Positions 1 to 64,000 of a stretch of 64,000 bases of DNA are shown here, piece after piece. The notes beneath the pieces are model-generated. The model saw nothing but the letters and a program-made list of their open reading frames with translations. It ran no database searches and had not been told where the DNA came from. Source of the stretch: Paenarthrobacter sp. GTDB taxonomy: Bacteria > Actinomycetota > Actinomycetes > Actinomycetales > Micrococcaceae. The stretch's first letter is position 1, and each line of letters opens with the position of its first letter. The DNA lies in assembly GCA_031179305.1 (NCBI GenBank), contig JAPSHX010000017.1, positions 1 to 64,000 of the forward strand, given 5' to 3'. A program made the translations under genes and the position numbers.

Positions 1-150
1 AACCCCGGTGACAACACTCTCAAGATCATCGGATCGACAGAGCGACGCAATCATGCCGGGATCAGCAGGCCAGCACACCCATATCCTGCACCAGGAAACA
101 GGCTACGAAAAAGGTAACGAGCGTCGGAAGGGTAGACGCGCTTAGACGCA

Positions 151-187
151 GAAAGGGCCGGCAACCATAACGGTTGCCGGCCCTTTC
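151..187 (-). terminator. Hairpin terminator downstream of rpsN
   Basis: Perfect inverted repeat gaaagggccggcaacc / ggttgccggccctttc just 3' of rpsN. Confidence 0.8.
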
Positions 188-199
188 AGAGCTTCGTGA

Positions 200-505
200 T
201 TACCAGGAAGACTTGGTGATGCCCGGGAGCTCACCGCGGTGAGCCATGTCGCGGAAGCGAACACGGGAGATACCGAACTTCTGGAGCGTGCCGCGGGGAC
301 GGCCGTCGATCTGGTCGCGGTTACGCAGACGGATCGGGGAGGCGTTGCGGGGCAGCTTCTGCAGGCCGAGGCGTGCAGCTTCGCGTGCTTCGTCAGTCGC
401 GTTGGGATCAACCAGGGTCTTCTTCAGTTCGAGACGCTTGGCAGCGTAACGCTCAACAATGACCTTGCGCTGCTCGTTGCGAGCAATCTTTGACTTCTTT
501 GCCAT
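200..505 (-). CDS. rpsN: 30S ribosomal protein S14, 101 aa, zinc-ribbon-lacking (C-) type
   Basis: Protein [24 protein letters not shown]...[34 protein letters not shown]; no CxxC motifs. Confidence 0.95.
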
Positions 506-509
506 GTGT

Positions 510-677
510 TTAGCGCTCCTCTCGGAATTCGACGTGCTGGCGGATCTTGGGGTCGTACTTCTTCAAGACCAGGCGGTCAGGATCGTTACGACGGTTCTTG
601 CGGGTTACGTAGGTGTAACCGGTGCCCGCAGTGGACTTCAGCTTGATGATCGGACGTACGTCCTTGTCCTTTGCCAT
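510..677 (-). CDS. rpmG: 50S ribosomal protein L33, 55 aa, Cys-less
   Basis: Translated by eye: [55 protein letters not shown]; not in the ORF track because it is short. Confidence 0.93.
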
Positions 678-913
678 TAGAGCTTCACTCCTCGTGCCAG
701 GATGTCGGCGACGACTGAGTCGATGCCGCGTACGTCGATTGTCTTGATGCCACGGGCTGACAGGGTCAGCGTGACGTTACGGCGCAGGGACGGAACCCAG
801 TAGCGCTTCTTCTGAATGTTCGGGTCGAACCGACGCTTGTTGCGACGGTGCGAGTGCGAAATGCTGTGTCCAAAGCCCGGCTCGGCTCCGGTCACTTGGC
901 AGTGTGCTGCCAT
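677..913 (-). CDS. rpmB: 50S ribosomal protein L28
   Basis: [49 protein letters not shown]...; in-frame internal start of the 677..997 ORF. Confidence 0.93.
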
Positions 914-1054
914 GACTCTCCTCCAAAGATTGAATGTAACGGCGTGCAGATGTTCCTGCGTTGCCGTGCGACAGGCAGCGTCCGCTTCCGGGTCCAAACC
1001 ATTTCGGTAGTTTCCACAGCAAGTGCGGCGAAGAAGGTTGGCCTCAGGACCGGG

Positions 1055-1069
1055 CAGTGATAATCACTG
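1055..1069. promoter_or_regulatory. Candidate Zur/Fur-family operator upstream of rpmB-rpmG-rpsN
   Basis: Perfect 7-1-7 palindrome CAGTGATAATCACTG with a TGATAATCA core, about 140 bp upstream of rpmB. Confidence 0.5.
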
Positions 1070-1313
1070 GAACAGATCCTGGGATACCGGGCGAATACAG
1101 GAATGCACGCAACTTGAGCCCCTAACTACCGGCCACCGGGACGTCAGTAAAACCGACAGTCACCACCAACCGGAGCAATTGCACACGATCCGCACTACCT
1201 AGCGCCTAACTATTCTACGGGTCAGGCCAAATTAAGACCAATCCGGCATCATAAGCCCTTGGCGTCCACCGCCGGAACACCGACTCAGATTTGGCGGGTC
1301 GCCCGACAGCGGA

Positions 1314-2078
1314 CTACAGGGGCCGAATCAGTTCCGGGTATTTCGGGCTCAAACCGTCGCCGGAAGACACCCCCCGCACCCGGCGGGCAACCCATGGCGC
1401 CGCGGATTCCCGGAACCATCGTGCGTTTGCTTTCAATGCCTCAACGCGGTTCATCAGTCGGACCGGCGCCAGTTCGGGAACCTCGATGACGTGCTCGTGC
1501 TCGAGGACATCCAGGACTCGCTTTGCCATGTTGACGTGGCCTGCGGTGGACATGTGCATCCGGTCCTCGCCCCAGAGGCGCCAGTCGTCGTACTCGTCGA
1601 ACCGCCAGTAGTCCACCAGCAGCGCGCCGTGGTTTTCGGCGATTTCGCGCACCAGTTCGTTGTAGATCGCAGTGCGGCCGCGCATGGCACTGAAAACCTT
1701 CGAGCCCTTCGCATCAAAGCCCGTGAAGAGGACCACGGTGGCTCCCGACGCGCTCAACTTGGCGATGCCGGCGTCGTACTCCTCCAAAAGCGAGTCAATA
1801 TCGATCTTGGGCCGCAGGATGTCGTTCGCCCCCGCATACAACGTCACCAAAGTTGGTTTCATCGCGACGGCAGCATCAACCTGCTCCGCCATGATCTGCC
1901 GGAGCTTCCGGCCTCGGATAGCCAAGTTGGCGTAGCCGAAGTCCGGGTTGCTGTAGGCGAGCTGCCCGGCAACGACGTCGGCCCAGCCGCGAACGCCGTT
2001 GGGGCGGGCGGGATCGTCGTCTCCAACACCCTCGGTGAACGAGTCCCCCAGGGCAACATAACGGGCAGAAAAATCCAT
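1314..2078 (-). CDS. SGNH/GDSL hydrolase family protein
   Basis: RYVALGDSFTEGVGD block I, GANDI block, DRMHMSTAGH catalytic His region. Confidence 0.88.
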   Translation of the reverse strand: MDFSARYVALGDSFTEGVGDDDPARPNGVRGWADVVAGQLAYSNPDFGYANLAIRGRKLRQIMAEQVDAAVAMKPTLVTLYAGANDILRPKIDIDSLLEEYDAGIAKLSASGATVVLFTGFDAKGSKVFSAMRGRTAIYNELVREIAENHGALLVDYWRFDEYDDWRLWGEDRMHMSTAGHVNMAKRVLDVLEHEHVIEVPELAPVRLMNRVEALKANARWFRESAAPWVARRVRGVSSGDGLSPKYPELIRPL

Positions 2079-2131
2079 GCCGTCAGTCTGCCACTTCAAC
2101 GCTTGAGGCCACAAAGCCTGCAGCAGGAGGG

Positions 2132-2611
2132 CTAGGAATCGCGCAGGATCCAGTGGTTGTTGTCCAAGCGGGCAACAATTTTCTCGCCGATGCGTGCAAG
2201 GTCCGAGACGTCCTCGGGGCTTAGGGAATCGAGCATCAATGTGCGCACGGACTCCACGTGTCCCGGCGCGAGGGACACGATGGTGGACATGCCGGCGTCG
2301 GTCAGGTGGGCTACGGTCACACGGGCGTCGCCGGGGTGCGCTTGCCGTTCCACCCAGCCGCGTTTTTGCAGCTTGGTCACCACGTGGGAAAGGCGTGACA
2401 ACGAGGCACTTGTCCGTGCGGCGAGCTCACTCATGGAAAGGTATCGGCCCTCGGTTTCGGAGAGCATCGCAAGCACGTTGTAGTCGAACAAGGAGAGTTT
2501 GCCGGCCGACTGAAGCTGGGTGTCCAACGCCGAGGGGAGCAAAGTGTTGATGCTCAGCAGGGCCAGCCAAGCACGGCGTTCGTCGGCGTTCAGCCAGCGG
2601 GGTTGAGTCAT
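2132..2611 (-). CDS. MarR family transcriptional regulator
   Basis: Winged-helix pattern LSMSELAARTSASLSRLSHVVTKLQKRGWVERQAHPGDARVTVAHLTDAG. Confidence 0.9.
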   Translation of the reverse strand: MTQPRWLNADERRAWLALLSINTLLPSALDTQLQSAGKLSLFDYNVLAMLSETEGRYLSMSELAARTSASLSRLSHVVTKLQKRGWVERQAHPGDARVTVAHLTDAGMSTIVSLAPGHVESVRTLMLDSLSPEDVSDLARIGEKIVARLDNNHWILRDS

Positions 2612-2679
2612 GGCTCCATCTTATGAGAATTCGTTGCTTGCCCGGTCCGCGGTGGCTGCCTTGGCGATAGGCTGGCGGC

Positions 2680-2967
2680 ATGTTTGTCGTCTCATTGACC
2701 TACAAAGTTCCCGACGAAATCGTCGATTTCCACCGCCCCGGCCATATGGCCTGGCTTAAAGAAGCGTTCGACGCCGGGACCTTCCTAGCGTCCGGACGCC
2801 GCGTCCCAGCCACCGGCGGCGTTCTGCTCTCGAAAGTGGACAGGGCGACGCTGGATGCTTCTCTAGCGAAGGACCCGTTCTACAGCAACGGAGTGGCCGA
2901 GTTCGAGATCATCGAATTCACTGCCACCAGCGTGGCTGAGGGTTACGAAAACCTGCTCGACAGCTGA
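2680..2967 (+). CDS. YciI family protein
   Basis: 95-aa protein with HRPGHMAWLKEAFDAGTFLASGRRVPATGGVLLS, YciI/ferredoxin-like fold pattern. Confidence 0.8.
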   Translation: MFVVSLTYKVPDEIVDFHRPGHMAWLKEAFDAGTFLASGRRVPATGGVLLSKVDRATLDASLAKDPFYSNGVAEFEIIEFTATSVAEGYENLLDS

Positions 2968-2996
2968 GGTTTTGCCTGAGCGGTTCCCAGGCTGGT

Positions 2997-3833
2997 TCAC
3001 TGTGCTTTCTCCCGGTCCTCGATGAGCTTTTTCAGGCCGCCCTTATGTGGAACCTTCACGGGCTCCGGCCAACGCGGGCTGATGGAATCCCCCAGAGTGA
3101 CGCCGCGTAGCTTGCGTCCGAACAGCGGAACCACCCAGTCGTTGACCCAGCGGCGTTGCCGGCGCTCCCACTCACGCATGGACAGGCGGGTGGGCGGGTC
3201 CCATTCTTTCGGGGAGAATTTGTGCGGGATGTTGAGGTGATCCAGAACCTGGGCAGCCAAATATTTGTGGCCCGCCTTGGACATGTGGAGCCGATCCGGA
3301 GCCCACATCCGTGAGTCCTTGTACGCGTCGAAGCACCAGTAGTCCACCAGGACTGCGCCATATTTGGCTGCGATGTCGCGGACTCTCTGGTTGTAGTGGG
3401 TGTTGCGTTTCTTGAAAGGTTCCAAGACGGCAGACACCTTTACGTCGAAGCCGGTAAACAGGACCACCGTGGCCCCGGTTTCGCTGAGGCGCGCTACGAG
3501 CAACTCATAGTCATTGAGGAGAGCATCCATGTCGGTACCGAAATCGAGGATGTCGTTGCCGCCTGCGTAGAGCGTGACCAGCGTCGGCTCCATAGCGAGG
3601 GCGGGCTCGAGTTGTTCATCGATAATGTGCCGAAGCCGTTTGCTGCGCACTGCCAAGTTGGCGTACTCCCACCCCGGCTGGGCCTTCGCCAATTTCTCGG
3701 CAACCCGGTCTGCCCATCCGCGGACACCGTTGGGCAATACGTTGCTCGGGTCCCCCACTCCTTCGGTGAAGGAATCCCCGATGGCGACATACCGCCGTCG
3801 AACCTTTTTTCCGTCCCCGAATTCCTCCCGCAC
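2997..3833 (-). CDS. SGNH/GDSL hydrolase family protein, paralog of 1314..2078
   Basis: RYVAIGDSFTEGVGDPSNVLPNGVRGWADRVAEKL...YAGGNDIL...DRLHMSKAGH. Confidence 0.88.
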   Translation of the reverse strand: MREEFGDGKKVRRRYVAIGDSFTEGVGDPSNVLPNGVRGWADRVAEKLAKAQPGWEYANLAVRSKRLRHIIDEQLEPALAMEPTLVTLYAGGNDILDFGTDMDALLNDYELLVARLSETGATVVLFTGFDVKVSAVLEPFKKRNTHYNQRVRDIAAKYGAVLVDYWCFDAYKDSRMWAPDRLHMSKAGHKYLAAQVLDHLNIPHKFSPKEWDPPTRLSMREWERRQRRWVNDWVVPLFGRKLRGVTLGDSISPRWPEPVKVPHKGGLKKLIEDREKAQ

Positions 3834-3929
3834 GCAGCCGACGCTACCCGTCCCCGGTTACACCGGAACCAACCCAAAGTGAACAAGCCCGAGGGAAGTG
3901 AAAGAGCGTTGGAAGCTGGCGCAAGGACG

Positions 3930-4006
3930 GGCCGGTTGGCGGCCATCCGGCAGCGTGCGTCAAAGCGACGAAGGAGCAGCACGCCGAGGATGGCCGCCAA
4001 CCGGCC
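3930..4006. repeat. Long intergenic hairpin with 19-bp perfect arms
   Basis: GGCCGGTTGGCGGCCATCC (3930-3948) and GGATGGCCGCCAACCGGCC (3988-4006) are exact reverse complements. Confidence 0.85.
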
Positions 4007-4033
4007 ACCCAGCGGCGGACTAGCAGAGGAGGC

Positions 4034-5089
4034 TTAGCCCTCGGCCTTGCCGCGTCGCCAGTAACCCATGAAAGCAACCTGCTTGCGGTCGATGCCAACG
4101 TCCCGCACCAGGTATCGCCGCATTTCCTTGATCACGAACGCTTCACCGGCGATCCAGGCGTAGAACGGCAGGGCACCAGCTGGAAGGGTGGGGTTTTTGG
4201 TGGCTTCGATGGCTGCGGTGTCCATGCGCTGCGGGGTTTCCCAGAGGATGTCCTGGTCCACGTTGACGTCTTCGGGCTCGGGTCCGGCGGCGGTCCCGAC
4301 GCCCTTGATGCCTACCCAGCCCGGCACGGGAACGGCCTTGGCGACGGCTTCCTTGAGGAGTTCGCCGTGGGGACGTGAGCGTCCGATGGCTGCGCCACGT
4401 GCGAGCCAGGTGATTTCGATATCGGCTGCCGTGGAGATGTCTTGGAAGTCGCCGGCTTCGGGTACCTCGAGGAAAGCGTGGCCGGTGATGTCAGCCGGGA
4501 GGCTTTCGAGGATGGCGCTAATTGCGGGAACGGCGGTTTCGTCGCCCGCCAGGAGGACGCGCTGGGCCAGACCCGGGCGCCATTCGATGCCGCCGTAGGC
4601 ACCGGCCGTGGTGCACTGGGCTGCGCGATTGTTGGGGCCGATGATGGTGATGGCGTCCCCTGGTTTCGCAGAAACAGCCCAGTTTGCAGCGGGTCCGCCG
4701 TGTCCGGCATCGTCGAAGTGCATGACGAAGTCGATGTCGATCTCGGGGTAAACGGCGTCGAGACGCTCGGACCGGACGGTGTAAGTGCGCATGTCACCGC
4801 GCACGGACGGGTCCATCGCCAACCATTCCTGGTACCAGCCAGCCTCTTCCATCTTGAAGGGAGGCAGCGGAATGACGTTGCCGGATGCGTCGAAGGACGG
4901 GATCATCAGCTTCACGCGGAGGTCCAGGGTGTCCCCGGCAACGCCGAAGTCACGCAGCGAGTAACCGCCGAAGGTGATACGACGGAAGTTGGGGCTGAGC
5001 TCCTGAACAGCCGTCACGGTGACGTCGAAGGCGAGGGTCATGGGCTCCACGGCGGCACTTGCTTTTGCCTGGGTCGGTTGTGCACTCAT
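4034..5089 (-). CDS. Siderophore-interacting protein (FAD-binding ferric-siderophore reductase)
   Basis: FRRITFGGYSLRDFG..., RTYTVRSERLD..., AGDETAVPAISAILESLP...; the track ORF (to 5467) over-extends 5', start taken at MSAQPTQ. Confidence 0.88.
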   Translation of the reverse strand: MSAQPTQAKASAAVEPMTLAFDVTVTAVQELSPNFRRITFGGYSLRDFGVAGDTLDLRVKLMIPSFDASGNVIPLPPFKMEEAGWYQEWLAMDPSVRGDMRTYTVRSERLDAVYPEIDIDFVMHFDDAGHGGPAANWAVSAKPGDAITIIGPNNRAAQCTTAGAYGGIEWRPGLAQRVLLAGDETAVPAISAILESLPADITGHAFLEVPEAGDFQDISTAADIEITWLARGAAIGRSRPHGELLKEAVAKAVPVPGWVGIKGVGTAAGPEPEDVNVDQDILWETPQRMDTAAIEATKNPTLPAGALPFYAWIAGEAFVIKEMRRYLVRDVGIDRKQVAFMGYWRRGKAEG

Positions 5090-5910
5090 GAGGCGATCTC
5101 CAGTTCGTTGGTTGAAGCGGGGCGTGCGTGGTGGCGTCCGATGGGTACGATCAGCGGTGTGCCTGAGATGGGGTCCGGAACCACTCGGGATTCCAGGCCG
5201 AAAACGTTGAAGACCAGTTCTTCTGTCACGACGACGGGCGCCGGTCCTTCGGCCACGATGCACCCGCCTTTCATGGCGATGACATGGTCGGCGTAGCGTG
5301 CAGCGAGATTGAGATCGTGGAGCACGATCGCCACGGTGGTTCCGCGGCTGCGGTTGAGGTCCGTGATCAGGTCCAGGACTTCCACTTGGTGTGCCAGGTC
5401 CAAATACGTGGTGGGCTCGTCCAGCAGCAGGACTTCCGTTTCCTGTGCGAGGGCCATGGCGATCCACACGCGCTGGCGCTGTCCGCCGGACAACTCGTCG
5501 ATGCTCCGCTCAGCGAGTTCCTGCGTGGAGGTGGCGTCGAGCGCGCGCTGCACCGCGGCGTCGTCGGCTGCGCTCCAGCTGCGGAAGAAGCCTTGGTGCG
5601 GGTAGCGCCCGCGGCCTACGAGGTCCCGGACGATGATGCCGTCGGGGGCGGTGGGGTGCTGTGGGAGCAGGCCAAGGGTGCGCGCGAGTTCGCGGGCGGG
5701 ACGGGTGTGGATGTCCTTGCCGTCCAAGGTCACCGCACCACCAGTGGGCTTGAGGAGACGCGACAAGCCGCGCAGGAGCGTGGACTTGCCGCAGGCGTTA
5801 GCGCCCACGATCATTGTCACTTTGCCCTCAGGGATCTCGGTGGTGAGTCCCTCCACCACCTTGCGTGCCTCGTACTGGAGCGTGAGGTTGTTGGCATTAA
5901 GGACGGCCAT
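5086..5910 (-). CDS. Iron-siderophore ABC transporter ATP-binding protein
   Basis: Walker A GANACGKST, signature LSGGQRQR, Walker B VLLLDEPTTYLDL. Confidence 0.92.
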   Translation of the reverse strand: MAVLNANNLTLQYEARKVVEGLTTEIPEGKVTMIVGANACGKSTLLRGLSRLLKPTGGAVTLDGKDIHTRPARELARTLGLLPQHPTAPDGIIVRDLVGRGRYPHQGFFRSWSAADDAAVQRALDATSTQELAERSIDELSGGQRQRVWIAMALAQETEVLLLDEPTTYLDLAHQVEVLDLITDLNRSRGTTVAIVLHDLNLAARYADHVIAMKGGCIVAEGPAPVVVTEELVFNVFGLESRVVPDPISGTPLIVPIGRHHARPASTNELEIAS

Positions 5911-5911
5911 G

Positions 5912-7021
5912 TCAGGCCTCCTTTCGGTTGGACGTGACCAGCAGCCACAGCAGGAAGGGGGCACCGAGGGCGCCGGTGATAACGCCGACCGGAAGGACGG
6001 TTCCGTCGAGGATGACGGGTGCGATGTTGGAGGCGAAGAACTCTGCGAGCAAGACGATGAGGGCGCCGGTGAGGGCCGACGCCGGGAGGCTGGGTTTACG
6101 GACGACGCGGCGGGCTATCGGTCCGGCGAGGAAAGCGACGAACGCTACCGGACCGGCGGCAGCGGTTGCGACGGCGGCAAGTCCGACTGCGGTCAGCACC
6201 AGCGCCAGCCGGGCTGCGTTGACCCTGATTCCGAGGCCCGCAGCGGCGTCGTCGCCGAGTTCGAGGATCCGCAATGGGCCGGCAAGGGCAATGACTGCGG
6301 GGACCAGGATCAGCAATGACACTGCGAGGACGCCCGCCCGGTCCCAAGTGGCTGAGTTCAGGGAGCCGTTGAGCCAGATGAGGGCGTCCGCAGCAGTTCG
6401 GATATCTGCGCGGGTCATGAGGAAGTTGACCACTGCATGAAGTGCGGCGGCGATACCAACGCCGGCCAGGATGAGGCGGTTGCCTGCTGCGTTGCCGCGG
6501 CTGCCTCCACCCGCGCCGGTGCCGCCGCGGGAAATCGCGTAGATGATGGCCGCAACACCAAGCGCTCCGCCAAGGGCTGCACCGGAAACCACGGCTCCGG
6601 AAGCGCCGAAGATCACGATGGCCGTCACGGCTGCGGCACTGGCACCGTAACTGATTCCAATGATGTCCGGGCTGGCCAGCGGGTTGCGGAGCATGGTCTG
6701 GAACAGTGCACCGGCCAAACCGAAAGCGATACCGATCATGGTGCCCACGACGGCACGGGGCAGCTTATGCTCCATCACGATGAAGCTGGCTCCGGGGATT
6801 TTCTCGCCGCCAGTCAGGTGGTTGACGACGATGGTGAAGAAGTCGGGGATGGTCACGGTGTAGCTGCCCAGGAGAACGTACACCGCGAATATGACCACGA
6901 CTGCCAGCCCGAGGAAGAACGTGGGGCTCAGCACGCGCCGAAGTGACATTTGATGCCCATGTTTGTGGGAATCATTGGTGTTAAGTGCCAACTCGGTGGG
7001 GAGTTTGTGAATGGTGGTCAC
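5912..7021 (-). CDS. FecCD-family iron-siderophore ABC transporter permease
   Basis: Multi-TM; RNPLASPDIIGISYGASAAAV, PRAVVGTMIGIAFGLAGALFQ. Confidence 0.9.
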   Translation of the reverse strand: MTTIHKLPTELALNTNDSHKHGHQMSLRRVLSPTFFLGLAVVVIFAVYVLLGSYTVTIPDFFTIVVNHLTGGEKIPGASFIVMEHKLPRAVVGTMIGIAFGLAGALFQTMLRNPLASPDIIGISYGASAAAVTAIVIFGASGAVVSGAALGGALGVAAIIYAISRGGTGAGGGSRGNAAGNRLILAGVGIAAALHAVVNFLMTRADIRTAADALIWLNGSLNSATWDRAGVLAVSLLILVPAVIALAGPLRILELGDDAAAGLGIRVNAARLALVLTAVGLAAVATAAAGPVAFVAFLAGPIARRVVRKPSLPASALTGALIVLLAEFFASNIAPVILDGTVLPVGVITGALGAPFLLWLLVTSNRKEA

Positions 7022-8133
7022 AGTCCGGCCCCCTTTCCGCGGCGGATGAGCCAGACGAAAACGGGAGCGCCAATGATCGCCGTCATAATGCCTGCCGGAA
7101 CTTCACCGGGAAGAAGGATCACGCGGCCAACAATATCGGCGCTGATCAGCAGGATAGGGGCAGCAACAGCGGAAAACGGCAGGATCCACCGGTAGTCCGG
7201 GCCAGTCAGCGAGCGGACGGCGTGAGGTATGACCAGGCCGAGGAAGGCAATAGGTCCGGCGACGGCGGTAGCGGATCCGCACAGCAACACAATGCCCAGC
7301 CCAGTAATGCTGCGGGCCAGCGTGACGTTTTGGCCGAGACCGCGGGCAATGTCGTCGCCCAAGGCCAGGCTGTTCAGGATGCGGCCACCGGCAAGGACAA
7401 TCACGGCCCCGACGGCGAGGAACGGCAGCGCGGGAAGGAGGACGGACCAGTCACGTCCGCCGACGGTGCCCACCTGCCAAAAACGGAAGCGGTCGAAAGT
7501 GTCTTGGCTCGAAACCAGGATGACGTTCATCAGAGAGAACAGGCCGGCGCTCAAGGCCGCTCCCGCGAGAGCTAGCTTGACCGGCGTCGCCCCGTCGCGT
7601 CCCATGGACGCGATCGCATAAACCACGACGGCGGCCGCTGCGGCGCCGATGAAGGCGAACCAGATGTAGCCGGACAACGAGCCGATACCGAAAACGTAGA
7701 TCCCCACGACGACTGCAAGGGCAGCACCGGCGTTGAGTCCCAGAATGCCGGGATCGGCCAGGGGGTTGCGGGCTACGCCCTGCATGGCTGCACCGGCCAA
7801 ACCAAGTGCGGCTCCGGCAAGGAGGCCCAGCACGGTGCGGGGAATCCGGGCGAGGACCACAGCGTGGTTACCGTCTTCCGGATTGAAGTTAGTGAGTGCT
7901 TCCAAAACCGTATTTAGGGGAAGGCCGCGTGCGCCGATCGCGAGGGATGCAGCACACACTGCAGTGAGTACGACGACGGCCAGCAGCAACCAAGCGGTGC
8001 GCTTGCCTGCGGTGCTGCGGGAACCGGTTCCCCCTCCGGTTTCCACGGCGTCAGGGGCGATGCCTCCCGGGCCAGCCGGTACCAAGGTACCGTTGCCCCG
8101 CCCCTGGACTGCCGCCGTCGTACTCAGTTTCAT
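7018..8133 (-). CDS. FecCD-family iron-siderophore ABC transporter permease
   Basis: RIPRTVLGLLAGAALGLAGAAMQGVARNPLADPGILGLNAGAALAVV. Confidence 0.92.
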   Translation of the reverse strand: MKLSTTAAVQGRGNGTLVPAGPGGIAPDAVETGGGTGSRSTAGKRTAWLLLAVVVLTAVCAASLAIGARGLPLNTVLEALTNFNPEDGNHAVVLARIPRTVLGLLAGAALGLAGAAMQGVARNPLADPGILGLNAGAALAVVVGIYVFGIGSLSGYIWFAFIGAAAAAVVVYAIASMGRDGATPVKLALAGAALSAGLFSLMNVILVSSQDTFDRFRFWQVGTVGGRDWSVLLPALPFLAVGAVIVLAGGRILNSLALGDDIARGLGQNVTLARSITGLGIVLLCGSATAVAGPIAFLGLVIPHAVRSLTGPDYRWILPFSAVAAPILLISADIVGRVILLPGEVPAGIMTAIIGAPVFVWLIRRGKGAGL

Positions 8134-8138
8134 TGCAG

Positions 8139-9209
8139 TTACTTGCCAGCCGCGTCCGCTGCTTTACCCAGCTGCGGCAGGAAAGTATCCAGTGCCCACG
8201 GCAGGCTGAGCGGCGAGGAAGCGGAGATGGACAGCGTCAGGGTGTTGTCCGAATCGGCAACCAACGCGCCCTTCTTTATGGCCGGGATCTGGCCGAGCAG
8301 CGGGTCAGTCTTGATGGCCTCTGCTGTAGTGGCGTCCGGAACCCATGTGACGAAGATGTCGGACTCGAGCTCGTTGGCCTTCTCAGCGGACCACGGGATG
8401 AAGAAGTCGGTGGACGTCTTGGTGTTCTGCTCCACCACGGGAGCGAGCTTCATGCCGATCTCGGAGAGGAAACGGGGGCGGTTGTCGATAGCGGTGTAGA
8501 CGTTGGCGCCGTCACCCTTGGCGGGCTCGAGGTTGCCGTAGATGAACGTCTTGTCCTTGATCTGCGGGAAGTTGGAAACCTTGTCCTTGACGGTGGCCTC
8601 GGTGTCCTCGATCAGCTTTTTGGCTTCGGCTTCCTTGCCCAGTGCCTTGCCGATCAAAGTGGTGCTTTCCTGCCACGGCGTGCCGTAAGCGAGCTCCGGC
8701 TGGGCCACAACGGGTGCAATCTCGCTGAGCTTCTTGTAGTCAGCCTCTTCCAGGCCCGAGTAAGCGGCCAGAATAACGTCCGGGCTGAGCTTGGCGATCT
8801 CGGTGAAGTTGATGCCGTCAGCCTCGGAGAACTGGACCGGAGCCTTGTCGGTGCCAAAGCCGGCGCCAAGCTTCTCCAGCGCTGCATCCTTCCAAGGGGT
8901 TGAGCCCTTGTCGTTGTTGCCCCATTCGTTCTTCGGAACGCCGACAGGGACAACACCCAGGGCGATCGCGATGTCGTCGTTGACCCACGAGACGGTAACT
9001 ACGCGCTTGGGCTGTTCCTTGATGGTGGTCTCACCAAAGACGTTCTTGATGGTCACCGGGAAAGTCGCCGATGCTGCCTGCTCAGTTGCCGGAGCGGACG
9101 TTGCGGGGCCGGTCGAGCAGCCGGTGAGGGTAAGAGCGACGGCGGCCAAAGCGGCCGTCGCGGTTCCTGCTGTTTTCAGCAGGGCGCGGCGTGGGAGAAG
9201 GGAAGCCAC
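8139..9209 (-). CDS. Iron-siderophore ABC transporter substrate-binding lipoprotein
   Basis: Lipobox-like LTLTGCS; periplasmic-binding fold PKRVVTVSWVNDDIAIALGVVPVGV. Confidence 0.92.
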   Translation of the reverse strand: MASLLPRRALLKTAGTATAALAAVALTLTGCSTGPATSAPATEQAASATFPVTIKNVFGETTIKEQPKRVVTVSWVNDDIAIALGVVPVGVPKNEWGNNDKGSTPWKDAALEKLGAGFGTDKAPVQFSEADGINFTEIAKLSPDVILAAYSGLEEADYKKLSEIAPVVAQPELAYGTPWQESTTLIGKALGKEAEAKKLIEDTEATVKDKVSNFPQIKDKTFIYGNLEPAKGDGANVYTAIDNRPRFLSEIGMKLAPVVEQNTKTSTDFFIPWSAEKANELESDIFVTWVPDATTAEAIKTDPLLGQIPAIKKGALVADSDNTLTLSISASSPLSLPWALDTFLPQLGKAADAAGK

Positions 9210-9241
9210 GGTACTCCTTAAGTAAGTGATGCGAACCTAAG

Positions 9242-9260
9242 TAAGGCTAGCCTAGCCTGT
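9242..9260. promoter_or_regulatory. DtxR/IdeR-like iron box upstream of the siderophore operon
   Basis: TAAGGCTAGCCTAGCCTGT matches the DtxR/IdeR consensus TTAGGTTAGCCTAACCTAA at 14 of 19 positions by eye; contains the perfect palindrome AGGCTAGCCT. Confidence 0.75.
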
Positions 9261-9333
9261 CGCGAATTAAGAAACGTTTGCGTCACCTAATCCGACTGTT
9301 AATCGAAATGGGACGCAGCTCACACGCTCTCTC

Positions 9334-9397
9334 ACATCCCAAGCCCTTCATCCGAACCCTCTTCCACATCCCGAGCCCTTCACCCGAACCCTCTTCC
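9334..9397. repeat. Two-copy 32-bp tandem repeat
   Basis: acatcccaagcccttcatccgaaccctcttcc followed directly by acatcccgagcccttcacccgaaccctcttcc (2 mismatches). Confidence 0.9.
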
Positions 9398-9698
9398 AGT
9401 GGACATCTGCCCGGAAGTTTTGAAAGTATTAGCGGCAGCGGACTACCGCTTCCAAGGATCACGACGAGGGGATGAGCGTGCGCACTGTTTCAGTTGCTGC
9501 AGCCATGGTTAGCGAGGTGGCCGCTTTGGCCTGCTTGGCACTCCCCCGCACGTCGGCATCTTCCTGGGTTTAAGGCACGCCCTGTTATTAGGGGCTATAG
9601 AGCTGTGCCCTTCTTCGCACGATGACCGACGCCTGCTGCAATTTCCCGCGCACATCTTCAGCGCGCGTACGTCGACCATTTCCGAAAGAAGCTTTGCC

Positions 9699-10193
9699 AT
9701 GCAGAAAATCACTGCCCCACAGATCCGTTCGTCCTTCATTAACGCCAGTCGCTCCGAGGCTGCCAGGCTGAACCTCCCCCGCAACTTCGAAACCATCGAC
9801 TGGGACAACCTGGAATTCCTGGGTTGGCGGGACGAAAAGATGCCTCAGCGCGGTTACCTCGTGGTTCCGCACCGGGGCAAACTCACCGGAATCATGCTCC
9901 GCGCACCTGAAGGCGGCTCCGGGAAGAGGCGCGTAGTACTCTGCGAACTCTGCCGCGACGTGTTTTCGAAGGACGACGTTTACCTGTGGGTCGCCAAGAA
10001 AGCCGGTCAATCCGGTAAGGACGGGAACACCGTGGGGACACTGATCTGCGCCGAATTCGGCTGCAGCGCCAACGTGCGGAAGGAACCGCCCGCCAACGAG
10101 ATCAACCCGGACCCGGCCGCCGTCGTTGTTCGACAAATCGCAGGGCTGGAGTCAAGAACTGAACAGTTCCTTGACCGGGTCCGTGCGAAGTAA
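9699..10193 (+). CDS. FBP domain-containing protein (C-terminal treble-clef zinc finger)
   Basis: VVLCELCRDVFSKDDVYLWVAKKAGQSGKDGNTVGTLICAEFGCSANVRKEP. Confidence 0.8.
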   Translation: MQKITAPQIRSSFINASRSEAARLNLPRNFETIDWDNLEFLGWRDEKMPQRGYLVVPHRGKLTGIMLRAPEGGSGKRRVVLCELCRDVFSKDDVYLWVAKKAGQSGKDGNTVGTLICAEFGCSANVRKEPPANEINPDPAAVVVRQIAGLESRTEQFLDRVRAK

Positions 10194-10206
10194 TTCCAAG
10201 TAACAA

Positions 10207-10274
10207 GCCCAAGTAGGTAGCAGCAAGTGCCGTTTGGGACCCTCAAAACGACCTGAACTGCTACCTACTTGGGC
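10207..10274. repeat. Intergenic palindromic element, family A copy 1
   Basis: 17-bp perfect arms GCCCAAGTAGGTAGCAG / CTGCTACCTACTTGGGC; related to 36963..37028 in inverse orientation. Confidence 0.85.
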
Positions 10275-10294
10275 CCGCCGGACGAGAGGTGACG

Positions 10295-13200
10295 TCAGCG
10301 CAGAACGATGTCAACCGGGTTGGCCTCGGAACGCCACGCTCCCGGCTCCCCGGGTCCAGCGATGACCGGAGCCGTGAGCACACCCGAGCGGTTAGTGCGC
10401 TTGTCCCGGAGGATTTCCGTGACGGAGCCCAGGTGCCGGGACAGGTCGATCACGTTTTCCGGGGCCGCGAGGAGCAACTGGAAACCGAATTCGTGAAGCG
10501 CCTTGATACCCGCACCCGCAAATTCCTCGGAAGCCAACACGAAGGCTTCGTCCATCATCACCGTGCCGTACGTGGTGAAGCCTTGCTCGGCGATTCCCAA
10601 CTGGTAGCTCAGAGCCGCGGCCATGATGAACGCCGTGAAGCGTTGACGCTCACCGCCTGACATGGAGCCGGTGTCGGCATGCATGAAGACCTCGGTCTTC
10701 TTTTTGCCCGATTTTCCAGAGGCGCCGGCCTTACCCGATTTCGAAGCAACCTCGCGGTGTTCCTTGCACTGGATAAACAGGTGACCGCGCACGTCCAGCA
10801 CCTCCGCCCGCCAGCGCCGGTCCTCCGGCGTCTGCGAGCCAAGCCGCTTTACCAACGTCTCCAACGACTTATAGCGCGCGGTGAGCTCGGCGTCGTCCTC
10901 GATTTCTGCCGTTGAACCAGCACCCATTGAAGCGGCAGCACCGCGGGACGGCCGCGTGTGCTTCGCCTTCAGGGCGTTCTGGATTGCGTCCTTGAATTGT
11001 TTGGCCGTGGCTGGAAGCGTCTGCTTGATGTCCAATTCCAGGAAGCTGCCCTCATGGAAGTTGACCTGCGACAGGATGCCGTTGAGGGGCAGGATGCGGC
11101 TGGTGATGCTGCGGCGTTCCTCGTCCAACAAATGAAGGAGTGTACTGAACGATTCATGCGTGCGTTGGTTGAAGAACAGCCGGAATTCGGCCTCCTGAGC
11201 GGGCAAGCCATCGCTCACGATCGCGTGGTACCGGGATTCGAAGTCCCCGGCGGCTCCGATCGAGGTGCCGTGGTCGGCGCTGATGGCGCTTCCCCAGTCG
11301 CGCACGAACGCCTCAAACATGCGGGTCAGCCGTTCGGCCGTCGCCTGGCCGCGGGATTCTGCGGCATGCAGTTCGTCGAGCAGCCTGTTCCGGACGCTGT
11401 TGGCGAGGTTGTCGAGCTCGTACAGTTCGGAGACTTCAGCGGCACCGTCGAAGTACGGCTCCAGCGCGGTGACGGTAGAGGCCGACGGCGGTGCTTGCTC
11501 CAGCTTCAACCTCGCCGTATCGAGCAGGCCATCCGCCGTGGTCATCTTGTGGTCCAGCGCCTTGTATTCGCTCTGGAGGACGGCCGCCGTACCTGTGGAG
11601 GACTGGTGCTTTTCCCGGACAGTTTCAATGTTGGCACGCAAGGGCTCCAGGTCTGCCTGTGCAGCCAAGGCGTCCGTCAGGCGCTGTTCGATCCTGGCGA
11701 GCTCATCTGCGGCGACGACTGCGGAGACCTGCTCCCACGGGCGCTCATCTTCAGCGACCGTGCGCAGCGCTTCGAGCTGACGGGCCATGCCCTGATGCGA
11801 ATCTTCGCGGCTCTGGGCAAGTTCCGCGGCCTTCACGAGCTCGTTTTCCAACTCCCCCACGCGCGCCGCCACCAGTTCGAGCTTGGAAGCGTTGTCGAAA
11901 CCGAGGACGTAGTCCTGGCGGCTCGTGAAACGGTCGTCCTTCTCCACTGTGTGCCGGTTGCGTTTAACCACGCCACCCAGACTCAGGCCCTTGTCCATCA
12001 ACGCAAGCTCGTCAGGGTCCTCAACGCACGGGTACGCGAAGTCCAAGGCAATCCGCTCGCGGATCCACTCCCCGGCGTCGGCATTGGCGCCCGAGGTGAG
12101 AATGCTCAACTTAGTCAAGAGGTCGCCGTCGGACACGTCCTCCACAGCCAGAGCGCCACCGGCAAGCGGTTTGGAAACATCGACAGCGCGAAGGGCGCCC
12201 CGAACGGTGTTGTCGTTCAGGTACCGCGTCACCGCGGCGAAATGCTCGCCCGGAACCAGCAACGTGGTGGCGAGGTTACGCAGCGCCCGCTCGGCAGCAG
12301 GGCGCCAATGATCCTGCCCCTCTGCGAGATCTATCAGCTCACCGCCAAACGGCATCCGCTCTTCCGGAATCCCTGTTGCTGCTGCGATAGCAGCCCGGTT
12401 CTCAATGCTCGACGGCGGCAGCAACGACTTGCGCGACCGCAACGAAAGCAGCTCCTGCTGGGCCGCAGCAAGCTCACGCTTCTTGGTCGCATGGCCGTCA
12501 AAGGCCTCAAAACGAAGCTCCTTGAGCGCCTCGGAATCGTCCTTCAACTCCGCCGAGCGAGCAGCTGCCTGCTCATGCGCCTGATCCCACCCCTCGGCGG
12601 ACCACTCGAGATTCAGTCCGGCGTCGGCCAACGCCTTCTTGGCCGAATCCTCAACTTGCTGACGCAGCTTGAGGCCAACCCGGGCGTTCTCCAACGACTG
12701 CTCAATCGCCGAAATGGCATTGCCGCCGCGGTTGTTGTAGTCCAGCTCAAGGTCACGGAGCTCCTTGGCCAAGGCATCCCGCACAGTGCGTTCAGCAGCC
12801 AGTTCCTGGGCTTTGGACTGAGCCAACTCCTTGAAACGGGCCAGCGTCTTGGCGTGCACCGTGACCGCGAGCTGCTGCTTGTAGGCCTCGAACTCCTCGC
12901 CGGCCAACTCCCGGAGACGGTTCGCGTCCAGCAACGCCTGCGCGTACTCCTTGTTCAGCCCCGGAACCGGAGCCAACTGGTCCCGCTGCTGTCGGACATC
13001 CTCCAACCGCTGCCGAATCGACATCAGGTTGCTGAATTCCTCCACCACGTCATCGGCGGCAGCCAACGTGGCCGGAGCGTCGAGCACCTGGTCGCGGAAG
13101 AACGTGTTCACGCTGCCGCCCAAGCCCTTACCGGCCTGGATTACGCGAAGCAGCGGAAGAGCCTGGTCCGAGTTGATACCCAGGAGCCTGCGGAACCTTT

Positions 13201-13786
13201 CGGCGAACGCCTTGTGCACGTCGAAGACCTGGCCCTCGGGGAAGATCGACTCCAACGCGCCCTTGGTAAACCGCTTCTGCGCAATGCCCTCGATCGCCTC
13301 AAGGTCCAACGGCTTGCTGTCAATCACATAAAAACGCCCGACACTCGACTCCGTGCCATTCTTTGGCAAATCGAACAAAGCCGACACCGTCACCTTCGTG
13401 CCGGCAGCGTTATCAAACGTCAGTGCGACGGCGGACCAGGTGGCACCGGGGCGCTGGAAGGCACTCGCCGAGCTATCCCCCACCGCCTTATCACCCACCT
13501 TGCCGCGCATGTAAGTGAAGGTGGTCCTCTTGTCCTCCACAGACCCGCCGGACCGCTGGGCCGCAGCCTCGTTCGAGCGCGGACGGGCATCAAACACACG
13601 GAGCATCGCATCAAAGAGAGTCGACTTGCCGACACCCGAGTTACCCGTCAAGAGGGTGCCCTTGCGGTCCACGTGCATGGTGTGAGCCCCATGGAAGGTG
13701 CCCCAGTTGACCACCTGCACGAGCGCCAAACGCATCTGGCCCGGGTTCGTGAGCTCGCCGAGCGGGAGCATGCTTGCGATCGTCAC
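10295..13786 (-). CDS. jetC: SMC/MukB-like ATPase, Wadjet JetC / MksF-type
   Basis: 1163 aa; Walker [10 protein letters not shown], long coiled coils, signature SMSGGERQR, Walker [10 protein letters not shown]. Confidence 0.88.
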
Positions 13787-14799
13787 TTCTGGGTCCCTTC
13801 AGCGTTGGTCGCGTCCGCGGCGGTACCGGACACATGCTCTGCATGCTCGCTCGTCCCTCGCTTAGACGCATGCTGCCGCATGTCCCCGGCATCGCCGCTG
13901 GTGCCGTTCCCGACTTCATCGGCATCACCGATCTCATCCGAAGAACGCTCGACGTCGGCGCTCACGTCAGCGGACCCGTCACCTTCAGAGTCCTCGTCCA
14001 GGTAGTCAGCTGAGGGCGTGGGTTGGTTGGGGTCGAGGTCCAGGAGGGGCTCCGTGCCGGATTCGTCGGCCGCTACTGCTATCAGGGCCTCGATTTGGGC
14101 CGGGATGTCGCCGATGTTTTCGAAGGGGAGTGCCAGCGGGAGGGCGTTGCTGATGGTGTACGTGTCATCCAGCGGGGTGGGGAGGATGAGTTGGCGGGCC
14201 AGGAGCTTTGTGATGGTGCGGGTGACAACGTCCGAGTCGCGGAGGGCGTCCTGTTGGCCGGAGGGTGTGTAGTTGGCGACGAGGTCCGCGATTTCTTCCC
14301 GGGTGATGGTCGGGTCAGTCTGGGCTGTGACGTGGCGGTCCAGCAGCAGGCGAAGGCGCAGCAGGACGATGGTTTCCACCCGGCTCAGGGCTCGCTGCTG
14401 GCGCAGGATGCTGGAACGGGAACTGGCGCCGATGACTTCGGGGTCAACGGGACGGAGGACTGCGATTTTGCGGTCGTGATCGAGCTGGAGGGTGAGGAAG
14501 AGCTCGGAAAGGCGGCTACGGAGGATCAACTGGTTATCCAGCAGAGTTGTCCACAATTTCTCATCGCGGCCACCGTCGATATACGGGCCCTTGAGCAGTT
14601 TCACCAGCGCATGCCGCACCTTCATGGGCAGCACTCCGGTGTCGCCGGGGAACAGCGCGGCGCCGTCCACGAACGTGTCCCGCGGCGTGACTCGGAATGG
14701 GTCCGTGTGGCTGACTTCAGGAGCAGGCTCAACATCAGTCACTTCTTCGGTGACCTCGTCCGCTTCGGTGATATCCGTCGTCGTGATTTCTTCAGTCAT
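13783..14799 (-). CDS. jetB: DUF4194 protein, Wadjet JetB / MksE-like
   Basis: [57 protein letters not shown]; 4-bp overlap with jetC; about 95-aa acidic tail. Confidence 0.85.
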
Positions 14800-16249
14800 C
14801 AGAGTCCTTGTTCAGCGAGACGACAGGCAGGTACGCGGTGCGGATGCTGCCGTCGATTTGTTCGAAGTCGATGTGTTCCCAGGCGGCCCGGTCGAAGGCC
14901 GCGCCGGTCTGCAGTGCCATGGACAGCAGGGTGCGCACGGTGTTGATGTGCCGCTCTTCGGCGGGCAGGTTTTCCCACGCGTCGCCCAGCGTGGCTGCAC
15001 CTGCCATGGCTGCCCGGACAAGCTCAGGCCGCGCTTTGCCGGTTCGCGCTGACCGCACCCTGTCCGAGTCGCTGAAAGCGATCGGATCGGCCAGACGTGG
15101 TGGTGTTGCGAATTCGTCGGGGTCGAAAAGTTTGACCATGGCCAGCGACTCGAACCCGGCATTGAAAAGCGCGGGTCCGTGGACCAGGCCGGGTCGGTCC
15201 CGTTCATACGGCATGGATCGGATGGCTTGCTCGGCCTCAGCCAGCACCTTCCGCAGGCTGACGGACTGCCTGACGTCATCGCTCTGGATGTAAGTGTTGA
15301 GGCTTTCGGAGAGCTTGCCATAGATCCGCTGGATCTGGCTGTGCTGCGTTCGCAGCTCGGCCACCAGGTTTTTCAGCGTTTCGCGGTCCTCATGGGACAG
15401 GTCATCCGCGAACTGCCGGCTCAGCACCTCCCCGATCGCCGATCGGAACCGCAACTGCTGCTGCGGATCCTCCAGAAAAGCGGTGAACGAGCGGAAAGTG
15501 CGGCCCTCGGGGCTTTGCCGCAGGCGCTTGTCGGCTTCCAAAACCTGGGCCATGGTAGCCCCCTTGCTCAGGGATTCCTCGATGATCTGGTTGCGGAGTT
15601 CGCCCACCAGCTCTTCGATGCGGTCACGCATCTTCTTGTAATCGGCCGGCAGGCTGGCCGCGAGGTCCAGGATGTTGCCCGCCGCTTCAACGGCTTCTTC
15701 GTCGTCCAAGAGCCCGTCGAACTCTCCGGAGCTGATGTCTTCCACTAGCTGCTGGCGCTCTTGGATTTCGTCTTCAAGGGCTTCCAGTCTTGCGCTCTGG
15801 TCCGGGTTGGTCTCGTTGGCGAGCTTCTCAACGTCGCCCAGAAGCGTGCCAAGCCGGGAACCGTTCAGCGTGGAACGCTCGCTGGAGAGGCTGTCCAGAA
15901 ACGCGAGCACACGGGCCGCGGGTTCGGTAACTTCGTAGACGATCTGACCTGATTGGTTGCGCCTTGTCAGGAATTGCTTCCGGGTCCATTCGTCGCCGAA
16001 TAGCTTGCCGTTCTGCTGGCCGCCCAACGCCGGGTCCTGCCGACGGAGCTGCTCAAGGAAAGCGTCGACGTCGGCGTGAAACTCTTCGAGCGGAAGCTGC
16101 GGTCGAGTGCGGGTAAAGGATGCTTGCAACACCGCGATCACCCACGGCGCCGATCGCGTCAAAGCCCAGGCGGGGCCCTTGGTCAACTGTTCGAGGTCAC
16201 GAAGCCTGGCGCTGATGGCGTCGGCGGAGGACATGGCTGAACGGGACAA
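14792..16249 (-). CDS. jetA: DUF3375 protein, Wadjet JetA / MksB-kleisin-like
   Basis: [32 protein letters not shown]...[17 protein letters not shown]; overlaps jetB by 8 bp. Confidence 0.85.
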
Positions 16250-16482
16250 CTACTCTCCTTCAGCTGCTGCGAAACTTGGCGGGCAGCGAAAACTGCCCCG
16301 TACAAGGTTAACGCAGAGCGCCGCAACCATTCCGTAACCTACCGCCCGGTATGGTTTCGATCCCATATCAACGCCGTCATAACACGTTTCTGCTCTGGCC
16401 GGAAAGTGCCCCCGCCCCTAGTGTCAGAGCATCGACGCAGCCACGCCGCGTCAACCCATGCATCGTCGCCCCGGGGGGAACC

Positions 16483-16785
16483 ATGAATTTCGACTTCACT
16501 GCGTTAGATACAGCCACCTACGTATTCATTGGAACGCTGGTTTTCGCTGCAATTCTGGTGGCCTTTATTGCCGCAGCAGCAATGGCAACAATTATTCTTA
16601 TCGGAGCAATGGGCATTGCCTGGTACGCCATTAAGGCGGTGCTGGGCGGCCTTGTCCACGGTATTAACTTTGCGTGGGACCGCGTGGTTCACCACGCTGG
16701 CCAAGTGGAAATTCCTAGCGAATTCCAGCCGCAGGTTTCCCCTAGCACCGGTAGCTACTCGCGGGTAGCATTGAGGGACAGCTGA
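16483..16785 (+). CDS. Small membrane protein of unknown function, 100 aa
   Basis: MNFDFTALDTATYVFIGTLVFAAILVAFIAAAAMATIILIGAMGIAWYAI: strong hydrophobic segments; ATG after a G-rich putative RBS (ggggggaacc). Confidence 0.65.
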   Translation: MNFDFTALDTATYVFIGTLVFAAILVAFIAAAAMATIILIGAMGIAWYAIKAVLGGLVHGINFAWDRVVHHAGQVEIPSEFQPQVSPSTGSYSRVALRDS

Positions 16786-16847
16786 AGGGTTCGCACCCAA
16801 GGCGGATCCTGGCTCCATCCGGCACCACCGGCTAGAGGAGTTATCCC

Positions 16848-18812
16848 ATGACGTCCGCCACTGACAACAGTCTCACCGCTGCAAGCGTCAATGCCACCGC
16901 AGAAGAAGCCCGCGCCGTTGCCGAGGCTGCCCGGGAAACAGAATGGAACCGGCCCAGTTTCGCCAAGGGCCTCTACCTGGGCAGCTTTGACCTCAGTCTT
17001 ATACACCCATGGCCGCAAGCCAGAACTGACGATGTGCAGCGTGGTGAGGAATTCATGGCCCGCTTGGTGACATTCGCCAAAACCATGTCCGGCCGCGCCA
17101 TCGAGCGCGATGCCAGGATTCCCGACGAATACCTGAAAGGGCTCGCGGACCTGGGTGTTTTCGGCATGAAGATTCCGCGTGAATATGGCGGATTGGGCTT
17201 GTCACTGGTCTATTACGGCCGCGCCCTTGCCCTACTGGGGTCGGTACATCCGAGCCTCGGCGCCCTCATTTCCGCCCACCAATCCATCGGCGTACCGGAA
17301 CCCGTGAAGGTCTTCGGCACGCCGGAGCAGAAGCAGGAATACCTCCCCCGCTGCGCCGCCGGCGCCATCACGGCCTACCTCCTGACGGAGCCCGACGTCG
17401 GCAGCGACCCCGCGCGCATGGGCGCCACTGCCGTTCCTTCCCAAGACGGTTCTTCTTATGTTTTGAACGGCGTCAAACTCTGGACCACCAACGGTGTGAT
17501 CGCCGAGCTCGTGGTGGTCATGGCAAGGACACCATCCCGTACCGACGCCGACGGAACCGCCCACAAGGGCGGCATTTCGGCTTTCGTGGTGGAGATGAAC
17601 TCCCCCGGCATCACCGTGGAGAACCGCAACGCCTTCATGGGTTTGCGCGGAATCGAGAACGGCGTAACCCGTTTTCACGATGTCCGTGTACCAGCAGCCA
17701 ATCTTCTGGGCCGCGAAGGCCAGGGACTGAAGATCGCCTTCACCACTCTCAACACAGGACGGCTTTCCCTCCCGGGCCTGTGCGTGGCAGCAGGAAAATG
17801 GAGTTTGAAGATCGCCCGTGAATGGTCGGACGCACGGACCCAGTGGGGCCGTCCGATCGGCAAGCACGAGGCTGTGGGCAAGAAGATCGCGTTCATCGCC
17901 GCCACCACTTTTGCATTGGAAGCGGTTTTTGAGTTGTCTGCCGAGATGGCTGACGCTGGCCAAAAGGACGTTCGAATCGAGGCTGCCCTGGCCAAACTGT
18001 GGTCGTCGGAACTGAGCTGCCGCATTGCTGACGAATTGGTGCAGATCCGCGGCGGCCGGGGCTTCGAGACAGCCGACTCCCTGGAAGCCAGGGGTGAACG
18101 GGCAGTGCCGGCGGAGCAACTCCTGCGCGACCTCAGGATCAACAGGATTTTCGAGGGTTCAAGCGAAATGATGAAACTCCTGATCGCGCGCGATGCAGTG
18201 GACGCCCACCTTGCCGCCGCGGGCGACCTCGCCTCTGCGGATGCGAGCCTGCAAGACAAGGCGAGGGCCGCCGTCGGGGCCTCCGGCTTCTACGCAAAAT
18301 GGCTCCCGAAACTCGTGGCCGGTGCCGGGATGGATCCGCGGTCCTATGCTGAGTTCGGGCGCTTGGCCAAGCAGCTGCGCTTCGTTGAAAGATCCTCACG
18401 GCGGCTTGCCCGGCAGACCTTCTATGGCATGGGCAGGTGGCAGGCCAAGCTTGAGCACAAGCAGGCGTTCCTGGGCAGAATCGTGGACATCGGCGCTGAG
18501 CTGTTCGCCATGGCCGCGTGCTGTTCACGCGCCGAAATGCTGCTCCGCACCCACCCGGAACAAGGCGCTACCGCGTACGAACTGGCCGAGGCGTTCTGCG
18601 AGCAGGCGCGCGTGCGGGTGGACGAATACTTCGATCAGCTGTGGAGGAATACTGACGACGGCGATCACGACCTTTCGCGCAAGGTCCTCGCCGGCGACTA
18701 CGCCTGGTTGGAGGCCGGCGTCCTGGACCAGTCCGAAGGAACCGGCCCGTGGATCGCCGATGCCTCGCCGGGCGCCTCAACCAAGGAAAACCTGCACCGC
18801 AGCTACCGGTGA
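16848..18812 (+). CDS. Long-form acyl-CoA dehydrogenase, 654 aa (VLCAD/ACAD9-like length)
   Basis: AYLLTEPDVGSDPARM, LWTTNGVIAELVVVMA, IRGGRGFETADSLEARGE, RDLRINRIFEGSSEMMK. Confidence 0.92.
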   Translation: MTSATDNSLTAASVNATAEEARAVAEAARETEWNRPSFAKGLYLGSFDLSLIHPWPQARTDDVQRGEEFMARLVTFAKTMSGRAIERDARIPDEYLKGLADLGVFGMKIPREYGGLGLSLVYYGRALALLGSVHPSLGALISAHQSIGVPEPVKVFGTPEQKQEYLPRCAAGAITAYLLTEPDVGSDPARMGATAVPSQDGSSYVLNGVKLWTTNGVIAELVVVMARTPSRTDADGTAHKGGISAFVVEMNSPGITVENRNAFMGLRGIENGVTRFHDVRVPAANLLGREGQGLKIAFTTLNTGRLSLPGLCVAAGKWSLKIAREWSDARTQWGRPIGKHEAVGKKIAFIAATTFALEAVFELSAEMADAGQKDVRIEAALAKLWSSELSCRIADELVQIRGGRGFETADSLEARGERAVPAEQLLRDLRINRIFEGSSEMMKLLIARDAVDAHLAAAGDLASADASLQDKARAAVGASGFYAKWLPKLVAGAGMDPRSYAEFGRLAKQLRFVERSSRRLARQTFYGMGRWQAKLEHKQAFLGRIVDIGAELFAMAACCSRAEMLLRTHPEQGATAYELAEAFCEQARVRVDEYFDQLWRNTDDGDHDLSRKVLAGDYAWLEAGVLDQSEGTGPWIADASPGASTKENLHRSYR

Positions 18813-18816
18813 CCGG

Positions 18817-19272
18817 CTAACGAACGTCCCCGTCCACATAGAACCAGCGCTTCTCTTCCCGCACGAAGCGGCTGATTTCGCGCTGTACGCCGCGTTCGCC
18901 GTCGAGCCTGTAGTGCGCAGCGAACTCCACTGTGCCCGTCGTGTCCAGGGGCCCGCCATTCGACGTGGAAACGATGTCCAGCCTGCGCCACTCCATGTCT
19001 GGATCGAGATCCATGGACGCTGGACGGGTGGAGGCGTGCCAAGTGCGCAGGAGGTAGCCGGCATCAAGGACGACGAAGGCGGCATACCTGGAGCGCATGA
19101 GTTGCTCGGCCGTGGGCGCGTCCGCCTCGCCCCGGTGGAAGCGTCCGCAGCAATCGACGTACTGCTCGCCGGAGAGGCACGGGCAGGCGCCGTTATGGAG
19201 CCGGGCTGAAACAGGGGTCACGAGGTCCCAATCTGAGGCTGAAAATGAGAGCTGGGCAACACATTTTCCCAC
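18817..19272 (-). CDS. YchJ family protein with SEC-C-like metal-binding motif
   Basis: ACPCLSGEQYVDCCGRFHRGEADAPTAEQLMRSRYAAFVV. Confidence 0.88.
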   Translation of the reverse strand: MGKCVAQLSFSASDWDLVTPVSARLHNGACPCLSGEQYVDCCGRFHRGEADAPTAEQLMRSRYAAFVVLDAGYLLRTWHASTRPASMDLDPDMEWRRLDIVSTSNGGPLDTTGTVEFAAHYRLDGERGVQREISRFVREEKRWFYVDGDVR

Positions 19273-19409
19273 GCCGTATAACAGCTTTGAAACAACCCTG
19301 CCGGAGTGTGGGGCGGGGCGTGATTCCGTCGGTGCTGGACCTTAGGCTATATAAGCAAGCTGGGTGGGCAATGGGCGCATCACAAAACGACGGCCAGGGG
19401 AGGCTAACG

Positions 19410-20275
19410 TGGAGGATCCGACAACACTCGCCATCAACCTGACGTATTTGGGCACACTGGGACTCGCCGTCCTGATGTTCCTGGGGCTCGGGTTGATCAT
19501 TATCATCACTCTGGTGGTCGCCGGAGTTGGGCGGCTACTGTCGATCATCCTCTTGGCGATGGTGGGGATTTTCCCCAAGAAGGACCACACCCCCATCGTT
19601 CACCTCCCCCAGCATCCGGCGCGCAAGCCTGATCCCGTGGATGTTGACGCCGACGATTCCGCGCCTTCCGCACCAGAGCCTGCTTTCGTGCCCGAACCCG
19701 CACCTTCTTTCGTGCCCGCCCCTGCAACTGCTGCAGTTACCGCGCCGGCAGCAGCTGCCGCGCCTAAGCGCGACTTCATGGGAGATGTTCGACGGCGGCT
19801 CTCGGGCGCGTCCTCCACGCTCAAGGAAGGCGCGTGGAAGGCAAAAGTCGACCCCCGCAACCTGCCGAAACCGGCCGAGGTGAAATCGGTGGTGGAACAC
19901 CAGACCGCCCACCATCCCATAGTCGTCGCAGCCGCCAAGGAACCGCCTGTGCTCGCAAAGGACTGGGCGGATGCTGTGGCCGAAGCAGACGAACGCGCCG
20001 CGGCGCGAGCCAAAGCCCAACAGCCGCCCGCCATTAAGGTGACTGTCCGCGACCTTGACGACCCCACGCCGTCGTCCAATGGCAAAACTCCGACTCCAAA
20101 GCGTCCGGACTTCCCGCCGAAGAGGCCGGACAACGGACCGACGCAGACCGGCGATGCCAAGCGCCCTAACTCAAGCAACGGGGCAAAGAAACCAGGCCCG
20201 AACACTTCCAAGAGTGGAAAGTCTCCGAGCCCGATTCAAAAAGGTTCGCTCAGCGGCGCCAGCCGCAACTCCTAG
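19410..20275 (+). CDS. Membrane-anchored protein with long Pro/Ala/Lys-rich disordered tail
   Basis: Hydrophobic N-terminus (LTYLGTLGLAVLMFLGLGLIIIITLVVAGVG) then low-complexity basic tail; GTG start inferred. Confidence 0.65.
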
Positions 20276-20301
20276 CTGACGCCTACGCTGCCAGCTGACG
20301 C

Positions 20302-20835
20302 TTATGCTGCCAGCTGTCGGAATGTCGCACCGTGGTAGATCAAGGGTTTCGACTCAAGGTTGATGGTGGTCGCTTTGACCTCGAGAACCACTATCGCGTG
20401 ATCGCCGGCCGGTGTCTCGGAGATGACTTCGCATTCAAAACCCAGCACCGCGCCGTCGATCAGCACTGCACCTGAGTCGCTCACGCTGGTATCCAGCCCG
20501 GCGAAACGGTCGCGCGTCTTGGACGCCAACTGGAGGGCCGCCGCTTCCTGCCCCTCGGCGAGCACCGAAACGCCCAGGCGCTGGGCCTGACGGAGCTTCG
20601 GCCAAGTGCTGGAGGAGTTCTGAACGGCGAACATCACCAACGGCGGCTCCAGCGAGACGCCAACCGTGAAGGACGATGCCACTAAGGCTTCCGGCGTGAA
20701 ATCCACCATCGCGCTGAACGCAGCAACTCCGGACGGAAACTGCGCAAATGCCGCCTTGATGGCCGCCGTTTCTTCCACTGTGGTCTGTGTCATTCCGCTT
20801 TCCCCTATCATGCGTTCGCCTGCGTTCCTTTCCAT
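20302..20835 (-). CDS. Flavin reductase-like FMN-binding protein
   Basis: FAQFPSGVAAFSAMVDFTPEALVASSFTVGVSLEPPLVMFAVQNSSSTWPKLRQAQRLGVSVLAEGQ; start could be at MTQTTVEE. Confidence 0.85.
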   Translation of the reverse strand: MERNAGERMIGESGMTQTTVEETAAIKAAFAQFPSGVAAFSAMVDFTPEALVASSFTVGVSLEPPLVMFAVQNSSSTWPKLRQAQRLGVSVLAEGQEAAALQLASKTRDRFAGLDTSVSDSGAVLIDGAVLGFECEVISETPAGDHAIVVLEVKATTINLESKPLIYHGATFRQLAA

Positions 20836-21045
20836 AATTCACCTGCTTGGGGCAACGGCAATATTTGTTGATTCGAAAGACATTTGTGTTGCCGCATGTC
20901 AAGAAATGTCGCGAAGTAAGGCCGCTTCCATTACCTCCCAAGACGAAAAACGAAGAACTTCTACCATTTGCGTTTATGCCTCCGGCGGCCGTGTGTAGCC
21001 TCGATTGAACATCCCACCAGCACCGTCCCACCACAGGAAGCCGAC

Positions 21046-22080
21046 ATGAGCCTCAACGAGCTACGAACGCTTGGACGCACTGGCGCCCTGATCAGCCCCC
21101 TCACTCTGGGCACCTTGAACTTCGGCACCGGTGCCGCACCCACGGGTCCAGCGGAGAGCATCCGCATCATTAAGGCCGCCCTTGACGCCGGTATCACCAG
21201 CGTTGACACCGCTGACATCTACTCGCAGGGCGAGGCCGAGACCGTGGTTGGCCAGGCCATCCACAGCCGCCGCGACGACGTTTTCCTTGCCACAAAGTTC
21301 CATGGCCAGATGGGCTCCAACCCTGCGCACGCGGGTAACTCCCGCCGGTGGATTGTCCGGGCTGTGGAGGACAGCCTGCGGCGACTGAACACGGACAGGA
21401 TCGACCTTTACCAAGCGCACCGCCCGGACTACAGCACTGACCTGTTGGAAACCATCACAACCCTCAACGACCTCATCCGGCAGGGCAAGATCCTGTACTA
21501 CGGCACGTCCGTTTTCAGCCCCGCCCAGCTTGTAGAGGCCCAGTGGATCGCGAACACCAACCATCTGACCCCGCCGGTGGTGGACCAGGTTCCGTATTCG
21601 CTCTTGGTACGCGCGAATGAACGGGACGTTTTCCCCATCACCCAGCAGTACGGCGTCGGGATTTTGAGTTACGGACCGCTCGACGGCGGGTGGCTGGCTG
21701 GCGGTTATCGAGTGGGCGGCGGGCAGCCGGAAAGTTCGCGATCGGCCGCGGTTCCGGGCCGCTTCGACGTGAATGCGCCCTTTAACCAAGGAAAACTGCA
21801 CGCAGCAGATGCCCTGGCACAACTTGCGGCGCGCCATGGGTTGACCCTGATCCAGCTTGCAGTGAGCTTCGCCCTGAACCACCCAGCAGTCACCAGCGTG
21901 GTCATCGGGCCGCGAACCGAGGACCACCTCACCGACTATTTGAAAGCTGCAGATGTGGTGCTCAGCGAGTCGATTCTCGACGAAATCGACGACATCGTTG
22001 CCCCGGCCGTGAACTTTTTAGAGCGTGACGCCGGCACGGTTGCACCCCATCTTGAGTACCCGGAATTACGACGCCGGTAG
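21046..22080 (+). CDS. Aldo/keto reductase
   Basis: LGTLNFGTG, DTADIYSQGEAETVVGQAI, DRIDLYQAHRPD. Confidence 0.92.
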   Translation: MSLNELRTLGRTGALISPLTLGTLNFGTGAAPTGPAESIRIIKAALDAGITSVDTADIYSQGEAETVVGQAIHSRRDDVFLATKFHGQMGSNPAHAGNSRRWIVRAVEDSLRRLNTDRIDLYQAHRPDYSTDLLETITTLNDLIRQGKILYYGTSVFSPAQLVEAQWIANTNHLTPPVVDQVPYSLLVRANERDVFPITQQYGVGILSYGPLDGGWLAGGYRVGGGQPESSRSAAVPGRFDVNAPFNQGKLHAADALAQLAARHGLTLIQLAVSFALNHPAVTSVVIGPRTEDHLTDYLKAADVVLSESILDEIDDIVAPAVNFLERDAGTVAPHLEYPELRRR

Positions 22081-22083
22081 CTC

Positions 22084-22154
22084 CCTTGCGTTGTGGGGCC
22101 CGCTTTGCGCACTCTCTGCTCGCTTTTGGGCGCAGAGCAGGCCTCACAACGAGC
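22084..22154. repeat. Intergenic palindromic element, family B copy 1
   Basis: GTTGTGGGGCCCGCTTTGCGC (22090-22110) and GCGCAGAGCAGGCCTCACAAC (22130-22150), imperfect inverted arms; homologous to 46973..47041. Confidence 0.85.
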
Positions 22155-22243
22155 TCTTGACGGGGTTCGCCCGCGGCGTGATCCTTGACCTAAGTGCTGC
22201 GGCACTCCGCAGCGTTTAACTTCCAGTAGAACGCCGCCGTCCC

Positions 22244-23347
22244 ATGTCCAAGCACCATGTCAAACAAAGAGCAACCAAGGCCGCCAACCCCGGCCAACCG
22301 ACCCAAGGTCCGCTGACCCACGAAGAACTGCAGCTCTCCGGGCGGAATCACTCCATGCCACTGGAGGCCCTGCACGACGACATCACGCCGGCCGGCCTTC
22401 ACTACCTGCTGATCCACTTCGATATCCCGCACGTTTCCGCGGAGACATGGCGATTACGCCTGGGTGGCGCAGTTAATCGGAGCCTCGAGTTGAGTCTGGA
22501 AGACATCAAAGCCCGGCCCGCCGTCACCATGCCTGTCACCCTTGAATGCGCAGGCAATGGCCGGTCCCTGCTGCAACCTCGACCCGTCAGCCAACCCTGG
22601 GTTCTGGGTGCCGTGGGCACAGCCAAGTGGACCGGAACCCCGTTGGCGCCCTTGCTGGAGGAAGCCGGTTTGGCGAGTGACGCCGTCGAACTTGTTTTTA
22701 CCGGCGCCGACGACGGCATCCAAGGAGGCGTCGAGGAGCCTTATGCGCGCAGCCTTTCAGTGGCGGAAGCGATGCATCCCGAAGTCATGCTGGTCTACGC
22801 CATGAACGGCAACCCTTTGCCCATCCAGCACGGGTTCCCGCTCAGGCTGCTGGTGCCGGGTTGGTACGGCATGGCGAGTGTGAAGTGGTTGACGTCGATC
22901 GAGGCCGTGAAGTCTCGGTTCATGGGTTTCCAGCAGGCCGTCGCGTACCACTACCTTCAAGGGCCTGACGGTCCAGGCATACCCGTGAGCCACATCCGCG
23001 TCCGCTCCCTCATGATTCCGCCGGGCATCCCGGACTTCTACACCCGGCGACGCGTGGTGGACGCTGGTCCCGTGATGCTGCACGGGCGCGCGTGGTCCGG
23101 GCACGGCGAGGTTGAGCGCGTCGAGGTAGGCATTGACGGCGAATGGATGCCAGCGCACCTCGAGCCTGCTCTGGGTGATTTCGCCTGGAGGTCGTGGTCC
23201 ATGGTGTGGGTCGCGAGCCCGGGCGAGCACGTTCTGAGGTGCCGGGCAATGGATACGTCCGGCGCGCTGCAGCCCACTGAGCAGGTGTGGAACTATCAAG
23301 GCTTCGGGAACAACATGGCGCAGGTGGTTGAGGTGACGGTGCGGTAG
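22244..23347 (+). CDS. Sulfite oxidase-like molybdopterin-dependent oxidoreductase
   Basis: VTLECAGNGRSLLQP, TAKWTGTPLAPLLEEAG, HGFPLRLLVPGWYGMASVKWLTSIE. Confidence 0.9.
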   Translation: MSKHHVKQRATKAANPGQPTQGPLTHEELQLSGRNHSMPLEALHDDITPAGLHYLLIHFDIPHVSAETWRLRLGGAVNRSLELSLEDIKARPAVTMPVTLECAGNGRSLLQPRPVSQPWVLGAVGTAKWTGTPLAPLLEEAGLASDAVELVFTGADDGIQGGVEEPYARSLSVAEAMHPEVMLVYAMNGNPLPIQHGFPLRLLVPGWYGMASVKWLTSIEAVKSRFMGFQQAVAYHYLQGPDGPGIPVSHIRVRSLMIPPGIPDFYTRRRVVDAGPVMLHGRAWSGHGEVERVEVGIDGEWMPAHLEPALGDFAWRSWSMVWVASPGEHVLRCRAMDTSGALQPTEQVWNYQGFGNNMAQVVEVTVR

Positions 23348-23437
23348 TTTGGGATGGACTGCGCGCTACAGCCGCCGCAGGTGGGCCACCCGCGGTTCCC
23401 GACGGCGGGTTCCCGGCCAAGTGGTCAGGCGCGCCAC

Positions 23438-24829
23438 TCAGAACCTCCCGATTATGCGATAGCCGAGTTGCCTTGTCCGCATGCTGTACCTCAGGGCAAG
23501 AAGAAGCGACGCCACGGCCGCGGAGGCAACGGCAACCATCGCCGATTGCCACACCAGTATCCCGAGGATGGCAATCGGGATGGTGATCAGATACGTGACA
23601 ACGGTTGATGGCAGGGAGAGCCACGACGACCGCTGTTCCACCGTCAAGATCTCCCCGCACAAATTCTCTATAACATAGGCGGGTACTGCGATGAGATAGG
23701 CAGCAGTCAGTATCCACACCAATCCGACGTCAACCTCATCGCCGCCCAAGACCTTGGCAAGAACGGGCACGGCCGCTGCCACACCAGCCGCTGCGATGAA
23801 ACTGGGCCACACAACATACTTACGCGAACGTTGCACCACAGCGTGGGCGTCCTGCTGGCTTCTGCCCCGGGAGTACCCAACAAAAACGCCAACAGCGCTG
23901 AGCGTCGCCTGGGGAACCCGACAGTAGAGAGTCCAGATCCTCGTAGCCACCGCTGCCGCGGCAACAGTGGCTACGTCCAAACGGCTGATGAGCATGAAGG
24001 GCACCACGGCAGCGGCGTAGTTGTTCATTTGCCGCAACCCGACACCGAGGCTTGTTACAAACATCTCCCGCGTAAGCGGGATGATTCGCGGTTGATCAGT
24101 TTCGGCAACTCTTTCCCCGCGACCTCGGGAGAAATGCCGTGCGAGGACAACAAACCCGCAGGCAGCAGTGAGAACCTGGGCGATCACCGTAGCGATGGCC
24201 ACCGCGATCACGGGGTTGGCTGCTACCACTTTCAGCGGGCCGTAAACCAAGGCGGCATTGAAGGCTGCATTCAACACGAACACGGTCACAATGAGGACAA
24301 TCGAAGCGCGTTGTCGCCCCACGACGCGGAGGGTGACCGAGACGGCAGCAAGAGCCAACGTGAATGGAATGCCAATCATGCGTACGGTCAAGTAGTCGCT
24401 GGCTATGGCAGCCACAGCAGGCTCGGAGCCTACAACGTCAAATATCAGGGGAACAACCCGGGTGACCACCATTCCGGCTGCAGTCCAGACAGCAGCAACG
24501 AGAAGCAGCGCGGTAAACAATTTGGGCAATAACCTGCTGGCGTCGTTCCGCCCTTCGGCGCGAGCCAATTTCACGGCAAAAACGTCGATGATTCCCGCGA
24601 AGAAGGCCATGAAAAGTGCGGTCACGAGATCGCCCAAACCTATGCCGGCCACCATAAGGGCACCGAACGGGGCCACGAAGGCCAGGTCAATAGCTCCATT
24701 TCCGGCGCTAAGGAGATCGACTGCAAACATGGTCCCGGCCAGGGAGACAAACGTCCGAGGCGAAAGGATGGTGTGGGCAGCGGCGCTCGACGCCGCCGGT
24801 TCCTCCGTTGAACTGATTCGTTGTGACAT
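23438..24829 (-). CDS. MATE family efflux transporter
   Basis: Around 12 hydrophobic segments; NGAIDLAFVAPFGALMVAGIGLGDLVTALFMAFFAGI, VGLRQMNNYAAAVVPFMLISRLDVATVAAAAVATRI. Confidence 0.75.
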   Translation of the reverse strand: MSQRISSTEEPAASSAAAHTILSPRTFVSLAGTMFAVDLLSAGNGAIDLAFVAPFGALMVAGIGLGDLVTALFMAFFAGIIDVFAVKLARAEGRNDASRLLPKLFTALLLVAAVWTAAGMVVTRVVPLIFDVVGSEPAVAAIASDYLTVRMIGIPFTLALAAVSVTLRVVGRQRASIVLIVTVFVLNAAFNAALVYGPLKVVAANPVIAVAIATVIAQVLTAACGFVVLARHFSRGRGERVAETDQPRIIPLTREMFVTSLGVGLRQMNNYAAAVVPFMLISRLDVATVAAAAVATRIWTLYCRVPQATLSAVGVFVGYSRGRSQQDAHAVVQRSRKYVVWPSFIAAAGVAAAVPVLAKVLGGDEVDVGLVWILTAAYLIAVPAYVIENLCGEILTVEQRSSWLSLPSTVVTYLITIPIAILGILVWQSAMVAVASAAVASLLLALRYSMRTRQLGYRIIGRF

Positions 24830-25125
24830 CACGCTATTCCCGCGCGAGCAGGTCCTTTGCAGATTGAACTCGGGCACTGCGTACTCGTCAGTACGAGTCA
24901 CAAGCTAACACACATTATTCGCCCACTCATGATTCCCGCCGGTTTTCCAAAATTACTTTGATCGGAGTTCTTAGGTCGATGGAAATTACGTCAGAATGCC
25001 GCTTCATCGGATTACGGCAGGCAGACCGAAAATGCTGAATTGCCGCAAGTCACATTCATTGGGTTCGTTTCTCACGGGCCCGCCCGGCGCCCCTGACGCC
25101 TTGAAACTGAGTCCGCAGTGCACAC

Positions 25126-25530
25126 ATGCCTGTTATCGGCGACAATTCAATGATGAGCATCCCGTCTTCGTCCCCGGCCAACGTGCGAGTCGACGCTTGG
25201 CTGTGGGCGATCCGCGCGTACAAGACCCGTTCCGCTGCCACGGCCGCCTGCCGCGCAGGGCACATCCGGATCAACGGGAACCCGGTCAAGGCGTCGCAGA
25301 GCGTGATCATTGGAGACACCATCCGGGTCCGGGAGTCAGGCTGGGAACGGATCCTCGAAGTCCGGCGACTCATCGCCAAGCGTGTGGGTGCCGAAGCCGC
25401 GTCCCACTGCTTCACCGACCACACTCCCCCGCGTCCCGTTGCTCCAAAGCTCGGTCTCCCCCAGCGTGACCGCGGCGCCGGCCGACCCACCAAGAAGGAC
25501 CGCCGGGATATGGAGAAGCTGCGGGGGTAG
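25126..25530 (+). CDS. S4 domain RNA-binding protein (Hsp15-like)
   Basis: VRVDAWLWAIRAYKTRSAATAACRAGHIRINGNPVKASQSVIIGDTIRVR. Confidence 0.9.
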   Translation: MPVIGDNSMMSIPSSSPANVRVDAWLWAIRAYKTRSAATAACRAGHIRINGNPVKASQSVIIGDTIRVRESGWERILEVRRLIAKRVGAEAASHCFTDHTPPRPVAPKLGLPQRDRGAGRPTKKDRRDMEKLRG

Positions 25531-25628
25531 GTGCTTTCCACATACCACCGCTAGGGCGCCCATTCCCGGGACATCTTCTTTAGATTGAAGTTGCGACCAC
25601 GCTGCCGCCAGTTCCTGTTCCCGTCAAT

Positions 25629-26070
25629 GTGACCTTGCACGCGGCACCAACCGAATGGTGGCATTTCCTGTCAGCTCTGGCTCCTCTGGCTGTACTGACC
25701 GCGGCTGCCATCGCAGGTTGGATCGCTTGGAAGTCGCTGAGTCAGAAGAGCGCTGCAGACAACCGGGCGGAGTGGTGGCGGAGGGCAGAATGGGCATTCG
25801 ACAGTATCTTGTCCCCAAGAGCCACGCCGCGCTCAGGTCGGCTTACAGGTAATGACCATCTTGGCCGAGTCAACACCAAGCTCGGAAGAAGTCGAAATCA
25901 CAACCGTTGCTTGGGCGAAGCCCTTGGAAGAGGCGGCAGATCTTCGACGGGTGGGCACCGCTTCATCCGGTGAACCTTTCCTTGATCACCCAAGTTCCGG
26001 TCTGAACAACGCACTGGACCAGAAGTCCGATTCCGGCAACAATGAGTCAACTAGACACGACATCATTTGA
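25629..26070 (+). pseudogene. Small membrane protein gene split by an apparent single-base frameshift near 25808-25812
   Basis: Frame of 25629 encodes TM + RAEWWRRAEWAFDSILS; from the CCCC run the frame of 25852 continues as QEPRRAQVGLQVMTILAESTPSSEEVEITTVAWAKPLEEAADLRRVG. Confidence 0.55.
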
Positions 26071-26080
26071 GAGGCCAGCG

Positions 26081-26287
26081 ATGAGTGCAGAACCGGTGGG
26101 ACCATCGGGACAAATCCGGTCTCCAATAGATACAACGACGCGCATCGATCGTGGCGCCGCAGCACGGGACCGCGGGGTGCAGATCGCGGCGGCACAGCTG
26201 CGACTCGTCACGGATCGACGCCTCGGAAAAGTGACTCCTGATTGGATCAAGAAGTTAGCTGCTGAAGGACCCCCACGTAGCACTTAG
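26081..26287 (+). CDS. Small hypothetical protein
   Basis: RGAAARDRGVQIAAAQLRLVTDRRLGKVTPDWIKKLAAEG; could start at 26042 overlapping the preceding ORF. Confidence 0.5.
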   Translation: MSAEPVGPSGQIRSPIDTTTRIDRGAAARDRGVQIAAAQLRLVTDRRLGKVTPDWIKKLAAEGPPRST

Positions 26288-26420
26288 CTTTTTCCCGCTC
26301 CCCCTGATCCTGCTTAGTGTGAGACCGCTTATCCACAGGCCCCGTTTTCTGACATGAACGGTTACCCGTCCCCGCCTAGACTGACCGGCACACCGCCAAA
26401 CAGCTGCTGGGGAGCCTGTC

Positions 26421-28030
<1,610 letters not shown>

Positions 28031-28048
28031 ACAGACGGCGCACGTACC

Positions 28049-28135
28049 GCCACCTCCCACTTTGATCGCCTAATCCTGGCGACACACCATTAAGTCGGCG
28101 CGTCGAGACCACCCACGATTCAAAGTGGGTGGGTG
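28049..28135. terminator. Large imperfect hairpin downstream of the PKD gene
   Basis: ccacctcccactttgatcg pairs imperfectly with cgattcaaagtgggtgggtg. Confidence 0.55.
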
Positions 28136-28173
28136 CGGCCCATGGAGTCAGGGATCCTTCGCTTTAAGTGAAG

Positions 28174-28205
28174 AAAGGCATCAGTTGCTAAGAACTGATG
28201 CCTTT
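28174..28205. terminator. Hairpin terminator
   Basis: aaaggcatcagtt-gctaag-aactgatgccttt, perfect 13-bp arms. Confidence 0.8.
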
Positions 28206-28218
28206 CGTCTGCTGAAGC

Positions 28219-28680
28219 CTAGGAGAACCAGGTACCTGGAGGACCCATGAACAGCAGGAAGCTAAACACTGCGCCCACGGCCACGAGAGTCACCACAACA
28301 GCAAGAATCGGGTTCCGGAGAACCCAAGCTTGGGCTTTCTCGAAGCCTCCCTGAGGCTTCTCTCCCCCGGCAGCCAAGCGCCAATCACCGGCGAGGAGGC
28401 CGCGGCGGTCCAGCGACTTCTCCATGGGGATGGTGGCATAGGGAATCACTGCTGAAGCGATGGCCAGCAGGCCGGTGCGGGTTGTCCACTTCTGGTTGAT
28501 CCACGTGAACGCGGCCGTCGCGGCGTAGCAAAGGAACACGAACCCGTGGATGCCTCCGGCGATGCTCACACCAACGTCTGTGGTGCGCGTGACGTACTTA
28601 AGGAACAGCCCGATCAACAACAGCGTCCATGTCACGGCCTCGGCAAAAGCAACGGTACGGAACAAGGTGCGGGGCTGCAT
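28219..28680 (-). CDS. DUF3817 integral membrane protein
   Basis: FRTVAFAEAVTWTLLLIGLFLKYVTRTTDVGVSIAGGIHGFVFLCY. Confidence 0.85.
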   Translation of the reverse strand: MQPRTLFRTVAFAEAVTWTLLLIGLFLKYVTRTTDVGVSIAGGIHGFVFLCYAATAAFTWINQKWTTRTGLLAIASAVIPYATIPMEKSLDRRGLLAGDWRLAAGGEKPQGGFEKAQAWVLRNPILAVVVTLVAVGAVFSFLLFMGPPGTWFS

Positions 28681-28764
28681 GGAAGTCCTCAGGTAGAAAA
28701 CGGGAGACGCACCCTATTTTACCGGCTGTAGAACTTCCCTTGCGTCAATCAGTGCAACCGTGAG

Positions 28765-29379
28765 TTACGGCAATGGGAGCGCCGCCCGATTACGGATCCG
28801 GGAGTCGCCGAACTCAATGGCCACGGTAGCGATCTCCATCGCCGGCTCATGCCTGGTCCGGGCTTTCCCGACCGCAATGTGGGGCAACCATCGGGGCGAT
28901 CTGTAACCAAGTGCGGGCGAGCTCAAGATGAAGTCGTCGATGTTGTCGAGGCCGAGGTCGTCAAGAAGTACGTGCAGCCCTTGCACCAAGAGTGCTTGGT
29001 AGTCGTGAACCTCCTGCGGCACGTCCACTTCGAGCCCCATAAGACGTCCACCGCCCAAGGGGATCAGTTTGTCCGACTTCCCCAGAAAACCCTGCAGTAC
29101 AGGCAACTCCGTCAACCAACTGGAGATCTCGGGGAGCACTTTCTCCGGGGGTGACAATCCCTTGGTCCATGCAACGATGTCCCTTCCCAGCTCGTCCAGA
29201 ATCCCAATATGCAGCAGCGTCATGTGCAAGCCTTGGGGCTTCCGCAGGGAGTCGACGAAGCGGTTCAGTCCCTCGTAGTCCGAAAGCCCTGCCCCGACGC
29301 GTACGACGGGCACCTCCACAGTGATGCGGGATCCATGAGGTTTGCTTCCAGGGGAGACAAGGTCCGTCATGGATGCCAT
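28765..29379 (-). CDS. 2H phosphoesterase-like (2'-5' RNA ligase-like) protein
   Basis: Two H-containing motifs HMTLLHIG and LPHIAVGKAR in a 204-aa protein. Confidence 0.5.
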   Translation of the reverse strand: MASMTDLVSPGSKPHGSRITVEVPVVRVGAGLSDYEGLNRFVDSLRKPQGLHMTLLHIGILDELGRDIVAWTKGLSPPEKVLPEISSWLTELPVLQGFLGKSDKLIPLGGGRLMGLEVDVPQEVHDYQALLVQGLHVLLDDLGLDNIDDFILSSPALGYRSPRWLPHIAVGKARTRHEPAMEIATVAIEFGDSRIRNRAALPLP

Positions 29380-29448
29380 TATGCGCCGGAATTCAAGCCA
29401 GCGGCAGGCCGACGACGCAAGCTGAGTACCGCCGTCGTACGTTAAGCA

Positions 29449-29970
29449 CTACTTCTTGGAGCGGGCCTGAACCAGGTTGGCGAACGGAAGACGACCAAAG
29501 GCGGCAACAAAGTCAGCGTGGTAGGCGGCCTCGGCGGCGTTGACTTCGGAGGCGGGGAGTTCCTTCCATGCAACGATCAGGTCCAGGGCGTCGCGGAGTT
29601 GCCAGATGAGCCGGGCGTCCCAGACGACGGTGGGTCGTCCACGGCCGTAATCCATGAGCTCTTGGAGCTGCTTGCGTAACCCGCGGTTGCCTTGGCTCCC
29701 GGCGCTGGCTTTGCCGATGTACAACACGGAAGCATTCGGAATCCATTCGGACTCCAGCGCCTCACGTTTGAGGGAAGGGTCCTTCTTCTTGAACGTGCCG
29801 GCGGTGCTCTTCGTTAGGAACACCGGTTCAAAATCCGCGGGACGAAGGATTGCGAAGATGCCAGGTCCTTGGGGAATCCTCATGGGATCGAGTTCGTCGA
29901 GCGGTCGGAATCCGGTGAACCCGTCCTCAGTGAGTGACTTTTTGGTGAAGAGCATGGTCCATTGTGCCAA
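29449..29970 (-). CDS. GIY-YIG-like domain protein (tentative)
   Basis: PGIFAIL ... VLYIGKASAGSQGNRGLRKQLQELMDYGRGRP ... ELPASEVNAAEAAYHADFVAAFGRLPFANL. Confidence 0.45.
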   Translation of the reverse strand: MAQWTMLFTKKSLTEDGFTGFRPLDELDPMRIPQGPGIFAILRPADFEPVFLTKSTAGTFKKKDPSLKREALESEWIPNASVLYIGKASAGSQGNRGLRKQLQELMDYGRGRPTVVWDARLIWQLRDALDLIVAWKELPASEVNAAEAAYHADFVAAFGRLPFANLVQARSKK

Positions 29971-30169
29971 GGGAGCGCGTCACATTGGCGTCGTGCGCTG
30001 AAGGAAGTCTTCAGGATGTGAGTTGTAGCTTAAAGTGTTCTCGGCTGCTAAGCAGCCAAACCATCACTCTTAGCCATTCGCATAAATAGGGGGACTATTT
30101 GCGCACCCAAAACCGGCTGCCCCACAGCCACCACCCACTTCCGGCCTTCACCGAGGAAGGCTCAACATC

Positions 30170-31279
30170 GTGCGAAAGCTAATCATTGGAGCTGCGGCCG
30201 CAGTTGCGGTCGTAACCGGCTCGTTGGTTGCGGCCGCTGCCGCAAACGCAGACTCAGGGATTGTAGTCCGGGTAGTCGATGGTGACACCGTAATCGTGTC
30301 CATCAACAACATAGATCAGACCGTTCGCCTGCTGAACGTCAACACTCCGGAAACGAAGGATCCGAACAAGCCCACCGAATGCCTCGGTCCAGAAGCCAGC
30401 GACTACCTCAAGGAGGCCCTGCCCGCGGGCAGTAAGGTTCGGCTGGAGTTCGACGTCGAACGTCACGACAAATACGGCAGAACCTTGGCAGGGGTCTTCA
30501 ACGCCAGCAACCAGCTCGTCAACGCCGAGATCGCCCGCCGAGGGCTTGGCGTTCCCATGGTGGTCGGCGAAAACCGGAAGTTCCTTCCGCCTGTGGAAGC
30601 AGCGCACTCGGAAGCACGCTCTGCTCAAGACGGTCTCTTCTCGGAAGCAGTCGAGTGCACCCTTCCCGCCCAAGTGGCAGCAGCCTCGGACGCACTTGCG
30701 GCCGCTGAAAACACCACCCCGGCAACGACGTCAGCGGCCGCGGGTGCCACCGCTGCAGGGATTGCGGCAGCGCTCATCACGGCGAAGGCCGCGCGCGATC
30801 TCCTTTCCGTGGCCCGAGATACCGAGCAGTCGATCGTCTGGGCGGCCTACGAGTCAGCTGAGGCAACCTCAAAGCTGGCTGCCCTCTCAACCAGGATCAC
30901 TCGAGCGGAAAACACGCTGACCAAGGCCAAGGCTCAGCAAACGTCACTGGCGGCTGCGGAAAAGAAGGCCGAGGAGGAGCGTCTGGCCGCTGCCGCTCGG
31001 GCAGAAGCGGAGAGAAAGGCTGCTGAGGAAGCCGCTGCTGCTGCCAAGAAGGCCGCGGACGAAGCTGCAGCAGCAGCGCAGGCACGGGCTGCTGCTGCAG
31101 CTGCGGAGGCGGAACGGATCCGCAACATTCCGGCTCCAGTCGCGCCGCCGGTCCTACAGTATGTTCCGCCAGTTCAGCAGTACGTGCCGCCCGCACCCGC
31201 TGTTCCGGCGGATCCGGCACCGGGTTATACCGGCCCCCGATGCTACGCACCGGGCGGAAAGACCTGGCGCCCCTGCTGA
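30170..31279 (+). CDS. Secreted thermonuclease (SNase) family protein with Ala/Glu-rich coiled-coil and Pro-rich C-terminus; GTG start
   Basis: VRVVDGDTVIVSINNIDQTVRLLNVNTPETKDPN...DKYGRTLAGVF...; C-terminal GPRCYAPGGKTWRPC. Confidence 0.88.
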   Translation: MRKLIIGAAAAVAVVTGSLVAAAAANADSGIVVRVVDGDTVIVSINNIDQTVRLLNVNTPETKDPNKPTECLGPEASDYLKEALPAGSKVRLEFDVERHDKYGRTLAGVFNASNQLVNAEIARRGLGVPMVVGENRKFLPPVEAAHSEARSAQDGLFSEAVECTLPAQVAAASDALAAAENTTPATTSAAAGATAAGIAAALITAKAARDLLSVARDTEQSIVWAAYESAEATSKLAALSTRITRAENTLTKAKAQQTSLAAAEKKAEEERLAAAARAEAERKAAEEAAAAAKKAADEAAAAAQARAAAAAAEAERIRNIPAPVAPPVLQYVPPVQQYVPPAPAVPADPAPGYTGPRCYAPGGKTWRPC

Positions 31280-31315
31280 TAGCTTCAAGCAAGCCCGGCC
31301 GGACCGAGATGCACT

Positions 31316-31383
31316 GTCGCCGTACGGCAACAAATGCTAGAGTCGGCGTACGACGACATTTCCGAAAGTCGCCGTACGCCGAC
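31316..31383. promoter_or_regulatory. Triple operator-like palindrome array upstream of hipB
   Basis: gtcgccgtacggcaac (31316), gtcggcgtacgacgac (31342), gtcgccgtacgccgac (31368): 16-bp units at exact 26-bp spacing. Confidence 0.8.
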
Positions 31384-31394
31384 AAGGAGTTGGA

Positions 31395-31619
31395 ATGCGC
31401 ACGGTACGAGAGGCCGGCCCACTGGTACGCGAGTTGCGTGAAGAGCAAGGCTGGACCCAGGCCGAACTTGCCCGCCGCGCGAACGTTTCACGAACCTTCG
31501 TGATCGACCTTGAGTCCGGGAAGCCAACTGTGGAGACCTCAAAATTCATGGACGTCTTCCAAGCTCTTGGCTACGAGCTAGCCATACGGGACAGCGTGAC
31601 AGGCAAAGTCCGATGGTAA
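31395..31619 (+). CDS. XRE family HTH protein, HipB-like antitoxin/regulator
   Basis: LVRELREEQGWTQAELARRANVSRTFVIDLESGKPTVETSKFMDVFQALGYEL. Confidence 0.88.
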   Translation: MRTVREAGPLVRELREEQGWTQAELARRANVSRTFVIDLESGKPTVETSKFMDVFQALGYELAIRDSVTGKVRW

Positions 31620-31884
31620 GTACGTAAGTACCCGCGCCCTCGAGGTATTCATGGACAGGGCGCTTCGTCGCCGGGTTGAGCTGACGCCGTCAGGAAATCT
31701 GACATTCCGCTACGACCCGGAATACCAAGCAATCCCTGACGCCACGCCCTTGTCGCTGTCGATGCCGCTGGCCGCCGCTTCACACAAGAAACGCGCGGTC
31801 CTTCCCTTCCTGCAAGGTGAACGCCGCCGAGTCGCGCTACAAAGCGGCGCTCATGACGCGAAAATTCGGCTAAACAGGAACTGA
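31613..31884 (+). pseudogene. Decayed hipA-like toxin gene (N-terminal remnant, frameshifted start)
   Basis: V-STRALEVFMDRALRRRVELTPSGNLTFRYDPEYQAIPDATPLSLSMPLAAASHKKRAVLPFLQG resembles a HipA N-terminus; kinase core absent. Confidence 0.75.
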
Positions 31885-31964
31885 ACCCATCCACCGTGAC
31901 GCCAAACCGTGAAGCAAACCTTTCAGCGTTGACAGCCCCTTGTGACCCGTGCCATATTCAAAAC

Positions 31965-32684
31965 GTGAACCTGTCAGACAGCCGGACAGCCGGACAGCAA
32001 GGACCCCAGAGTGGGCATACGCCGATCTCACGCATTTCCGCTGCTGAAGCGGTCTTTGCGGCACTCAGGCGAGCCATCGAAGGCGGCCAGTTCGATATCG
32101 GAACCAAGCTGAGCTCGGAAGCGACGCTGGCCGGCCAGTACGGCGTCAGCCGCTCCGTCATCAGGGAAGCGTTGAGGTCCTGCAACACCTTGGGCCTCAC
32201 CACTACCAAAACCGGCAAGGGCACATTCGTTGTGGCCAACAAGGTTGCTAATGACCTTACCTTGGGTCAGTACAGTGCACGCGATCTCAACGAGGCACGT
32301 CCGCACATCGAGATCCCCGCAGCGGGCCTCGCCGCCCAACGTAGGACGGACGATGAGTTGGAGCACCTCAAGGAAATCGTCCAAGAGATGCTTACGGAGA
32401 ACGATCCCGAAGCCTGGGTGAACCTCGACGCCAGCTTCCACTCAGCCGTGGCCCGTGCCAGCGGAAACCGGGTGTTTGCCAGCGTCGTCTCCGATATACG
32501 TGAAGCCCTGGCCCACCAGTCCGAAACCTTGAACCTCGTGGCAGACCGGCAACACCGCTCTGACGAGGAACACGTCGCCGTACTCAACGCAATCGAAGTC
32601 GGCGACTCCGAAGCCGCAAGCAAAGCGATGGCCGCTCACCTGCAGGCCGTCAGCGTGGCGCTGGACACGATCCTCAGCAAATGA
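31965..32684 (+). CDS. FadR/GntR family regulator (FCD domain)
   Basis: FAALRRAIEGGQFDIGTKLSSEATLAGQYGVSRSVIREALRSCNTLGLTTTKTGKGTFV; GTG start at 31965 inferred, track ORF starts 31896. Confidence 0.88.
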   Translation: MNLSDSRTAGQQGPQSGHTPISRISAAEAVFAALRRAIEGGQFDIGTKLSSEATLAGQYGVSRSVIREALRSCNTLGLTTTKTGKGTFVVANKVANDLTLGQYSARDLNEARPHIEIPAAGLAAQRRTDDELEHLKEIVQEMLTENDPEAWVNLDASFHSAVARASGNRVFASVVSDIREALAHQSETLNLVADRQHRSDEEHVAVLNAIEVGDSEAASKAMAAHLQAVSVALDTILSK

Positions 32685-33769
32685 CACCCCCAAAGGACAC
32701 TGCCACCATGCCCGTCCCCGCAGCGCCGGCCCACAACGCCGCGCCCGAAAACGCCGTGCCCGAAAACGCCGCGCCTGCACACGCAGCGCCCCAACAAGCT
32801 CGACACATCAAAGCACCGAACCACGTCCCGCTCGTAGAGGTAACCCGCGACGGCCTGGTCGAAAGCATCCATTACGGCTCGCTGATCGCGGTCAGCGCAG
32901 ATGGCGGCACCGCAATCCAAGCCGGCGAACCGGACGCCCCCATATACCCACGCTCGAGCCTGAAGCCGCTGCAGGCTGTTGCCCTGCTCAAGGCCGGTTT
33001 GGACATCCCCGAGGACCTCCTCGCGTTGACCGCTGCCAGTCACTCCGGTGCGCAGATGCACCGTGACGGCGCCCAGGAAATCCTCAGGCTGCATCACCTG
33101 ACGGATAAAGCCCTGGGTAATAGCACGGACCTCCCTTACGGCGTCGCTGAGCGTGAAGAGTGGCTCCGCCAAGGCAACGGCCCCACCCAAATTGCACAGA
33201 ATTGCTCCGGCAAGCACGCTTCCATGACCGCCGTCTGCGTCATCAACGACTGGCCTGTGGAGGGGTACTTGCACCCCGAGCACCCGCTGCAGGTCCTGGT
33301 CCGCGACACCATCACGGATCTGACCGGTGAAGAAGCTGCGGCGGTCAGTACTGACGGCTGCGGCACTCCGCTGTTCGCTCACTCCCTTCGTGGCATGGCC
33401 CGCGCTTACGGCCGCCTCGCCGCTGCCGACGAAAGCACCGACGAAGGCAAGGTTGCCCACGCCATGCGCCGCTACCCGCAGATGGTTGCCGGCGAAGGCC
33501 GCGATGTCACCGCCCTCATGCGGGCAATCCCCGGACTCCTCGCGAAGGACGGCTTCGAGGGACTCCAGCTTGTCGGACTCCCGAACGGCACCGGCATGGC
33601 GGTGAAGATTTCCGACGGCGGCGATCGCGCCCGCATGCCCGTCACGGTTGAGGTTCTCCGCCAGTTGGGCGTCGACGGCGGCAGTTTGGACACGCTTCAG
33701 AGCCCACCTGTGCTGGGCGGCGGCCTTCCGGTCGGCGAGATCCGCGCAACCAAAATTTTCAGCAACTAA
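32681..33769 (+). CDS. Asparaginase family protein (thermolabile L-asparaginase type)
   Basis: VPLVEVTRDGLVESIHYGSLIAV, YPRSSLKPLQAVALL, NCSGKHASMTAVCV, STDGCGTPLFAHSL. Confidence 0.9.
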   Translation: MTPPKDTATMPVPAAPAHNAAPENAVPENAAPAHAAPQQARHIKAPNHVPLVEVTRDGLVESIHYGSLIAVSADGGTAIQAGEPDAPIYPRSSLKPLQAVALLKAGLDIPEDLLALTAASHSGAQMHRDGAQEILRLHHLTDKALGNSTDLPYGVAEREEWLRQGNGPTQIAQNCSGKHASMTAVCVINDWPVEGYLHPEHPLQVLVRDTITDLTGEEAAAVSTDGCGTPLFAHSLRGMARAYGRLAAADESTDEGKVAHAMRRYPQMVAGEGRDVTALMRAIPGLLAKDGFEGLQLVGLPNGTGMAVKISDGGDRARMPVTVEVLRQLGVDGGSLDTLQSPPVLGGGLPVGEIRATKIFSN

Positions 33770-33782
33770 ACCAAGGACAGCT

Positions 33783-35216
33783 ATGACCACCGTCGATCAG
33801 GCGATCCCCCTCCGTTCCGAACACGACCTTCTGGGCGACCGTAATGTACCCGCAGATGCCTACTGGGGCGTTCACACCCTCCGCGCAATAGAGAACTTCC
33901 CCATCACAGGGCAGCCCCTCTCTACCAATAAGCACCTCGTCAGGGGCCTGGCTGCAGTGAAGCAGGCCGCGGCCCGCACTAACCACGAGCTTGGCCTCCT
34001 GGACGCCGAAAAGGCGGGTGCCATCGAGCAGGCTTGCCAGGACATCATGGACGGCATGCTCCAGGATCAGTTCATGGTGGACGTCATCCAGGGCGGCGCG
34101 GGAACCAGTTCCAACATGAACGCCAACGAGGTCATCGCCAACCGTGCGCTGGAGATCCTGGGTCACCCTAAGGGCGACTACTCCAAGCTGCACCCGAACG
34201 ACCACGTGAACCTGAGCCAGTCCACCAACGACGTCTACCCGACCGCGGTGAACCTCGCCACGATCTTCTCCGTGAAAGAGCTCCTGGAAGCCCTCGAGGA
34301 ACTCGAGCTGGCCTTCGCCGAGAAGGGCCGGGAGTTCCGGACTGTGGTGAAGATGGGACGCACGCAGCTCCAGGATGCCGTTCCCATGACCCTCGGCCAG
34401 GAGTTCGGCGGTTACGCCGTGACAATCGGTGAGGACCGGGCGCGCTTGGACGAGTCCCACATGCTGATCCACGAGATCAACCTTGGAGCCACGGCAATCG
34501 GCACAGGTTTGAACGCTCCGGCCGGCTATGCTGAGGCCGCTTGCCGCCATCTGGCCGAAATCACAGGCCTTCCCCTTCTGACCGCTGCTGACCTCATTGA
34601 GGCCACGCAGGACGTAGGAGCCTTCGTTCACTTGTCCGGCGTGCTGAAGCGCGTGGCAGTGAAGCTCTCCAAGATTTGTAACGACCTCCGCTTGCTGTCC
34701 TCCGGGCCGCGGGCGGGTTTGGGCGAGATCAACCTTCCGGCCGTACAGTCCGGTTCGTCGATCATGCCTGGCAAGATCAATCCGGTGATCCCGGAGGTGG
34801 TCAGCCAAGTGGCGTACGAGGTCATCGGCAACGATGTCACCGTCACCATGGCTGCGGAGGCAGGTCAGCTTCAGCTGAATGCTTTCGAGCCGATCATTGT
34901 GCACAGCCTGCACAAGAGCATCTCCCACCTGGAGGCAGCGTGCCGCACCCTGACAGCACGCTGCGTCCGGGGGATCACAGCTAACACCGAACGGCTACGG
35001 CTTACCGTTGAGCAGTCGATCGGTCTTGTCACTGCATTGAACCCCCATATCGGTTACGCCTCCGCCACCGCTATTGCCCAGGAGGCGCTGGTAACGGGTA
35101 AGGGCGTTGCGGAACTCGTGTTGGAGCACGGTCTCCTGACCGCCACCCAGCTCGAGGAACTGCTCAGCCCGGAACGTCTGGCAAACCTGAGCAAGCAGGC
35201 CGAACCCGGCCTCTAA
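33783..35216 (+). CDS. aspA: Aspartate ammonia-lyase
   Basis: Fumarase/aspartase signature [56 protein letters not shown]-like N-terminus. Confidence 0.95.
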   Translation: [477 protein letters not shown]

Positions 35217-35365
35217 GCCCTGCCTGGCAGCCAGCCATCTGAACTGGGCTGCCAACAGCACGTCCCGCCCATGAGGCATACCCCCACGAGGCTTTGTTCT
35301 GCGTGCCCGGATCCCCGACCGGACGTGCCCAGGACACCTCCAACAGGACACCCCTAAGGATTCCA

Positions 35366-36874
35366 ATGACCAATCCCATCACGGACCACACGGTCCCGGC
35401 CCAAGCGCACGCCAGCGAGAAAGCCCTCCACAAAGAGGACTCCGGGTACCACAAGGATCTCAAGCCCCGCCAGATCCAGATGATCGCGATCGGCGGCGCA
35501 ATCGGCACCGGCCTGTTTCTGGGCGCCGGCGGCCGGCTCAACGCTGCCGGCCCGTCGCTCGTTATCGCCTACGCGGTTTGTGGCTTCTTCGCTTTCCTGA
35601 TCCTCCGCGCACTCGGTGAACTCGTTCTCCACCGCCCGTCGTCGGGATCCTTCGTCTCCTATGCCCGTGAGTTCTACGGCGAAAAGGCGGCCTTCGTCTC
35701 CGGCTGGTTCTACTGGATCAACTGGGCCACCACCACCATCGTGGACATCACCGCAGCGGCGCTCTACATGGAGTTCTTCGGCAAATACGTCGCCTGGATA
35801 GGTGCCGTTCCGCAGTGGGCGTGGGCGCTCATTGCACTGGTTGTAGTGCTCTGCCTCAACCTGGTCTCTGTGAAGGTCTTCGGTGAAATGGAGTTCTGGT
35901 TCGCGCTGATCAAGGTGGCAGCACTGGTGGCCTTCCTCCTGGTGGGCACCTACTTCGTCATCTTCGGCACTCCGGTGGATGGCCAGGAAGTCGGCTTCAG
36001 CCTCATCGCAGACAACGGCGGAGTCTTCCCCAACGGGGTCCTGCCCATGATCATCCTCATGCAGGGTGTGCTGTTCGCCTACGCGTCGATTGAGCTGGTG
36101 GGTACCGCCGCCGGTGAAACTGCAAACCCCGAGAAGATCATGCCCAAGGCCATCAACTCCGTGGTCATCCGCATCGCCCTCTTCTACGTTGGCTCCGTGA
36201 TTCTGCTGGCTCTCCTGCTTCCGTACACCTCTTACGAGAAGGGCGTCAGCCCGTTCGTGACATTCTTCGGTTCCATCGGCGTGGAGGGCGTGGACGTCAT
36301 CATGAACCTCGTTGTGCTCACCGCAGCACTGTCTTCGTTGAACGCAGGGCTCTACTCCACAGGCCGCATCCTCCGCTCCATGTCGGTGGCCGGTTCTGCC
36401 CCGAAGTTCGCCCAGCGCATGAACAAGGCCGGCGTCCCTTACGGTGGCATTGCGATCACCGCCGGCGTTTCCCTGCTGGGTGTCCCGCTGAACTACCTCG
36501 TTCCGTCCGACGCTTTCGAGATCGTCCTGAATGTCGCTTCCGTGGGCATCATCGTCACTTGGGCCACCATCGTCCTGTGCCAGATGCAGCTCAAGCGCTG
36601 GGCCGACAAGGGATGGCTGAAGCGCCCGTCCTTCCGGATGTTCGGCGCCCCCTACACGGGATGGTTGTCCTTGATCTTCCTGGCGGCCGTGCTGATCATG
36701 GTGTTCATCGAGTCCCCGTTGACCATGCTGGTCACCGCGATTGCCTGCGGACTCATGGTCTGGGGATGGTTCCTGTGCCGCAAGCAAATCCACGAGCTAG
36801 CCGCCACCCGAGACGGCTACACCGGCAGCGAGCCGGTGCTGGCCAACCGTCCGCTCCCCGGCGGCGACAAGTAA
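35366..36874 (+). CDS. ansP: Amino acid permease, likely L-asparagine permease
   Basis: [27 protein letters not shown]; downstream of asparaginase and aspA. Confidence 0.85.
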
Positions 36875-36898
36875 GCGATAAGTAACAACCGCTAAATC

Positions 36899-36951
36899 AC
36901 GACGGCGGCACCCGGGTTCCGTAACGATCGGAACCCGGGTGCCGCCGTCGT
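36899..36951. terminator. Very strong hairpin, 22-bp perfect stem
   Basis: acgacggcggcacccgggttcc - gtaacgatc - ggaacccgggtgccgccgtcgt. Confidence 0.85.
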
Positions 36952-36962
36952 CGGTTAACGCC

Positions 36963-37028
36963 CCCAAGTAGGTCGCAGTTGAGGTCGTTTTGAGGGCTGA
37001 GAACGACCTGATCTGCGACTCAGTTGGG
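36963..37028. repeat. Intergenic palindromic element, family A copy 2
   Basis: cccaagtaggtcgcagttgaggtcgttttgaggg...ctgcgactcagttggg aligns with the reverse complement of 10207..10274. Confidence 0.85.
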
Positions 37029-37079
37029 TGAGGACGCGGCGGAGACAGACATCCGATCATTCGTGGCTACTATTGGTCC

Positions 37080-37751
37080 ATGGCTGTCACAGATGAGGCG
37101 ATCAGCAAGATCAAAGACATGCTGATCCGCGGCGAACTCAAGGCCGGCGATCGACTTCCGCCGGAAAAGGAACTGAGCGAACGGCTCGGTCTTTCCAGAA
37201 GTTCGTTGCGTGAGGCCGTGAAAGCCCTCGAACTGATCCGCGTGCTGGACGTCCGCCGTGGTGATGGCACCTACGTGACCAGCCTCGACGCGAAGCTCCT
37301 CAACGAAGCCGTCGCCTTTGTGGTGGACCTGCACCAGGACCGGTCCATCCTGGAACTCTTTGAGGTTCGACGAATCCTGGAGCCGGCCACCGCACACTTG
37401 GCGGCGGGCAAAATCACGCCGGACGAGCTCTTGGCCCTGCGGAGCACCATGGACGGCATCGACGAGAACACTGACGTCGAGGAGCTCGTGGCCCATGACC
37501 TGGAATTCCACAGAATCATCGCCGAAGCCGCCGGAAATGACTACCTCGGGAGCCTCTTGGAAGCCCTGTCCAGCAGCACCGTGCGGGCGCGTATATGGCG
37601 TGGCCTGACGCAGGAGAAGGCCGTGGCGCACACCTTGGCTGAACACCGCGCGATCGCGGACGCACTGGAACGGGGCGACGCCGAACTTGTGCGGGCCCTC
37701 GTCACCGTGCACATCAGCGGCGTGGAGAACTGGCTGCGGCTGGCGCTCTAA
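37080..37751 (+). CDS. FadR/GntR family regulator, likely of the fucose cluster
   Basis: IKDMLIRGELKAGDRLPPEKELSERLGLSRSSLREAVKALELIRVLDVRRGDGTYVTS. Confidence 0.88.
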   Translation: MAVTDEAISKIKDMLIRGELKAGDRLPPEKELSERLGLSRSSLREAVKALELIRVLDVRRGDGTYVTSLDAKLLNEAVAFVVDLHQDRSILELFEVRRILEPATAHLAAGKITPDELLALRSTMDGIDENTDVEELVAHDLEFHRIIAEAAGNDYLGSLLEALSSSTVRARIWRGLTQEKAVAHTLAEHRAIADALERGDAELVRALVTVHISGVENWLRLAL

Positions 37752-38617
37752 ATGTCGGTCAGAGGGGCAACTGCCAAGCCATACGTCCGGATGGCGGTCT
37801 CCTCAAGCACCAAGTCCTGGTCCGAGGGGTCCAAGGAAGACACCAGCTCCAGCAGGACATCGAGTGTCCGGCCGTAGGGTGCCCCGAGCGTACTGACCGG
37901 CCAGTCGCCGCCGATCATCAAACGCTCCGGCCCGAAAGCCTCCAACGCTGAATCAAACAGGGGTCGCAATGCATCCGCCGTGTAGTCAACGCCACGCAAA
38001 TGCAGTCCGGAGAGCTTCGCAACGGAGTTAGGCTCCCGCCCGAGCGCCCGAAAGTCAGCGCTCCACGAGTCCATGAGTTCAGGATCAGCCAGCGGCGGCT
38101 TACCCAGGTGATCCAACACAACCGTCAGTTCCGGCATCTCGCGGGCCAGCCGAACCGCGGACCCCAGGTGCCTGGGGAAAGCATCGGGAATGTCCAAGGT
38201 GAGCCCTTCCCTAGCCACTAGCGCCAGGGAATCGCGGACGGCAGGAAGATCCAGAAAGTCATCACGGGGATCATCATGCAGGAGGTGCCGCACACCTTTA
38301 AAGGCGGGCTGAGCTGTGAAGCGGTGCAACTGTTCTGCAGCTTCAGCAGGCGCATCCAAGCTGATCCAACCCACTACTCCGAGCACCCAGGGATTCCGCG
38401 CCGCTACTGCCAACATGCTCTCGGTGTCGGCTACGGTGTCGTCGGCCTGGACCAGCACGGCTCCCCTCACGCCGGCAGCGTCCAACGTCTCGCGCGCCTC
38501 GTCCTCGCCAAAGCTGCGGAAGAGCTCACCGTGTTGCGGTCCGAGCCACGGATAGTGGCGCACACCGCCGGTGACGAAGGAGTCCAAGGTCCACAGGTGC
38601 AGATGCGAATCAATCAC
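37748..38617 (-). CDS. Amidohydrolase, likely L-fuconolactonase; GTG start
   Basis: VIDSHLHLWTLDSF...WLGPQHGELFRSF; IGGDWPVSTLGAPY; cluster context. Confidence 0.85.
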   Translation of the reverse strand: MIDSHLHLWTLDSFVTGGVRHYPWLGPQHGELFRSFGEDEARETLDAAGVRGAVLVQADDTVADTESMLAVAARNPWVLGVVGWISLDAPAEAAEQLHRFTAQPAFKGVRHLLHDDPRDDFLDLPAVRDSLALVAREGLTLDIPDAFPRHLGSAVRLAREMPELTVVLDHLGKPPLADPELMDSWSADFRALGREPNSVAKLSGLHLRGVDYTADALRPLFDSALEAFGPERLMIGGDWPVSTLGAPYGRTLDVLLELVSSLDPSDQDLVLEETAIRTYGLAVAPLTDI

Positions 38618-39558
38618 GTCGGGCGCTCCTCCAACACGTTCCACAGTTCGTCCGGCACGGGCGCTTCCATTCTGGCAGCGTTCGTGGCCACCTGTTCAGG
38701 AGAAGTCGCCCCGGCTGTCACATTCACCACGGCCGGATGCCGCAACGGGAACTGGAGCGCCGCCGTCGGGAGTTCCACGCCGAAGTCCCGGCAGAGGGCC
38801 GCGAGCGCACGCGCGCGCTCCAGCACGTCGCGCGGTGCTTGATCGTAGTTGTAGTGGGCGTCTTCCGGAACGTCGGGTCGGGCCAGGAGGCCCGAGTTGT
38901 AGGCGCCCACACTTACGACGCCGGTGCTTTGCTCCACACAGCGGTCAAGCAGCGGGACGCTGGGCTGCTCAAGCAGGGTGTAGCGGCCGGCCAGCATCAC
39001 GAGGTCGAGATCGGCGGCTTCGACGCATTTCAACGCTGCCTCGGCGGAGTTGATGCCCACGCCGATTGCCCGGACTACTCCCTCAGAGCGCAGCTTCTCG
39101 AGAGCCGGAAGTCCTTGGGAGATTCCGGCCTGAAGATCGTGGACGTCGGGGTCGTGAAGGTAAACGATGTCCACGTGGTCCAAGCCGAGCCGTTCCAAGG
39201 AGTCTTCGATGCTGCGCCGGATGCCTTTTTCGGAGAAGTCCCACACGCGCCGTGACGTCGCTGGGACCTCGAAGCCCTCCGGGTCCTGCCCGCCAACGGA
39301 GTTGGGTTCGAGTAGCCTGCCAACCTTGGTTGAGATGACGAATTCGTTCCGGGGTTTATCACGGAGGACGGCGCCCAATCTTTGCTCGGAGAGGCCCAGA
39401 CCGTAGTGGGGCGCGGTGTCGAAGTAGCGGATGCCCGCGTCCCATGCAGCGAGCACGGTTGCGAGCCCCTCCCCGTCCGGGATCGCCCGGTAGAGATTCC
39501 CGATGCCCGCTCCGCCGAAGCCCAGTTTGCCTAGTTTGCCGGGATCAAGTGAGTTCAT
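38614..39558 (-). CDS. Aldo/keto reductase, likely L-fucose dehydrogenase
   Basis: LGFGGAGIGNLYRAIPDGEGLATVLAAWDAGIRYFDTAPHYGLGLSEQRLGAVL. Confidence 0.85.
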   Translation of the reverse strand: MNSLDPGKLGKLGFGGAGIGNLYRAIPDGEGLATVLAAWDAGIRYFDTAPHYGLGLSEQRLGAVLRDKPRNEFVISTKVGRLLEPNSVGGQDPEGFEVPATSRRVWDFSEKGIRRSIEDSLERLGLDHVDIVYLHDPDVHDLQAGISQGLPALEKLRSEGVVRAIGVGINSAEAALKCVEAADLDLVMLAGRYTLLEQPSVPLLDRCVEQSTGVVSVGAYNSGLLARPDVPEDAHYNYDQAPRDVLERARALAALCRDFGVELPTAALQFPLRHPAVVNVTAGATSPEQVATNAARMEAPVPDELWNVLEERPT

Positions 39559-39869
39559 GGCAGTTCCCATACCTTCTGGATACCCGTATCCTCCCCCGAG
39601 TAATCGTCCTGGACCTCCAAAAGTTCAGCCAATCGGGCTTGCCACGGCACGTTGGCCGGGTGCTTGGCTAGCGCATGCCGCATGGCTTGGTAGTTTTCCA
39701 CGTCCACCACATGGAAAAGATCGAGACCGTTGCGCCAGATTCGCCAGTTCCGGACGCCGGCATCCTTGAGCGCGGCTACCAGCTCAGGGGGAATGTTCGC
39801 GTGCGCGTCGGCGTACTCCTCTTCATTTCCCGGCTTGAGTCTGGTGTGCAGGGCGATGCTCTCAACCAT
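39555..39869 (-). CDS. L-rhamnose/L-fucose mutarotase family protein
   Basis: LHTRLKPGNEEEYADAHANIPPELVAALKDAGVRNWRIWRNGLDLFHVVDVENYQAM. Confidence 0.9.
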   Translation of the reverse strand: MVESIALHTRLKPGNEEEYADAHANIPPELVAALKDAGVRNWRIWRNGLDLFHVVDVENYQAMRHALAKHPANVPWQARLAELLEVQDDYSGEDTGIQKVWELP

Positions 39870-41169
39870 TCACGGCCTCGGGTGTCAGGAACAGCTCCAG
39901 CACCGGAACAGCAACGTTCGGCCGCTGGACAGGCAGCTTGATGGTCAAGGTCCCTGGCGGCTGGCCTCCCTGGGTCATATTCATGGCCTGCTGTCCGGGG
40001 TCTACCTCTTTGAGGAAAACCTCGGACGCGTCGTTCAGCAACTGCGCGTACTCAACTTTTCCGGCGAGGTCCGGGAGGTGCACGTACTCGAATGGCCAAG
40101 CGAACAAGTGAACATAGAGCCTGTCCCTGCGCTGCGTGTACCGGGCGTCCGCGGGTGCCGTGAACAGGGAGGCCCCCGTCCCGTAGATGGCGCGCGAGTG
40201 CAGCTTCATCCACTCGCCGATGCCTTCCAAGGACGTCAAGGCCCGCGGATCGAGGTTTCCCCTGCCTGTGGGGCCGACGTTGAGCAGCAGATTGCCACCC
40301 TTGGATACGCCATCCACGAGCATTCGGATGAGCAGGTCCACGGATTTGTAGTTCAGGTTGTCCCTGTCATAACCCCAACTACCGTTGAGGGTCTGGCAAG
40401 CCTCCCAGGTGACCGGTTCGCCGTCGACCATCATGGGGCCGGCGGGCTGGTACTGCTCGGGAGTGACAAAGTCGCCGGGGATCTCCAACCGGTCATTGAC
40501 CACAATGCCGGGCTGCAGCTCCCGCACCATGGCGAGCAACGCCTCCGAATCCCAGTCCTTCCGGCCCTTGCCACCCCAAAATTCTTGTTCGTGCCCACCT
40601 GTGTAGGAGAAGTCGAAGAACAGGTAGTCGATGGTGCCGTAGTTGCTCAGGAGTTCACGGACCTGGCCGTGCAGGTACTCGCGGTAGCGCGCCATGTCGC
40701 GTCCGGCGTTCAAGCTTTCGACGTCGGCCGTGTTCCGTTGGGGGTGTACGCCGTCCACGGTGAAGTCGGGGTGGTGCCAGTCGATGAGCGAGTGATAGAA
40801 GCCGACCTTCAGTCCCTCGGCCCGGAGTGCTTCCACATAGGGCGCTATCAGGTCTCGGCCGGCGGGCGTGTTGGTGGCCTTGTAATCCGTCAGCGCCGAG
40901 TCCCACAGACAGAAGCCGTCGTGGTGCTTGGTGGTGAGCACCACATACTTCATCCCGGCGCCCCGTGCTGCGCGTGCCCATTCCCGGGGATCATAGAGGT
41001 CCGGGTCGAATCGCTGGAAGTACTTGGAGTACTCCTCCACTGTGATTTCTTCCCTGTTCATCACCCACTCGTGCCGGGCAGGCAGGGCGTAGATGCCCCA
41101 GTGAACGAACATCCCAAAACGTGCCTCTTCAAACCAAGGTGCGTGCTGGATCAACGGGATTCCTTCCAT
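39862..41169 (-). CDS. Alpha-L-fucosidase, GH29
   Basis: [72 protein letters not shown]. Confidence 0.93.
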
Positions 41170-42455
41170 ACGGGGCCGTTCGGAAAGCTGTACGCGGCCA
41201 GTGTTTCACGGAGCATTTCGTTTCCTGCGCCAGGATTCGACGGCGGCCAGTATGCGCCGTCGTGGACGTCCACGGGCGTGACGAAGTGTTCATGGAGGTG
41301 GTCCACGAACTCGATGGTCCTGTTCTCCTTGGTCCCGGACACCGCAATGAAATCAAACATGGATAGGTGCTGCACGGCTTCGCACAGACCGACACCACCG
41401 GCATGCGGACAAACCCTTACCCCGAACTTGGCAGCGAGAAGGAGGATGCTGATGTTCTCATTCACACCCGCTACCCGGGCAGCATCAATTTGCAGGACCT
41501 GAAGCGAACCGGCTTGGAGCATCTGCTTGAACACCACCCGGTTCTGGACGTGTTCGCCGGTGGCCACAGGGATGGGAGCCACTCCGCGGGCGATAGCGGC
41601 ATGACCCAGGATGTCGTCCGGGCTGGTGGGTTCCTCAATCCAGGCGATGTCGTAAGGAGCAAGGTGTGCCATCCAGTCGATGGCTTCCTGCACGTCCCAG
41701 CGCTGATTGGCATCTACCGCGATCCTGACGTCGGGTCCAACGGCAGCGCGGGCGGCCCGCACGCGGCGGATGTCGTCCTCCACGGAGGCGCCAACTTTCA
41801 ACTTGATTTGGGCAAATCCGTCGGCCACGGCTTCCTTGGCCAGCCGCGTCAGTTTGTCGTCGCTGTAACCCAACCAGCCCGGCGTCGTGGTGTACGCGGG
41901 GTAACCCTCAGTGCGAAGTGCCTTTTTGCGCGCTTCCCTTCCGGGTTCGGCGTCGCGGAGGATTTCCAGAGCTTCCTCCGGGGTGAGCGCATCCGTGAGG
42001 TAGCGGAAGTCAACGAGTGCTACGAGCTCATCGGGTGTCATGCCGGCGAGCAACTCCCACAGGGGCAGCCCTGCGCGTTTGGCTTTCAAATCCCACAACG
42101 CATTGACCACGGCGCCGATGGCCATGTGCATGACGCCTTTCTCGGGGCCCAGCCATCTGAGTTGGGAATCGTGTGCCAGCAGCTTCCAGGTTGCACCCAT
42201 GTCATCAAGCAGCGAGTCAACGTCAGCGCCAAGGATGTGATCCCTCAGTGCCCCGATCGCCGCCGTCTCCACTTCGTTGCCCCGCCCGATGGTGAACACA
42301 AAGCCGTGGCCCTCCTGTCCGTCCCCGGCATCCGTGCGAATGATCAGGTATGCGGCGGAATAATCGGGGTCCGGGTTCATGGCGTCGGAGCCGTCCAGTT
42401 CCAATGATGTGGGGAAGCGGATATCGAAGGTATCCAGTGCGGTGATGATGCTCAT
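41151..42455 (-). CDS. L-fuconate dehydratase, enolase superfamily
   Basis: [87 protein letters not shown]. Confidence 0.93.
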
Positions 42456-42495
42456 ACGGCTCCTGAGTTGCGGCAAGGTTCATCAGCGAGCCTAA

Positions 42496-42506
42496 ACATC
42501 CGATGT
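42496..42506. promoter_or_regulatory. Candidate FadR-type operator in the divergent fucose promoter region
   Basis: ACATCCGATGT (5-1-5 palindrome); related sites ACATCCGATCA at 37049 and TCGGATGT at 42563. Confidence 0.55.
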
Positions 42507-42595
42507 CTGCCTTGTCAATGGGTCACATTTCCGTATTATGGGTGACAACACCACACTAGAGCTCGGATGTTAGTCCCGAAAGCACGGAGGAAGCC

Positions 42596-43510
42596 ATGAC
42601 CTTGAAATTCGCCAGGCTGGGTACGGCCGGAAACGAACAACCGGCCGTCATCGCCCAGGACGCCGACGGCGCTGAGAAGTACTTCAGCCTCACGGCCCTG
42701 ACCAACGACATCGACGGCGGTTTCCTCGCCTCGGACGGCATCGAACGCAGCCGCGAAGCCCTGAACAAGGGGGAACTTCCCGAGATCTCGCCTGAAGGCC
42801 TGCGCATCGGCGCCCCCGTCGCCCGACCCGGCGCAGTGGTTGCCATCGGACTCAACTACACCGCGCACGCTGCCGAATCCGGCGCTACGCCGCCCGAGGT
42901 TCCAGTGGTGTTCCTCAAGCCCACCAACACCATCACCGGCCCGTTCGACGCAGCCCCCATCCCGCCGTCGTCGGAAAAGTACGACTGGGAAGTGGAACTC
43001 GCAATCGTGATCGGCAAGGAAGCGTCATACCTTTCCACAGTTGACGAGGCCACAGCCTGCATCGCCGGTTACGCCGTGGCCAACGACCTCTCCGAGCGCG
43101 ACTACCAGATCCCCGGCGCCGCGGGACAGTGGACCAAGGGCAAGACCCTCCCCGGTTCCACTCCCCTGGGCCCATGGCTGGTCCCGTCCGCGGATGTTGA
43201 CGCCGGCAACCTTCGCCTGCAGACCCTGGTCAACGGCGAAAGCCGGCAAGACTCCAATACCTCGGACATGATCTTCGACCCCGCCACGATCGTCCACCAC
43301 CTCAGCCAGTACATGGTCCTGGAACCGGGCGACGTGATCATCACGGGCACCCCCGAGGGCGTTGCACTGTCCGGCAGATTCCCCTTCATCCAGGCCGGTG
43401 ACGTGGTGGAGCTGGAAATTGAGGGACTGGGCCGCCAACGACAGGAATACTTCCGAGCGCAGGCCGGCTCGCGCCCCGGGGCAGCAGCCCCCGTCAGCAT
43501 CAACGCCTGA
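42596..43510 (+). CDS. Fumarylacetoacetate hydrolase family protein, likely 2,4-diketo-3-deoxy-L-fuconate hydrolase
   Basis: GLNYTAHAAESGATPPEVPVVFLKPTNTITGPFD, YDWEVELAIVIGKEA, DVIITGTPEGVAL. Confidence 0.88.
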   Translation: MTLKFARLGTAGNEQPAVIAQDADGAEKYFSLTALTNDIDGGFLASDGIERSREALNKGELPEISPEGLRIGAPVARPGAVVAIGLNYTAHAAESGATPPEVPVVFLKPTNTITGPFDAAPIPPSSEKYDWEVELAIVIGKEASYLSTVDEATACIAGYAVANDLSERDYQIPGAAGQWTKGKTLPGSTPLGPWLVPSADVDAGNLRLQTLVNGESRQDSNTSDMIFDPATIVHHLSQYMVLEPGDVIITGTPEGVALSGRFPFIQAGDVVELEIEGLGRQRQEYFRAQAGSRPGAAAPVSINA

Positions 43511-43517
43511 GGCCGCC

Positions 43518-44279
43518 ATGGCAGCCTCGGTGGGCAACGAGTTCCAAGGCCTGACAGCACTCGTGACCGGCGGCGCCTCCGGAATCGGGGCAGCCATCGC
43601 GGACCGCCTCGCAGCCGGCGGTGCGCAGGTGGCGGTCCTGGACCTCGCCCCGGAAACCAGCCCGCATTTCGGTGTGCAGTGCAATGTGGCCGATGACGCC
43701 TCGGTGCGCACCGCCGTCGAGCACGTAGTAAAGCAGTTCGGCCGCTTGGACATCGTGATCAACAACGCCGGCATCGGCGCCCAAGGCGACATCGCGGCGA
43801 ACCACGACGACGAGTGGCTGCGCGTTCTCAACGTCAATGTGGTGGGAATCGCCCGCGTCAGCCGGGCAGCCTTGCCGCACCTGCGTGAGTCTCCGGCGGC
43901 CGCGATTGTTAACACTTGTTCCATTGCGGCGACGGCCGGGCTTCCGCAGCGTGCCCTGTACTCGGCGTCGAAGGGTGCGGTTTTGTCGTTGACGCTCGCC
44001 ATGGCAGCAGACCATGTCCGTGAGGGGATCCGTGTGAACTGCGTGAATCCCGGCACCGTAGACACCCCCTGGGTTGGCCGGTTGCTCGATTCAGCCGCTG
44101 ACCCCGCAGCCGAGCGCGCCGCCCTCAACAGCCGCCAACCGCACGGGCGGATGGTGGACCCCGCCGAGGTAGCCGGCGCCGTCGCTTATCTGGCGAGTCC
44201 TCTGTCGGGGTCGACGACCGGGACCTCACTGGCGGTCGACGGCGGCATGCAGGGCCTGCGGCTGCGCCCGGCGCAGTAG
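43518..44279 (+). CDS. SDR oxidoreductase, likely 2-keto-3-deoxy-L-fuconate dehydrogenase
   Basis: ALVTGGASGIGAAIADRLAAGGAQVAVLDL, NNAGIG, YSASKGA. Confidence 0.88.
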   Translation: MAASVGNEFQGLTALVTGGASGIGAAIADRLAAGGAQVAVLDLAPETSPHFGVQCNVADDASVRTAVEHVVKQFGRLDIVINNAGIGAQGDIAANHDDEWLRVLNVNVVGIARVSRAALPHLRESPAAAIVNTCSIAATAGLPQRALYSASKGAVLSLTLAMAADHVREGIRVNCVNPGTVDTPWVGRLLDSAADPAAERAALNSRQPHGRMVDPAEVAGAVAYLASPLSGSTTGTSLAVDGGMQGLRLRPAQ

Positions 44280-44388
44280 GCGGTTTTCGTAACGCAACGG
44301 GCCCGCAACCTCCTGCAGCGGTCGTTCGCCTATGCTCAAGTCCAAGAGATCAACGGCGACTCACTTAGCAGACTCAGGAGATACAGCC

Positions 44389-45687
44389 ATGAGCAACTGG
44401 CGCATCAGGGACTTCCATTCGTCCGATTTGGACGGCATCCTGCACCTCTGGGAGTCACTCAAAGCCGATGGCGTGGAGCCCGTCTACGCGTTGTCTGAGG
44501 TACTGGCCTCCTGCGAGAAGGACCACGCCGTAGTGGCCGTCCAGGGCGACCAGGTAGTGGGTGCCGCCGTCGGACGCGCCGCCCATGACCAAGGGTGGAT
44601 CGTTTTCCTGGCCACGCTGACCGAGTTCCGGGGCCGCGGCATCGGCACCTCGCTGCTGTCCGCCGTCGAGAACCGCATGGCCCCGCACGGGCTCAACAAA
44701 CTCTCCGCTCTGATGCCGGAGACCGAAACACGTGTTGAAGCCTTCTTGGGACGCGGGTTCGTGGTGAAGAAAAACCTGCGCTATTTCGAGCGGACCATCC
44801 CGGTACAGCGGCAGGAACTGGAACCGTTGAGCTTGCTGGGCGGACGCATTCTTGCCCGGGACCTGTGGGAGAACGTGGCTGGCATGCGCCGGGAGAAGGA
44901 GCTGCTGGAGCGGCGACTGGTACTTCCTTTGGCCGAGGCTGACCTCGCGGACGAGTACGGCGTGGTCCCGCCCCGGGCAGTAGTCCTTTTCGGCCCTCCG
45001 GGCACCGGCAAAACCACCTTCGCCAAGGCCATCGCATCCAGGCTCGAGTGGCCGTTCGTGGAAGTCTTCCCGTCCCGATTGGCCGCTGACCCCAAGGGCC
45101 TGGCCGGTGCACTACGCGAGACATTCCTGGAAATCGCCGAGCTGGAACACGCCGTGGTCTTCATCGATGAAGTGGAGGAAATCGCGTCGCAGCGCGCCGG
45201 TGATCCACCGTCGCCGCTGCAGGGGGTCACCAACGAACTCCTCAAGATCATCCCGGCTTTCCGCGAACAACCCGGCCGCTTGCTGGTGTGCGCCACGAAC
45301 TTCATCCGGGCCTTGGACACCGCGTTCCTGCGCCACGGCCGGTTCGACTACGTCATCCCCATCGGCCTCCCGGACGTCCACGCCCGCGAAGCCATGTGGC
45401 AGCGATTCATCCCCGCCACCGTGATGGACTCGGTCGACATCGCCCAGCTGGTGGAGCGAACCGAGGGCTTCTCACCCGCGGACATCGAGTTCGCTGCCCG
45501 CAGCGCCTCCCAGCGGGCCCTGGAAAAAGCCGTGTACGACGACGGCGGCTCCGGCCTCGCTCCCAACGGACGTAAAGGGCCGGTCACCCAGGACTACCTC
45601 GATTCCATCTCCGATACCCGCACCACCGTCAGCGCCGAAGTGCACCAGGACTTCCTGGAAGACATCGACGTGTTGGGGCGCGTGTAG
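44389..45687 (+). CDS. GNAT N-acetyltransferase / AAA+ ATPase fusion protein
   Basis: N-terminal GNAT core (LTEFRGRGIGTSLLSAVENRM) fused to AAA+ module (Walker A FGPPGTGKTTFAKA, Walker B AVVFIDEVEEIA, FLRHGRFDYVIPIGLPD). Confidence 0.88.
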   Translation: MSNWRIRDFHSSDLDGILHLWESLKADGVEPVYALSEVLASCEKDHAVVAVQGDQVVGAAVGRAAHDQGWIVFLATLTEFRGRGIGTSLLSAVENRMAPHGLNKLSALMPETETRVEAFLGRGFVVKKNLRYFERTIPVQRQELEPLSLLGGRILARDLWENVAGMRREKELLERRLVLPLAEADLADEYGVVPPRAVVLFGPPGTGKTTFAKAIASRLEWPFVEVFPSRLAADPKGLAGALRETFLEIAELEHAVVFIDEVEEIASQRAGDPPSPLQGVTNELLKIIPAFREQPGRLLVCATNFIRALDTAFLRHGRFDYVIPIGLPDVHAREAMWQRFIPATVMDSVDIAQLVERTEGFSPADIEFAARSASQRALEKAVYDDGGSGLAPNGRKGPVTQDYLDSISDTRTTVSAEVHQDFLEDIDVLGRV

Positions 45688-45718
45688 GAGGTCCTGATCA
45701 CGGGATAATCTTTGTCCC

Positions 45719-46963
45719 ATGTCCTCGAATCCCCTTCGCCATGCGCTGTCCCGCATGGGCGGCCGCGATCCCCATGAAAAGCACCGCACAGCAACTCCGC
45801 TGGAGCTCTTCTTCGACCTGACCTTTGTTATCGCTTTCGGTGTTGCCGGCAACCAGTTTGCCCATGCTGTCGCAGAGGCGCATTTCTGGCCAGGTCTCCT
45901 CGCCTTCTCGTTCGCCATGTTTGCGGTGATCTGGGCATGGATCAACTTCACCTGGTTCGCCAGCGCCTACGACACCGACGACTGGGTGTTCCGCGTGGTC
46001 ACCATGGTGCAGATGGTGGGTGTCCTCATCCTGGCCATGGGCGTCGAACCGGTGTTCCACTCCATCATCGAGGGCAAGCACGTGGACAACTTCACCATGG
46101 TGCTCGGCTACATCGTCATGCGGGTGGCCCTGATTTTCCAGTGGCTGCGTGCAGCCCGGCAGGATCCCGAACGCCGGGAAACTTGCTTGCGTTACGCGAA
46201 GTACGTGGCGATCGTCCAAGTCGGGTGGGTCGCGGTTCTCCTGATTGACGCGAGCGTCCTCACTACGTTCCTCATGGCAGCTCCTTTGTTCATCATGGAA
46301 ATGGCAGCGCCGTACTTCGCGGAACGCAAGATCCGTACCCCGTGGCACGCGCACCACATTGCGGAAAGGTACGGGCTCCTGGCCATCATCGCCTTAGGTG
46401 AGTGTTTGATTGGTGCAATTGAAACCTTGCGTGCCATCGTGGCCACCCACCAGTGGTCCGTGGATGCCGCCTTGGTTGGATTGAGTGGCACCGGGCTGGC
46501 CTTCGCCATGTGGTGGATCTACTTCATCCTGCCCTCGGGTCCGGCGCTTCACGTCCAGCGGCACCGTTCATGGGTGTTCGGCTACGGTCACATGTTCATC
46601 TTCGCCGCCATCGCCGCAACCGGCGCTGGGCTACACGTTGCTGCCTACTTCATCGATCACGAAGCCCACATTCCTGCGGCCGCCGCGGTGGCCTCCATCG
46701 CCATTCCCATTATTGTTTTCAAGGTCTCGCTCAGCACGCTGTACGGCATCATGCTGGGCCTGGACCGCGAACACTTCTGGAGCTCGGTGCTGGTGGTCCT
46801 TGGCTTGGCTGCAAGTATTGCCATGGCCGCCGCCGGCGCCTCCGTGCCCATCTGCATGCTGGCAATGATGGTGGTCCTGGGCCTGTCCATTGCCTACGAC
46901 GAACGATGCGGGCACAAGGGCCGGGCCGCGGCACTCCGGCGGCTGGAAACCGCCGCGGGCTAA
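45719..46963 (+). CDS. Low temperature requirement protein A (LtrA) family membrane protein
   Basis: RTATPLELFFDLTFVIAFGVAGNQFAHAVAEAHF; multi-TM. Confidence 0.9.
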   Translation: MSSNPLRHALSRMGGRDPHEKHRTATPLELFFDLTFVIAFGVAGNQFAHAVAEAHFWPGLLAFSFAMFAVIWAWINFTWFASAYDTDDWVFRVVTMVQMVGVLILAMGVEPVFHSIIEGKHVDNFTMVLGYIVMRVALIFQWLRAARQDPERRETCLRYAKYVAIVQVGWVAVLLIDASVLTTFLMAAPLFIMEMAAPYFAERKIRTPWHAHHIAERYGLLAIIALGECLIGAIETLRAIVATHQWSVDAALVGLSGTGLAFAMWWIYFILPSGPALHVQRHRSWVFGYGHMFIFAAIAATGAGLHVAAYFIDHEAHIPAAAAVASIAIPIIVFKVSLSTLYGIMLGLDREHFWSSVLVVLGLAASIAMAAAGASVPICMLAMMVVLGLSIAYDERCGHKGRAAALRRLETAAG

Positions 46964-46972
46964 GGCATTCCC

Positions 46973-47041
46973 CTGCGTTGCGGGGCCCGCTTTGCGCCCC
47001 AATTCCGGCGCCAGGCACGCAGAGCAGGCCCCACAACGAGC
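46973..47041. repeat. Intergenic palindromic element, family B copy 2
   Basis: ctgcgttgcggggcccgctttgcgc...cgcagagcaggccccacaacgagc, matches copy 1 at 22084..22154. Confidence 0.85.
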
Positions 47042-47050
47042 GCGGGCAGG

Positions 47051-47587
47051 CTACTCGGGAACGATCTCGTCCAGTTCCCGAAGCAGGTACGGGTTGATCC
47101 GCTCCAGGATCATCCGGACCTCTTCGCGGGGAACCGCCGTGTAGAGCACGGGTCGGGCATCGGCGTATCGGGTGACCGGCGGCTTGTCCGGCCACTTTTC
47201 AGCTAGTGCCTTGACCCTCTCCGGCAGTGAATTGTGCGCATTGTCCGCGATCTTGACCAACGTTGCGTCGTGGTCCTCCGCAACGAAACGGATGCCGGCG
47301 TCGTAATCATCCGGGTCGTCGTGGAAGCGGCGGGTGACGCGTTCGATGATGTCTACCGCCCGCTCGGACACTCCCATGTCAAGCAGGGCTTGGCGGGTGA
47401 TGGGCGTATCCTCGGCGATGTCATGGAGGTAGCCCGCGATTTGGATATCTTCGTCAAAGTCGGCGAGCGCATCGCCCACGGCGAGAACGTGCTCCCGATA
47501 TGGACGTTTGAGCTTGTCCTTCTGCCGGTTGTGAGCCACCTCGGCCAAAACCTGGGCTGTCTCAACGGTAAAGCGTGGTTCGGTCAT
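47051..47587 (-). CDS. HD domain phosphohydrolase
   Basis: REHVLAVGDALADFDEDIQIAGYLHDIAEDTPITRQALLDMGV. Confidence 0.85.
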   Translation of the reverse strand: MTEPRFTVETAQVLAEVAHNRQKDKLKRPYREHVLAVGDALADFDEDIQIAGYLHDIAEDTPITRQALLDMGVSERAVDIIERVTRRFHDDPDDYDAGIRFVAEDHDATLVKIADNAHNSLPERVKALAEKWPDKPPVTRYADARPVLYTAVPREEVRMILERINPYLLRELDEIVPE

Positions 47588-47689
47588 GCTGGCCTCCGGC
47601 TTGAAGAGGGACCGATGGGGACCGGTCCTCACCTTCAGGCTATCTGCTGTTCACGCACCCGCAGCAACGTCTTACCAGTCCTGCCGGTT

Positions 47690-48481
47690 CTACGAGTCCT
47701 GAACAGCGCGCGCTGCGATGGCGACGGTAACGGCCCTTGGCAGCCGCTGGGCGAACCCGGCAGCAACACGGTTAACCCAACCTGAGACGACGCTGCCCGG
47801 CGTGTCTTTGCGATCGAGGGCTTTGAGGGCAGTCCCTACAACCTGGTCAGAGGTTTGCATTTTGCCTACTGCTGCGGACTCACCACCGACGACGTCGAAG
47901 AACTCAGTTCGCGTCGCACCCGGGCAAAGGGCCAGGACGTTGAGTCCGGCGTTCTTGGTTTCGTGGGCAACGGCTTCGGTGAAGCTTAGGACGAAGGCCT
48001 TGGTGGCGCCATAAACGGCCATGCCGGGGATGGGTTGGAACGCGGCAGTGCTGGCGACGTTCACCAGGGCACCCTTCCCGGAGGCGAGCAGTTCCGGCAG
48101 GAAGGCGCGGGTAATGTCTACGAGGGCGGCAACGTTCAGGGCGATCTCCGATGCGATGGTGTCCGGGTCTTCCTCCACCAAGGGGCCGTGGGTGCCGAAA
48201 CCCGCGTTGTTGATCAAGGTGTCCACGGTAATCCCGCGGTCGGCCAGTTCGTCGAGGAGCTCGCGTCCCACTCCTGCACGGCTCAGATCCATAGGGAGGA
48301 CGGTAACTGTGACGCGGTGGCGGGAACGCAAGTCCTGAGCCAAATCCTCCAGGCGGTCTGCACGCCTGGCCACGAGGACAAGATTCGAACCCCGGGCAGC
48401 GAATTGCCCGGCGAACTCAGCGCCGAGGCCGGAGCTGGCGCCCGTAATGAGGGCAGTGGTGCCTGCGTATGTCATGGTCAT
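47690..48481 (-). CDS. Short-chain dehydrogenase/reductase
   Basis: ALITGASSGLGAEFAGQFAARGSNLVLVARR, NNAGFG, YGATKAF. Confidence 0.9.
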   Translation of the reverse strand: MTMTYAGTTALITGASSGLGAEFAGQFAARGSNLVLVARRADRLEDLAQDLRSRHRVTVTVLPMDLSRAGVGRELLDELADRGITVDTLINNAGFGTHGPLVEEDPDTIASEIALNVAALVDITRAFLPELLASGKGALVNVASTAAFQPIPGMAVYGATKAFVLSFTEAVAHETKNAGLNVLALCPGATRTEFFDVVGGESAAVGKMQTSDQVVGTALKALDRKDTPGSVVSGWVNRVAAGFAQRLPRAVTVAIAARAVQDS

Positions 48482-48511
48482 TGCGGAATCCAATCGGTTG
48501 AGTCGGAGACT

Positions 48512-48569
48512 AATGTAGTCGCTGTCTACATTGTAGGCAGTGCCTACTTTGTTGTCAATGACTACATTG
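48512..48569. promoter_or_regulatory. Candidate TetR operators in divergent SDR/tetR region
   Basis: AATGTAG-tcgctgt-CTACATT (48512-48532), GTAGGCA-G-TGCCTAC (48533-48547), CAATG-acta-CATTG (48556-48569). Confidence 0.7.
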
Positions 48570-48583
48570 GCTAGACTTGAGTC

Positions 48584-49195
48584 ATGACTGAGCAGCCCTA
48601 CCACCATGGCAAACTCCGGGAAGCCCTCTTGGAACGCGCCATGGAAACCATCGAAGAAGCTGGTGTGGATGGGCTCTCTCTGCGGCAACTCGCCCGTGAT
48701 GTGAACGTCAGCCACGGCGCGCCGGCCAAGCATTTCCGCGACAAGCAAGCTCTGATCGACGCCGTGGCACTTGCTGGCTTCGAGTCGATGAATTGCCGCA
48801 TCCGGAAGGCCGCCCACTCCGGCGACGACCTCCGAGGGCGTTTCGTCAGTGTTGGGAAGGCATATGTCGACTTTGCTGTTGAGCACCCCGCCCTGCTGAC
48901 CGTGATGTACTCCACCAAGCACCATCCCGATTCCAGCGAAGAGCTGCGGAACACCGGCGCGCAAGGCATATACGTTGCCAGAGCAATGATTGCCGAGGCA
49001 CAGGATGCCGGCGCATTGGCCGACGGTGACCCGGAAACACTCGCCATGGTGTGCTTCGTGAGCCTTCACGGCACGGCTCTTCTCGCCGCTGGCGGTCAGT
49101 TGGACGGGAATTCGGTGGAAGACGTAGTCACGGCTACCACCGACACCTTGTGGGCGGGAATGGCGGCCGGAGTACCGGCGGCACAGCGCAGATAA
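48584..49195 (+). CDS. TetR/AcrR family regulator
   Basis: LLERAMETIEEAGVDGLSLRQLARDVNVSHGAPAKHFRDKQALIDAVA. Confidence 0.92.
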   Translation: MTEQPYHHGKLREALLERAMETIEEAGVDGLSLRQLARDVNVSHGAPAKHFRDKQALIDAVALAGFESMNCRIRKAAHSGDDLRGRFVSVGKAYVDFAVEHPALLTVMYSTKHHPDSSEELRNTGAQGIYVARAMIAEAQDAGALADGDPETLAMVCFVSLHGTALLAAGGQLDGNSVEDVVTATTDTLWAGMAAGVPAAQRR

Positions 49196-49219
49196 CCGGC
49201 GAGACCAGCGGCGGGCAGT

Positions 49220-50107
49220 TCAGATCCGGGGAGTTTTCCACACCCAGGGCGTCTTTGGCACGTTATGCGGGGTGAAGTGAGGAAGGGCATCCTGCAAGAT
49301 TCCCGCGGGCAATTCAAGGGACGCCAGCAGTAGGTCACGCACACGTTCTGCAGGAATTCCGACGGCGGCGAGGTCGCTCAGCGTGACGGCCCCGTCGCGC
49401 TTTGCCAGCCTCACGCCGTCGTGATTAACCACCAGCGGAACGTGGGCGTATTCAGGGATCGGCAGCCCCAGCAGCGATGCCAGATAGGCCTGTCGCGGAG
49501 TGGATGGGAGGAGATCATCGCCGCGAACCACCTGGTCGATTCCCTGGTGTGCGTCGTCAACCACCACCGCGAGATTGTAGGCGGTCACGCGATCGTTTCG
49601 GCGAAGCACAAAATCGTCCACCACACCCACGTATTTGCCGTGCAACAGGTCCTCAACAGCCCACTCCGAAACCTCCGCCCGCAATCGGATGGAAGCGGGA
49701 CGCGTGGCGCGCCGGATCTCACGTTCGGCATGGGAAAGCCGTCGGCACGTTCCCGGATAAGCACCCTGGGGAGCATGCGGAGCAGACGGCGCCTCCTGGA
49801 TTTCCCTTCGCGTGCAGAAGCACTCGTAGGTCCGGCCTTCGGCCGTCAGCCGTCCAATCGCTTCGTCGTACAGTGCCGCGCGTTCAGTCTGACGTACGAC
49901 GGCGGCATCCCAACTGACGCCGATGGCCCTCAGATCGCGGAGCTGCTCCGCCTCTGCGCCGGAGCGGGCGCGGTCCAGGTCCTCGACCCGCAGCAGGAAA
50001 TCGCGGCCACTGGACTTCGCGAACAACCAGGCGAGAATCGCGGTCCTAAGGTTGCCGACGTGCAGCTCGCCGGAAGGGCTCGGGGCGAAGCGGCCGGCAG
50101 CAGTCAT
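49220..50107 (-). CDS. gluQ: Glutamyl-Q tRNA(Asp) synthetase
   Basis: GRFAPSPSGELHVGNLRTAILAWLFAKSSGRDFLLRVEDLDRAR; about 295 aa, lacks anticodon-binding domain. Confidence 0.92.
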   Translation of the reverse strand: MTAAGRFAPSPSGELHVGNLRTAILAWLFAKSSGRDFLLRVEDLDRARSGAEAEQLRDLRAIGVSWDAAVVRQTERAALYDEAIGRLTAEGRTYECFCTRREIQEAPSAPHAPQGAYPGTCRRLSHAEREIRRATRPASIRLRAEVSEWAVEDLLHGKYVGVVDDFVLRRNDRVTAYNLAVVVDDAHQGIDQVVRGDDLLPSTPRQAYLASLLGLPIPEYAHVPLVVNHDGVRLAKRDGAVTLSDLAAVGIPAERVRDLLLASLELPAGILQDALPHFTPHNVPKTPWVWKTPRI

Positions 50108-50161
50108 GATCCAAGCCTATTCGCCGGGCCACGGGTGACAGGAACGGGCGCCGGGCAACAC

Positions 50162-50207
50162 AAGAGCCCCTCAGCTACCGCAACGATCCGGTAGCTCAGG
50201 GGCTCTT
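50162..50207. terminator. Hairpin terminator
   Basis: aagagcccctcagctaccg ... cggtagctcaggggctctt, 19-bp arms with one mismatch. Confidence 0.75.
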
Positions 50208-50459
50208 GCTGTGCGCCCCGGTAAAAGGGCGGGTGCAGAATGACAATGCTGTGAACAAGAGTCAATCAGCGGCTGCTTCCTTGCGGGAAACCTGTGCAGG
50301 GCTCCGGGTGATGTTCCGGATTCCTGGTGCCTGCGGGGTTTGGCGGTAGCCGCGACCTGCTTCGTTGTCACCATTTCAGCAGAAGGACTACAGTTGGTGC
50401 AACGGACATCATATTGATTGATCGATCTGATCAGTCTCACATGAAAAGCTCGACAGGAA

Positions 50460-50927
50460 GTGGTCACTTTGCAAGAACTCGATGCCACCGACCGTCGGAT
50501 CCTGGCCGCCTTGGATGAAGATCCTCGCGTGCCCATCATGGTGCTTTCCCAAAAGCTTCACCTCGCCCGCGGAACAGTTCAGTCCCGCCTGGAGCGGATG
50601 ACGGCGTCCGGAGCCCTCCGACCCAACAGCAGTCGCGTCTTACCCTCTGCCTTGGGACGTGGCGTGGCTGCCGCCGTCAGCGCCGAGCTCGATCAAAGCC
50701 ACCTGAACGAGGCTATTGCTGCTCTGCGGGAGATCCCCGAAGTTCTCGAATGCCATGCTCCCGCCGGCGATACCGACCTCATCATCAGGGTAGTAGCCAA
50801 GAGCCCGGACGATCTGTATCGGGTATCCGAGGAAATCCGGCTGTGCCCGGGGATCGTGCGCACGTCCACCAGCATGTTCCTCCGCGAAGTGATTCCCTAC
50901 CGGACTACTGGCCTGCTTGCGGAGTAG
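50460..50927 (+). CDS. Lrp/AsnC family regulator
   Basis: LDATDRRILAALDEDPRVPIMVLSQKLHLARGTVQSRLERMTASGAL. Confidence 0.9.
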   Translation: MVTLQELDATDRRILAALDEDPRVPIMVLSQKLHLARGTVQSRLERMTASGALRPNSSRVLPSALGRGVAAAVSAELDQSHLNEAIAALREIPEVLECHAPAGDTDLIIRVVAKSPDDLYRVSEEIRLCPGIVRTSTSMFLREVIPYRTTGLLAE

Positions 50928-50933
50928 GTCTCC

Positions 50934-51389
50934 TCAGACCGGCGGTCCTATGTTGGTTTTCAGATTCTTCATCACCAGGGTTGACGTGAGGCGTTCCACC
51001 GCAGGAAGTGCCGCGAGTTCGTCGTCGTAGAAGCGCTGATACGCGGGCAGGTCCGCGGCAATGACCTTGAGGAGATAGTCAGGAGATCCGAAGAGTCGCT
51101 GAGCCTCCACAATGTTGGGACTGGCAGTAACCCGCTCTTCGAAGTCCGCCATGATGGTGCGTTCCACCTGCCTGAGCGTGACAAAAACAATCGCTTCGAA
51201 TCCCAGGCCCACGGCGGCAGGATCGATGTCTGCACGGTACCCGCGGATCACCCCCGAGGACTCCAAATCACGCAGCCGACGATGACATGGAGCCACGGTC
51301 AACCCCACCTTGGACGCAAGGGCTGTGGCAGTCATCCGGCCGTCCTCTTTGAGGTGGCGCAAAATAGTTCTATCAATTCCATCGATCAC
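50934..51389 (-). CDS. Lrp/AsnC family regulator
   Basis: IDGIDRTILRHLKEDGRMTATALASKVGLTVAPCHRRLRDLESSGVIRGYRADID. Confidence 0.92.
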   Translation of the reverse strand: MIDGIDRTILRHLKEDGRMTATALASKVGLTVAPCHRRLRDLESSGVIRGYRADIDPAAVGLGFEAIVFVTLRQVERTIMADFEERVTASPNIVEAQRLFGSPDYLLKVIAADLPAYQRFYDDELAALPAVERLTSTLVMKNLKTNIGPPV

Positions 51390-51492
51390 GCAATTATCTT
51401 ACCGAAAACTGCTTCTTTCGGGCTAAATACGGGAACACTTATGGGCGGATTTTCCCTAGAGTTTTCCTACCATCTAGCCCTGGAGAGAAAAC

Positions 51493-52134
51493 GTGAATCC
51501 GCAGCTGTTCCTCGCCTTCATGCTCGTCGCTGTCAGCTTGGCGTGCACGCCCGGCGTCGACTGGGCGTACTCGATTTCGGCAGGCCTCCGTCAGCGCAGC
51601 TTCGTCCCTGCCGTCGCCGGCCTTTGCAGCGGTTACGTCATCCACACTTTGCTGATGGTGGCAGGACTGGCGGCCCTCTTGGCCGGAGTTCCAGGGCTGT
51701 TGGGATGGCTGACCATGGCGGGAGCTGCCTACCTGCTGTGGCTCGGCGCCGCTACCCTCCGCTCGTGGCGAGGTGCCAGCTTCAGTGCGGAAGGCGGCGT
51801 CGTGCAGTCCGGAAACCAGCTCCGCACGTTCTTGCAGGGCATGGGCACTAGCGGCATTAACCCAAAGGGCCTGCTCTTCTTCGTGGCTCTGGTGCCGCAA
51901 TTCGTCAGCCCCGAGGCAGCACTGCCTGTTCCGGTCCAATCGGGCTTGCTGGGCCTGACCTTCGTAATCCTCGCCGGGTTGGTTTACACCGCCGTCGCAT
52001 TGACTTCCAGGAAGCTGTTGGCCTCCCGGCCCGGCGCCGCCCGGGTTGTGACCTTGGTCAGCGGAATCATCATGATCGGGCTCGGGACAGTGCTGCTGTC
52101 AGAGCAACTCCTGCCGCTTCTGCCGCAGATTTAG
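51493..52134 (+). CDS. LysE family exporter
   Basis: FLAFMLVAVSLACTPGVDWAYSISAGLRQRSFVPAVAGLCSGYVIHTLLMVAGLAAL. Confidence 0.88.
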   Translation: MNPQLFLAFMLVAVSLACTPGVDWAYSISAGLRQRSFVPAVAGLCSGYVIHTLLMVAGLAALLAGVPGLLGWLTMAGAAYLLWLGAATLRSWRGASFSAEGGVVQSGNQLRTFLQGMGTSGINPKGLLFFVALVPQFVSPEAALPVPVQSGLLGLTFVILAGLVYTAVALTSRKLLASRPGAARVVTLVSGIIMIGLGTVLLSEQLLPLLPQI

Positions 52135-52159
52135 TTCCCAGCCAACCTGGCTGCAGACG

Positions 52160-52627
52160 CTAGGCTGCGAGCAGTTCGTCCAGCCGCTCGTATCCTTCGA
52201 TTACGCCGTAATCCATCCCGGTAGCCAAGGCCATATCGCGCGCTTCAACCGAGGGGTAGACCTCGTGCGCCGACATCCGGGTCCTGCCGTCGATTTCCTC
52301 GAACGTTGTGGTGCTGATGACCACCTGGTTCGGTGCTCCTTCGAACTCGACTGTCTGGATGATCAACGCGTCGGCCTCGACGGTATGGAACACGCCGCGG
52401 AATCCGTACATCCCGCTGTCATCGCCGCTTTCGTAGTGCCAACTACCCCCCGTAGTGGCGTTGTATTCGGTAATTTTCGTCACCGTGCTGCGCGGGCCCA
52501 GCCATTTGGCCAGGAGATCCGGGTCAACGTGGGCTTTGAAAACTGCACTGACCGGGGCATCGAATTCGCGGACCGTGTCAACGAACGGAACGCCACTGTC
52601 AGCGGTGATTGTTGTTGGATTGCTCAT
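52160..52627 (-). CDS. SRPBCC (AHSA1-like) domain protein
   Basis: REFDAPVSAVFKAHVDPDLLAKWLGPRSTVTKITEYNATTGGSWHYE. Confidence 0.9.
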   Translation of the reverse strand: MSNPTTITADSGVPFVDTVREFDAPVSAVFKAHVDPDLLAKWLGPRSTVTKITEYNATTGGSWHYESGDDSGMYGFRGVFHTVEADALIIQTVEFEGAPNQVVISTTTFEEIDGRTRMSAHEVYPSVEARDMALATGMDYGVIEGYERLDELLAA

Positions 52628-53037
52628 TTCAGTTCCTCTTTCTTCTTTGCTGGTGTGTTCTCTTGTTCATGGTGCGAGACGCCGGCGCCAAGCAGCTGGT
52701 CCAACTGGCGGAAGCGGGACTCGGCGATCAACCTGTACTGGTCGATCCACGCCGTCAGTCGCTCCAGGGCTGCTGCATCCAAATGAACCGGCCTGCGCTG
52801 GGCGTCGCGGGAACGGGTCACCAAACCGGCATGCTCCAGGACTTGAATGTGTTTGGAAACCGCCTGTTTGGTGATGGCGAACGGTTCCGCCAACTCATTG
52901 ACCGTGGCGTCTCCCCGGGACAACCGGGCGACCATGGCTCTTCTCACAGGATCCGCCAACGCCATGAAGGCCCTGTCCAGGGACTCCGACCCCAGGGCAT
53001 CTTGTTCCATCTCCGCTTCAACCCTCTCTTCAACCAA
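52624..53037 (-). CDS. ArsR family HTH regulator
   Basis: FMALADPVRRAMVARLSRGDATVNELAEPFAITKQAVSKHIQVLEHAGLV. Confidence 0.92.
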   Translation of the reverse strand: MVEERVEAEMEQDALGSESLDRAFMALADPVRRAMVARLSRGDATVNELAEPFAITKQAVSKHIQVLEHAGLVTRSRDAQRRPVHLDAAALERLTAWIDQYRLIAESRFRQLDQLLGAGVSHHEQENTPAKKKEELK

Positions 53038-53040
53038 GGC

Positions 53041-53078
53041 TAATCAACTGACTCATTGATCAACTGATTGGTTGATTA
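53041..53078. promoter_or_regulatory. Candidate ArsR operator
   Basis: TAATCAAC (53041-53048) and GTTGATTA (53071-53078) flanking TTGATCAA (53056-53063). Confidence 0.65.
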
Positions 53079-53115
53079 AGAGAATACGCCTCTCCTGAGT
53101 ACGGCACAAGGGTGT

Positions 53116-54087
53116 CTATTCTCCGCCCAGCTGCCTGAAGTCGTTCTCCCACAGACGCCGCATCTCAGCGTCCTTGCGGATGACTTCCAAGGTCTCAAGC
53201 TCGGCGGGCGGGGCTGGCCGTTTCGATCGCGGAGTGAGGGTTCTACGGCCTTGGTCAAGCGCGAGCAACGCCCTGTCGGTCAAGGCATCATTCTTCAAAG
53301 CCAGGTTGGTTTTCCGACGCCGGAGGACCTCCTTCAGGGCAATCTGGGCCGATTCGAAGTCGCCCCTTGCCCGCTGCGACCGCGCCCGAATCAGCAACAG
53401 CGCCGCGGACAGGTCATCCGTGTTCAGCAACCCTTCGGTCCACAGCACCACGTCGCGGTGACGCTCCAAAGAGAACGCCGCCGTGCAGCGCGCCAAGGCG
53501 GAAGGCAACGACGGCGGCAAAGTCACCACCGCTTCCAAGGCCGCCTCGGTCATCCCCATTTCCCGGAGGCAGTGGGACAACGCCAGAAACACGGCTTCCT
53601 CACTGAAGAGGACCGGAACTTCGATGCGTTCGGCTACCTCGACTTTGGTGACCACCTGCCCAAGGTACGTGGCCGAGAACTGGCTGGCGTCGTCGTCGAT
53701 CCTTGTTGTTAAACCACGCTGCAATAGCTCGGAAGCCCTCAGAAATCCGCCATGCTTGTACGTGAGCAGGCCCGCCATCACGTGGCATAAGCCGGCCCAG
53801 CCCGGATAGGTGCGGCCGAAAGCAAGAAGCCGATCCGGCTCCGTGGACGTGAAAACGGCCTCATGCATGGCTTTGGCAGTCTTGGAGGACAGCATCTTCA
53901 ACCGCGGGACATTCCCCACCACGGACAATCTCGCATGGTCGCGGCCGCTGAGGACGCCGGTAAGCACATCGTTCACACCGTCGGCCAGGCCACGGACCGG
54001 CGTGCGGACGTAGCCCTCGCGGAAAGGCGTGAGATCGCGGGTGTCATGGAAGATCGTATGCACACGTCCGTCTGGAGCTTGGCTCAT
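53116..54087 (-). CDS. Hypothetical actinobacterial protein, helical-repeat (TPR-like) architecture
   Basis: 323 aa, AALEAVVTLPPSLPSALARCTAAFSLERHRDVVLWTEGLLNTDDLSAALLLIRARSQRARGDFESAQIALKEVLRR. Confidence 0.65.
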   Translation of the reverse strand: MSQAPDGRVHTIFHDTRDLTPFREGYVRTPVRGLADGVNDVLTGVLSGRDHARLSVVGNVPRLKMLSSKTAKAMHEAVFTSTEPDRLLAFGRTYPGWAGLCHVMAGLLTYKHGGFLRASELLQRGLTTRIDDDASQFSATYLGQVVTKVEVAERIEVPVLFSEEAVFLALSHCLREMGMTEAALEAVVTLPPSLPSALARCTAAFSLERHRDVVLWTEGLLNTDDLSAALLLIRARSQRARGDFESAQIALKEVLRRRKTNLALKNDALTDRALLALDQGRRTLTPRSKRPAPPAELETLEVIRKDAEMRRLWENDFRQLGGE

Positions 54088-54243
54088 AAATCCATGCTAA
54101 CGGCCGCTGAACTGGGCTCATCCCCTGCTATCGGAGGCATTTCAGGAGTATTATGGCGGCGTCGGCAAGGTTTGGCGACACCCCTTGCCGCAGGTCGGCT
54201 CTCCATGAGAAGAGCCGGGTAACAGCGTGAAAGGGAGGACTTG

Positions 54244-54723
54244 ATGACCACCGCTTCGCACCCCGCCGAACACCACCACATGATGGGGTTGACGCTTCGC
54301 AACACCGCCATGGGCGTTGGCATTGTATTTCTGCTGGTAGGCATCCTGGGCTTCATCCCGGGAATCACCACCAATTTCGGCGCCATGACCTTTGCGGGAC
54401 ATGAATCCGGCGCCATGCTGCTTGGAATCTTCCAAGTATCCATACTCCACAACATCGTTCACCTGCTGTTTGGCGTGGCCGGCTTGGCCATGGCAAGGAA
54501 CGCACGCATGGCCCGCCTGTTCCTCCTGGGCGGCGGCGCCGTGTACATCGTTCTTTGGATCTACGGCCTGGTCATCAACCAGGAAACAGCTGCCAACTTC
54601 GTCCCGTTCAATACGGCTGACAACTGGCTGCACCTGATCCTCGGCGTTGTCATGATTGGGCTGGGCGCCTGGCTGGGCAGGGATGCCATGGACGAAACAA
54701 CCACAGCACGACGGAAGATGTAG
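54244..54723 (+). CDS. DUF4383 membrane protein
   Basis: VGILGFIPGITTNFG...LLGIFQVSILHNIVHLLFGVAGLAMAR. Confidence 0.88.
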   Translation: MTTASHPAEHHHMMGLTLRNTAMGVGIVFLLVGILGFIPGITTNFGAMTFAGHESGAMLLGIFQVSILHNIVHLLFGVAGLAMARNARMARLFLLGGGAVYIVLWIYGLVINQETAANFVPFNTADNWLHLILGVVMIGLGAWLGRDAMDETTTARRKM

Positions 54724-54832
54724 ACCTTCCGCACGGCTTGTAAATCAACGACGGCGACCGCTCCCTTTGAGGGGACGGCCGCCGTTCTTTGTGCCCGCCG
54801 AGTTTCGGGGGGCTCGACGCCGGGCTGCCGGG

Positions 54833-55648
54833 CTACCGCGGGGCGCGGCCACCCAGGCGCGTGGTGACCTTGGCGGCGGCTGCGGCACAGGCTTCACCGA
54901 GGCTGTCCAGGGTGTCCTGCGAAACACGGAATTTCGGCGCGGGGATCAGGACGGACGCCACGATGTCGCCCCGATGGTCATAAACGGGCGATGCCACGCC
55001 GACTTCCTCAATGGACGTTTCTCCGAAGTTCACTGCCCAACCGCGCTTCACGGAGTCCCCTACCCGCTCGAGGTACGCCTCAATTGCCTCCTCGTCCAGA
55101 CCAGGAAGGGTGATCGAACCGCTGCGCAAGAGCTGACGCACCCGATCTTCATTCTCTGCGCCAAGGAACACCTGCACGGACGAACTTAGTGCCTCGCTGT
55201 AGCGCGCCCCCAACGGAGCGAGGTGTTTGACCTGATGCCGGCTGGGGATCTGTTCCACGCACATGGATTCGTTGCCGTTCCACACCATGAGTGCGCTCGT
55301 CTCCCCCGTCCGCTCAGTGAGTTCGCGCAGCACCGGGTAGGCAACCCGGCGTTCTTCGAGTTCCGCCAGGAGCGGGCCCGCCATGGCGATCATTCCCAGC
55401 CCCAAGCGGAACCTGCGCGAATCGACGTCGCGCTCTACAAGGTTCTCCTGTTCCAGCGTCGCGAGGATTCGGGAGACGGTGCTCTTGTGCAGGCTAACGC
55501 GGCCCGCGATTTCGGTGACTCCCAGGAGCGGTTCGTCGGCGGTGAAGCTCCGCAACACGGCGATGGCATTAACGATGACGGAGGTACTTTTGCTGTCGCC
55601 ACTGCCGTTGCTTGTTTCTGGAGCGTCGCTGGATTCCGAAGGAGTCAT
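54833..55648 (-). CDS. IclR family regulator
   Basis: VIVNAIAVLRSFTADEPLLGVTEIAGRVSLHKSTVSRILATLEQENLVERD. Confidence 0.92.
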   Translation of the reverse strand: MTPSESSDAPETSNGSGDSKSTSVIVNAIAVLRSFTADEPLLGVTEIAGRVSLHKSTVSRILATLEQENLVERDVDSRRFRLGLGMIAMAGPLLAELEERRVAYPVLRELTERTGETSALMVWNGNESMCVEQIPSRHQVKHLAPLGARYSEALSSSVQVFLGAENEDRVRQLLRSGSITLPGLDEEAIEAYLERVGDSVKRGWAVNFGETSIEEVGVASPVYDHRGDIVASVLIPAPKFRVSQDTLDSLGEACAAAAAKVTTRLGGRAPR

Positions 55649-55719
55649 GGTTTCACTATATTTCGATTGGGCAGGCGCACCGGCCGGTGGACACCACGCT
55701 GTGCCCACCGGCCGGGTCA

Positions 55720-56976
55720 CTAGGCTCCGATGATGTTGTACTCGGGGCCGAACGGGAACTTGGTGATGTTCTCTGCACCGTCGTCACCGACTACCAGGAT
55801 GTCGTGCTCGCGGTATCCGCCCGCACCCGGCTGCCCTTCCAGCACCGTGATCATCGGTTCCATGGAGACCACCATGCCCGGCTCCAGAACGGTGTCGATG
55901 TCCTCACGCAGCTCCAGGCCCGCTTCGCGTCCGTAGTAGTGGCTCAGCACGCCGAACGAGTGGCCGTAGCCGAACGTGCGGTTGGCCAGCAAGCCACGGC
56001 TGATGTAGATCTCGTTGAGCTCGGCAGCGATGTCCTTGCAGACCGCACCTGGCTTGATGAGTTCCAGGCCGCGCTTGTGGACCTCCACATTGATGTTCCA
56101 CAGTTCCAGGGAGCGGGCATCTGGTTCGCCATAGAACAGGGTGCGCTCCAGTGCGGTGTAGTAGCCGCTGGTCATGGGGAAGCAATTCAGGGACAGGATG
56201 TCGTGTTCCTGGATCTTGCGGGTGGTGGCCCAGTTGTGCGCGCCGTCGGTGTTGATGCCGGACTGGAACCAAACCCAGGTGTCACGGATTTCAGAGTCCG
56301 GGAACGTGCGGGCAATCTCGTGGACCATGGCTTCCGTGCCGATCAAAGCAACCTCGTACTCGGTGATCCCGGCTGTGATGGCGTTGCGGATGGCTTCGCC
56401 GCCGAGGTCACCAATTCGGGCGCCGTGCTTGATGACCGCAATCTCCTCTTCCGACTTGATCATCCGCTGACGCATCGCTGCCTGCGCAACATCCACCAGC
56501 GTCGCCCCGGAGAAGGCGGCCTGGATCTTGTTGCGGTTGTCGAGCGGCAGCGAGTCATCTTCGACGCCGATGCGGCGCGGGTTGATGCCGCGGGTGCGCA
56601 GCACCTCCTGGATGGCGTGGATGTAATTGTCACGGCGCCAGTCCGTGTACACCAGGTTGTCACCATAGCTGCGGCGCCAAGGCATCCCGGCGTCGATATT
56701 CGCCGTAATGGTGACGGTGTCTTCCTTGGTGACCACCATGCCGTAGGAGCGGCCGAAGTAGGTGAAGAGGAAGTCCGAGTAGTACTTGATGGAGTGGTAG
56801 CTGGTGAGGATGACGGCGTCGAGGTCCTTCTCGGCCATGATGCTGCGGAGGCCGCTGAGGCGCCGCTCAAACTCGACGTCGGAGAAGGTCAGCGAGACCT
56901 TCTCGCCATTCTTGAGGACCTTGGTGCGCTCGAGGTTGGCCACATCGTTGACGGCCTCGTTCTGGGTGATTGTCAT
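55720..56976 (-). CDS. Creatinase (creatine amidinohydrolase), M24 fold
   Basis: FTSYHSIKYYSDFLFTYFGRSYGMVVTKEDTV-type creatinase N-domain; NRTFGYGHSFGVLSHYYGREAGLELREDIDTVLEPGMVVSMEPM. Confidence 0.88.
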   Translation of the reverse strand: MTITQNEAVNDVANLERTKVLKNGEKVSLTFSDVEFERRLSGLRSIMAEKDLDAVILTSYHSIKYYSDFLFTYFGRSYGMVVTKEDTVTITANIDAGMPWRRSYGDNLVYTDWRRDNYIHAIQEVLRTRGINPRRIGVEDDSLPLDNRNKIQAAFSGATLVDVAQAAMRQRMIKSEEEIAVIKHGARIGDLGGEAIRNAITAGITEYEVALIGTEAMVHEIARTFPDSEIRDTWVWFQSGINTDGAHNWATTRKIQEHDILSLNCFPMTSGYYTALERTLFYGEPDARSLELWNINVEVHKRGLELIKPGAVCKDIAAELNEIYISRGLLANRTFGYGHSFGVLSHYYGREAGLELREDIDTVLEPGMVVSMEPMITVLEGQPGAGGYREHDILVVGDDGAENITKFPFGPEYNIIGA

Positions 56977-57003
56977 GGTGGTTCCTTTCAATAGGTGGTT
57001 GTA

Positions 57004-58362
57004 CTAGTCCTGCAGCAGAGGCTTTTTGGAAGTCTCGGCGGCGAACAGGACTGCGATGAGGGAAACTATGGCGGCGGCAACGAGGTACCAGCCGGGGGCA
57101 AGTTTGCTGGCGGTCATGCCGATCAGGAGGGTTGCCATGAATGGTGCGGTGCCTCCGAACAGGGCGTTGGAGAGGTTGAAGCTGACGGCGAAGCCTGTGT
57201 AGCGGACCTTCGTGGGGAAGAGTTCGGCGAGGAAACTGGGCAGGGTGCCGTCGTTGAGGGTGAGCATGCCGCCCAGCAGGATCTGCACCAGGACGATCAC
57301 CAGGAAGTTGCGGGTGTCCAGGAGCATGAACGCTGGCACCGTCAGCAATATGAAGAGGACTGAAGCGGTGATGAGCATGCGCTTTCGCCCGAATTTGTCC
57401 GAAGCGATGCCCGTCAGGAAGATAAAGCCGATGTAGCTGGCCAGCGCGATGGTGGTGGCCAGGAACGACTCCGTGGCACCGAAGCCCAACTCCTCCGATA
57501 GGTAGGTGGGCATGTAGCTGAGGATCACGTAGAAGCCGACGGCGTTCAGCAGCACCGCACCTGTGGCGATGATCAACTGTTTCTTGTACGTCTTGAACAT
57601 TGCCAACGCGGGAGCCTTGACGCCGTCGTCCTTCTCGGCCAGTTCACGGAACGCCGGAGTGTCCTCCAGCTTGGTGCGAATGTACCGGCCGATCAGACCC
57701 ATGGGCGCGGCGAGCAGGAACGGCAACCGCCAGCCCCACTCGTTGAGCTGCTCCGCGCTAAGTACTGACGTCAGCAGGGCGGCAAGCAAGGATCCCAACA
57801 GCAGGCCCGCTGCAGTACTGGCAGGCACGACGGCGGCATAGAGTCCGCGTCGATTGGGCGGGGCATACTCCACCAGGAAGGCGGAAGCTCCCGCGTACTC
57901 GCCGGCTGCGGAGAATCCTTGGACGACTCTTACAAGCAGGAGCAGGATCGGCGCCATCACGCCAATGGTGGCGTAGCCCGGTATCAGTGCGATGCAGAAC
58001 GTGGCTACTGACATCAGCAAGATCGAGAGGGACAACGCCTGCTTTCGTCCGAGGCGATCGCCGATATGTCCCCAGATGAAACCACCAAGCGGCCTCACGA
58101 AGAAGCTGATGGCGAAGACCCCGAAGGTTGCCAGGAGGGCTGTCTGACGGTCTGACTCCGGGAAGAAAACTGTTGAGATGATGCCGGCCAAATAGCCGTA
58201 AACGGCGTAGTCGAACCATTCAACAAAGTTGCCGATGAAGCTGGCCGTGACCACTCGTCGTCGAGTGTCCTTGCTGACTGTGTTGTTAGGGCTGAGGGTG
58301 TGGTTGGAGCCGGAGGCGGGCGAAACACCTTGCTCGGCTGCCACAGAGGATTCATTGCTCAT
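57004..58362 (-). CDS. MFS transporter, metabolite:H+ symporter (MHS) family
   Basis: RVVTASFIGNFVEWFDYAVYGYLAGIISTVFFPESDRQTALLATFGVFAISFFVRPLGGFIWGHIGDRLGRK. Confidence 0.9.
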   Translation of the reverse strand: MSNESSVAAEQGVSPASGSNHTLSPNNTVSKDTRRRVVTASFIGNFVEWFDYAVYGYLAGIISTVFFPESDRQTALLATFGVFAISFFVRPLGGFIWGHIGDRLGRKQALSLSILLMSVATFCIALIPGYATIGVMAPILLLLVRVVQGFSAAGEYAGASAFLVEYAPPNRRGLYAAVVPASTAAGLLLGSLLAALLTSVLSAEQLNEWGWRLPFLLAAPMGLIGRYIRTKLEDTPAFRELAEKDDGVKAPALAMFKTYKKQLIIATGAVLLNAVGFYVILSYMPTYLSEELGFGATESFLATTIALASYIGFIFLTGIASDKFGRKRMLITASVLFILLTVPAFMLLDTRNFLVIVLVQILLGGMLTLNDGTLPSFLAELFPTKVRYTGFAVSFNLSNALFGGTAPFMATLLIGMTASKLAPGWYLVAAAIVSLIAVLFAAETSKKPLLQD

Positions 58363-58383
58363 GTGTCCACCAAAATCATTGGG

Positions 58384-58538
58384 GTTGCATTCAACGCAAC
58401 GCTGTTGCACCAGAGTATGTGTGAGCGACGCCACGGTCAAGGGTCAATATGAAAGTAACAAGGAGCATTGAAAGTTCGCAGCTGCGGGAGAACCGGCTTC
58501 CCCGCAGAATTTGGCAGGCATGACGCCTGTTGCAACAG
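58384..58538. promoter_or_regulatory. Candidate operators (GTTGC/GCAAC palindromes) upstream of MFS-creatinase-IclR
   Basis: GTTGC-attcaac-GCAAC (58384-58400) and the perfect palindrome CTGTTGCAACAG (58527-58538). Confidence 0.5.
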
Positions 58539-58751
58539 TAGGAACATTGTTGCGTCAGAGGAGCATTCGACGGCCCTTAAGCTCCTGTGCCACAGAAAAG
58601 GACGGGAGACAGCTACGCGCGTAGGAGCCACCACGGATGATCAGCGACACCCAAATACAGGAGGCCTCACTGAATATGCGCAGCGCGCAGGAATTCGGGG
58701 CCAGAGAGCGACCCGCCAAGCACGCGGGACGTGAGAGGGCGTTCGGAAGCT

Positions 58752-59423
58752 CTAGAGGACCTTGCGGATGGTCTCTTCGAAGCTGACTACGTGGTGCAGG
58801 GCGAGCTCGGCGGCGCGTTCTTCGTCGCCGTCAGCTATGGCCGTGAGGAGGTCGGCGTGCTCGGAGATGTGACCGGAAACGGAAGGCATTTTTTCGAGCA
58901 TGTGGCACCAGATTCGGGTGGCCAGGTTGTCATAACGAATGAGGACGTCTTCGAGGTGCGCGTTGGCGGAAGCCTTGTAGATGAGTCGGTGCACTTGGAT
59001 GTCGTACCGCATGAGTTCTTGGGAGGAGTTGTCCCTGCCTTCAAGATCACGGATTGCAGCGGCGACAGCGCGGAGCTCCGAGCGCATGGCAGGGCTGGCC
59101 ATGCGGGCGGCTTTCCTGGAGGCGAGCGGCTCCAGGAGTTCGCGGATCTCGGAAACTTCGGCAAGCTGGGTAATGTCCACCCCGGTGGCGAACGTACCGC
59201 GCCTCGGATAGGACACCACGAGGTGGTCGCTTTCGAGTCGCTTGATGGCCTCCCGAACGGGAGTGCGTCCGATCCCCAGTTCAGCAGCGATTTGGCCGTC
59301 GTTGATGGGGTCGCCGGGTTTCACATCCAGCATGATGAGCCTGTCACGCAGCAGCAGGTAAGCGTTCTCCGCCAGGGACGAACCCTGCGGAGTTGATTCC
59401 AGTGCTTCCAATGCGGCGCTCAT
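58752..59423 (-). CDS. GntR family regulator (FCD domain)
   Basis: AYLLLRDRLIMLDVKPGDPINDGQIAAELGIGRTPVREAIKRLESDHLVVSYPRRGTFATGVD. Confidence 0.9.
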   Translation of the reverse strand: MSAALEALESTPQGSSLAENAYLLLRDRLIMLDVKPGDPINDGQIAAELGIGRTPVREAIKRLESDHLVVSYPRRGTFATGVDITQLAEVSEIRELLEPLASRKAARMASPAMRSELRAVAAAIRDLEGRDNSSQELMRYDIQVHRLIYKASANAHLEDVLIRYDNLATRIWCHMLEKMPSVSGHISEHADLLTAIADGDEERAAELALHHVVSFEETIRKVL

Positions 59424-59573
59424 TGCTCTCTCCCGTCGTCCTACTTCAGTCTGCTGGATGAGTTACCGCAGACCTGTTGACGACCATGTGATCTTCAACA
59501 TACTATGGCAATAGTTCTAATATATCAGTTGCCTAACAGTCGGCCACTAGACAAGCTTTTGAAGGAGAACACC

Positions 59574-60959
59574 ATGGTTGAACCGCTGATCCGCCCGCTC
59601 GCCCAGGCGGACCCGGAGGTCGATCAGGCGATCGCCCAGGAACTCATCCGCCAGCAGTCCACGCTGGAAATGATCGCCTCCGAAAACTTCGCCCCAACGG
59701 CCGTCATGGAAGCCCAGGGATCGGTGCTGACCAATAAGTACGCCGAGGGATACCCAGGCAAGCGCTACTACGGCGGCTGCGAACACGTTGATGTGATCGA
59801 GCAGCTGGCGATTGACCGCTTGAAGTCCCTGTTCGGCGCAGAATTCGCCAACGTCCAGCCGCACTCCGGCGCACAGGCCAACGCCTCGGCCATGCACGCG
59901 CTGATCACTCCGGGCGACACCATCATGGGCCTGAACCTCGCCCACGGCGGACACCTGACCCACGGCATGCGCATCAACTTCTCCGGCAAGCTGTACAAAG
60001 TTGTTCCTTACGGCGTTCGCGAGGACACTCACACCGTAGATATGGCTGAAGTTGAGCGCCTCGCCCTCGAGAGCAAGCCGCAGCTGATCGTCGCCGGCTG
60101 GTCCGCTTACTCCCGCCAGCTGGACTTCGCCGAATTCCGCCGCATCGCGGACCTGGTGGGCGCCTACCTCATGGTGGACATGGCCCACTTCGCGGGTCTC
60201 GTCGCCGCAGGTCTCCACCCCAGCCCGGTACCGCACGCCCACATCGTCACCAGCACAACCCACAAGACCCTTGGTGGCCCTCGCGGTGGTGTGATTCTCA
60301 CCAACGACGCCGACATCGCCAAGAAGGTGAACTCCGCCGTCTTCCCCGGCCAGCAAGGTGGACCGCTGGAACACGTCATCGCTGCCAAGGCCGTAGCTTT
60401 CAAGATGGCCGCGGAGCCGGAATTCCAGGAACGCCAGGTCCGCGTTCTCGAAGGCTCAAAGATCCTTGCCCAGCGACTTCTCCAAGAAGACGTAGCTGCA
60501 GCCGGCATCTCGGTTGTCAGCGGCGGAACAGACGTCCACCTGGTCCTCGCCGACCTCCGCCACTCCGTCCTCAACGGCCAGCAGGCCGAAGACACGCTGC
60601 ACCGAATTGGCATCACGGTCAACCGCAACGCAGTGCCCTTCGACCCCCGCCCGCCGATGGTTTCGTCCGGTCTGCGCATCGGCACCCCTGCCCTCGCCGC
60701 CCGCGGTTTCGGCGCCGAGGACTTCACCGAAGTCTCTGACATCATCGCGACGGCGTTGATCGCCGCAGCGAACAGCGGCACCAAAGCAGACGGCACCGAA
60801 GCAGGCACCGAAGCTGACGTCACCTTGGACGACGCCACCGCCGTCGAGCTTCGCCGCCGCGTGACCGCACTGGCGGAGAAGTTCCCGCTTTACCCGCACC
60901 TTTCCAATAACGGCAATGGCGCCGTAACCGAAGCAGAACTGATTGGAGCAGCCCAGTGA
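59574..60959 (+). CDS. glyA: Serine hydroxymethyltransferase
   Basis: [59 protein letters not shown]. Confidence 0.95.
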
Positions 60960-62176
60960 GTGCAGACCACCTCCCCGAACACCCGGACTTCCTCTGGCGC
61001 AACCCGGAACCGAAGAAAAGCTACGACGCAGTGATTGTGGGCGGCGGCGGGCACGGCCTCGCCACCGCATACTTCCTGGCGAAGAACCACGGCATGACCA
61101 ACATCGCCATCCTGGAAAAGGGCTGGCTGGCCGGTGGAAACATGGCCCGTAACACCACCATCATCCGTTCCAACTACCTCTGGGACGAGAGCGCCGCCAT
61201 TTATGAGCACGCCCTCAAACTCTGGGAGATCCTCCCGGAAGAGTTGGAGTACGACTTCCTGTTCAGCCAGCGTGGCGTTATGAACCTGGCCCACACTTTG
61301 GGTGATGTCCGCGAAAGCGTTCGCCGCGTGGGCGCCAACAGGCTCAACGGCGTGGACGCTGAATGGCTGGACCCGGAGCAGGTCAAGGAACTCTGCCCCA
61401 TCCTGAACATCAGCGACAACATCCGCTACCCGGTTATGGGCGCCACGTACCAGCCGCGTGCAGGCATCGCCAAGCACGACCACGTTGCATGGGCCTTCGC
61501 CCGCAAATGCGATGAACTCGGTGTGGACATCATCCAGAACTGTGAAGTCACCGGCTTCGTCAAGGACGGCAACCGCGTCACCGGCGTCAAGACCACCCGC
61601 GGCAATATCAACACCGAGAAGGTGGGCCTCTGCGCCGCCGGCCACAGCTCGGTACTGGCAGAAATGGCAGGCTTCCGCCTGCCGATCCAGTCGCACCCGC
61701 TCCAGGCACTGGTTTCGGAACTGCACGAGCCGGTCCACCCCACGGTGGTCATGTCCAACCACGTTCACGTGTACGTCTCCCAGGCCCACAAGGGCGAACT
61801 GGTGATGGGCGCCGGCGTGGACTCCTACAACGGCTACGGCCAGCGCGGTTCGTTCCACGTGATCGAGGAGCAGATGGCAGCCGCCGTGGAGCTCTTCCCG
61901 ATTTTCGCCCGGGCCCACGTGCTCCGGACCTGGGGCGGGATCGTGGACACCACGTTGGACGCCTCTCCGATCGTTGGCCTTTCACCTGTGGAGAACATGT
62001 TCGTCAACTGCGGTTGGGGAACGGGCGGCTTCAAGGGCACCCCGGCAGCGGGCCTGACCTTCGCCCACACCATCGCCACCGGCGCTCCTCACAAGCTGAA
62101 CAAGCCCTTCGCCCTGGAACGCTTCGAAACCGGAGCCTTGATCGACGAACACGGCGCCGCAGCCGTGGCCCACTAG
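60956..62176 (+). CDS. soxB: Sarcosine oxidase subunit beta; GTG start overlapping the glyA stop
   Basis: [56 protein letters not shown]. Confidence 0.95.
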
Positions 62177-62197
62177 CCAGGACAGGACAGGAAAAAC

Positions 62198-62635
62198 ATG
62201 CTTCTCATTTCATGCCCCAACTGCGGGCCACGCGACGAAACCGAATTCCACTACGGCGGCCAGGCACACATCGCCTACCCGGAGAACCCCAACGACCTCA
62301 CGGACCGCGAATGGGCTGAGTACCTGTTCTACCGGGAAAACACCAAGGGCACCTTCGCCGAGCGCTGGGTCCACAGCACCGGCTGCCGCCAATGGTTCAA
62401 CATGCTCCGCGACACCGTGAGCTACGAAATCCACTCCATCTACGCAATGGGCCAGCCCCGCCCCGACCTCGCTAAGAGTACGGCGGCAGGAACAGGCACA
62501 ACCCCCACGAGCGAACCGGCCCAGCCCGGCGAGTTCACCCAAAGCGGCGACTTCGGCCAAGCAGGCGAACCAGGCCTCGCACCCGGGGCCGCAACAACAG
62601 GCGCCACAGCACCCACCTCCTCGGAAGGAGTCTAG
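62198..62635 (+). CDS. soxD: Sarcosine oxidase subunit delta with C-terminal low-complexity extension
   Basis: LISCPNCGPRDETEFHYGGQAHIAYPENPNDLTDREWAEYLFYRENTKGTFAERWVHSTGCRQWFNMLRDTVSYEI. Confidence 0.93.
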   Translation: MLLISCPNCGPRDETEFHYGGQAHIAYPENPNDLTDREWAEYLFYRENTKGTFAERWVHSTGCRQWFNMLRDTVSYEIHSIYAMGQPRPDLAKSTAAGTGTTPTSEPAQPGEFTQSGDFGQAGEPGLAPGAATTGATAPTSSEGV

Positions 62636-62637
62636 AA

Positions 62638-64000
62638 GTGACCAGCAAGAACGCACGCCTCGCCACCGGCGGACGCATCGATCGCAGCATCTCTTGGCGC
62701 TTCACCGTGGACGATCAGGAATTCACCGGTCACCCGGGTGACACCATCGCTTCGGCACTGTTGGCCAACGGTCACATCAACGCCGGCAATTCCCTCTATG
62801 AGGACCGCCCCCGCGGCATCATGGCCGCCGGCGTGGAAGAGTCCAACGCCTTGGTCAAGATCGCCCCCCGCTTCCGCGGCCACGTAGCCGAATCCATGCT
62901 TCCCGCCACCGCAGTTTCTCTGGTGGACGGCATGAACATCGAGCTCCTGTCCGGCTTGGGCAAACTGGATCCCAACGAGGACAAAGCCGAGTACGACAAG
63001 AAGTACGTCCACACGGACGTCCTTGTGGTCGGTGGCGGTATCGCCGGCCTGGCTGCAGCACGTGAAGCCGTCCGTACCGGTGCCCGCGTCATCCTGATCG
63101 ACGACCAGCCAGAACTTGGCGGCTCGCTGCTCTCCGGTTCCACCGCCCCGGAATTGGCCGAACAGATCGAAGGCAGGCCCGCTCTGGAATGGGTAGCTGA
63201 CGTGGAAGCCGAGCTGGTTTCCGCCGGCGAATGCACGGTGCTGAACCGGACCACCGCGTTCGGCTCCTATGACTCGAACTACTTCATTGCAGCCCAGAAC
63301 CGCACGGACCACTTGAGTGTTCCGGCAGCTTCGGGCGTCTCCCGCCAGCGTATTTGGCACATCCGTGCCAAGCAGGTTGTCCTGGCACCGGGCGCCCACG
63401 AGCGTCCGCTGGTGTTCGAGAACAACGACCGTCCGGGCATCATGCTCGCCTCGGCCGCCCGCACCTACCTGAACCGGTACGCCGTGGCTGCCGGCTCGCG
63501 CGTTGTCATCAGCACCACCAACGACTCCGCTTACGCTCTCGCCTCGGACCTGAAGGCAGCAGGCGTGGCGGTTGCCGCCGTCGTCGATGCCCGCCCGCAG
63601 ATCAGCGCAAAGGCCGCCGCCGCCGTCGAGTCCGGTATCCGGGTGCTCATCGGCAGTGCGGTGGCTGACACTTCCGCAGACGAGAACGGCCGTCTGAACG
63701 GTGTCACCATCCGCAGTATTAGCGACGACGGCGAACTCACCTCGGGCGTCGAACAGCTGGCTGCCGATCTGCTCGCGGTTTCCGGTGGCTGGAGCCCGGT
63801 GGTCCACCTCCACAGCCAGCGCCAGGGCAAGCTGCGTTGGGATGACGAGCTCGCAGCGTTCATTCCCACCGCTCCTGTCAGGGACCAGCACGTTGTGGGC
63901 GCAGGCCGTGGCAGCTTCGAACTCCAGGACTGCCTGGCAGAGGGCATCTCGGCTGGAGCAGCAGCGTCCATCGCGGCTGGTTTCGAGTCAGCCACCACTC
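62638..64000 (+). CDS. soxA: Sarcosine oxidase subunit alpha, truncated by the window edge; GTG start
   Basis: Translated by eye: MTSKNARLATGGRIDRSISWRFTVDDQEFTGHPGDTIASALLANGHINAG...; DVLVVGGGIAGLAAAREAVRTGARVILIDDQPELGGSLLSG. Absent from the ORF track as it has no stop in the window. Confidence 0.92.
   Translation, partial: MTSKNARLATGGRIDRSISWRFTVDDQEFTGHPGDTIASALLANGHINAGNSLYEDRPRGIMAAGVEESNALVKIAPRFRGHVAESMLPATAVSLVDGMNIELLSGLGKLDPNEDKAEYDKKYVHTDVLVVGGGIAGLAAAREAVRTGARVILIDDQPELGGSLLSGSTAPELAEQIEGRPALEWVADVEAELVSAGECTVLNRTTAFGSYDSNYFIAAQNRTDHLSVPAASGVSRQRIWHIRAKQVVLAPGAHERPLVFENNDRPGIMLASAARTYLNRYAVAAGSRVVISTTNDSAYALASDLKAAGVAVAAVVDARPQISAKAAAAVESGIRVLIGSAVADTSADENGRLNGVTIRSISDDGELTSGVEQLAADLLAVSGGWSPVVHLHSQRQGKLRWDDELAAFIPTAPVRDQHVVGAGRGSFELQDCLAEGISAGAAASIAAGFESATT

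What the first reader, a model, noticed from the sequence alone, without database searches (positions are those of the whole stretch)
44389..45687. GNAT acetyltransferase fused to an AAA+ ATPase
A single 432-aa ORF carries a GNAT fold with the R/QxxGxG/A-like loop (RGRGIG), followed by a CDC48/FtsH-like AAA+ domain with intact Walker A/B and no protease domain. Coupling acetylation to a remodelling motor is unusual; it may be an acetylation-targeted unfoldase or a toxin/modifier system.
Basis: partly seen in the sequence, partly recalled or inferred. Interest (0 to 1): 0.65.

Follow-up and report, generated by a model that had tools for sequence, protein, structure and literature searches.

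The report
GNAT-headed AAA ATPase of actinobacteria
The gene encodes one real, widely conserved protein that joins an acetyltransferase-like head to a p97-like ATP-driven ring motor; every Arthrobacter-group genome examined carries it, its job is unknown, and the motor rather than the acetyltransferase is the part evolution never lets go.

Summary
Window 44389-45687 (+) is one 432-aa ORF: GNAT domain (residues 1-134), linker, classical AAA domain plus lid, and a CDC48/Vps4-like C-terminal helix. It is no frameshift artefact. All 61 sampled genomes of the genus carry it, as do 27/198 of the order, 57/395 of the class and 29/397 of the phylum, always as the fusion. NCBI already labels some copies 'bifunctional GNAT family N-acetyltransferase/ATP-binding protein'; I found no paper on it.

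The interpretation needs changing. AAA catalytic residues are invariant in 46/46 diverse members. The acetyl-CoA loop (RGRGIG here) is lost in 16/46, with at least four changes on the tree, yet one such head still models as a GNAT. Pore loop 1 lacks the aromatic of threading unfoldases in 45/46. There is no protease domain, HbYX tail or conserved partner gene. An 'acetylation-targeted unfoldase' or toxin is therefore not supported. A stand-alone AAA remodelling ring with a GNAT-derived N-domain (adaptor or acyl-CoA sensor, possibly still an enzyme in Arthrobacter) fits best.

New lead: the gene has a genus-conserved promoter repeat, GCAAC-N6-GCAAC (72/81), with the same spacing as one before exaC, acetaldehyde dehydrogenase (29/30). 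This suggests co-regulation with C2 metabolism.

The parts
44389..45687 (+). GNAT-AAA gene, 432 aa, 47.6 kDa, stop included
44389..44790 (+). GNAT domain, residues 1-134; nearest solved relatives YpeA (2pdo, 4qus, 4qvt)
   Evidence: Pfam; phmmer E 1.4e-7; AF2 secondary structure
44629..44646 (+). Acetyl-CoA pyrophosphate loop RGRGIG (R/Q-x-x-G-x-G/A), residues 81-86; intact here, lost in 16/46 relatives
44791..44868 (+). Linker, residues 135-160, with nearly invariant LGG
44866..45423 (+). Classical AAA ATPase domain, residues 160-345
44992..45015 (+). Walker A GPPGTGKT, residues 202-209
45082..45099 (+). Pore-loop-1 position, AADPKG, residues 232-237; no aromatic where VCP-like AAA has Y-Y-G or W-V-G
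   Evidence: alignment; loop; 45/46 without aromatic
45154..45171 (+). Walker B VVFIDE, residues 256-261
45298..45300 (+). Sensor-1 Asn304
45331..45342 (+). Arginine-finger positions R315 and R318 (RHGRFD)
   Evidence: invariant in 46/46
45424..45528 (+). AAA lid (AAA_lid_3), residues 346-380
45616..45684 (+). C-terminal helix region (TVS...F..D...GRV), residues 410-432, resembling the CDC48/Vps4 C-terminal helix; not an HbYX tail
   Evidence: resemblance from own knowledge plus weak Vps4_C match in L117
44289..44309 (+). Promoter repeat GTAACGCAACGGGCCCGCAAC (GCAAC-N6-GCAAC)
   Evidence: 72/81 upstream regions of the genus carry GCAAC-N6-GCAAC, shuffled mean 0.02; perfect match in window
44331..44336 (+). 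TATGCT, -10-like element 21 nt after the second repeat
44376..44380 (+). AGGAG ribosome-binding site, 8 nt before the ATG

Best explanation
It is a stand-alone classical (CDC48-type, single-ring) AAA ATPase in which a GNAT domain has taken the place of the usual N-domain. Inferred mechanism: six subunits form a ring whose ATPase sites are completed by the neighbour's arginine fingers. The GNAT heads sit on the N-face and recognise the substrate, or sense acyl-CoA. ATP hydrolysis then remodels or dissociates a protein partner by limited pulling or domain movement rather than processive threading, because the pore lacks the aromatic grip. In the Arthrobacter group the head probably still binds acetyl-CoA and may acetylate the client; in several other lineages it has become a non-consensus, probably non-catalytic adaptor. 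Shown: architecture, invariant ATPase residues, missing pore aromatic, repeated loss of the CoA loop, retained GNAT fold in one loop-less head, purifying selection, genus-wide presence, conserved promoter. Inferred: hexamer, head as adaptor or sensor, remodelling action, link to C2 metabolism.
For: Every catalytic AAA position (K208, D260, E261, N304, R315, R318) is invariant in 46/46 members at 39-93% identity. Phmmer and Foldseek place the AAA part next to VCP/p97. AF2 model mean pLDDT 88.7 with both domains folded. The CoA loop is lost in 16/46 rows, at least 4 changes on the AAA tree. One loop-less head (L115) still folds as a GNAT: Foldseek probability 1.00 to many GNATs, including YpeA. 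Non-catalytic GNAT domains have precedents: the Eis central domain and MshD N-terminal domain are inactive (PMC4964394). dN/dS in Arthrobacter is 0.050 for GNAT and 0.047 for AAA; in loop-less clades GNAT relaxes to 0.18-0.38 while AAA stays at 0.06-0.09, still below 1. Every copy I inspected keeps both domains; the one apparent AAA-only hit is a frameshifted full fusion. No HExxH and no HbYX tail in any of 126.
Against: GNATs with atypical loops can still bind acetyl-CoA (AAC(2')-Ic, PseH), so loop loss is not proof of lost activity. p97 D1 grips substrate with non-aromatic Leu-Ala (PMC9098461), so threading is not excluded. Equal constraint on both domains in Arthrobacter is also what a true bifunctional enzyme would show. 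Oligomer, substrate and activity were not tested. No neighbour conserved beyond close relatives points to a client.
Confidence: 0.48

Rival explanations
1. ATP-driven acetyltransferase: the GNAT is the business end and the AAA ring presents or opens the substrate for acetylation, as the ATPase module of TmcA/NAT10 does for RNA.
For: Intact RGRGIG loop and strong constraint on the GNAT domain in Arthrobacter. Precedent: TmcA couples ATP hydrolysis by a helicase module to a GNAT, and a Walker A mutation in Nat10 abolished acetylation (PMC4234376).
Against: The CoA loop is lost in 16/46 members with the ATPase untouched, so acetylation is unlikely to be the common function of the family. No known substrate.
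Confidence: 0.27
2. Acetylation-targeted unfoldase: acetylates or recognises clients and threads them, perhaps feeding a separate protease.
For: CDC48-like AAA core and lid.
Against: Pore-loop-1 aromatic absent in 45/46, HbYX tail absent in 126/126, no protease domain and no conserved protease neighbour, and no Mpa-type proteasome ATPase above cut-off in this 82.8% complete genome.
Confidence: 0.1
3. Acyl-CoA or metabolic sensor ATPase tied to acetaldehyde/acetate metabolism, remodelling an enzyme of C2 metabolism.
For: Same GCAAC-N6-GCAAC promoter repeat as exaC across the genus (72/81 and 29/30). In the genome at hand these are the only two of 17 exact sites that I could show to be promoter sites conserved in the genus. 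Plasmid copy beside aceA-aceB in one strain.
Against: The repeat is absent before the gene in 39 loci outside the genus and before the plasmid copy. The regulator is unknown. Site counts genome-wide are no higher than the reversed-pattern control.
Confidence: 0.12
4. Toxin, defence or other conflict system.
For: Weak AAA-level similarity to IetA and TRIP13 models in PADLOC; some copies on plasmids.
Against: The similarity covers only the AAA core. The gene is core in the genus (61/61), with omega about 0.05 and no conserved partner gene.
Confidence: 0.03

Closest known systems
CDC48/VCP/VAT classical AAA unfoldases
   Same: AAA core, start of the domain W-x-x-VAGM, Walker A/B, sensor 1, two arginine-finger positions, lid and C-terminal helix; best sequence and fold match
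   Different: One AAA domain instead of two, no CDC48 N-domain, GNAT instead, pore-loop-1 aromatic absent, scores far below the CDC48 family cut-off (118 against 803 bits)
YpeA-type single-domain GNAT acetyltransferases
   Same: Closest solved relatives of the head; same GNAT fold and a consensus CoA loop in the window protein
   Different: YpeA stands alone; here the GNAT is fused to an AAA motor and often loses the loop
TmcA/NAT10 RNA cytidine acetyltransferases
   Same: ATPase module and GNAT in one polypeptide; ATP hydrolysis needed for acetylation (PMC4234376)
   Different: The ATPase is an RNA-helicase type, the order of domains differs, and no tRNA-binding domain is present here
Multidomain bacterial lysine acetyltransferases (Pat class I)
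   Same: GNAT joined to a second domain (PMC6456759)
   Different: Listed partner domains are acyl-CoA synthetase, ACT, cAMP-binding and NADP-binding; no AAA type is listed
NCBI label 'bifunctional GNAT family N-acetyltransferase/ATP-binding protein'
   Same: This is the same family in Rhodococcus and Kitasatospora
   Different: An annotation name only; no function given

Membership tests
GNAT superfamily (fold) | GNAT profile match above curated cut-off | tested here: met
   PF00583 41.1 bits against 20.7; 43/46 members at E<=0.01
GNAT superfamily (fold) | Q/R-x-x-G-x-G/A acetyl-CoA loop | tested here: met
   RGRGIG in the window protein; not met in 16/46 relatives
GNAT superfamily (fold) | Acetyl-CoA-dependent acyl transfer | not testable with these tools
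   No assay possible
Classical AAA ATPases | Walker A/B, sensor-1 Asn, SRH arginine fingers | tested here: met
   Invariant in 46/46
Classical AAA ATPases | Hexamer formation and ATP hydrolysis | not testable with these tools
   Only inferred from conserved arginine fingers
CDC48/VCP family | Two AAA domains | tested here: not met
   Single AAA domain; TIGR01243 117.7 against 802.65 bits
CDC48/VCP family | Aromatic-hydrophobic-Gly pore loop 1 (KX1X2G, PMC7018516) | tested here: not met
   AADPKG here; aromatic absent in 45/46
FtsH | M41 HExxH protease domain and transmembrane segments | tested here: not met
   HExxH in 0/126; highest 19-residue hydropathy 1.04 in the window protein
Proteasomal ATPases PAN/Mpa | C-terminal HbYX motif | tested here: not met
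   Penultimate Tyr in 0/126; PAN profiles 109-126 bits against 500-750
IetA-type anti-phage ATPase | Full-length IteA/IetA profile and adjacent IetS protease | tested here: not met
   96.5 against 510 bits, AAA core only; no conserved partner
TmcA/NAT10 | RecD-type helicase, GNAT and tRNA-binding domains | tested here: not met
   None of these TmcA domains among the Pfam matches shown
NCBI 'bifunctional GNAT/ATP-binding protein' | End-to-end homology to named members | tested here: met
   About 50% identity over 99% to R. opacus B4 WP_007297117.1

The most novel reading that the evidence does not exclude
An uncharacterised actinobacterial AAA machine whose GNAT head acts as an acyl-CoA or acetylation sensor gating ATP-driven remodelling of a client in C2 (acetaldehyde/acetate) metabolism: a direct coupling of acetyl-CoA status to a p97-like motor, with the head turning into a pure adaptor in some lineages.
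Probability: 0.15. Interest if true: 0.8.

Novelty: new variant of a known kind. Interest (0 to 1): 0.5.

Why it matters
A core gene of a large soil genus, and a patchy one across Actinomycetota, encodes a p97-like motor with an acetyltransferase head and apparently no published function. It gives a natural series, with heads that keep or have lost the CoA loop on an unchanged motor, for testing how N-domains are recruited to AAA rings and whether acetyl-CoA can gate protein remodelling. The shared promoter repeat with exaC offers a concrete condition (ethanol, acetaldehyde, acetate) under which to look for a phenotype.

Tried and rejected
Frameshift or fusion artefact: rejected, 80 end-to-end relatives and 61/61 genomes of the genus. 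Longer start at 44332: rejected, no Shine-Dalgarno site seen before it and it lies in the -10 element. Conserved operon partner: none beyond close relatives. Link to hydrogenase, because two loci lie beside hyp genes: rejected, only 1 of 27 gene-positive genomes of the order has a NiFe hydrogenase. DabA/DabB-SulP neighbourhood (names from own reading of the sequences): shared only among closely similar members. AAA-only paralogue in G726: it is a full fusion split by a frameshift. Viral origin: no viral contig matched, no phage record with the fusion. RamB/PrpR as the regulator: the M. tuberculosis site has a 9-bp period, not 11 (PMC6765138). GlnR/MtrA: the repeat satisfies the M. smegmatis GlnR consensus Gn2AC-n6-GnAAC (PMC3662644), but this is degenerate and no regulator was identified. 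Literature: none of the papers the searches listed concerned a GNAT-AAA fusion.

Full report
Observation. Window 44389-45687 (+) translates without a stop into 432 aa. Pfam finds a GNAT domain (PF00583, residues 37-108, 41.1 bits, cut-off 20.7), an AAA domain (PF00004, 198-326, 85.2 bits) and AAA_lid_3 (348-380). The start at 44389 is backed by an AGGAG site and by conservation of the N-terminus. The upstream alternative at 44332 (451 aa) lies inside a conserved -10-like TATGCT element.

Is it a real family? Yes. A scan of genome contigs returned 80 kept relatives, all in Micrococcaceae, at 84-99% identity over the full length or nearly so, the nearest being Arthrobacter sp. M2012083 and Paenarthrobacter aurescens. 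All 61 sampled genomes of the genus carry it, four with an ORF broken at differing places, which I take for assembly errors. In wider samples it is patchy: 27/198 of the order, 57/395 of the class, 29/397 of the phylum at full or near-full length (counted from the table). In the phylum sample there is a sharp gap between full-length members (E below 1e-85) and unrelated AAA proteins (E about 1e-32 and weaker). In 72,556 plasmid records the N-terminal 191 residues hit 22 records, all Actinomycetota and, as far as listed, the same places as the fusion. No viral contig matched and no phage record held the fusion. An apparent AAA-only paralogue in genome G726 is the same fusion split by a frameshift. 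NCBI annotation already calls some members 'bifunctional GNAT family N-acetyltransferase/ATP-binding protein'.

Anatomy. In an alignment of 46 members (39-93% identity to the window protein) the Walker A lysine, Walker B Asp-Glu, sensor-1 Asn304 and both arginine-finger positions R315 and R318 are invariant, so ring-type ATPase chemistry is expected. Mean column entropy is 1.03 bits for the AAA core, 1.96 for the GNAT and 1.87 for the linker. At the pore-loop-1 position the window has AADPKG where the VCP-like ATPase 5vc7 has SKYYG and SKWVG (alignment); an aromatic is absent in 45/46 members. Pore loop 1 with KX1X2G and aromatic X1 is described as highly conserved in the AAA family (PMC7018516), yet p97 D1 binds substrate with Leu-Ala (PMC9098461), so weak pulling stays possible. 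There is no HExxH and no penultimate tyrosine in 126 members, and no strongly hydrophobic segment in the window protein. AlphaFold2 gives mean pLDDT 88.7 with both domains folded. Foldseek's best PDB matches are p97/VCP for the AAA part. The head's nearest solved relatives by sequence are YpeA structures.

The head changes, the motor does not. The acetyl-CoA loop consensus Q/R-x-x-G-x-G/A (PMC4964394) is intact in the window protein (RGRGIG) but replaced in 16/46 members (HEALG, SENDLT, AEGEIS and others; the count lets a leading His pass, the stricter rule marks more). These losses need at least four changes on a tree built from the AAA part and the C-terminus alone; the tree is a quick one with some long branches. 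A head without the loop (L115) still models as a GNAT (pLDDT 83.9) and matches GNATs with probability 1.00. In Arthrobacter dN/dS is 0.050 for the GNAT and 0.047 for the linker plus AAA; in two loop-less groups the GNAT rises to 0.18 and 0.38 while the AAA stays at 0.09 and 0.06 (Nei-Gojobori, few pairs in the small groups). So the motor is the constant function. The head is important in Arthrobacter and relaxed but retained elsewhere. Caveat: AAC(2')-Ic and PseH have atypical loops and still bind acetyl-CoA.

Context. The window gene follows a cluster that reads like sugar-acid catabolism (SDR, fumarylacetoacetase-like and others, named here from the sequence by eye) and precedes an LtrA-like gene. 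This holds only among close relatives; no neighbour is conserved across the family. Two loci beside hydrogenase maturation genes suggested a link, but only 1 of 27 gene-positive genomes of the order has a NiFe hydrogenase.

Promoter. Upstream of the gene, 72/81 genus loci carry GCAAC-N6-GCAAC (GTAACGCAACGGGCCCGCAAC here, 44289-44309), followed after 21 or 22 nt by TANGCT in 69 of 72 and after 12 nt in two; shuffles give 0.02 loci on average. The conservation persists where the upstream neighbour differs. In the genome at hand the exact repeat occurs 17 times, no more than the reversed control of 21. One other site sits before an acetaldehyde dehydrogenase (ExaC equivalog, 934 bits against a cut-off of 900). 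Across the genus 29 of 30 exaC upstream regions carry the same repeat, with TANGCT 11 nt downstream in 28 of 29, one helical turn closer. The half-site geometry fits OmpR-type regulators and satisfies the M. smegmatis GlnR consensus Gn2AC-n6-GnAAC (PMC3662644), but the regulator is not identified. The repeat is absent before the gene outside the genus and before a plasmid copy.

Mechanism. Best-supported: a single-ring classical AAA ATPase whose N-domain is GNAT-derived, with the head binding a client or acyl-CoA and the ring remodelling a protein partner without strong threading (0.48). Oligomer, ligands, substrates and activities are untested.

Novelty. The architecture is known to annotation pipelines, but no paper in the library searches described it. 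A review of bacterial lysine acetyltransferases lists no AAA partner in the passages read (PMC6456759). I call it a new variant of a known kind: a CDC48-type AAA with an unusual, evolutionarily labile N-domain.

Noticed in passing
window 44289-44336; loci L003-L082 and L231-L260: GCAAC-N6-GCAAC direct repeat shared by the GNAT-AAA gene and exaC across the genus, with spacing to the -10-like element differing by about one helical turn; regulator unknown.
   Followed up: partly
window 37748-44279: Cluster that looks like L-fucose or L-rhamnose type catabolism by sequence (amidohydrolase, aldo/keto reductase, alpha-L-fucosidase-like, enolase-superfamily dehydratase, fumarylacetoacetase-like, SDR), directly upstream; not tested with profiles.
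   Followed up: no
window 45719-46963: Low-temperature-requirement A (LtrA)-like membrane protein gene directly downstream, named by eye; its cluster is retained in 8 of 10 genus loci compared.
   Followed up: partly
L198 3195-4465 (genome G726): Second copy of the family split by a frameshift near the GNAT-AAA junction, perhaps a young pseudogene or an assembly error.
   Followed up: partly
L143 and L174: Two copies lie beside hydrogenase maturation (hyp) genes; no general co-occurrence with NiFe hydrogenase in the order.
   Followed up: yes
L171 (Rhodococcus sp. DK17 plasmid pDK2): Copy between Hsp20 genes and a Dyp peroxidase-encapsulin pair with a universal stress protein nearby.
   Followed up: no
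L169 (Arthrobacter sp. D5-1 plasmid pAD51): Plasmid copy directly after aceA-aceB (glyoxylate shunt), without the chromosomal promoter repeat.
   Followed up: partly
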